The position numbers were made by a program, and so were the translations under genes. Positions 1 to 33,951 of a stretch of DNA of 33,951 nucleotides are shown here, one piece after another. Every line of letters begins with the position of its first letter. The first letter of the stretch is position 1. The DNA is from Bryobacteraceae bacterium. GTDB taxonomy: Bacteria; Acidobacteriota; Terriglobia; Bryobacterales; Bryobacteraceae. Below the pieces are notes generated by a model. That model made no database searches. It was not told the DNA's origin and was given only the letters and a program-made list of their open reading frames with translations. The stretch is from assembly GCA_017883415.1 (NCBI GenBank), contig JADGNR010000006.1, forward strand, positions 1 to 33,951, in the 5' to 3' direction.

Positions 1-2
1 CC

Positions 3-320
3 CTGCAACCGCTGCCCGGCGTGGGCAATTACTCGTTTATCGAGGTGTTCCGCAAGGCCACGGGACAGGCGGAGTTCCACGAAACCCAGGCCGATGTATT
101 CGTGGTGGCCACCGGTGAGGGCACGCTGGTCTACGGCGGCCAGTTGGTGGACGGCAAGACCACCGCGCCCAACGAGATCCGCGGCACTTCCATCACCGGG
201 GGAACGGAGGAGAAGATCGGTCCGGGCGACGTGGTGGCCATCCCCGCTAAAACGGCCCACTGGGTGAAGGTCGCTCCGGGCAAGGAGATCGCCTACTTCG
301 TAGTGAAGGTGACGCAGTAG
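3..320 (+). CDS. Cupin-domain protein, 5' end outside window
   Basis: The reading frame is open from the left edge, so the true start lies outside the window; a GTG at 21 is available but nothing marks it as the start. The visible 105 residues read as a small beta-barrel cupin: a FHETQADVFVVATGEGTLVYGG stretch resembles cupin motif 1, and GPGDVVAIPAKTAHWVK resembles motif 2 with its conserved Pro and His. Cupins of this kind bind a metal and act as small enzymes or sugar/metabolite-binding proteins; the substrate cannot be read from the fragment. It ends in a TAG that lies inside a perfect hairpin shared with the convergent tsaB. Family call is firm, function unknown. Confidence 0.75.
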   Translation: MQPLPGVGNYSFIEVFRKATGQAEFHETQADVFVVATGEGTLVYGGQLVDGKTTAPNEIRGTSITGGTEEKIGPGDVVAIPAKTAHWVKVAPGKEIAYFVVKVTQ

Positions 321-337
321 GGGCCGGCTCCCCTACT
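316..337. terminator. Bidirectional terminator hairpin spanning both stop codons
   Basis: Perfect 8-bp inverted repeat AGTAGGGG (316-323) and CCCCTACT (330-337) with a 6-nt loop. The left arm contains the TAG of the cupin gene (318-320) and the right arm contains the complement of the TAG of tsaB (333-335). The T-tract after it is weak on the plus strand (CTTTCC), so termination efficiency is uncertain. Confidence 0.6.
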
Positions 338-992
338 CTTTCCAAAACAGCTCGGCGTCGGAGCGCCGGACGTAATTGGCATCGAGCGCGGCGGGGTCCT
401 GGGGAACGGCGTCGAGCGCCAGGCGGGCGATGGCGGCGGCCAGGGCGCGCGGGGCGGTTACCAGGGAGGTGCGCGCGAAACGAGTCCCCGCCAGGGCGGC
501 GCGGAACGGCGTGAAATCGGCCGCGATGAATTCCAACTCTCCCTCGGGCAGGGTGGCAATCCACGCCGGGAACTGCGCGACGGTTTCGGGCGCCACCAGG
601 CGGACGGCCTGGTCGTATACCGCACCGTAGATTTCGCCGCGGCGCGCATCGAGCACCACCGCGCGCAACGGCGCGGCGCCGAACGTGGCCAGGGCCTGGA
701 GATTGGAGACCGCGACGGCGGGCTTGCCGGCCGCCTCCGCCAGGCCTTTCACGCATGCCAGGCCTACCCGTACGCCGGTGAAGGAACCGGGGCCCGAAGC
801 CGCGGCGAAGCGGTCGATGTCCACCGCCCTCACCCTATGACGGTCGAGCAGCAGCGCCAAATGCCGATACAGCACGTGCGCAAAGCCGGTGGGCGCGTGC
901 AGCGGAATCTCCTCCAGGATTTGATCGCCGCGGGCCAGCGCGATGCTGCCGAATTCGTGCGTGGTGTCGACCGCCAGAATCAGCGGACTCAC
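333..992 (-). CDS. tsaB: tRNA threonylcarbamoyladenosine biosynthesis protein TsaB
   Basis: 219 residues, the usual TsaB (YeaZ) length. The N-terminus MSPLILAVDTTHEFGSIAL is the ASKHA-fold phosphate-1 strand, and AASGPGSFTGVRVGLACVKG (about residues 64-83) is the most conserved TsaB segment. A DARRGEIYGAVY stretch follows at about 115-126. TsaB is a non-catalytic partner that dimerises with TsaD and works with TsaE to add threonylcarbamoyl to A37 of ANN-decoding tRNAs in the cytoplasm. Its ATG overlaps the stop of the upstream glycosidase-like gene by 4 bp, so the two are probably translationally coupled, although the partner has no obvious link to tRNA modification. Confidence 0.92.
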   Translation of the reverse strand: MSPLILAVDTTHEFGSIALARGDQILEEIPLHAPTGFAHVLYRHLALLLDRHRVRAVDIDRFAAASGPGSFTGVRVGLACVKGLAEAAGKPAVAVSNLQALATFGAAPLRAVVLDARRGEIYGAVYDQAVRLVAPETVAQFPAWIATLPEGELEFIAADFTPFRAALAGTRFARTSLVTAPRALAAAIARLALDAVPQDPAALDANYVRRSDAELFWKE

Positions 993-2842
993 TTTTCGAG
1001 TCCGCAGGCTGTGTCCAGCTCGTAGATCTTACCGTTGGCATTCATGCCATAGAGGCGCAGGTGCATGACCGCGGGAAAATTCTTCGCCAGGCCGGCGGGC
1101 GGCGGCAGGCTGGCCTTCTGGCCGGTGGCGAGCACGCGGTACCCCTGGCCATCGGCCGCCACTTCACCGGTCCAAAGCCACATCATGGACCTGGTGGCGC
1201 GCGTCTCCTTGGTGATTTTGGCGGAATAGGTTGCCGGCTTGGAGACCGAAAGATCCCCGCTCGGCTGCTCGATCGAGAACGGCACCTTGGGGCTGTTGGA
1301 CTCGATCTCCTGGAGTGCCAGCGGCGGGTCCCGCGAATCGAACTTGTAGGACCGGTTCATGCTCTCCAGGCGGCCTTCGCGCACCAGGTGCAGCACCCAG
1401 TCGTGCGCGCGGTCGGGCGGCTCGCCGGTGAAATGGTCGCCCGAGAATTTCTTCTTGCTGCGTACCGTTTCCCCGTCGATGGGGTTGATCCAGAGCACGT
1501 CGTAGCCGTGCTTCTCGACGATCAACTCCATGGGCCCGGGCTTCTCCACGTAGACCACGTACTCGGTGTCTTCGAGCGCCACGGCGCGGCCGTTGTCCAC
1601 GTCGAAGTAGGGTTCCAGCTCCCAGTGGCGCGTGCCGGACATCAGATCGAACCACACGGTCATGGCCTTGGCGCCGGGCGAATTGGCGTACTGCGCGCCC
1701 GCACCGGTATTGGCGTAGGTGACATACTGGCCGTCCATGGTGGCGTTCCACAGGCGGCGGCGGAATTGCGCGGCATCCACATCGTTCGGTCCGGACTTCC
1801 CGGCGCCGCTGTCTTCGCGTCCCAGGTTCAGGTTGACGAACGGCACGGCGTAGAGCTGGTGCTCGACGGCGCCCAGGTTGTCGTCGGCGGTGCCATAGGA
1901 GGCGAAGTCCATCCACCCGTCGTCGAGCAGCGGCGCGGAGGTCATGCGCGCCCCCGCGGTGCGGGGATGCTGGTAGGGATCGGCCTGCTTGAGCACGGCG
2001 CCGATTTCCTTCAGCAGGGCGCGCCCGTCGGGAAAGTCTTCGAACTGCTCGACCAGCTGCCAGGTGACATTCATGGCGGCGTAACGCCCGGCCACGTAGC
2101 GGATGAAGCGGCGGCGCTGCTCCCAGCCGGGGAAGGCGCGCGCGAGATCGCCGGGGCCGCCCGCCAGGACGAGATCGGCGATGAGTCCTTTCTGGTTGAG
2201 ATAGCGGACCCGGCCATCGAGCCGCTGGAACTGGGCCAAATTGGGCGCATCGGGCGACGCGTAGAGCGGGGTGCTGGAAGCCTGGTCCATCGCCATTCCG
2301 CGCACGTGCGTGAACTTCTGCGCGGCGCGCGCATCGGCTACGGCGTGAAAGGCGGCGTCGTCGAGCGAGGCGAAACGCAGTTCGCTCGCGCCCATCCAGA
2401 GATGGGGCCGGTCGAGCCCCCTGGCATCCCGTTCGGTGTAGGCCCAATGATGCTTGTTGGCCGCCCGCAGAAAGCCGGGCGCTTCGGAAGCGGCGGCGGC
2501 GAAGGTGGCGGTCTTATCGTTCCATGCTTCGATGTTGCTGGTCACGTGGTAGTCCCAATCGCCGCCTTCGGTGGGCGCGAAGCGAACCACCATGCGGCGG
2601 CCGCCGTCCCAATAGCCGGGTATGGCGTACGTGCGATGGCGCGGCGAGCGAAACTCCACGCGCAGATCGACGGTGGCATAGGGATTGGGGTGCGCGGCGG
2701 CATCTTTTTCGTTGAGCTCGAACAGCAGCTCGCACGGGGAATAGGCGGGCGTGTTGGCGCAGGGGGACTGCTGCGCAGAGAGGCGCGCGCCCAGCAAGAG
2801 GACGAGAGCGAATAAGGCTTGAGCAGCCGGACGGAGGGGCAT
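989..2842 (-). CDS. Secreted DUF5060/DUF4038-type glycosidase-like protein
   Basis: 617 residues with a signal peptide (MPLRPAAQALFALVLLLGARLSAQQ). Residues about 35-115 resemble the DUF5060 beta-sandwich (VDLRVEFRSPRHRTYAIPGYWDGG, APTEGGDWDYHVTSN). A central region with HLWMGASELRFASLDDAAFHAVADAR and later DWVLHL fits the DUF4038 apiosidase-like TIM barrel followed by a putative collagen-binding-like C-terminal domain. Such proteins act on plant or microbial polysaccharides outside the cytoplasm, but the substrate cannot be fixed and catalytic acids were not assigned. It is the first gene of a two-gene minus-strand unit with tsaB (4-bp overlap). The long opposite-strand open frame across it is a high-GC shadow. 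Confidence 0.75.
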   Translation of the reverse strand: MPLRPAAQALFALVLLLGARLSAQQSPCANTPAYSPCELLFELNEKDAAAHPNPYATVDLRVEFRSPRHRTYAIPGYWDGGRRMVVRFAPTEGGDWDYHVTSNIEAWNDKTATFAAAASEAPGFLRAANKHHWAYTERDARGLDRPHLWMGASELRFASLDDAAFHAVADARAAQKFTHVRGMAMDQASSTPLYASPDAPNLAQFQRLDGRVRYLNQKGLIADLVLAGGPGDLARAFPGWEQRRRFIRYVAGRYAAMNVTWQLVEQFEDFPDGRALLKEIGAVLKQADPYQHPRTAGARMTSAPLLDDGWMDFASYGTADDNLGAVEHQLYAVPFVNLNLGREDSGAGKSGPNDVDAAQFRRRLWNATMDGQYVTYANTGAGAQYANSPGAKAMTVWFDLMSGTRHWELEPYFDVDNGRAVALEDTEYVVYVEKPGPMELIVEKHGYDVLWINPIDGETVRSKKKFSGDHFTGEPPDRAHDWVLHLVREGRLESMNRSYKFDSRDPPLALQEIESNSPKVPFSIEQPSGDLSVSKPATYSAKITKETRATRSMMWLWTGEVAADGQGYRVLATGQKASLPPPAGLAKNFPAVMHLRLYGMNANGKIYELDTACGLEK

Positions 2843-2946
2843 AAAACTCTAGTGTAGGGCAGTTGATTGGACGAAATCGCCCGTCGGCTGCCGCGCGGCG
2901 TGACACCTCGGGCGGCGCCGATGCATCACTCAGCAAGGAGGCCGCT

Positions 2947-3930
2947 ATGAGAATTTTCCTGGCTGGAGCCACCGGAGCCATAGGCAAGCGGTTGGTTCCC
3001 ATGCTGGTATCGGCCGGGCACCAGGTGGTGGGAATGACCCACACGCCCGCCAATGCCGGCGCCCTGCGAGCCGCGGGCGCGGAACCGGCCGTCGCCGATG
3101 CGCTGGATCGCGAAGGCGTAAGGCAGGCGGTTCTGCGTGCCGGTCCCGCCATCGTGGTTCACCAGGTGACCGCGCTCGGCAAAATGCGCAACCTGAAACA
3201 TTGGGACCAGGAGTTCGCGCTCACTAACAGATTGCGCACCGAGGGCACCGGGTATCTGCTCGACGCCGCGCGCGCGGCCGGGGCGAGGTGTTTCGTGGCG
3301 CAGAGCTATACGGGATGGATGAACGCGCGCACCGGCGGCCGGCTGACCAACGAGGAGGATCCGTTGGACGCCAACCTGCCGAGGGCGATGACCAGCACAC
3401 GGGACGCCATCGTCCAGTTGGAGCGGACCGTCTTGGGCGCCGCGGGCATTACCGGAGTCGTGCTCCGATATGGCAGTTTCTACGGCCCGGGAACCTCGCT
3501 CGGGGAGGGCGGAGACTTCCTGGAGATGGTCCGGCAGCGCAGATTTCCGATCTTCGGCAGCGGCGCCGGAGTCTGGTCCTTCCTCCATGTCGACGACGCA
3601 GCCCATGCCACGCAGTTGGCGATCGAACAAGCGCCGCCGGGCATCTTCAATATCGTGGACGACGACCCGGCCGAGGTCTCGACTTGGCTGCCGGAATTGG
3701 CGCGGGCCATCGGCGCCAAGCCGCCGTTCCATCTGCCGGCGTGGGTGGGCCGGCTGGCGATCGGCGATGCCGGCCTGTTGATGATGACCGAGGAGCAGGG
3801 TTCCTCGAACGCAAAGGCGAAGCGCGTCCTCGGTTGGCAGCCCAGGTACGCCAGTTGGCGCGAAGGCTTTCGCCGCGGCCTGGCGGGCGAGCAAAGTGGG
3901 GTAGGCCTCCTGGCCTGCCCCAAAGCGTAG
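2947..3930 (+). CDS. NAD(P)-dependent epimerase/dehydratase family protein
   Basis: 327 residues from ATG 2947, chosen because AAGGAG (2935-2940) sits just upstream and the Rossmann motif follows at once: MRIFLAGATGAIGKRLV has GxxGxxG at residues 7-13. This is an extended/atypical short-chain dehydrogenase of the kind that acts on nucleotide sugars or small carbonyls. RYGSFYGPGTSL and FLHVDDAAHAT are typical of the substrate-binding half. A clear YxxxK catalytic pair was not seen (SYTGWMNA takes its place), so activity is uncertain. The last codons (ACPKA) and the TAG lie inside a decayed copy of the 3' end of the rhamnose isomerase gene, so the original C-terminus may have been altered. Confidence 0.8.
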   Translation: MRIFLAGATGAIGKRLVPMLVSAGHQVVGMTHTPANAGALRAAGAEPAVADALDREGVRQAVLRAGPAIVVHQVTALGKMRNLKHWDQEFALTNRLRTEGTGYLLDAARAAGARCFVAQSYTGWMNARTGGRLTNEEDPLDANLPRAMTSTRDAIVQLERTVLGAAGITGVVLRYGSFYGPGTSLGEGGDFLEMVRQRRFPIFGSGAGVWSFLHVDDAAHATQLAIEQAPPGIFNIVDDDPAEVSTWLPELARAIGAKPPFHLPAWVGRLAIGDAGLLMMTEEQGSSNAKAKRVLGWQPRYASWREGFRRGLAGEQSGVGLLACPKA

Positions 3931-3990
3931 CTGGAACCGGCGGCAGGTTCTTCGCGCCGCGCTCCCCAGGCGTCCAGCGGACCGGCCGCG
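3912..3990 (-). pseudogene. Decayed duplicate of the 3' end of the rhamnose isomerase gene
   Basis: 3912-3966 matches 4738-4793, including an identical GCGTAGCTGGAA and a near-identical GGTTCTTCGCGCYGCGCTC; after a net 32-nt deletion, 3968-3990 matches 4829-4851 at 20 of 23 positions. Read on the minus strand it gives AAGPLDAWGARREEP and SSYA, recalling AADPLDAFRQ and SSYA of the intact enzyme. It is therefore a relic of roughly the last 34 codons, located on the other side of the VTT-domain gene from the intact copy and overlapping the end of the epimerase gene. Confidence 0.75.
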
Positions 3991-4083
3991 TGCCAAGGGG
4001 GCGTGCAGCGTAACGTCACGCCGGTCTGTCGCCCCGAGCCGTCTGCGAGCGCTGGCCGCCGCGGCGAAGTTGATATATTGCCC

Positions 4084-4719
4084 ATGTTGAACGTTTTCCT
4101 CCAAACTGCGAAGGGGGCTCGCGGGCAGAGCTTCGCCTCGATATTCCGCCACTTGGGAGCATTGGGGCTTTTCTTTCTCGCCGTCCTCGATAGCTCGCCG
4201 CTGCCCACATTTGGCGGCCCTGACATCCTCATCGCGATTCTGGCCGCCAGTCACCGCAACCCATGGTATGAGTATGCAGCCGTTGCCACGGCGGGCTCGG
4301 TGATCGGCGCGTATCTCACATTCCGGATCGCGCGCAAAGCCGGATCGGCTTATCTGAGCAGCAAATTTGGACAAGGTAGAGTCTCCCAGATCCTGAAACT
4401 ATTTGAGAAATGGGGCGCCGGGGCTCTAGTCGCGTCCACCGCCATTCCTTTCCCCTTCCCGACCAGCATGTTCTTCGCGGCGGCAGGCGCTTCCAACTAC
4501 CGCACCGGCAAGTATCTCGCAATTGTCGCCACTTGCCGGGCGGCTCGCTATGCAGCCATCGCCATCGTGGCGGATCATTACGGGCGTCGCTTCGTCCGCG
4601 TGCTCCGGCATCCGACGCAATACTGGGGCTGGTTGTTGCTGTTCGCTGCGATGATTTTCGGCTTGATCGCCGTGGGGATTTTAATCAACAGGCGATTGGC
4701 GGCTGCATCGGCGGGGTGA
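4084..4719 (+). CDS. VTT/DedA-like (YqaA-like) integral membrane protein
   Basis: 211 residues from ATG 4084; an upstream in-frame ATG at 4003 would add a segment that does not look like protein, so the shorter form is preferred, although no strong ribosome site is visible. Hydrophobic segments occur at about residues 23-36, 63-80, 113-135 and 183-200. The stretch GAGALVASTAIPFPFPTSMFFAAAGAS fits the re-entrant loop region of the VTT (SNARE-associated/DedA) family, whose members act in membrane lipid (undecaprenyl or phospholipid) flipping and membrane homeostasis. The classic DedA F-x-G-R motif is not obvious, hence YqaA-like. The gene is flanked by two copies of the rhaI 3' end and may be an insertion. 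Confidence 0.72.
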   Translation: MLNVFLQTAKGARGQSFASIFRHLGALGLFFLAVLDSSPLPTFGGPDILIAILAASHRNPWYEYAAVATAGSVIGAYLTFRIARKAGSAYLSSKFGQGRVSQILKLFEKWGAGALVASTAIPFPFPTSMFFAAAGASNYRTGKYLAIVATCRAARYAAIAIVADHYGRRFVRVLRHPTQYWGWLLLFAAMIFGLIAVGILINRRLAAASAG

Positions 4720-4737
4720 ACGGCTATGCGCCGCTGA

Positions 4738-4851
4738 GGCCTGCCCCCCTATGCGTAGCTGGAAACCGGCGAGCGGTTCTTCGCGCTGCGCTCGATGGTG
4801 ATGCGCTCCAGGTACCCGCTCTGGCGGAAGGCATCCAGCGGATCGGCTGCG
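4738..4851. repeat. Intact-side copy of the rhaI 3'-end direct repeat
   Basis: This segment contains the last codons and stop of the rhamnose isomerase gene plus about 11 bp beyond it. It is the direct-repeat partner of 3912-3990 in the same orientation. The shared GGCCTGCCCC just outside the rhaI stop encodes the C-terminal residues of the epimerase in the other copy, which suggests that the epimerase and rhaI ends were once adjacent and convergent. Confidence 0.7.
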
Positions 4852-5966
4852 AGGCCCTTCGATTCTGCCCAGTCGCGAATGGCCGGCCGCACGTCGGTCG
4901 AGAAGGCGTCCTTCAGACAGTTCTCGGCATCGACCAGGGCGCAGGACTCCTGGCGCAACGCCAGTTTCTCGTGGTCCACCAGGGCCGCCTTGGCGTATAG
5001 CTCCATGGCGGTGGTCGCGGTCTGGATCATGGCTTCGATCTTGCCCTTGAGGTTGTGGCTCTGGTCGATCGTGTAGGCGAGATCGGCGCGCCGGCCGGTC
5101 TCCCATTCGCAGTGCAGGATCTCATGAAAGATGCGGAACACCTGGTAGGGGTCGATGGAGCCGAGCGTCAGGTCGTCGTCGGCGTAGCGCCGGTCGTTGA
5201 AATGGAAGCCGCCGAGCATATTCAGATCCAGCAGCCAGGCCACGATCTGCTCGATGTTCTGCGCCTGGTAATGATGGCCGGTATCCACCAGCACGCGCGC
5301 GTTGGCCCCGGCGGATTGCGCCAGCAGCAGGGCCATTCCCCAGTCGGCGATGTCGGTGTGGTAGAAGGCGGGCTCGAACGGTTTGTACTCCACCAGCATG
5401 CGCTGGCCGGGGGCGAGCAGGGCGTGCACTTCGCGCAGGCCCTCTTCGAACCACCGGCGGCGGCGCCGGATGTTCTGGGTGCCGGGGTAGTTCGACCCAT
5501 CGGCAAACCACAGCGACAGGTCGCGGCTGCCGAGGAGGCGGGCGATTTCGATCGAGCTCCCAATATGTTGCCGCGCCTGGCGGCGAATCGCGGGATCGGG
5601 ATTGCCCAGCGATCCGTATTTGTAGGCCTGGTCCTCAAAGACGTTGGGATTGATGGAGCCGGCGCGGAGGCCGTATTTTTGGGCGAGGGCAAGGACCGCG
5701 GGCGCGCTCGCCGTCCCCTGCGGAAGGTCCCACAACACGTGCAGCGCGATGGAGGGGCACACCCCGGTCCATCGATGCACCTGGGCGGCGTCGCTGAACT
5801 TCTCCTCGATGGTGACGGCCGCGGCCGGCTGGAGGAACTTGCCGAAACGCGTGCCGGTGTCGGCGAATCCCCAGGAAGGGAGTTCGATGCGAAATCCGTT
5901 CAGCGCCTCGCTGACGATATCGGCCTGCCGGGATGTAAACATGGTGCGGTCCGCCTGTCTACTCAT
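4749..5966 (-). CDS. rhaI: L-rhamnose isomerase family protein (RhaI-like)
   Basis: 405 residues from ATG 5966; ATG 5942 (397 residues) has a better spaced AGGCGGA and is a real alternative. A TIM-barrel aldose-ketose isomerase resembling the Pseudomonas-type L-rhamnose isomerase: ELPSWGFADTGTRFGKF near the N-terminus, WFADGSNYPG, VEYKPFEPAFYHT, VLVDTGHHYQAQNIE, GGFHFNDRRYADDDL and TIDQSHN. These contain the expected Glu, Asp, His, Asp and Asp/His metal ligands. The enzyme interconverts L-rhamnose and L-rhamnulose, though this subgroup can act on other rare sugars. No kinase or aldolase neighbour is present. It is divergent from hemH with only 27 bp between start codons. Confidence 0.85.
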   Translation of the reverse strand: MSRQADRTMFTSRQADIVSEALNGFRIELPSWGFADTGTRFGKFLQPAAAVTIEEKFSDAAQVHRWTGVCPSIALHVLWDLPQGTASAPAVLALAQKYGLRAGSINPNVFEDQAYKYGSLGNPDPAIRRQARQHIGSSIEIARLLGSRDLSLWFADGSNYPGTQNIRRRRRWFEEGLREVHALLAPGQRMLVEYKPFEPAFYHTDIADWGMALLLAQSAGANARVLVDTGHHYQAQNIEQIVAWLLDLNMLGGFHFNDRRYADDDLTLGSIDPYQVFRIFHEILHCEWETGRRADLAYTIDQSHNLKGKIEAMIQTATTAMELYAKAALVDHEKLALRQESCALVDAENCLKDAFSTDVRPAIRDWAESKGLAADPLDAFRQSGYLERITIERSAKNRSPVSSYA

Positions 5967-5993
5967 GATAAACTCACAGAACTGGGAGAAAAG

Positions 5994-6977
5994 TTGCCGG
6001 AGAAAATCGGGGTAGTCCTGTTTCAACTGGGGGGGCCGGATTCGCTCGACGCCGTCGAGCCTTTTCTGTATAACCTGTTTTGCGATCCGGACATTATCGA
6101 CTTTCCGTTTGCGCGCATCGCGCGGCAGCCGCTGGCCCGGCTGATCGCTTCCCGGCGGGCGCGGCACGTGGCTCACCACTATGCCGAAATCGGCGGGAAG
6201 AGCCCGCTATTGGAAAATACGGCGCGGCAGGCGGAGGCGCTCGAGCGGGAATTGCGCCTGGATTTCGACGCCCGCGTGGCGGTGGCCATGCGCTACTGGC
6301 ATCCGTTCACCGATGAGGCGGTCCGCCAGATGGAGCGGCACGCACCCGCGGAGATCGTGCTGTTGCCCCTCTATCCGCAGTATTCCCGGACCACCACGGG
6401 GAGCAGTTTGAACGAATGGCAGCGCCGCTGGAAGGGCCGGCGGGATTGCTCCATCCACGCCATCGAGGAGTTTCACCAGGACGGCGCATACCTCGATGCG
6501 GTGGTGGAGGCGGTGAACGGTGCGCTCGCCGGCTTCCCCGATGCGCGCGACGTCGACGTAGTTTTCAGCGCGCACAGCCTGCCGGTGGCGGTGGTGGAGG
6601 CGGGCGATCCTTACCAGCGGCAGATCGAGCGCACGGCCGAACTGGTGTGGCAGCGCGGCCGGTGGCCGGGGCGGCGGCATCTCTGCTATCAGAGCAAAGT
6701 GGGAGCTTCCAAGTGGCTGCGTCCCTCCATGCACGAAACCGTGCGGCGCCTGGCGGCGGAAGGGCGCCAACACGTCCTGGTAGTGCCGGTTTCCTTCGTC
6801 TCCGATCACGTGGAAACGTTGCACGAGATCGCCATCGAGCACCGCGAGCAGGCGCGCACCCTGGGAATCGCGGATTTCCGGATGACGCCGGGGCTGAACG
6901 ATTCGCCGCGCTTCATTGGCGCGCTGGCTGGGCTGGTGCGAAGCCGCGTGGCCGCCCCGAGCTGCCGCTGCGCCTGA
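5994..6977 (+). CDS. hemH: Ferrochelatase
   Basis: 327 residues from TTG 5994, chosen because GGGAG (5984-5988) precedes it with normal spacing and the product then begins LPEKIGVVLFQLGGPDSL, matching the family start; the frame is open far upstream but that part is antisense to rhaI. Family motifs include LPLYPQYSRTTTGSS, the catalytic-His segment SAHSLPVAVVEAGDPYQRQI and the Glu-containing VSFVSDHVETLHEI. Ferrochelatase inserts Fe2+ into protoporphyrin IX (or coproporphyrin III in the alternative branch) as the last step of heme synthesis. No other heme gene is adjacent. The C-terminus is short, without a ferredoxin-like or membrane extension. Confidence 0.92.
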   Translation: MPEKIGVVLFQLGGPDSLDAVEPFLYNLFCDPDIIDFPFARIARQPLARLIASRRARHVAHHYAEIGGKSPLLENTARQAEALERELRLDFDARVAVAMRYWHPFTDEAVRQMERHAPAEIVLLPLYPQYSRTTTGSSLNEWQRRWKGRRDCSIHAIEEFHQDGAYLDAVVEAVNGALAGFPDARDVDVVFSAHSLPVAVVEAGDPYQRQIERTAELVWQRGRWPGRRHLCYQSKVGASKWLRPSMHETVRRLAAEGRQHVLVVPVSFVSDHVETLHEIAIEHREQARTLGIADFRMTPGLNDSPRFIGALAGLVRSRVAAPSCRCA

Positions 6978-7081
6978 TCCAGCCGTAGACCGAAAGCGCA
7001 CCCCGGAGCCACGCGGCCGGGATGAAACAGCACAGACCCACGCCGCGGATGGGGGCGAAGATAAGAACAGAGGAGGTACCC

Positions 7082-7324
7082 TTGAGCCCGCACCAGAGTT
7101 TTACGAGGATACCCATGCAGGTCGGCAGCGAGCTGCGCATCCGCGATAGCGGAGAAGTGAGCGTGAGCAACCCCACGGCCGAGGGATCGCCCGCCGCCGG
7201 CGCGATGCTGGATTACCGCTTCGATCCGGAGACCCGCGAGCACGTGCTACGGCTGCTCGAGCCGGTAGCGGCGCGCCGGAAGCGGCAAGCTACTTCTTCG
7301 CCGGCTTCGGATACGGCATTTTGA
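7082..7324 (+). CDS. Small hypothetical protein (80 aa)
   Basis: A strong AGGAGG (7071-7076) lies 5 nt before TTG 7082; this is why the TTG is chosen over ATG 7022 or ATG 7115. The product is soluble-looking, with a helical C-terminal part (DYRFDPETREHVLRLLEP) and a basic AARRKR tail. No family is recognised. It lies 104 bp after hemH on the same strand, so it could be co-transcribed. Its last 35 nt overlap the 3' end of the convergent serine hydrolase gene. The ribosome site and the GC-rich third positions favour a real gene, but a chance frame cannot be excluded. Confidence 0.45.
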   Translation: MSPHQSFTRIPMQVGSELRIRDSGEVSVSNPTAEGSPAAGAMLDYRFDPETREHVLRLLEPVAARRKRQATSSPASDTAF

Positions 7325-8384
7325 ACTGCTCCAGAATGCCGCGAACCACCTCGAACGGCTCCGCGTCCTCCATGTTCGCCAGCGCCGCCACCGCGAAATG
7401 CTTGCCGGGAATGATGACCATGGCGGTGCTGGTTCCCTGCTGGCTGCCGCTGTGGGCCACGTACTTCCCGCCGTCGAGCATCAGCACGCCGAAACCCAGG
7501 CCGTAATTCGACCCCTTACCGTCCCCGTTGATCTTCGCCGGGGTCCACATCTCGAGGACGGTAGCGGGCTTGACGATTCTGCCGTCCATCATCGCCTGCG
7601 CGAAGCGAACCAGGTCTTCGGCCGTCGTGACGAAGCCGCCGCCGGGGATCTTGTAGCTGCTGTCCATGAGCCCGGCGTTCTTCACTTTCCCGTCGACCTT
7701 CTGGTAGCCGCGGGCGCGGTGCGGCACGATCTCATAAACGTCGTCCACGAAGGTGTGCGTCATGCCGGCGGGTTGCAACACGTGTTTGGCAACGTAGTCC
7801 TGGAATCGCTCGCCCGAGGCGCCTTCGATCACGCAGCCCACCACGGTGTAACCGTAGGTGCTGTAGGAGAAGGCGGTGCCGGGCTCGAACAGGAGCGGGT
7901 CGCCGGCGAAAATCGCAAAGCCATCCGACATCCACTTGTAATGGCGGGTGCTTTCGACTTCACCCTCCTTGTAATGGCGGATGCCCGAAGTGTGGCTGAG
8001 CAACTCGCGCGTGGTGATGGGCCACTGCTTCAGCGGAAACGGCGCACAGTATTTCTGCACCGGAGCGTCGAGGTCGAGCTTGCCGGAATCCACCAGCGTC
8101 ATGGCGGCCGCGGCGGAAATCGGCTTGGCGATCGAGCCCGTGCGGATCAAAGTATCGGTAGTCGCCGGAACCCTATTCTCGAGATCGGCGGTGCCCGACG
8201 CCTTCGAGTACACGATGCGGTCGCCCATCGCGGCCGCCACGGTCATGGCGGGAATCTGTTGATCCCGCATGGCGGCGGCGACCATCTGGTCCAGCGTAAC
8301 GCCGAGGTCCGCGGGCGCGGTAGTCTGCGCGGCCGCGGAAATGGCAAGTACGAAAACAGCAGAAATCGGACGGCGGAATTTCAT
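7290..8384 (-). CDS. Secreted serine hydrolase, class C beta-lactamase family
   Basis: 364 residues from ATG 8384, preceded by GAAGGAAG that overlaps the stop of the upstream metalloprotease gene; an upstream in-frame start (8426) would add residues lying inside that gene. Signal peptide MKFRRPISAVFVLAISAAAQ. The nucleophile motif SxxK is SIAK (Ser84, Lys87), the second motif is YST (Tyr174) in FSYSTYGYTVVG, and the third is HSG (311-313). This is the Pfam Beta-lactamase fold, which covers AmpC, DD-peptidases and esterases; secreted soil members are most often peptidases or esterases rather than true beta-lactamases. It is second in a two-gene unit with the zinc protease. Confidence 0.88.
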   Translation of the reverse strand: MKFRRPISAVFVLAISAAAQTTAPADLGVTLDQMVAAAMRDQQIPAMTVAAAMGDRIVYSKASGTADLENRVPATTDTLIRTGSIAKPISAAAAMTLVDSGKLDLDAPVQKYCAPFPLKQWPITTRELLSHTSGIRHYKEGEVESTRHYKWMSDGFAIFAGDPLLFEPGTAFSYSTYGYTVVGCVIEGASGERFQDYVAKHVLQPAGMTHTFVDDVYEIVPHRARGYQKVDGKVKNAGLMDSSYKIPGGGFVTTAEDLVRFAQAMMDGRIVKPATVLEMWTPAKINGDGKGSNYGLGFGVLMLDGGKYVAHSGSQQGTSTAMVIIPGKHFAVAALANMEDAEPFEVVRGILEQFKMPYPKPAKK

Positions 8385-8398
8385 GGCATTTCTTCCTT

Positions 8399-11035
<2,637 letters not shown>

Positions 11036-11074
11036 TGCGGAAAACCTCCGGTGGTCCATTCTAGCGCGCACCCC

Positions 11075-11132
11075 TTACCGGCCGGACGCCCACCATTTAC
11101 CGGCCGGACGCGCACCGCTTACCGGCCGGACG
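11075..11132. repeat. Three 22-bp tandem repeats containing a CCGGCCGG palindrome
   Basis: TTACCGGCCGGACGC begins at 11075, 11097 and 11119, giving an exact 22-bp period (about two helical turns). The copies lie between the divergent starts of the metalloprotease (11035) and folD (11163) genes. The same 11-mer TTACCGGCCGG occurs once more at 15625-15635, again between divergent genes. This could be an operator array or simple tandem duplication. Confidence 0.7.
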
Positions 11133-11162
11133 CGCCCGCGCCGCACGCTATGATTGTTAAGA

Positions 11163-12083
11163 ATGGCGCAGATCCTCGATGGAACGCGCGTGCGCGACGA
11201 CATCCTAAGTGAGTTGAAGCCACGCGTGGCGGCGCTGGCCGCCAAGGGCCGGCCGCCGGGCCTCGCGGTGGTGCTGGTGGGCCACCATCCGGCCTCTGAA
11301 ATCTATGTGCGGAACAAAGTCAGAGCGTGCCGCGAGCTGGGCATCTATTCGGAATCGGTGACGCCGCCCGGCTCCGTTTCCACCGAAGAACTGCTCGGCA
11401 TTGTCGACCAATTGAACGGCCGCCACGATATCGACGGCATCCTGGTGCAGCTCCCGCTGCCGCCCCAGGTCGATGCCCGGCGCATCCTGCTGGCGGTGGC
11501 GCCGGCCAAGGATGTCGATGGCTTCCACCCGTGCAACGTCGGCAGCCTGGTCGCGGGTTTGCCGGGTCCGCGCGCCTGCACGCCCGCCGGCATCCTGGAA
11601 TTGCTGAAGCGCTACGGCATTCCCATCGCCGGCCAGCGGGCCGTCGTGGTGGGCCGCAGCGACATCGTGGGAAAGCCGGTGGCCCTGCTGTTGCTCCACG
11701 AGCACGCCACCGTGACCATCTGCCACTCGCGCACGCCCTCGCTCGCCGCCATCTGCCGCGAGGGCGAGATTCTGGTGGCCGCCATCGGCCGTCCGGCGAT
11801 GATCACCGCCGAGTTTATCCGGCCCGGCGCCACCGTCGTCGACGTCGGCATGAACCGCATCGACAACCGCGCGGAGGCGGCGCGCATTTTCCGGAATTCC
11901 ACCGAAAAGATGGCGGCCTTCGATAAGAAGGGCAGCCTGCTGGTGGGCGACGTACACCCGCTCGACGTCGCCGCGGCGGCCGGCGCCTACACCCCCGTTC
12001 CCGGAGGCGTGGGGCCGCTCACCATCGCCATGCTCATGGTCAACACCGTGGTTTCCGCGGAGCGCCGGACCGGCCTATGCTGA
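11163..12083 (+). CDS. folD: Bifunctional methylenetetrahydrofolate dehydrogenase/cyclohydrolase FolD
   Basis: 306 residues from ATG 11163, because the product then begins MAQILDGTRVRDDI as in the family. The substrate site SEIYVRNKVRACRELGI has the conserved Tyr48 and Lys52. ILVQLPLP, PAKDVDGFHPCNVGSL, the NADP loop VVVGRSDIVGKPVALLLL and the C-terminal TPVPGGVGPLTIAMLM are all present. FolD interconverts 5,10-methylene-, 5,10-methenyl- and 10-formyl-tetrahydrofolate for purine and formyl-Met synthesis. It overlaps coaE by 7 bp and begins a three-gene operon. It is slightly longer than the usual 280-300 residues because of an extra loop (RAEAARIFRNSTEKMAAFDKKGS). Confidence 0.95.
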   Translation: MAQILDGTRVRDDILSELKPRVAALAAKGRPPGLAVVLVGHHPASEIYVRNKVRACRELGIYSESVTPPGSVSTEELLGIVDQLNGRHDIDGILVQLPLPPQVDARRILLAVAPAKDVDGFHPCNVGSLVAGLPGPRACTPAGILELLKRYGIPIAGQRAVVVGRSDIVGKPVALLLLHEHATVTICHSRTPSLAAICREGEILVAAIGRPAMITAEFIRPGATVVDVGMNRIDNRAEAARIFRNSTEKMAAFDKKGSLLVGDVHPLDVAAAAGAYTPVPGGVGPLTIAMLMVNTVVSAERRTGLC

Positions 12084-12682
12084 GAGTGGGGCTTACGGGC
12101 GGGCTCGCCTGTGGGAAAACATTTGTGGGTGAAGCACTCCAACGTCTCGGCTGTCTTCTCATTCAAGCCGATGAGTTGGGGCACGATGTGCTGGCGCCCG
12201 GCGGCGAGGCTTACGACGGCGTGCTGCGGGAGTTCGGCCCGGAAATTCTCGATGCCGGCGGCCGCATCGATCGCGCGGCGCTGGCCGCCCGCGTCTTCGG
12301 CTTGCCCGACCGCCTGGCACGCCTCAGTGCCCTGGTGCATCCGCCGGTGCTGCGGCGCGAGGAAGAACTCCTTGTCGCCTTCGCCCTCCGCCAGCCTCAC
12401 GGAATCGCCGTGGTGGAGGCGGCCATTCTCATCGAAACCGGCAGCTACAAGCGGTTCGACCGCATCATCCTGGTCGCCTGTACGGAACCGCAGCAGGTGG
12501 AGCGCGCCATGCGGCGCGGAGGCGCGCTCGAAGCCGACGTGCGCGCGCGCCTGAGCCGTCAGATGCCCCTCGAGGAGAAACGAAAATTCGCCGATTTCGT
12601 CATAGATACATCCGGGGAAAAGGAAGACACGGTACGGCAGACCCGAGCCGTCTACGAAGCGTTACGGAGGATTGAATCATGA
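12077..12682 (+). CDS. coaE: Dephospho-CoA kinase
   Basis: 201 residues, typical for the family. The P-loop GGLACGKT (residues 8-15) opens the protein, followed by QADELGHDVLAPG with the conserved Asp of the substrate site, then VHPPVLRREEE and VVEAAILIETG where the family has VVPLLFE. The C-terminal region (RLSRQMPLEEKRKFADFVIDTSG) includes the conserved RxxxQ/ADxVIdN-like lid and base segment. It phosphorylates dephospho-CoA at the 3' ribose hydroxyl in the last step of CoA synthesis. It is embedded in the operon, overlapping folD by 7 bp and the htrA-like gene by 4 bp (ATGA). Confidence 0.93.
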   Translation: MLRVGLTGGLACGKTFVGEALQRLGCLLIQADELGHDVLAPGGEAYDGVLREFGPEILDAGGRIDRAALAARVFGLPDRLARLSALVHPPVLRREEELLVAFALRQPHGIAVVEAAILIETGSYKRFDRIILVACTEPQQVERAMRRGGALEADVRARLSRQMPLEEKRKFADFVIDTSGEKEDTVRQTRAVYEALRRIES

Positions 12683-13830
12683 GAGTTCTGCGACCACTTC
12701 TTTGGGCGGCCCTGATGGTGGCCGCATTTGTGTATGTCACTTCGCTGGCGCATTGGGATTTCGCGCGCGTGTTTCCGCCGGGGCGCTCCCTGGGACGGCT
12801 GTGGAACGGGCCCGCATCCGCTGCCGGCGGCTTTGCCCCCGACGAACAGAACAACATCGATATCTATCGCGGCGCCCGCGACGCCACGGTCAACATCGCG
12901 TCCATTGTGTATCGCGAGAACTGGTTCTCCGAGGTCTATCCCGTGCGCGGCGCCGGTTCCGGCTTCATCGTCAACCCCGACGGCGAGGTGCTTACCAATA
13001 ACCACGTCGTGAGCGGCACGGCGCAGGTCACCGTGACTCTGGCCGACAAGAAATCGTACCGCGCCAAAGTCCTGTTCACCGACGCGCGCGACGACCTGGC
13101 CCTGCTCAAAATCGAGGCCGGCCGGAAACTCCCCACCCTCCACCTGGGCGATTCCGACTCACTCGTGGTGGGCCAAAAGGTGCTGGCCATCGGCAACCCG
13201 TTTGGCCAGTTCGGCGGCACGCTCACCACCGGGGTGGTCAGTTCCCTCGGCCGCACCATTCAAACCGAGGACGACCAGCAGTTGGAAGGCATGGTGCAAA
13301 CCGACGCCGCCATCAATCCCGGCAACAGCGGCGGACCGCTGCTCGATTCGCGCGGCAACGTAATCGGCATCAATACGGCCATCTTTGGCCCCAACCAGCA
13401 AAATGTCGGCATCGGCTTCGCCATGCCCATCAATCGCGCCAAGTCGATCCTGGACGAGTACCAGAAAAGCGGACACATCTCGCGTCCCACCCTCGGCATC
13501 GCCACTTTCCCGGTGTCGGGCGATCTCGCCGAAGCGCTGCACCTGCCGGTCGAAGGCGGCCTGTTGATCCAGCGCGTGGAGCGGGGCTCGCCCGCGGACG
13601 CGGCCGGCCTGCGGGGTCCGCGGCAAGTGGTCATTGTGGGCAACTACCAGATTGGCGTCGGCGGAGACCTGATCATCGCGGTGGAAGGCGAGCCGGCGCA
13701 GGGCAACGAGTCGCTGCAGCGCGTGATGAACCGCAAGCGCGGCGGCGACATCCTGAACCTGACCGTGTTTCGCAATGGCCGCACCGAGAAAGTGCAGGTG
13801 CACCTGGGATCGGCGCCCCAGGCGTTGTAG
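12679..13830 (+). CDS. Membrane-anchored HtrA/DegP-like serine protease with PDZ domain
   Basis: 383 residues. An N-terminal hydrophobic segment (residues 7-24) is an uncleaved anchor or signal. The trypsin-like domain carries the full triad: His109 in TNNHVVSG, Asp139 in ARDDLALLKI and Ser217 in NPGNSGGPLL. A single PDZ domain follows at about 265-375 (RPTLGIATF, VERGSPADAAGL, GGDLIIAVEGEPA). This DegS/DegP-like layout fits periplasmic quality control or stress signalling. Its ATG overlaps the coaE stop, so it is translated from the folD-coaE message, an unusual tie between cofactor synthesis and envelope proteolysis that probably reflects operon compactness. Confidence 0.92.
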   Translation: MRVLRPLLWAALMVAAFVYVTSLAHWDFARVFPPGRSLGRLWNGPASAAGGFAPDEQNNIDIYRGARDATVNIASIVYRENWFSEVYPVRGAGSGFIVNPDGEVLTNNHVVSGTAQVTVTLADKKSYRAKVLFTDARDDLALLKIEAGRKLPTLHLGDSDSLVVGQKVLAIGNPFGQFGGTLTTGVVSSLGRTIQTEDDQQLEGMVQTDAAINPGNSGGPLLDSRGNVIGINTAIFGPNQQNVGIGFAMPINRAKSILDEYQKSGHISRPTLGIATFPVSGDLAEALHLPVEGGLLIQRVERGSPADAAGLRGPRQVVIVGNYQIGVGGDLIIAVEGEPAQGNESLQRVMNRKRGGDILNLTVFRNGRTEKVQVHLGSAPQAL

Positions 13831-13835
13831 CTTTC

Positions 13836-13966
13836 AGCTCTCAGCGGTCAGCTTTCAGCCTGTGCGCTGCCAGGTCGTGGCTCCGTTCAGAGCCGCGCGC
13901 GTCAGCAAGCGGTTTCGCGCTAGTACCGAATCTCGCGGTCGAAGAACTGGCTGATCGCTGACAGCT
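13836..13966. repeat. Imperfect 18-bp inverted repeat between convergent genes
   Basis: AGCTCTCAGCGGTCAGCT (13836-13853) pairs with GGCTGATCGCTGACAGCT (13949-13966) at 15 of 18 positions. AGCTTTCAGC also occurs twice as a direct repeat (13829-13838, 13850-13859). The element fills the 148-bp gap between the convergent htrA-like and esterase genes. It resembles REP/MITE-like intergenic repeats and could also serve as a transcript end; no T-run is seen. Confidence 0.5.
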
Positions 13967-13978
13967 TCTTAGCTTACT

Positions 13979-15604
13979 TCAGTGCCCCGCCGCGTTCTTT
14001 TGTATCTCCGCCGCTATCATCCTTACTAACTCAGGATTGGTCATGGGCTGCCAGCCATGACCTTTCATCGGACGGCCATATTCAAAGGTCGCACCGGCAT
14101 CGGTGGTCTTCAGAAACTCCTCGAGCATGTAGACCGCCAAGTTGAGATAGAAGTTATCCATGTCCCCGACGTATAGGTGCAGCTTGCCTTTCAACAGCGG
14201 CCCCAACTTCGCCCAGTTCTTTTGCAGGTAGTAAGTCAGATCGTAGCCGTGGTCGCGCATGTACAGGGCCACCTCATGGTCGATCTTGCCGGTCGACTTA
14301 TCCCACAGCGGGCGCGGGTAGCCGTCCTCGCCCACCGGCCCGTAGACCGCCTCCCAAGCCTCCAGTTGCTGCGTGGAACGGCCCTTGCTCCCCAGCGCTT
14401 CCTCCAGTTGGCACATCTGGCGCATGGTCACGGTGACCTGCCCCTCCGCGCTGCGCATCAGCGGCCGTTCGGGGACGTTGTACTCGAATCCGGGAGGCTG
14501 AAATGCGTTGGCGTCTTCGTAGATGTTCACCAGTTGGTAGCGCCGGAAGTCGATCGGGTCGGGGTACATCGTCCAGGTGCCGCCGAAGAAATCGGGATGA
14601 TAGACCTGCAACGCCAGCGATTCCCAGCCGCCCGTGGAACCGCCGGTCAGCACGCGCGCGTGAGGCGACCGAACCATGCGGAAGTGTTCCTCCAGGTACG
14701 GTATCAACTCCTCGAGCAACGCGTCGCCATAGGGACCGTCGTTGGCCGAGTTCACTGCGTAGGAATCGTCGAAGTACGGCGTGGGATGTTGGAACGTCAC
14801 CGCGAACATGCGCGGGAAATCGTCCGCCGTCCACTGCTGGGAAAACTGGTAGCCCGCCGGCCCGCGCCCGCCCGTGGTCGGCCTCTCGCTGAACCCAAAC
14901 GGCGCGCCCAATCCAAAATGGCCCTGAATGTATATTGTGGGGTAGCGCTCGTTGGGGTGGTCATCGTACCCCTTGGGCAGCAGCACCGTGGCGCCGAGAT
15001 AGATAGGATGGCCCCAGAACTTCGTCAGAAGCTGGCTCTGGATCTTGACTCGCTTGACCCACGCCGTATCCGGCGGCGGTTGGACCGGCGGGATCACGCG
15101 GGTAAGCTCCAGTTTTACATCGTAACCGGCGGAGGGGTCGAGGTGGACCTTCCGCACTTCACTCGTGAGGTTTCCCGGCGAGCGTGTGAAGTGCTGGCCC
15201 TCCCACTGGTCCATGTGCGCCCAGATGGTGTGGCCGTCGGAGCGGTGAAACTGCGTGTACACGTTTACCAGCGCCTGCACGTAATAGTCGCCCGCCGGAA
15301 CGTCCTTCAGGCTGCTCGCGGGAAACCCTGCTGCGCGGCTGCCCATTACCACCGGCGTCCCGGGCGCGAGCTGCTCCACGTCGACCGCGAAAAACGGCGT
15401 CTGCCCGTTCCAGGAGCCCACCTGCGCGATCGGCTCCGGCGTCTCGCGCTTGGCCAGCGCTACGAAGACGCGCCCGGTGATGGGCCCCGCGTGCGCCGAC
15501 GGGGGAAAGGAAATCTCGAATTTGGATTCGCCCTGCGCCAGGGCAGCCGGCGCGCACCAGCAGACCGCCAACAGCGCGGCCAAATGCGAAAGACGCTTTA
15601 CCAT
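13979..15604 (-). CDS. Secreted putative esterase, alpha/beta hydrolase fold
   Basis: 541 residues from ATG 15604, which gives a clean signal peptide (MVKRLSHLAALLAVCWCAPAALA); ATG 15616 is possible but has its GAGGG directly adjacent. After an N-terminal beta-rich region, the catalytic part resembles enterochelin-esterase/Esterase-D-like hydrolases: the nucleophile elbow GGSTGGWESLAL (GxSxG), ATVLLPKGYDDHPNERYPTIY before it, and likely Asp in LYVGDMDNFY and His in MKGHGWQPM near the C-terminus. Such secreted enzymes cleave ester bonds on polysaccharides or small molecules; the substrate is unknown. It is convergent with the htrA-like gene and divergent from the sugar isomerase at 15694. Confidence 0.8.
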   Translation of the reverse strand: MVKRLSHLAALLAVCWCAPAALAQGESKFEISFPPSAHAGPITGRVFVALAKRETPEPIAQVGSWNGQTPFFAVDVEQLAPGTPVVMGSRAAGFPASSLKDVPAGDYYVQALVNVYTQFHRSDGHTIWAHMDQWEGQHFTRSPGNLTSEVRKVHLDPSAGYDVKLELTRVIPPVQPPPDTAWVKRVKIQSQLLTKFWGHPIYLGATVLLPKGYDDHPNERYPTIYIQGHFGLGAPFGFSERPTTGGRGPAGYQFSQQWTADDFPRMFAVTFQHPTPYFDDSYAVNSANDGPYGDALLEELIPYLEEHFRMVRSPHARVLTGGSTGGWESLALQVYHPDFFGGTWTMYPDPIDFRRYQLVNIYEDANAFQPPGFEYNVPERPLMRSAEGQVTVTMRQMCQLEEALGSKGRSTQQLEAWEAVYGPVGEDGYPRPLWDKSTGKIDHEVALYMRDHGYDLTYYLQKNWAKLGPLLKGKLHLYVGDMDNFYLNLAVYMLEEFLKTTDAGATFEYGRPMKGHGWQPMTNPELVRMIAAEIQKNAAGH

Positions 15605-15693
15605 GCGACCTATCATCCCTCAAATTACCGGCCGGCGGGCCGGGCGCGTGATATTCTGTTCTTGATTCCGAATCCCGATCAAGGAGAGCCCCC

Positions 15694-16653
15694 GTGAGAG
15701 TCGGCGTATTCACCCCGCTGCTATCGCAGTTATCCCTGGATGACGTTTTGAAGAAATTGCAGAGCCACCATATCGATACCGTGGAACTCGGCACCGGAAA
15801 CTATCCCGGCGATGCGCACTGCAAACTCTCCATGCTCGACCACAAAACCGAGCTCAACGATTTCAAAAGCAAGCTCGCCGATCACGGCTTCACCATCAGC
15901 GCGCTGAGCAGCCATGGAAATCCCCTGCATCCCGACAAGTCCCGCGCCAAACACGACCAGGAGGTGAGCCGCAAAACGATTCGCCTCGCCGAGAAGCTGG
16001 GCGTGCCCGTGGTGATCGATTTCAGCGGCTGCCCCGGCGATTCCCCCGGCTCGAAATGGCCCAACTGGGTTACCTGTCCCTGGCCGCCGGACTATCTCGA
16101 GATCCTCAAGTGGCAATGGGAAAAAGTCGTCGTGCCCTACTGGACGAAGCACGCGCAATTCGCCTCCGACCACGGCGTAAAGGTCGCCATCGAGATGCAC
16201 CCGGGATTCGTGGTCTACAGCCCCGAGACCATGTTGAAGCTGCGCGCCATCGCGGGCAAATCGATCGGCTGCAATTACGACCCGAGCCACATGTTCTGGC
16301 AGGCGATCGACCCCATCGCCGCCATCCGCGTGCTGGGCGACGCCATCTTCCATGTCCACGCGAAAGATACCCAGATCTACGAACGCAACCTGCCGCTCAC
16401 CGGCGTGCTCGACACCAAGAGCTACACCGACGAGCGAAACCGCGCGTGGATCTTCCGTACCTGCGGCTACGGCCACGGCGAGGAATGGTGGAAGGAGTTC
16501 GCCTCCACCCTGCGCATGTTCGGCTACGACTACGTGCTCTCCATCGAGCACGAGGACAGCATTCTTTCGCCGGAGGAAGGACTCGCCAAAGCGGCCTCGT
16601 TCCTGAACGCCATCGTCATGCGCGAGAAGCCGGCTGCGGCCTGGTGGGTATAG
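15694..16653 (+). CDS. Sugar phosphate isomerase/epimerase family protein (TIM barrel)
   Basis: 319 residues from GTG 15694, preceded by AAGGAGAG (15681-15688). AP-endonuclease-2-like TIM barrel with the four metal-ligand strands: Glu in KVAIEMHPG, Asp/His in CNYDPSHMFW, His in FHVHAKD and Glu in LSIEHED. No signal peptide, so cytoplasmic. Members include xylose isomerase-like epimerases and myo-inositol catabolism enzymes; in Acidobacteriota many have no assigned substrate. A 12-nt gap separates it from the GNAT gene, so they are probably co-transcribed. Confidence 0.85.
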   Translation: MRVGVFTPLLSQLSLDDVLKKLQSHHIDTVELGTGNYPGDAHCKLSMLDHKTELNDFKSKLADHGFTISALSSHGNPLHPDKSRAKHDQEVSRKTIRLAEKLGVPVVIDFSGCPGDSPGSKWPNWVTCPWPPDYLEILKWQWEKVVVPYWTKHAQFASDHGVKVAIEMHPGFVVYSPETMLKLRAIAGKSIGCNYDPSHMFWQAIDPIAAIRVLGDAIFHVHAKDTQIYERNLPLTGVLDTKSYTDERNRAWIFRTCGYGHGEEWWKEFASTLRMFGYDYVLSIEHEDSILSPEEGLAKAASFLNAIVMREKPAAAWWV

Positions 16654-16665
16654 AGGCACGGTCCG

Positions 16666-17112
16666 GTGAGCGAAATCTCGATCCGGGAAGCCGCGGAATC
16701 CGACCTCGGGGAGATTCTGCGCCTGTACACGGAGGCGGGAATCGACGGCGGGCGGTCGTTCAGCGCGGAGGAAGCGCGCGCGCATTTCGCTCGCTTCCGT
16801 CAGTACCCGGACTACCGGCTGTTCGTGGCCGTGGTGGGGGGCGCGATCGCCGGGACCTACGCGCTGCTGATGATGGACAACCTCGCCAAGCGGGGCGCCA
16901 GGACGGGCGTGGTCGAAGACGTCGCCGTATCCCCCCGCCATCAAAGACACGGCGTCGGACGGGCCATGATGGACCACGCGCGCGCCCAATGCCAGGCGGC
17001 CGGCTGTTATAAGCTGATGCTCTCGAGCGGGCTCCCGCGGGCCGGCGCACACCGTTTCTACGAGTCCCTCGGCTTCGAACGCCATGGCTTCAGTTTTGCG
17101 ATCCGTCCGTAA
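16666..17112 (+). CDS. GNAT-family N-acetyltransferase
   Basis: 148 residues from GTG 16666. The fold is clear: N-terminal ISIREAAESDLGEILRLY, then the acetyl-CoA pyrophosphate loop VEDVAVSPRHQRHGVGRAMM (Q-R-H-G-V-G at about residues 95-100), and the C-terminal GAHRFYESLGFERHGFSF typical of the family. It transfers an acetyl group from acetyl-CoA to an amine; the acceptor is unknown. It lies 12 nt after the TIM-barrel isomerase on the same strand. Confidence 0.88.
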   Translation: MSEISIREAAESDLGEILRLYTEAGIDGGRSFSAEEARAHFARFRQYPDYRLFVAVVGGAIAGTYALLMMDNLAKRGARTGVVEDVAVSPRHQRHGVGRAMMDHARAQCQAAGCYKLMLSSGLPRAGAHRFYESLGFERHGFSFAIRP

Positions 17113-17187
17113 TCGCGGCCGTCGCGCGGCCGTCGATTGAACGCCCGCGCCGGGCGTGATACAGTCCCCCAAAGGAGAGCAAAGGGC

Positions 17188-18789
17188 ATGAATACGAATC
17201 GGCTTTTCGCCGCCGGGTTGACCATCTTGCTGGCTACCGGCGTGGCGGCGCAGCAGCCGCCTCAGCGCGTGACCACTCCCGCCGCGCAGCAGCCCCCGCA
17301 GTCGCCGCAACAACAGCAGCGCGAGCGCACCCGCATGCCGGCCGAACAGCAGCCGCAGCCCTTGGCCCCCGAGGCCGCGCCGGGACAGCCGCCGCGCCGC
17401 GGGCCAGCGCCGGAAGAGAAGACCGTAGTCACTCATCACAGCGCGCGCATCGGCGGACAGCAACTCAGTTACACCGCCACGGCAGGCACTTACGTCATCA
17501 AAGGAGAAGACGATACACCCAAAGCCACTTTCTTTTATGTGGCCTACACCAAGGATGATGTGCCCGACGTCGCACGGCGCCCGGTCGCGTTTGTTTATAA
17601 CGGCGGTCCCGGCTCGGCTTCCCTCTTTACCCACATGGGCATGGGACCGCGGCGTGTGGTGCTGACCCCCGATGGACACGGCATGCCCGCGCCCTACTCG
17701 GTGGTCGATGACGAGGATTCCTTCCTCGATGCCAGCGACCTGGTGTTTGTAGACGCTATCGGAACCGGTTACAGCCGCCCGGCGCCAGGCCAAAACACCG
17801 CGCAGTTCTACGGGATTATCCAGGACGCCAACTACTTTGCCGATTACATCTACCAGTACCTGACGCGCAACGACCGCTGGGCGTCGCCCAAGTTCCTGAT
17901 CGGTGAAAGCTACGGCACCACCCGGTCCGCCGAGCTGGCCGGGGTGCTCCAGCAGCGCCACCAGATCTATCTGAACGGCATTGTGCTGCTCTCCTCGGTC
18001 GCTTTTTCGAATTGGGGCGCCGACGATCGCTCCAAGTTTTTCCTTCCCACGTACACGGTGACGGCGTGGTACCACCGCCTGCTGCCGCCCGAATTGCAGG
18101 GCGAGAATGTCGAGGCCGTGGCCCAGGCGGCGCGCCAGTTCGCTCACGGGGAATACGCCGCGGCGCTCGAGAAGGGCGACCAGCTATCGCCCTCCGAATA
18201 CCAGAAGGTGGTGCAGGACATCGCGCGCTTCACCGGCCTTTCCCCCAAGTACGTCGAACAGAGCAACCTTCGCATCAGCCCCCAGCGCTGGTTCAAGGAA
18301 TTGGAACGCGACAAGCGCAAGACCATCGGCCGCCTGGATTCGCGGTTTGAAGGGATGGACGTGGACGCCGCCGGCGAGCGCAATGAGTACGACTCCAGCG
18401 AGGCATCCTACGAAGGCGCGTATTCGGCCGTGTTCCAGGACTATGTGCGCCGCGAGTTGAAGTGGTCGAGCGACATGTACTACGCCATCTCCGGCAACGT
18501 GCGGCCCTGGGACCAGACGGGCAACACCGCGGTCGCCGAAGTATTGCGCGCCGCCATGACCCAGCAGACCAACCTGAAAGTGCTGGTGTTATGCGGCTAC
18601 TACGACGTCGCCACCCCCTTCAACGGCATTGAGGAAACGGTGTCGCACATGAGCCTGGAGCCGCCCATGCGAAAGAACATCGGCTTCGCCTATTACGAAT
18701 CCGGCCACATGATCTATATCGACCGCAAGGCGCATGACAAGCTGCATAAGGACGTGGATGAGTTTATTAACTCCAGCTACCAGCACTAA
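17188..18789 (+). CDS. Secreted S10-type serine carboxypeptidase-like protein
   Basis: 533 residues from ATG 17188, preceded by AAAGGAGAG. Signal peptide MNTNRLFAAGLTILLATGVAAQ is followed by a Pro/Gln-rich low-complexity segment (about residues 22-75). The peptidase S10 hallmarks are present: the oxyanion segment YNGGPGSASLF, nucleophile Ser241 in GESYGTTRS, Asp473 in CGYYDVATPF and His507 in ESGHMIY. S10 enzymes remove C-terminal residues, usually at acidic pH, which suits a soil acidophile; the bacterial members are secreted. It is convergent with the redoxin gene, 20 nt away. Confidence 0.9.
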   Translation: MNTNRLFAAGLTILLATGVAAQQPPQRVTTPAAQQPPQSPQQQQRERTRMPAEQQPQPLAPEAAPGQPPRRGPAPEEKTVVTHHSARIGGQQLSYTATAGTYVIKGEDDTPKATFFYVAYTKDDVPDVARRPVAFVYNGGPGSASLFTHMGMGPRRVVLTPDGHGMPAPYSVVDDEDSFLDASDLVFVDAIGTGYSRPAPGQNTAQFYGIIQDANYFADYIYQYLTRNDRWASPKFLIGESYGTTRSAELAGVLQQRHQIYLNGIVLLSSVAFSNWGADDRSKFFLPTYTVTAWYHRLLPPELQGENVEAVAQAARQFAHGEYAAALEKGDQLSPSEYQKVVQDIARFTGLSPKYVEQSNLRISPQRWFKELERDKRKTIGRLDSRFEGMDVDAAGERNEYDSSEASYEGAYSAVFQDYVRRELKWSSDMYYAISGNVRPWDQTGNTAVAEVLRAAMTQQTNLKVLVLCGYYDVATPFNGIEETVSHMSLEPPMRKNIGFAYYESGHMIYIDRKAHDKLHKDVDEFINSSYQH

Positions 18790-18809
18790 GCGGCTCCCCA
18801 CTTCCCGAC

Positions 18810-19400
18810 TCAGTTCTTCCTGGTAATCGCGCAGCCCAGCGCCTTGGTGCGGGCGCGCGGCACGGGTTTGCCCGCCAGGATGGCGTCGAGCGCGTCGCGC
18901 AGGTCGAACTCCGTAACCTGTATACGCTGCTTCCCATAGTCTTCCAGGCGGTTGTCGATGCGGCCCAGGTAGAGTAACTCGCCGCGCGCGGAGACCACGG
19001 CGGCCTCGGGTGTCGTGGTGGCGCCGGTGTAGGCTGCCAGCGACTCCCGGGGATCGAGCAGGTAGGGGAACGTGTACCCGAATTCCTTCGCGTGACGCCG
19101 CACCTCGCCGTCCGCAATGGTCGCGTCGCCCTGTACCGCGTAGAAGGCGACTCCGCGCCGCGAATAATCGTGTGCGATGCGCGTCAATTCGGGGACGTAG
19201 CCGTTGCTGAGCGGGCAATCCGTGCTCACGAACAGCAGGACCACGGCGCGCCTGCCGCTCCATTCCGCCGGCGTGTGCACCCGGCCGGCGGTGTCGAACA
19301 GAGAGAATTCGGGCGGTGTGTCCGCCGCGGCCGCGAGCCCGCAAACCGCCAGCAGCAGCGCCGCCGCTCCACCTCTCCCCTTCCCTTCCATACCTCCCAT
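18810..19400 (-). CDS. Secreted thioredoxin-fold redoxin-like protein
   Basis: 196 residues from ATG 19400; ATG 19391 is an alternative, but its GGGAGG lies too close. A signal-peptide-like stretch (AAALLLAVCGLAAAADT) precedes an AhpC/TSA-redoxin domain: PPEFSLFDTAGRVHTPAEW, VVLLFVSTDCPLSNGYVPEL and FPYLLDPRESLAAYTGATTTPEAAVV. The active site STDCPLS has one Cys instead of CxxC. A second Cys occurs near the C-terminus in TKALGCAI, as in Acidobacteriota/Planctomycetes redoxins that act as peroxidase-like or thiol-transfer proteins outside the cytoplasm. Its exact role is unknown. Confidence 0.78.
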   Translation of the reverse strand: MGGMEGKGRGGAAALLLAVCGLAAAADTPPEFSLFDTAGRVHTPAEWSGRRAVVLLFVSTDCPLSNGYVPELTRIAHDYSRRGVAFYAVQGDATIADGEVRRHAKEFGYTFPYLLDPRESLAAYTGATTTPEAAVVSARGELLYLGRIDNRLEDYGKQRIQVTEFDLRDALDAILAGKPVPRARTKALGCAITRKN

Positions 19401-19421
19401 TGTAGCGGGCCGGCCGAGGGG

Positions 19422-20174
19422 CTACGTTCCCGTGACCACGCCGCCATCCACCCCGAGCACGACGCCGCTCACGAACGAGGCCGCGTCCGAGGCCAGCCAG
19501 ACGTAGGCGTTGGCCACGTCCTCCGGCTGCCCCATGCGGCCCAGCGGCGTGCGGCCGATCAGGCTCTGCAGAACCTTTTCGGGCATGGACTGCAACATCT
19601 CCGTCGCGATGAAGCCCGGCGCTACGGCATTCACACGGATGTGGTACCGGCCCAACTCCCGCGCCCACACGCGGGTCATCCCGATTACCCCCGCCTTGCT
19701 GGCCACGTAATTCGTCTGGCCGAAATTGCCGTAGAGGCCGACGATGCTGGATGCGTTCAAAATCACGCCGCCGCCGCCTTGGATCATCACCGGCGCCACC
19801 GCCCGCGTACAGTGGAAAACGCCTTTCAGGTTGACCGCGATCACGGAATCGAACTGTTCGTCGCTCATCATCCCCGCGAACGCGCCGTCTTTGTATTTCA
19901 CCAGTTGGCCATCGCGCAGAACGCCCGCGTTGTTGACCAGCGCGTGGATCGCGCCCCAGCGGGCGGCCACTTCGTTCACCGCCGCTTCCACCGAGGCGGC
20001 GCTAGTCACATCCACCTTCTGAAACGTGCCGCCCGGCTCGGCTTCGCCCTCCTTCACGTCCCATGACGCCACCCGGCAGCCTTCCTGCGCGAACCGGCGC
20101 GCCGTCGCACGCCCGATTCCCGCCGCCGCGCCGGTGACGATGACTACCTTGCCCTGCAGTCCGGTTTCGATCAT
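19422..20174 (-). CDS. Short-chain dehydrogenase/reductase, FabG-like
   Basis: 250 residues, a classical SDR. Cofactor motif TGAAAGIG (residues 14-21), NNAG (81-84) and the catalytic Ser143, Tyr156 and Lys160 in ASSIVGLYGNFGQTNYVASK are all present, followed by IRVNAVAPGFIATEM. Such enzymes reduce 3-oxoacyl-ACP or oxidise secondary alcohols with NAD(P). Without fatty acid genes nearby, FabG proper cannot be claimed. Its start is 35 bp from the divergent TIM-barrel gene, so the two may share a regulatory region. Confidence 0.9.
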   Translation of the reverse strand: MIETGLQGKVVIVTGAAAGIGRATARRFAQEGCRVASWDVKEGEAEPGGTFQKVDVTSAASVEAAVNEVAARWGAIHALVNNAGVLRDGQLVKYKDGAFAGMMSDEQFDSVIAVNLKGVFHCTRAVAPVMIQGGGGVILNASSIVGLYGNFGQTNYVASKAGVIGMTRVWARELGRYHIRVNAVAPGFIATEMLQSMPEKVLQSLIGRTPLGRMGQPEDVANAYVWLASDAASFVSGVVLGVDGGVVTGT

Positions 20175-20209
20175 GATCCAAGTATCTCCGATTGCGATAC
20201 AGTAGCAAC

Positions 20210-21298
20210 ATGCTGCGCAGGTCCTTGCTCCAGGCGCTTCCCGCCGCGCTCGCCGGCGCTGCCGCAGCCGCGTCCGAAGAGGTCCCGGTCAAGCTGGGTT
20301 TCGACACCTACTCCATCCGCGCCTTCCAATGGAAAGTGCCGCAACTGCTGGATTACGCCGCCAGCCAGAAGCTCGACACCATTCAGATCTCCGCCCTGTC
20401 GGATTATGAGAGCTTCGATGCCGCCTACCTGCAACGGGTGAAGGAGCAGGCCGCCCGCCTGGGCATCGCCATCGATGGCGGTATGGGTTACATCTGCCCT
20501 TCGAGCAAATCGTTCAACCCCAACGGGCCGCCGGCGCGCGAGCGCCTGCTCGAGGGACTGCGCGTCGCCAAAGCCGTCGGCGCCGTTTCCATGCGCTGCA
20601 TCATGGGCACCGGCGCGGACCGTCTGGGGCCGCTGCCCATTGAAGCGCACATGGAGAATACCATCAAGGTGTTCCGATCGGTGCGCGCCGAGGCGCTCGA
20701 TCTCGGGGTGAAACTCGCGCTCGAAAACCATGCGGGAGACATGCAGGCGCGCGAGGTGAAGACCATCATCGAGGAGTCCGGCAAGGATCTCGTGGCCTCG
20801 TGCCTCGATACCGGCAACCCCATCTGGGTGGTGGAGGACCCGTTCGTCGCCCTGGAAACGCTGGCCCCCTACGTGGTCACCACCCACGTCCGCGATTCGG
20901 CCGTGTTCGAACATCCGCGCGGCGCCGCCGGACAGTGGGTGGCGCTCGGCGATGGCAACGTGGATTTCGTCCGCTTCATGGAGCGCTTCCGCACGCTGTG
21001 CCCGCACTCCTCGCTGCAACTGGAAATCATCACCGGACGCCCGCCCACGGTGCTGCCCTACTTCGAGCCCGAGTTCTGGAAAGCGTTCCCGAAAATGCCC
21101 GCCTGGGAGTTCGCGCGCTTCGTGGCCCTGGCCAAAAGCGGTCACCCGTTCATGGGCACGATGGTCGTCGAAGACGCCGCCGGCGCCAAGACGCCGGCCA
21201 TCGAAGCGGCCCTCAAAGAGCAGCAGCGCACCGACCTGGAGCGCAGCTTCGCATACGCCAAAAAGAAGCTGAACGTGGGCATCCACTGGCGGGTTTAG
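20210..21298 (+). CDS. Exported sugar phosphate isomerase/epimerase family protein
   Basis: 362 residues from ATG 20210, which gives the leader MLRRSLLQALPAALAGAAAAAS (twin-Arg-containing but lacking a full Tat consensus). The TIM-barrel metal ligands are visible: Glu in KLALENHAG, Asp in SCLDTGNP, His in VTTHVRDS and Glu in LQLEIITG. Exported members of this family are typical of Acidobacteriota and Planctomycetota, and their substrates are unknown. It differs from the cytoplasmic paralog at 15694 by this leader. It is divergent from the SDR gene, and its end faces the relic of the cusA 3' end. Confidence 0.83.
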   Translation: MLRRSLLQALPAALAGAAAAASEEVPVKLGFDTYSIRAFQWKVPQLLDYAASQKLDTIQISALSDYESFDAAYLQRVKEQAARLGIAIDGGMGYICPSSKSFNPNGPPARERLLEGLRVAKAVGAVSMRCIMGTGADRLGPLPIEAHMENTIKVFRSVRAEALDLGVKLALENHAGDMQAREVKTIIEESGKDLVASCLDTGNPIWVVEDPFVALETLAPYVVTTHVRDSAVFEHPRGAAGQWVALGDGNVDFVRFMERFRTLCPHSSLQLEIITGRPPTVLPYFEPEFWKAFPKMPAWEFARFVALAKSGHPFMGTMVVEDAAGAKTPAIEAALKEQQRTDLERSFAYAKKKLNVGIHWRV

Positions 21299-21342
21299 CG
21301 CGCGTGGACAGAATCGTCCGCCACCATCGTTTCCTGAAGTGA

Positions 21343-21384
21343 CCTGCTTCGCTTCAACACGAAGTGCCACATCCAGGTTTCATA
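21343..21384 (-). pseudogene. Relic of a CusA-type gene 3' end (direct repeat, left copy)
   Basis: Matches 22700-22741 inside the cusA gene at 39 of 42 positions in the same orientation, 1357 bp apart. On the minus strand it encodes YETWMWHFVLKRS, against YETWMWHFVMKRS in the intact pump. Outside these 42 bp similarity stops, so only the conserved terminal codons remain. It lies in the 235-bp gap 21299-21533, which holds nothing else I can identify. Confidence 0.75.
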
Positions 21385-21533
21385 ACGGTGGCATCGCATC
21401 GGTTGTCAAGGAATTTGGCACGTACTACTCAGTTTGATCGGTGACGGCGCAAGCGCAGAAGGCGGCGTCTGGTCAGCAGGACAACACAGGTTGCCACCTT
21501 CACTTCTGCCCTGAGGGCGGGTACACTTGGCCC

Positions 21534-21920
21534 ATGCCGTTACCAAGTGCTGTCGTAGAACGCATACGAGGAATCTGGGAATCTGGAGCGAAAACAGCGG
21601 GCGTTTATCCCGGCGCCATTGACAACTTCCTGCGTTATGTCGAGTTGTCTTCCGACGGCGAGTGTTGGCTATGGAACGGAACACGACACGTTGACAGCAA
21701 CTCGCCTGAGTTCACGTGGACTTGGCCAGATGAAACCCAGGGAAACCGCCGAGTTCCAAAGCTGATCTACGAGCTGACGCACAACCGTAAGCTCGACCTT
21801 AACGTTAGCGTTGGCCAAAAAGAGGGTATTTGCCGCAGGCCACTCTGCTTGCGTCCGGAGCATCTGGAAGAGAAGTCCCGAACCGGAAAAAAACGAGGGC
21901 GGTACACCAAATCAACGTGA
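21534..21920 (+). CDS. HNH-endonuclease-like protein, probably degenerate
   Basis: 128 residues from ATG 21534; the frame is open to 21441, but the extra residues do not look like family sequence. The layout ECWLWNGTRH, then RRVPKLIYELTHN, then CRRPLCLRPEHLEEKSRTGKKRGR follows phage-type HNH proteins (CWLW... SYELF... C-x-N-P-x-H-L). The final His-containing CLRPEHL is kept, but the usual RHxCDNP is replaced by VGQKEGICRRP, so the first His is missing and catalysis is doubtful. GC content looks lower than in flanking genes. It opens the small accessory island and precedes the DUF433/DUF5615 pair by 104 bp on the same strand. Confidence 0.6.
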   Translation: MPLPSAVVERIRGIWESGAKTAGVYPGAIDNFLRYVELSSDGECWLWNGTRHVDSNSPEFTWTWPDETQGNRRVPKLIYELTHNRKLDLNVSVGQKEGICRRPLCLRPEHLEEKSRTGKKRGRYTKST

Positions 21921-22024
21921 CTGGCGGGCGCCCCTTTATCGGACGGCTCAACTTGACTCTACAAACCCGGGCAGTCGTTGCACTGCCGGACATCGGCATT
22001 GTGCCAGGCCTTTTCTGTGGCCTT

Positions 22025-22270
22025 ATGCGCTATGATGATGACGTGCTCGAACTTCGACGAATTACCATTGATCCGGCGGTCATGGGCGGTAAGCCGTGTA
22101 TCCGCGGCATGCGCGTTACCGTCGGCATGATCGTCGAGGCGATAGCCGCTGGGCGTAGCGTTGGCGACCTCTTGGCCGACTTTCCTTATCTTGAAGAACA
22201 AGACATCCGCGAGGCCCTGTCGTACGCCGCGAGTTTGGCCCAAGGGCGTGAAGTTCACCTCACCACCTGA
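22025..22270 (+). CDS. DUF433-domain antitoxin-like protein
   Basis: 81 residues from ATG 22025; the frame extends upstream into the HNH-like gene but the domain begins here. LRRITIDPAVMGGKPCIRGMRVTVGMIVEAIAAGRSVGDLLADFPYLEEQDI is the complete DUF433 signature (GKPxIRGxR, DxxDIREAL-like end), a winged-helix-like domain widely paired with PIN-like partners as an antitoxin. Its TGA overlaps the next ATG by one base (TGATG), so translation is coupled. The expected role is binding and neutralising the downstream protein and repressing its own promoter; this is inference from the family. Confidence 0.88.
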   Translation: MRYDDDVLELRRITIDPAVMGGKPCIRGMRVTVGMIVEAIAAGRSVGDLLADFPYLEEQDIREALSYAASLAQGREVHLTT

Positions 22271-22638
22271 TGCGGCTACTGGTCGACATGAACCTGACGC
22301 CCCGTTGGGTTGAGTGTTTGGCCGATGCAGGCCATGAGTGCTTTCACTGGTCCGAACTCGGGGAGGTCGGAGCACCAGATGCTGAAATCTGTAAGTATGC
22401 GCGCGACCATCGATTTGTACTCGTAACCAACGATCTTGACTTTCCCCAGATCCTCGCACACACCGCCGAAGCCAAGCCCAGTGTGATCCTCCTGCGAGGC
22501 GAGCCGCTCGTTCCCGAACAGCGCGGTGTGTCCCTGTTAAGAGCGATTGAAGTTTGTGCCCAAGAACTTGAAGCCGGTGCGATCCTGAGTCTGGACTGGT
22601 CCGGCAAACCACGCGCCCGGTTGTTGCCCCTAAGATGA
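22270..22638 (+). CDS. DUF5615 PIN-like toxin-family protein
   Basis: 122 residues. MRLLVDMNLTPRWVECLADAGHE and FVLVTNDLDFPQIL carry the Asp6 and Asp56/Asp58-type acidic residues of the DUF5615 (Mut7-C/PIN-like) fold, and VILLRGEPLVPEQR follows as in the family. It is a predicted RNase-like partner of DUF433 in toxin-antitoxin-like pairs. It ends 13 bp from the 3' end of cusA on the opposite strand. Toxicity has to be tested; the pairing and overlap are seen directly. Confidence 0.87.
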   Translation: MRLLVDMNLTPRWVECLADAGHECFHWSELGEVGAPDAEICKYARDHRFVLVTNDLDFPQILAHTAEAKPSVILLRGEPLVPEQRGVSLLRAIEVCAQELEAGAILSLDWSGKPRARLLPLR

Positions 22639-22651
22639 GACGCCTGGCGGG

Positions 22652-25600
22652 TCAATAGCACTGCACCGGCTGTTTATCTGCTTCTGCTTCCCGTTCCACC
22701 CTGCTGCGCTTCATCACGAAGTGCCACATCCAGGTTTCGTAGATGGCCGGATAGACCAGCAGCTCCAGCAGGAACGACGTCACGATGCCGCCGATCATCG
22801 GCGCGGCGATGCGCTTCATCACATCCGCGCCGGTCCCGGAGGCCCACATGATGGGCACCAGTCCCAGCATCATGGTGGCCACCGTCATGAACTTGGGCCG
22901 CAGCCGCTTGACCGCTCCGTGATGGATCGCCTCGCGCAACGCGGCCAGGCTGGTGAGCTCGCCGGCAAGCCGGGCCCGCTCGCAGGCCAGATCCAGATAC
23001 AGCAGCATGAAGATGCCGGTTTCCGCGTCCACGCCCAGCAGCGCAATCAGCCCGACCCACACCGCCACGCTGAGGTTATAGCCCAGCCAATACACCAGCC
23101 AGACCGCGCCAATGGCGGAGAACGGCACCGCCAGCAGCACGATCAAGGTCTTCGGCACCGACCGCGTGTTGGCGTACAGCAGCAGGAATACCAGCAGCAG
23201 CGTCACCGGCAGCACCAGTTTCAGCCGTTCCCGGACGCGCAGCATGGCTTCGTACTGTCCGCTCCACAGGACCGCATAGCCGGGCGGTAGAGCGACCTTC
23301 TCGCGCACCACGCGCGCCGCCTCTTCCACGTAAGTGCCCGGGTCGCGGCCTGCGATGTCCACATACACATAGCCGGTGAGCAGCCCGCCTTCGTCGCGCA
23401 CCATGGCCGGACCGCGCACGAAATGAATCGAGGCCAATTCGGCCAGCGGGATCTGCCGCCGCCCACCCGCGGCCGGCACCAGGACGCGGCCCACGGCATC
23501 GACATCGCTTCTAAAGTCGCGCAGGTAGCGCACATTCACCTGGTAACGTTCCCTGCCCCGGATCACGGTAGTGACGTTTTCCCCGCCCACCGCATTCTGC
23601 ACCGCGGTCTGCGCCTCGTCGATGCTCAGCCCGTAGCGCGCCAGCGTGTCGCGGTTCCATTCCACGTCCAGGTAGTAGCCCGAGCCGGTACGTTCGGCGA
23701 AAACGCTGCGGGTGCCGCGCACCGGCGCGAGCGCGCTTTCGATTTTCCCGCCCAGGTCCTCGATCACGCCCCAGTCCGCGCCGGAAACCTTCAGGCCCAC
23801 CGGCGTGCGGATTCCGGTGGTCAGCATGTCGATGCGGCCCTTCACCGGCATGGTCCAGGCATTCGACACGCCCGGCAGTTTGAGTGCGCGGTCCAATTCC
23901 GCCACCAGTTGTTCCTGCGTGTGGATGCCCGGCCGCCACTGCGATTTCGGCTTGAGCGTGATCACCGTTTCCAGCATGGACAGCGGAGCGGGATCGGTAG
24001 CCGTCTCCGCCCTCCCCGCCTTTCCGAAGACTTGATCGACTTCCGGGAAGCTGCGAATGATGCGGTCGGTCGACTGCAGGAGCCGCTGCGCCTCGCCGAT
24101 GGAAATTCCCGGCATGGTCGAGGGCATGTAGAAGAGCGTGCCCTCATCGAGCGGCGGCATAAACTCGCTTCCCAGCCGCATGAAGACCGGCACCGTCGCC
24201 AGCAGCAGCACCGCCGCGGCGCCCAGTACCAGCCATCGCCGCCGCAGGGTCCACCGCAGCGCCGGCTCATACACGCGCATCAGCGTGCGGCTGAGATAAT
24301 GGCTCTCTTCCTGACGCACCCGTCCGGCGAAGACGGTGGTGGCGGCTCTGGCCAGCCAGGCCGGGCGGAAGCGGAAACTGCCGAAGCGTGAAAGCATCAG
24401 CCGCAGCGCGGGATCGAGCGTGATGGCCAACACCGCCGCCACCACCATGGCCAGCGTCTTGGTGTAAGCCAGGGGCTTGAACAGGCGGCCTTCCTGCGCC
24501 TCCAGGGTCAGCACCGGAAGGAACGAGACCGCAATCACCAGCAGCGCAAAAAAGCTGGGGCCGCCCACCTCCTTCACCGCCGAGATGATGACGTCCCGAT
24601 AATCGCCCTGCCCGCCCGACCGCTCCCACTCCTCCAGTTTCTTGTGGGTCTGCTCCACCACCACAATGGCCGCGTCCACCAGCGCTCCTATGGCAATGGC
24701 GATGCCTCCCAGCGACATGATGTTGGCCGTGAGACCCAGCGCGCGAAAGGGCAGAAACGAAATCAACACCGCCACGGGAATGGTGATGATCGGGATCAGG
24801 GCGCTGGGCGCGTGCGCCAGGAACAGCAGGATCACCAGCGCCACCGTGATCGCCACCTCGATCAGCGTGGTCCGTAAATTCCCTATGGCGCGCTTGATCA
24901 GCTCGCTCCGGTCGTACACCGGAACGATCCGGACTCCGTCGGGAAGCCCCGGCTCGATCTGCTTGAGCCGCGCCTTCACGCGGTCGATCACCTCCAGCGC
25001 GTTCTCGCCCTGCCGCATGATGACGATGGCGCTCGCCACCTCGCCCGTGCCATTCAGATCGGAGACGCCGCGCCGTATGTCCGGCCCCACCACCACCTGC
25101 CCGATGTCGCGGATGCGAATGGGTGTGCCATCCTCGCTGGCCGTCAGCACGGTATTCTCGATATCGTGCCGGTCGCGGATGTACCCGCGGCCCCGCACCA
25201 TGTATTCGGTGCCCGAGAATTCGATCAGCCTTCCGCCCGTGTCGTTGTTGCCGCTGCGCACCGCCTCCACTACCCGCCCGATCGGAATGTCGTAGGCCTT
25301 GAGCCGGTTGGGATCGACATTCACCTGGAACTGCTGGGCGTAGCCGCCGAGCGGCGCCACCTCGGCCACTCCCGGCACGGCCTTCAGGTAGTAGCGCAGG
25401 TACCAGTCCTGATACGAGCGCAGGTCGGCCATGCTGTGTTTGCCGGAGGGATCCACCAGGGCGTATTCGTATACCCATCCCAGGCCGCTGGCGTCGGGCC
25501 CCAATTCAGTCGATACGCCTTGCGGCAGGCGCGGCAGCACCGAAGAAAGATATTCGAGCGTGCGCGAGCGCGCCCAGTAGATATCGGTGTCGTCTTCGAA

Positions 25601-25885
25601 GATGACGTACACGTAGGAATAGCCGAAATCCGAAAGGCCGCGCACCGTTTTGACCTTCGGCGCCCCGAGCAGGGCCGAGACGATGGGATAGGTCACCTGG
25701 TCTTCGACAATATCCGGGCTGCGGTCCCACCGCGAATAGATGATGACCTGCTTATCGCCCAGATCGGGGATGGCATCGAGCGGAACGCGATGGAGCGACC
25801 ACCAACCGCCTGCCGCCGCCACCGCCGCCAGAATGACCACCAGGAACCGGTTCCGCGCCGAGAACTCGATGATGCGGTTAATCAT
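22652..25885 (-). CDS. cusA: CusA-like heavy-metal RND efflux transporter
   Basis: 1077 residues, full family length. N-terminal MINRIIEFSARNRFLVVILA is the first membrane helix, followed by the porter region with IPDLGDKQVIIYSRW and GWVYEYALVD, as in CusA rather than CzcA. Later FMPPLDEGTLFYMPSTMPGI and AWTMPVKGRIDMLTTGI contain the Met-rich Cu(I)/Ag(I) relay region. Twelve membrane helices are expected, with an AIAIGALVDAAIVVVEQTHK helix carrying the proton-relay acids. It pumps Cu+/Ag+ from periplasm or cytoplasm through CusB to an outer-membrane channel. The 45-nt gap to cusB indicates an operon. The last codons are duplicated at 21343-21384. Confidence 0.92.
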   Translation of the reverse strand: MINRIIEFSARNRFLVVILAAVAAAGGWWSLHRVPLDAIPDLGDKQVIIYSRWDRSPDIVEDQVTYPIVSALLGAPKVKTVRGLSDFGYSYVYVIFEDDTDIYWARSRTLEYLSSVLPRLPQGVSTELGPDASGLGWVYEYALVDPSGKHSMADLRSYQDWYLRYYLKAVPGVAEVAPLGGYAQQFQVNVDPNRLKAYDIPIGRVVEAVRSGNNDTGGRLIEFSGTEYMVRGRGYIRDRHDIENTVLTASEDGTPIRIRDIGQVVVGPDIRRGVSDLNGTGEVASAIVIMRQGENALEVIDRVKARLKQIEPGLPDGVRIVPVYDRSELIKRAIGNLRTTLIEVAITVALVILLFLAHAPSALIPIITIPVAVLISFLPFRALGLTANIMSLGGIAIAIGALVDAAIVVVEQTHKKLEEWERSGGQGDYRDVIISAVKEVGGPSFFALLVIAVSFLPVLTLEAQEGRLFKPLAYTKTLAMVVAAVLAITLDPALRLMLSRFGSFRFRPAWLARAATTVFAGRVRQEESHYLSRTLMRVYEPALRWTLRRRWLVLGAAAVLLLATVPVFMRLGSEFMPPLDEGTLFYMPSTMPGISIGEAQRLLQSTDRIIRSFPEVDQVFGKAGRAETATDPAPLSMLETVITLKPKSQWRPGIHTQEQLVAELDRALKLPGVSNAWTMPVKGRIDMLTTGIRTPVGLKVSGADWGVIEDLGGKIESALAPVRGTRSVFAERTGSGYYLDVEWNRDTLARYGLSIDEAQTAVQNAVGGENVTTVIRGRERYQVNVRYLRDFRSDVDAVGRVLVPAAGGRRQIPLAELASIHFVRGPAMVRDEGGLLTGYVYVDIAGRDPGTYVEEAARVVREKVALPPGYAVLWSGQYEAMLRVRERLKLVLPVTLLLVFLLLYANTRSVPKTLIVLLAVPFSAIGAVWLVYWLGYNLSVAVWVGLIALLGVDAETGIFMLLYLDLACERARLAGELTSLAALREAIHHGAVKRLRPKFMTVATMMLGLVPIMWASGTGADVMKRIAAPMIGGIVTSFLLELLVYPAIYETWMWHFVMKRSRVEREAEADKQPVQCY
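22700..22741. repeat. Direct repeat in the 3' end of cusA (right copy)
   Basis: Partner of 21343-21384 with 39 of 42 bases identical (mismatches at 22706, 22714 and 22739). Together the repeats bracket the HNH-like/DUF433/DUF5615 island. The intact cusA continues 48 bp beyond this repeat to its stop. Confidence 0.75.
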
Positions 25886-25930
25886 GCCTTCCGCCGTTGG
25901 GGTGTGCCGTAGATTCGCTCATGCGGCCGA

Positions 25931-27388
25931 TCACCTCGCCGGCGTTCGGGTGGAGACTTCGCTCCGGCCCGCTACTTTCTTGAGATACATTCCCGGATTC
26001 TTTTCGAATTTCTCCTGGCACTGGCTGGAACAGAAGGAGTAATGTTCGCCGCCCGATTCGCTCTGGTGGGTGACCTTGGCCGCATCCAGGTCCATGCCGC
26101 ACACCGGATCTTTGGCCGGGTGCCCCGAGGCGCCGATGGCCGTCAGCCGCATCCGGCTTTCCGAATCCAGGAAGAAGTTGCCCGCCGTGACCACCCGCTC
26201 GCCCGGCTCCAGTCCCTTGACGATTTGCACCCGGTCGCCGAAACGCCAGCCCGTCTGGACCGCGCGGGGCTCGAACACTCCTTCGCCCCGCTCCACAAAC
26301 ACCTTCTCCTTCTGCCCCAGATCGAGAACCGCATCCGCCGGGACGGTGATCGCCGGGGGAAGCTGGATGGGCAATTCCACGTCCGCGAACATGTCGGGCC
26401 GGAGGGCGTAGTCGGCATTGTCCGCCTCCAGCCGGACCTTCAGAGTGCGCGAAACCGCGTCAAACTGCGGCAGAACCTCGGCCACCCGGGCGGAAAAGCT
26501 TCTTCGCTGCTGGTGCAAAGACACCTGCGCCACCGCTCCGGGGCGGAGGTAGGGCGCGTCATTCTCGAAGACGTCGGCCACAATCCAGATCTTGCGCAAA
26601 TCGGCAATGCGAAACCACTCCACGCCTCGCTCGTACTTCTGGCCCAGCGACGCGTTGCGCGCCAGCACGAAACCATCCGCGGGAGCCAGGATGCGCACCG
26701 TCACCGGGACCACGCGGGTACGCCTGAGCTCCTCGATTTGCAGCTCGGACATGCCCACGCTCTTCAGCCTCTCGATGGACAACCGGGTGCTCTCATCGCC
26801 CGCCCTGAGTTGCTCGGCAAGCTGTCCGGAGCGCGCCGCGCGGTCCAGCACGTCGAGCGTGGTCAGGTACGCCTGAATGGGCGCACGGGCATCAAACGAA
26901 AAAATTGTGGCCAGCCATTGGTCTTTCTTCACCAGGCTGCCCGTGGTTACGCCTGAAACCTCGCTGAGGTAACCATCGCTCGCCGCGTTCACCTTGTAGA
27001 CTCGTGTTTCGTCGGGTGTGACGCGGCCCAGCAGGCGTAGCGTTTGGCTACCGGAGGTCTTCTCCACCGGGCTCACGCGCACGCCGATACGCTGTTGCTT
27101 CTCGAGGTCGATCTTCATGGCGCCGGCGGGTTCGGTAGTGGAGCCATCCGCGCCACTGGCTGCCTCGCCGCCACCGGCATAGACCGCCTCCAGTTGCATG
27201 CCGCAGTCGGGTGCGATTCCCGGCTTATCGCTCCGGTAGGCGGGATGCATGGGATCCACGTAGTAAAGGACCTTCCGGGCACTCGCCGGGCGGTCCCCGG
27301 CTGAGGTGCGACGGGTGTACAAGGACCCGGCCAGAAACGCCCCCGCCAATGACAGGGTCAACAAAGCGATATATAGAGATTTCCTCAT
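25931..27388 (-). CDS. cusB: CusB-like periplasmic adaptor with HMBD and C-terminal YHS domain
   Basis: 485 residues. A membrane anchor or signal (residues 6-22) is followed by a heavy-metal-binding domain, YYVDPMHPAYRSDKPGIAPDCGMQLEAVY (about 42-70), then the adaptor core: a barrel-sandwich hybrid, hairpin and beta-barrel (VNAASDGYLSEV, ILAPADGFVLARNASLGQ, IWIVADVFENDAPYLRPG). The C-terminus (about 430-475) adds a YHS domain, DPVCGMDL with HYSFCSSQCQEKFEKNPGMYL, whose Cys residues bind metal. The adaptor links the CusA pump to an outer-membrane channel and delivers Cu/Ag. Metal sites at both ends are unusual and may hold metal for transfer between oxidase and pump. No cusC is visible. Confidence 0.9.
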   Translation of the reverse strand: MRKSLYIALLTLSLAGAFLAGSLYTRRTSAGDRPASARKVLYYVDPMHPAYRSDKPGIAPDCGMQLEAVYAGGGEAASGADGSTTEPAGAMKIDLEKQQRIGVRVSPVEKTSGSQTLRLLGRVTPDETRVYKVNAASDGYLSEVSGVTTGSLVKKDQWLATIFSFDARAPIQAYLTTLDVLDRAARSGQLAEQLRAGDESTRLSIERLKSVGMSELQIEELRRTRVVPVTVRILAPADGFVLARNASLGQKYERGVEWFRIADLRKIWIVADVFENDAPYLRPGAVAQVSLHQQRRSFSARVAEVLPQFDAVSRTLKVRLEADNADYALRPDMFADVELPIQLPPAITVPADAVLDLGQKEKVFVERGEGVFEPRAVQTGWRFGDRVQIVKGLEPGERVVTAGNFFLDSESRMRLTAIGASGHPAKDPVCGMDLDAAKVTHQSESGGEHYSFCSSQCQEKFEKNPGMYLKKVAGRSEVSTRTPAR

Positions 27389-27463
27389 GGCAGGCGCCTA
27401 TCGGTCAACGGTAATGTAACATCTTGCTCTCGTGTGATGGGTCCGCGCGGCCGCGGGATGAAG

Positions 27464-27495
27464 GGCCCCCCGGCTTGGCAAAGCGCCGGGGGGCC
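27464..27495 (-). terminator. Perfect GC-rich stem-loop between oxidase and cusB genes
   Basis: GGCCCCCCGGC (27464-27474) and GCCGGGGGGCC (27485-27495) form a perfect 11-bp stem with a 10-nt loop, 28 nt after the oxidase stop. There is no U-tract on the minus strand afterwards, so it may act as an mRNA stabiliser or partial terminator within the operon rather than a strong stop. Confidence 0.5.
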
Positions 27496-27523
27496 GTCGA
27501 ACGGGTCGATCCAGCCCGAGGAG

Positions 27524-29656
27524 TTACGGCACGATCGACCAGCCGAACATCATGGCGTGGTCTTCATGGGCCAGGTTGTGGCAGTGAGCGACATACGGAC
27601 CCACAAAGTCGCGGAATCCGCGGTAAATGAGCACGGACTCGTTCGGATCGAGCGCGACCAGGTCTTCCATCGAGATGTCATCCGGATGCCCCTTCGCGTC
27701 GGGAGGCCTGTTGCCCTGACGGAAGACACCATTCCGCGCGACGGTCTGGTGCTCCTCCATGTGCAGGTGGAACGGATGGACCCAGCCGCCGCCGCCGTTC
27801 TTGATTTCCCAAACCGCGAAGCTGTTCTTCTTCGGGTTGGCCAAGGACACGGTGGGGTCGAAGGGCCGTCCGTTGACCATCCACTCCAGTTCGGGGTTGG
27901 TGCTGGAACCGCCGCGCTGCACCTCGAACACCGGATGATTCGGAATCAGGGCTTCGATCTGGGCAGCGGGGTACGGCGGTAGTTCGCGCAACACCGGCGG
28001 GATCGTGCTGTTATCCACGGCGTTGTCGCCGATGACGAACTTCATGACCGGCACCTTGTAGGCCGGATCGAGCGCGAAGCGGCTCGAGTTGGTCCACATA
28101 CGGCCGTCCGGCATCTTCATGATGTTAGTCAGGTAGATGACGTCGCCCTTCCTGGTGGGTGACCCGTCCATATACTTAGAGAAGTCGACCACGATCTCCC
28201 GGCGCTTGGCCGGCCACACTTCAATCGAGTCGCGCACGATCGGACTGCTGAGCAGGCCGCCATCGACGGCGATCTCGGTGAACCTCATGCACTGCTGCCC
28301 GTCGAGGATGCGGTACTGTCCCTGCAACTCCGTATCCTGGTAATTAAGAGACGCCGCCGACTTCGGGCCGCCGGTCGAGGACATGAGCTTGAATTCGTAG
28401 ATCCGCGAGATGGAACAATCCAGCATGCGGAAACGATACTTGCGCCGCTTCACCTCGAGCATCGGGTACGCCGCCCCGTTCACGGTAAACACATCGCCCA
28501 CGAACCCGTGGTTCGGGAAGTGACGGAAGTAGGTCTTGCCCCACCATTCGGGGTGGATGGCAGGATCCCCGGAGAGTGGGTACTGGCCGTCGTGGAAATC
28601 GTGGTGGACGGTCACGCCGTCGTCCAGCCGGCAATCGTAGAAGCCCAGCGGGATGTCGTACTCGACCGAAAAGGTGCCGTCCGGGTTGTTGGTCCTGACG
28701 CCTGGCAGATGGAGTTTGCTGGTCGTCTCGTTCCCGTCATCGACGCCGGGTTCGTAAATGGGATAAAGCCCCACCATCCCCTTGTAGACATTGGCCCCGG
28801 TAAAGTCCATCTTGTGGTCGTGGAACCAGAAGAACGACTGACACTCCCTGGAGTCGCCACCAGCGGGCCAGTTGAGATAGAGGTTATCGCACCATTCCCC
28901 CGGCTGGTAGGCCTGCGGCCGGAAGTGCGGGTTGCCGTCGCTCTCCGGCGCCGTGTGGCCGTTGTGCAGGTGGGTCAGGAAGGTGTAGTCCGGAGCCCCG
29001 AAATCCTGGCGGTCCAGATTGTAGGGATTCTCGTCCAGGTGGTTTTCGAAGCGGACCAGGCACGGCTTCCCGTACTCGGCATTGATGCGGGTGCCGGTCG
29101 GAGGCAGTCCGTTGAAACCATAAACGGTGCTCTGCGGCAGGCTGCGTATCGTGCCCGCCGGGTAGGCCCTCTTGCTTTCATCGAAGGACTGCGTGGCCAG
29201 GCCGTGTGTGTCCATGGGCATCACCTTCAACGAGGTGAAGCTGGCCGGGCGAACCTGCAATTTGATCTGGTAGACCAGTGGGTCCGGAGAGCCAATTGTC
29301 GACGGCCAGATCTGGTGGGAGGCCGTCCCGTCCGAGCACTGCTGTCCGACGCCCGGTCCCGGGGGCTGGCTCCAGGTGCTGTATTCGCTCTTCGACACCG
29401 GGGCCAACACTTTCGGGATGGGTAACGGATCGGTGAACGCCGAGCCGACGACCTTGCCACTGCTGTTGACGCCGCTTCCTCCGATGAGCGGACTGATGGG
29501 AAAGACCTCGGTATAGATGTTGCCACCGCCGCCGCCACCGCCGCCAGTGTCTTGTCCGAACGTTAAATTGGGGCTGAGCAGCCCCAGACCGCCGGCCGAG
29601 ATTCCTAATTTCAGCAAGTCCCGCCGGTTTAGCTTGAGCGCGTTTTGATTATTCAT
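27524..29656 (-). CDS. Tat-exported multicopper oxidase
   Basis: 710 residues. The Tat leader has NRRDLLKLG (Arg11-Arg12) and a hydrophobic core ending near FGQD, followed by a Gly-rich linker. All four copper motifs are present: THLHNGH, FWFHDHKMD, HPFHLHMEEHQ and HCHNLAHEDHAMM (His691-Cys692-His693, His697, axial Met702). This binds one type-1 and a type-2/3 copper cluster, coupling oxidation of Cu+, Mn2+ or phenols to O2 reduction. Next to cusB-cusA it most likely detoxifies periplasmic Cu(I), like CueO, though it is larger and closer in layout to CotA/phenoxazinone-synthase-type oxidases. No Met-rich insert as in CueO was seen. It is the first gene of the metal cluster. Confidence 0.92.
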   Translation of the reverse strand: MNNQNALKLNRRDLLKLGISAGGLGLLSPNLTFGQDTGGGGGGGGNIYTEVFPISPLIGGSGVNSSGKVVGSAFTDPLPIPKVLAPVSKSEYSTWSQPPGPGVGQQCSDGTASHQIWPSTIGSPDPLVYQIKLQVRPASFTSLKVMPMDTHGLATQSFDESKRAYPAGTIRSLPQSTVYGFNGLPPTGTRINAEYGKPCLVRFENHLDENPYNLDRQDFGAPDYTFLTHLHNGHTAPESDGNPHFRPQAYQPGEWCDNLYLNWPAGGDSRECQSFFWFHDHKMDFTGANVYKGMVGLYPIYEPGVDDGNETTSKLHLPGVRTNNPDGTFSVEYDIPLGFYDCRLDDGVTVHHDFHDGQYPLSGDPAIHPEWWGKTYFRHFPNHGFVGDVFTVNGAAYPMLEVKRRKYRFRMLDCSISRIYEFKLMSSTGGPKSAASLNYQDTELQGQYRILDGQQCMRFTEIAVDGGLLSSPIVRDSIEVWPAKRREIVVDFSKYMDGSPTRKGDVIYLTNIMKMPDGRMWTNSSRFALDPAYKVPVMKFVIGDNAVDNSTIPPVLRELPPYPAAQIEALIPNHPVFEVQRGGSSTNPELEWMVNGRPFDPTVSLANPKKNSFAVWEIKNGGGGWVHPFHLHMEEHQTVARNGVFRQGNRPPDAKGHPDDISMEDLVALDPNESVLIYRGFRDFVGPYVAHCHNLAHEDHAMMFGWSIVP

Positions 29657-30309
29657 TCCAGTCGTCTCGCCTTCTGCTCTAGTCTGTTATGGGGTTACCA
29701 TCTGTCTTCTCCCGCTGGGCGGCCGGCACTCCGGTGTTCCTAGCGAGAACCTTCATCATTTCCTTAGGTGCCTTGTGCCACCGCAACCAGCGCCAGCCCA
29801 ACGAAGAACCAGCCCAAGGACTACAAAGATAATAGGAGCGATTTACCTTGTATAGGTAACTGCAAGCCGTCATACAGCGCGTCCTTTACCGGCAGGTCCA
29901 GCTAGGTCCCAACCAAGGGTTTCCGCTTGGGCCGGCGATGCTTCACATCTTTGGACCTTTTTATCCTTTATCGTGATGCGATTCGGTGGCATTTGTGCCG
30001 CTCCCGGAATGGGGGCTGGGCCACCCATTCCCTGGTTCTTCGATCAATGATTGTATAGCACCTCACAACGGGCTAACATCCGTAAAGACCGGGCATTCAG
30101 TAGCGTAGAAATACGGTACTCCCTAGCCCGAAATTGCTAGCCAGCCACGCCGAGTCTCCCGCTGTGGAGATCGCGCCGCTTGGCCCTGGGCTGAAAGGCC
30201 CACACCGAATAGCAGTACTGGTACTTGATGGGTGTAACCTGGGATGCCAGAAAGGCGGCCACGCGAGGACCCGGGCGGCGCCCCCCGCCCACCCCACAAA
30301 CGCGAGTCT
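29657..30309. other. Long non-coding stretch upstream of the oxidase
   Basis: 653 bp without a convincing gene. It holds the candidate oxidase promoter (29829-29859) and an 8-bp hairpin GGAATGGG/CCCATTCC (30006-30031, 10-nt loop). It also holds a 20-bp segment (30241-30260) that matches the DUF4214 gene end at 32644-32663 in 18 of 20 positions. A 64-codon minus-strand frame at 29679-29873 is not supported as a gene. Confidence 0.6.
29829..29859 (-). promoter_or_regulatory. Candidate oxidase-cusBA promoter with 17-bp palindrome
   Basis: On the minus strand TTACCT (29854-29859) and TATTAT (29829-29834) are separated by 19 bp, the stretched spacing used by MerR/CueR-type promoters. TTACCT-N5-AGGTAA (29843-29859) is a perfect dyad. 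However, it overlaps the -35 rather than lying centred between the elements, so the match to MerR promoters is partial. It lies about 175 bp before the oxidase start. Confidence 0.35.
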
Positions 30310-31122
30310 CTAGAACCGGGCGGCGTACTCCGGGGATGATAGGAAGGCGCTAACAAGGTCGCTCAGCGGCGTGCCGGACTGCAATCGAGCGGTCCAGCGC
30401 TCCATGCCTGCGGCATCGCCCGACCGCCGCAGGAACGCCAGGAAGGCCAGATTCGCGTTCACCCGGTTGTCGATCAGCATGTCGAATTCCTGGCTGGTGA
30501 GCACCTGCTGGAACACTTCGGCGCGCGCCTGGCCCCGATCCAGCTTCGCCCGCAAGGAATCAACTTCCTCGGCATTCGGTCCTCTGCGTAGCAGGCTGTG
30601 AAAGAGCGTCTCCAGGAAGACGGCATCGCTCATGCTCTGGGGATACGCCGCGGCATATTCCGGCGTCCGCAGGAAACCCGCGAGCACCGTTTCCTCCATG
30701 ATGCCGGCCCGCATCAGTTTCAAGATCTGGGACCAGCCGGTGAAGTCCGGATCGCGCCGCATGATGGTCAGGTAGCACTTCACCACGTAAGCGGCGTTGT
30801 CGCGGAACTCCGGGGCTTGAAACAGCTCCGTGACGACCCCCGCACGTGTGGATTTGTCCGTATTGAGCGCAGACAGGTAACCTTCCACTTCGCTGGCGCT
30901 GACCGCGCGGCCATAAAGGTCCTGGAACAAGCGATTCAAGAGGATGTCGTCGGCCACCACGGCGCGGCCTCCGGCTGGGACCACGCGCAGCGCGCTCCCC
31001 CCGGCCGTGTCGTCCGCCGCGAAGGCAGTCTTGGCGGCGCTGGCCGGGATCGGGCCAGCCGCCCGGAGCGATCCTGAAGCTACGAAAACGCTGAGCGCGA
31101 ATATCAACTGCAAGTTCTTCAT
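30310..31122 (-). CDS. Exported DUF4214-family protein, copy A
   Basis: 270 residues with a signal peptide (MKNLQLIFALSVFVASGSLRAAG). The mature part is four tandem helical units of about 47-50 residues, each of the form VxxLYxxLxxRxPDxxGxxxWxxxLxxGxxxxxVxxxFLxSPEF. Examples are LFQDLYGRAVSASEVEGYL, CYLTIMRRDPDFTGWSQIL, LFHSLLRRGPNAEEVDSL and AFLRRSGDAAGMERW with the end SPEYAARF. DUF4214 is distantly related to the phycobilisome-linker fold and occurs in secreted and surface proteins, with no settled function. Closely similar to copy B at 32621-33424, with the same leader sequence before it. Confidence 0.82.
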   Translation of the reverse strand: MKNLQLIFALSVFVASGSLRAAGPIPASAAKTAFAADDTAGGSALRVVPAGGRAVVADDILLNRLFQDLYGRAVSASEVEGYLSALNTDKSTRAGVVTELFQAPEFRDNAAYVVKCYLTIMRRDPDFTGWSQILKLMRAGIMEETVLAGFLRTPEYAAAYPQSMSDAVFLETLFHSLLRRGPNAEEVDSLRAKLDRGQARAEVFQQVLTSQEFDMLIDNRVNANLAFLAFLRRSGDAAGMERWTARLQSGTPLSDLVSAFLSSPEYAARF

Positions 31123-31238
31123 GCTCGTCCTTGCCTCACGGGCCGCGTTGGAGCGGCGCTGTTAGACACTTTGCCAGGGGGCGTGGGCCCACAGGAGGAG
31201 CCCAAATAGGATCTGTCAGAGCATGCCTATACCGTTAA
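31123..31238 (-). promoter_or_regulatory. Conserved leader of DUF4214 copy A
   Basis: Shares three blocks with the leader of copy B at nearly the same distances from the ATG. The first is TTAACGGTATAGGC (31225-31238, 103 nt upstream) and the second CCCTGGCAAAGT (31168-31179, 46 nt). The third is a GCCGC/GCGGC hairpin (31142-31157, 20 nt) followed by a TGAGGC element. TATAGG inside the first block could be a -10 box. Sequence between the blocks is not conserved, which argues for function rather than recent duplication. Confidence 0.55.
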
Positions 31239-31668
31239 TACGATTAGGCCTTAAGGGGATTTCGCGGTATGGAATCGTTGCTTATACGGCGGCACCAACG
31301 TTGCGGTGGCGTGAGGCGCCGAATCAGGCGCCCTACTCGCACTGGCCCGGGTGGGGCGGCAAGGCGCAGTCCCGGGCGATGCGATACAGCAGCAACCTGA
31401 TTTCTATTTTCATTTTCTTGCCTCTTCTGTCGCGGAAAACTTCTCGCGACTTAACCGCTAATGCACGGTGATCGCCATCGGCGACCCTGTTGCTGCCGGC
31501 AGGACCGCAACCGTAACTGGCCAAATGAGTTGTGCGAGAATGCGGCAACTACGCCAGGCTACTCCCGCTGGCGGAAACGCGAGACGGCTGCGGAAAATGC
31601 AGGTCTTGGCACGGAATGAGCAGGTTTTGCAGCGCCACCGCCCCGGCACGCGAGGCCTCCCCTGAACG

Positions 31669-31785
31669 CCCCGCCAGAAATGCGCCCACCAGGCCGCTCA
31701 CCGGCACGCCGGACTGCAAGGCGGCGGTCCAGCGCTCGATGCCCGCGGCATCGCAGCACGACCAAGGCGCCAAGGCCTTGAACAG
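31669..31785 (-). pseudogene. Decayed DUF4214 3'-end fragment
   Basis: The minus strand encodes DAAGIERWTAALQSGVPVSGLVGAFLAG (31669-31752), matching the end of copies A and B (DAAGMERWTARLQSG, LQSGVPVSDLVGAFLAS). Similarity continues weakly to about 31785. The left part resembles copy B and the right part copy A, so it is a separate paralog relic. It stands between the copy A leader and the PEP-CTERM gene. The rest of 31239-31956 shows no gene. Confidence 0.75.
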
Positions 31786-31836
31786 GAGGCCCATATCCTA
31801 AAAGGTGCTCTCTTTTCCTCGTGGCTGCAAACGTCT

Positions 31837-31869
31837 GGGGTATAAGGAGTTTAACATGTTAAATACCCC
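31837..31869. promoter_or_regulatory. Nested inverted repeats upstream of the PEP-CTERM gene
   Basis: A perfect 14-bp palindrome TTTAACATGTTAAA (31850-31863) is enclosed by GGGGTAT (31837-31843) and ATACCCC (31863-31869). It lies about 88 bp before the ATG at 31957 and is AT-rich compared with its surroundings, which fits an operator for a dimeric repressor or activator. No regulator gene is nearby. Confidence 0.45.
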
Positions 31870-31956
31870 TTTTAGCGGCGCGTTCTTACGCTTATCGCGA
31901 GTAGAGTGAATCGAGCAAAGGCGGACCGGCGGTGTCGATCCGCGAATGGAGGACTC

Positions 31957-32571
31957 ATGTTACGCTACGCTTCGATTGTACTGGCTCTTTCGCTATGCAG
32001 CGGGCCGCTACGCGCCAACTCGCTAGTGGTCAACGGCAGTTTTGAGGATCCCGCGTCGAATGGATCCCCATCTCTCGGCCTTGGTTCCACGTATCTGACC
32101 GGCTGGACTGTTATAGATGCTGAAATCGCCCAACTCCGCAACGTCGATTTCCCATTATTATTTCCTTCCGACGGCACCTACTCGCTGGATCTCACCGGCT
32201 ACCACGACGGTACACCCTGGGGCGGTGTCGAACAAATCATCGCCACGATTCTCGGCGCTACCTATGCTATCCACTTCGATACTAGAGGCACCACCGCTGT
32301 GACCGTCTCGGCCGGCGACCTCCATGCCGTCGGGTCAGGCACCGGCCAAGACTGGACCACCTACAACGGGTTTTTCACTGCCCTGGACAGTTCCACAACA
32401 ATCTCGCTTATCGGCCTGACCGGCGGGAACTACATCGGCCTGGACAACGTCATCGTCAACCTGGATCACTTGGCCAGCACCGTTCCCGAACCGGGCACGA
32501 TTTGGATGATTGCCAGCGGCTTGGTGCTGGCTGGGCTTGGTCGTGTTCGCAGATTTCCTGCGCGGCGCTGA
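31957..32571 (+). CDS. PEP-CTERM-anchored choice-of-anchor C/DUF642-like protein
   Basis: 204 residues from ATG 31957, preceded by TGGAGGA. Signal peptide MLRYASIVLALSLCSGPLRA, then a beta-sandwich domain: NSLVVNGSFEDPASNG, LTGWTVIDAEI, DGTYSLDLTGYHDG, GGVEQIIATILGATYAIHFD and IGLDNVIVNLD, the pattern of DUF642/choice-of-anchor C proteins, often carbohydrate-binding. The C-terminus VPEPGTIWMIASGLVLAGLGRVRRF is a complete PEP-CTERM sorting signal: the VPEP motif, a hydrophobic helix and a basic tail. It implies processing by an exosortase elsewhere in the genome and export to the surface or EPS. It lies between DUF4214 relics and copy B, on the opposite strand. Confidence 0.88.
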   Translation: MLRYASIVLALSLCSGPLRANSLVVNGSFEDPASNGSPSLGLGSTYLTGWTVIDAEIAQLRNVDFPLLFPSDGTYSLDLTGYHDGTPWGGVEQIIATILGATYAIHFDTRGTTAVTVSAGDLHAVGSGTGQDWTTYNGFFTALDSSTTISLIGLTGGNYIGLDNVIVNLDHLASTVPEPGTIWMIASGLVLAGLGRVRRFPARR

Positions 32572-32620
32572 TCTGGTTGAAGGGCGAACACCGCTGGCGG
32601 GCGCGGGCTTGAGCGGCAGA

Positions 32621-33424
32621 CTAGTACCTGGCGGCGTACCCCGGGGATGCCAGAAACGCGCCCACCAGATCGCTCACCGGCACGCCGGACTGCAAAGCCG
32701 CCGTCCAGCGCTCCAGGCCGGCGGAATCGCCGCCCCGCTGCAGGAAGGCTAGGAAGGCCAGATTCGCGTTCACCCGGGCGGCGATGTGCGCATCGAACTC
32801 GGGGCTGGTGAGCATGCCCTGCAGCACTTCGGCGCGCGAACCGCCCTGGTCCAGCTTCGAGCGCAAGGAATCCACTTCCTCGGCATTCGGTTCCCGCCCC
32901 ACCAGGTTGTGATACACCGCCTCCAGGAAAGCCGCATCGCTCATGCTCGCCGGATACGCCGCGGCATATTCCGGGGTGCGCAGGAAAGCCGCGAGCACGG
33001 TGTCTTCCATGGTGCCGGCGCGCATCAACTTGGAGATCTGCGCCCAGCCGGTGAAGTCCGGGTCGCGCCGCATGAGGGTCAGGTAGCACTTCACCACGTA
33101 GCCGGCGCTGTCGCGGAATTCCGGGGCGTTAAACAGCGCGGCGACGATCTCCGCGCGTGAGGTGGTGCCGGCATGGAGCTCGGCCAGGTGGCTTTCCACC
33201 TCGCTGGCGATGGGAGAGCGGCCATAGAGGTCCTGAAAGACCCGGCTCAGGAAGACGTCGTCGGCCACGCCGGCGCGGGTGCGCCCGCCAGCCACGGCGG
33301 TTCCATGGGTGGGAACGTTCGCTGCAACGGCGGTCTCGATGCTGCTCTCGTTCGCACCGGCCGCCAAAAGGGATCCGGAAGCTACGAAGAAGGCGACCGC
33401 GGTGATCAGCTGGAAGTTTTTCAT
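32621..33424 (-). CDS. Exported DUF4214-family protein, copy B
   Basis: 267 residues from ATG 33424, the start that aligns with copy A (MKNFQLITAVAFFVASGSLLAAG); an upstream in-frame ATG at 33469 falls inside the conserved leader block and is rejected. Four helical units are visible at about residues 58-104, 108-155, 166-212 and 220-267, ending in NAPEF, RTPEY, TSPEF and ASPGY. The segment YVVKCYLTLMRRDPDFTGWAQI is nearly identical to copy A, whereas the linker after the signal peptide (22-55) is variable. This suggests a conserved scaffold with a changing N-terminal spacer. Function unknown; extracytoplasmic scaffolding or adhesion is a guess. Confidence 0.83.
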   Translation of the reverse strand: MKNFQLITAVAFFVASGSLLAAGANESSIETAVAANVPTHGTAVAGGRTRAGVADDVFLSRVFQDLYGRSPIASEVESHLAELHAGTTSRAEIVAALFNAPEFRDSAGYVVKCYLTLMRRDPDFTGWAQISKLMRAGTMEDTVLAAFLRTPEYAAAYPASMSDAAFLEAVYHNLVGREPNAEEVDSLRSKLDQGGSRAEVLQGMLTSPEFDAHIAARVNANLAFLAFLQRGGDSAGLERWTAALQSGVPVSDLVGAFLASPGYAARY

Positions 33425-33541
33425 TCCCGTCTTGGCCTCATGGGGCCGCCCTTCAGCGGCTCTGTACAACTTTGCCAGGGTGGCGGGGCCAAGAAGTTAT
33501 GGAAATGTGAAGGAAATGTAAAAACGAGCCTATACCGTTAA
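33425..33541 (-). promoter_or_regulatory. Conserved leader of DUF4214 copy B
   Basis: Carries TTAACGGTATAGGC (33528-33541), CCCTGGCAAAGT (33469-33480) and a GCCGC/GCGGC hairpin (33445-33460) at 104, 45 and 21 nt from the ATG, matching copy A within one nucleotide. The remaining gap to 33649 holds no gene. Confidence 0.55.
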
Positions 33542-33649
33542 AACAATAGGACCTTGCGGGTTTCCACGGTCTATATTCCGTGTTACTACGGTGTGGGGCG
33601 GACCCCGGTCCGCGCGGGTCCCCCTGGACCCGCTCCCCGCTCGAAGGAC

Positions 33650-33951
33650 TCAGAACCGGGAGACGTACCCCGGAGAGGCAACGAAGGCGCCCACCAGGTC
33701 GCTCACCGGTGTGCCGGACTGCAGAGCCGCGGTCCAGCGCTCCAGGCCGGCGGAATCGCCGCCGCGCCGCAGGAACGCCAGGAAGGCCAGATTCGCGTTC
33801 ACCCGGGCGGCGATGTGCGCATCGAACTCGGGGCTGGTGAGCACGCCCTGCAATACTTCGCCGCGCGCCCCGCCCTGGTCCAGCTTCGAGCGCAGGGAAT
33901 CCACTTCCTCGGCATTCGGTTCCCGGCCCAGCAGGTTGTGATAGACCGCTT
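33650..33951 (-). CDS. DUF4214-family protein, copy C, 5' part outside window
   Basis: The frame is open to the right edge, and the visible 100 residues cover the last two helical units: AVYHNLLGREPNAEEVDSL, LTSPEFDAHIAARVNANLAFLAFLRRGG, DSAGLERWTAALQSGTPVSDLVGAFVASPGYVSRF. It is closer to copy B than to copy A, including the identical FDAHIAARVNANLAFLAFL. It shows that the array of same-strand DUF4214 genes continues beyond the window. The start, leader and N-terminus cannot be judged. Confidence 0.82.
   Translation of the reverse strand, partial: AVYHNLLGREPNAEEVDSLRSKLDQGGARGEVLQGVLTSPEFDAHIAARVNANLAFLAFLRRGGDSAGLERWTAALQSGTPVSDLVGAFVASPGYVSRF

Follow-up and report, generated by a model that had tools for sequence, protein, structure and literature searches.

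Two DUF4214 genes of a Bryobacteraceae bacterium are preceded by short blocks of identical sequence at nearly fixed distances from the start codons, which raises the question of whether these blocks belong to a promoter or to a regulatory RNA. The stretch of DNA analysed here (the window, 33,951 nucleotides) is the whole of contig C466 of a 5.84-Mb draft genome (G000). Copies A and B both have hydrophobic signal-like N-termini and repeated DUF4214 domains, and a fragment of a third copy is also present (Table 1). Between A and B lie a short degenerate remnant of a DUF4214 C-terminus (31666-31755; 30 aa, 80% identity), which suggests that a further copy was lost, and a gene for a PEP-CTERM secreted protein on the plus strand (31957-32571). 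Downstream of copy A (22652-29656), a CusA-like RND pump, a CusB-like adaptor with a heavy-metal domain and a 710-aa multicopper oxidase are encoded. An ortholog search in a collection of 84,980 species found G001, a metagenome assembly from the Terriglobia (Acidobacteriota), as the only genome of the same genus.

Table 1. Features of the DUF4214 genes and their leaders in the window.
Feature	Position	Strand	Description
DUF4214 copy A	30310..31122	-	270 aa; signal-peptide-like N-terminus
DUF4214 copy B	32621..33424	-	267 aa; 67% identical to A
Third DUF4214 copy	33653..33949	-	C-terminal 99 aa; leader beyond contig end
Block 1 of copy A, TTAACGGTATAGGC	31238-31225	-	ends 103 nt from ATG
Block 1 of copy B, TTAACGGTATAGGC	33541-33528	-	ends 104 nt from ATG
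Block 2 of copy A, CCCTGGCAAAGT	31179-31168	-	46 nt from ATG; probable extended -10
Block 2 of copy B, CCCTGGCAAAGT	33480-33469	-	45 nt from ATG; probable extended -10
Hairpin of copy A, GCCGC-N6-GCGGC	31157-31142	-	20 nt from ATG
Hairpin of copy B, GCCGC-N6-GCGGC	33460-33445	-	21 nt from ATG
Operator of copy B, TTTACA-N5-TTCACA-N5-ATAACT	33495..33522	-	three 11-bp direct repeats; predicted OmpR-type
Decayed operator of copy A	31192..31219	-	CTGACAGATCC kept; repeats 2 and 3 lost
Dyad of copy B, CCGTAGTAACACGG	33578..33591	-	CSGTA-N4-TACSG type, upstream of block 1; candidate second operator
Degenerate dyad of copy A, CCGTATAAGCAACG	31276..31289	-	from leader alignment

Conservation in the leaders of the DUF4214 genes

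According to the original prediction, the leaders of A and B share a 14-nt block (block 1), a 12-nt block (block 2) and a hairpin, and all of these were found exactly in place on the minus strand. The two leaders are 56% identical over an alignment of 214 columns. Its two longest uninterrupted matches span 14 and 12 columns, and the probability of such a pair by permutation of the columns was P = 0.0003. Conservation is uneven, therefore, and not the uniform divergence by which recent duplication had been expected to reveal itself; the hairpin, however, is private to A and B. In genome-wide searches, exact matches to block 1 were found only at A and B, and neither block was enriched over the reversed control (12 matches against 24 for block 1 with up to two mismatches, and 15 against 16 for block 2 with up to one mismatch).

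Six leaders from the two species were compared, namely those of A, B and C, the last being an N-terminal fragment on contig C218 of G000, and those of the G001 genes D, E and F. They align over about 130 nt. Block 2 reads CCTGNCAAAKT in all six. Block 1 is exact in A and B, nearly so in D, E and F, and degenerate in C; it is a conserved upstream element whose role the promoter model described below leaves unexplained. The stretch TTTACA-N5-TTCACA-N5-ATAACT (the box) was present with zero mismatches at the searched positions in five of the six leaders, in which it is the best-conserved stretch, followed by block 2, and it has been lost in A. The majority conservation per 10 columns was 0.83-0.90 in the box and 0.82-0.85 in block 2, and fell to 0.28-0.60 on the 3' side of block 2, where a Shine-Dalgarno sequence is conserved directly after the block. 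This pattern indicates constraint on promoter DNA and not on a transcribed leader, and as the six leaders are paralogs and orthologs from only two species, the conservation is partly due to shared descent. Divergence between the blocks, as originally described, holds for A against B only: the box lies there, and A has lost an element that the other five leaders keep.

The conserved sequence extends beyond block 1 on its upstream side and includes a dyad, CSGTA-N4-TACSG, which in copy E reads CGGTACAACTACCG, with both arms changed. Perfect dyads of the form CSGT-N6-ACSG were found in the window (that of copy B), in L059 (4818-4831) and in L078 (1771-1784). They sit upstream of DUF4214 genes and just before a multicopper oxidase gene of G001, and are possibly a second operator.

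The shared features had been read as possibly a cis-regulatory RNA. On such a reading, transcription would start close to block 1, and the transcript, about 100 nt long, would control the family through a hairpin ahead of the ribosome site. The fixed distances at which the three features lie in A and B fit this reading, and block 1 (GTATAGG/GTATAAG) resembles a -10 element in some copies. However, the hairpin is absent from four of the six leaders, in which block 2 lies only 15-21 nt from the ATG, and its stems are identical in the two leaders that have it, the covariation term being about 0. The leader RNAs were no more stable than shuffled sequences (z-scores of -0.5 to 1.7), folding of the alignment gave no supported structure, and the Rfam search returned no match at gathering or permissive thresholds, even up to E = 1. 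Together with the drop in conservation past block 2 and the occurrence of the box as a DNA element before unrelated genes, as shown in the next section, these results make an RNA leader very unlikely.

The box before other genes

A relaxed three-repeat pattern gave 7 matches in G000 and 10 in G001, against 0 and 1, respectively, in the reversed controls, and several of the matches sit at orthologous positions in both species. In one conserved pair, the boxes separate a sugar transferase gene from that of a CopR-like response regulator; another pair precedes a di-haem cytochrome c peroxidase. Further boxes are in front of, or next to, the genes of HisKA_3 kinases and multicopper oxidases and an NRAMP gene. 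Boxes on contigs C59 and C107 of G001 and C146 of G000 (L070, L078, L103, L189) precede a number of paralogous HisKA_3 kinases and adjoin multicopper oxidase and NRAMP genes; the window, too, encodes a multicopper oxidase, downstream of copy A. A box on G000 contig C509 and the pair C409/C157 were dropped as sites because they lie within coding sequence, where conservation proves nothing.

These matches bear on whether the blocks are common only through the recency of the copies and have no regulatory meaning. All copies are indeed paralogs or orthologs from two species of one genus, and blocks 1 and 2 were not found elsewhere. Nevertheless, boxes in front of unrelated genes are far more frequent than in the control, and the leaders are unevenly conserved, so that we regard a mere footprint of duplication as extremely improbable, the least probable reading considered here.

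A sequence-only model of the box added the pair C267/C170, located before the gene of a winged-helix protein of 126 aa that lacks a receiver domain. When 41 relatives were scanned with this model, a box was found in other genera, too, before this winged-helix gene and before the sugar transferase named above. Orthologs of the winged-helix protein, collected by protein search alone and therefore independently of the DNA, occur in many genomes of the family. A perfect two-repeat box was found before 19 of 25 of them, and in 17 of these 19 promoters TANNNT, mostly TAGNAT, lies exactly 20 nt after the third repeat. The ATG of the winged-helix gene follows the -10 by only 6-10 nt in some genomes, which suggests that the transcripts there may be leaderless or near-leaderless. 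The full pattern (box-N20-TANNNT) gave 64 matches, spread over 48 of the 121 genomes of the family, and none in the reversed control. By our own count, the winged-helix gene directly follows 42 of the 63 distinct sites, about two thirds; the remaining sites are followed by genes for secreted or exported proteins, kinases, sugar transferases and others. At other boxes TANNNT has this spacing in only 5 of 14 cases. No box was found in the scanned stretch of distant DUF4214 genes (G046, G018 and C605), a weak negative result with most of the starts uncertain or off the contig.

The predicted promoter of the DUF4214 genes

The three 11-bp direct repeats most likely represent the arrangement typical of OmpR/PhoB-family operators, judging from their sequence. 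Tandem direct repeats with a period of about 11 bp, the mark of such operators, were found in five of the six leaders, and the evidence on the side of binding is one of association only, the box preceding a Trans_reg_C (winged-helix) gene. Proteins of the OmpR/PhoB family bind to direct repeats as tandem dimers. For PhoP of M. tuberculosis, the motifs are 7 bp long and separated by 4 bp, and trimers bind them as well (PMC4832192); the resulting 11-bp period is that of the DUF4214 leaders. The repeats resemble the known operators in this period, in their number of two to three copies and in their position upstream of a probable -10, but differ in the half-site (TTTACA/TTCACA), in the main linked regulator, which has no receiver domain, and in the gap of 20 nt between box and -10. 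In E. coli, the distance from the end of a Pho box to the -10 is about 10 nt. A Pho regulon was rejected, as no box was found around phoU in the loci of G000 and G001 that the search covered; the putative targets here encode secreted proteins, kinases, oxidases and a regulator. The CopR/CusR heavy-metal response regulators (TIGR01387) are linked to the box by the conserved pair described above and by the several boxes near multicopper oxidases, but the -10 of the CopR-linked box is at 10-11 nt, not 20, and the CopR-like regulator scored 253 bits against TIGR01387, below the curated cut-off of 279 bits.

In all five box-bearing DUF4214 leaders, CAAAGT or CAAATT (CAAAKT) follows the third repeat at 20 nt (33474-33469 in copy B), in the context TGNCAAAKT. 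The preceding TG is an extended -10 feature, and the hexamer varies only at the least constrained -10 positions. However, CAAAGT scores poorly on the -10 matrix made from the winged-helix promoters, and N20 is not the best-scoring offset. From the spacing and the TG context on the one hand and the poor score on the other, block 2 is only probably an extended -10, and a weak one. A sigma-54 promoter (GG-N10-GC) was rejected, because in no copy is the GG of CTGGCA followed by GC at a distance of 10 nt.

The poor score also favours another arrangement, in which the core promoter would lie elsewhere in the leader, with the box serving as a repressor operator or block 2 as a further, degenerate half-site pair in the 11-bp register (CTGGCA-N5-TNAACA). 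Block 2 is in phase with the first repeat, at 44 and 55 bp from it, and copy F has CTGACA-N5-TTAACA. Yet a core promoter at block 2 better fits the conserved Shine-Dalgarno sequence that directly follows the block and the N20 spacing in common with other promoters, and the columns that vary within the block are the least constrained ones of an extended -10. We consider this arrangement unlikely.

The reading that we prefer, with a probability of roughly 0.7, is a promoter that depends on an activator and leaves only a very short leader; the secreted DUF4214 paralogs would have this promoter in common through duplication. A tandem OmpR/PhoB-type winged-helix protein would bind the three repeats, centred near -48, and from just upstream of the core promoter would recruit RNA polymerase to the weak extended -10, TGNCAAAGT, in block 2. 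Transcription is predicted to start about 7 nt past the -10, so that most transcripts would begin at or just before the Shine-Dalgarno sequence, with no room for a regulatory RNA. The original prediction of a common promoter is supported by the six leaders, aligned over about 130 nt in two species, with an OmpR-type operator and a probable -10. Control of the whole family together, as also proposed, is likely wherever the box has been kept, but copy A, in which two repeats are lost, is predicted to be uncoupled and has probably escaped.

A receiver-less winged-helix protein as candidate regulator

The winged-helix protein of G000 (G000:C267:2497-2874; L099, L128; entry to 2961) is encoded behind a box-N20-TAGCAT promoter and is likely an autoregulator. 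The best matches to its domain are PhoB DNA-binding domains. As both the box and the N20 spacing are present in its own promoter, it is the best candidate for the cognate regulator of the DUF4214 box, an assignment that we make tentatively and at somewhat less than even odds; that an OmpR-type regulator of some kind acts on this box is highly probable. Six genomes (G006, G011, G022, G028, G040 and G046) contain the promoter pattern with no winged-helix ortholog found at E<=1e-20, and thus another OmpR-type protein may bind such boxes. The genomes also encode other OmpR-type regulators.

A small single-domain regulator with a box and a fixed N20 across a family is apparently undescribed; in a literature search, DUF4214 was mentioned in only four papers, and nothing was found on such a regulator in Acidobacteria. 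More doubtfully still, a receiver-less OmpR-type protein, autoregulated through a rigid box-N20-TAGNAT promoter throughout the family, might control an envelope or secreted-protein regulon that was extended in one genus to a growing number of secreted DUF4214 paralogs. The supposed RNA element gives way to a transcription-factor site that can be tested. For these abundant, poorly characterised soil bacteria, the analysis also provides a candidate regulator and a predicted promoter class (box, 20-nt gap and TAGNAT) with about 20 predicted non-self targets.
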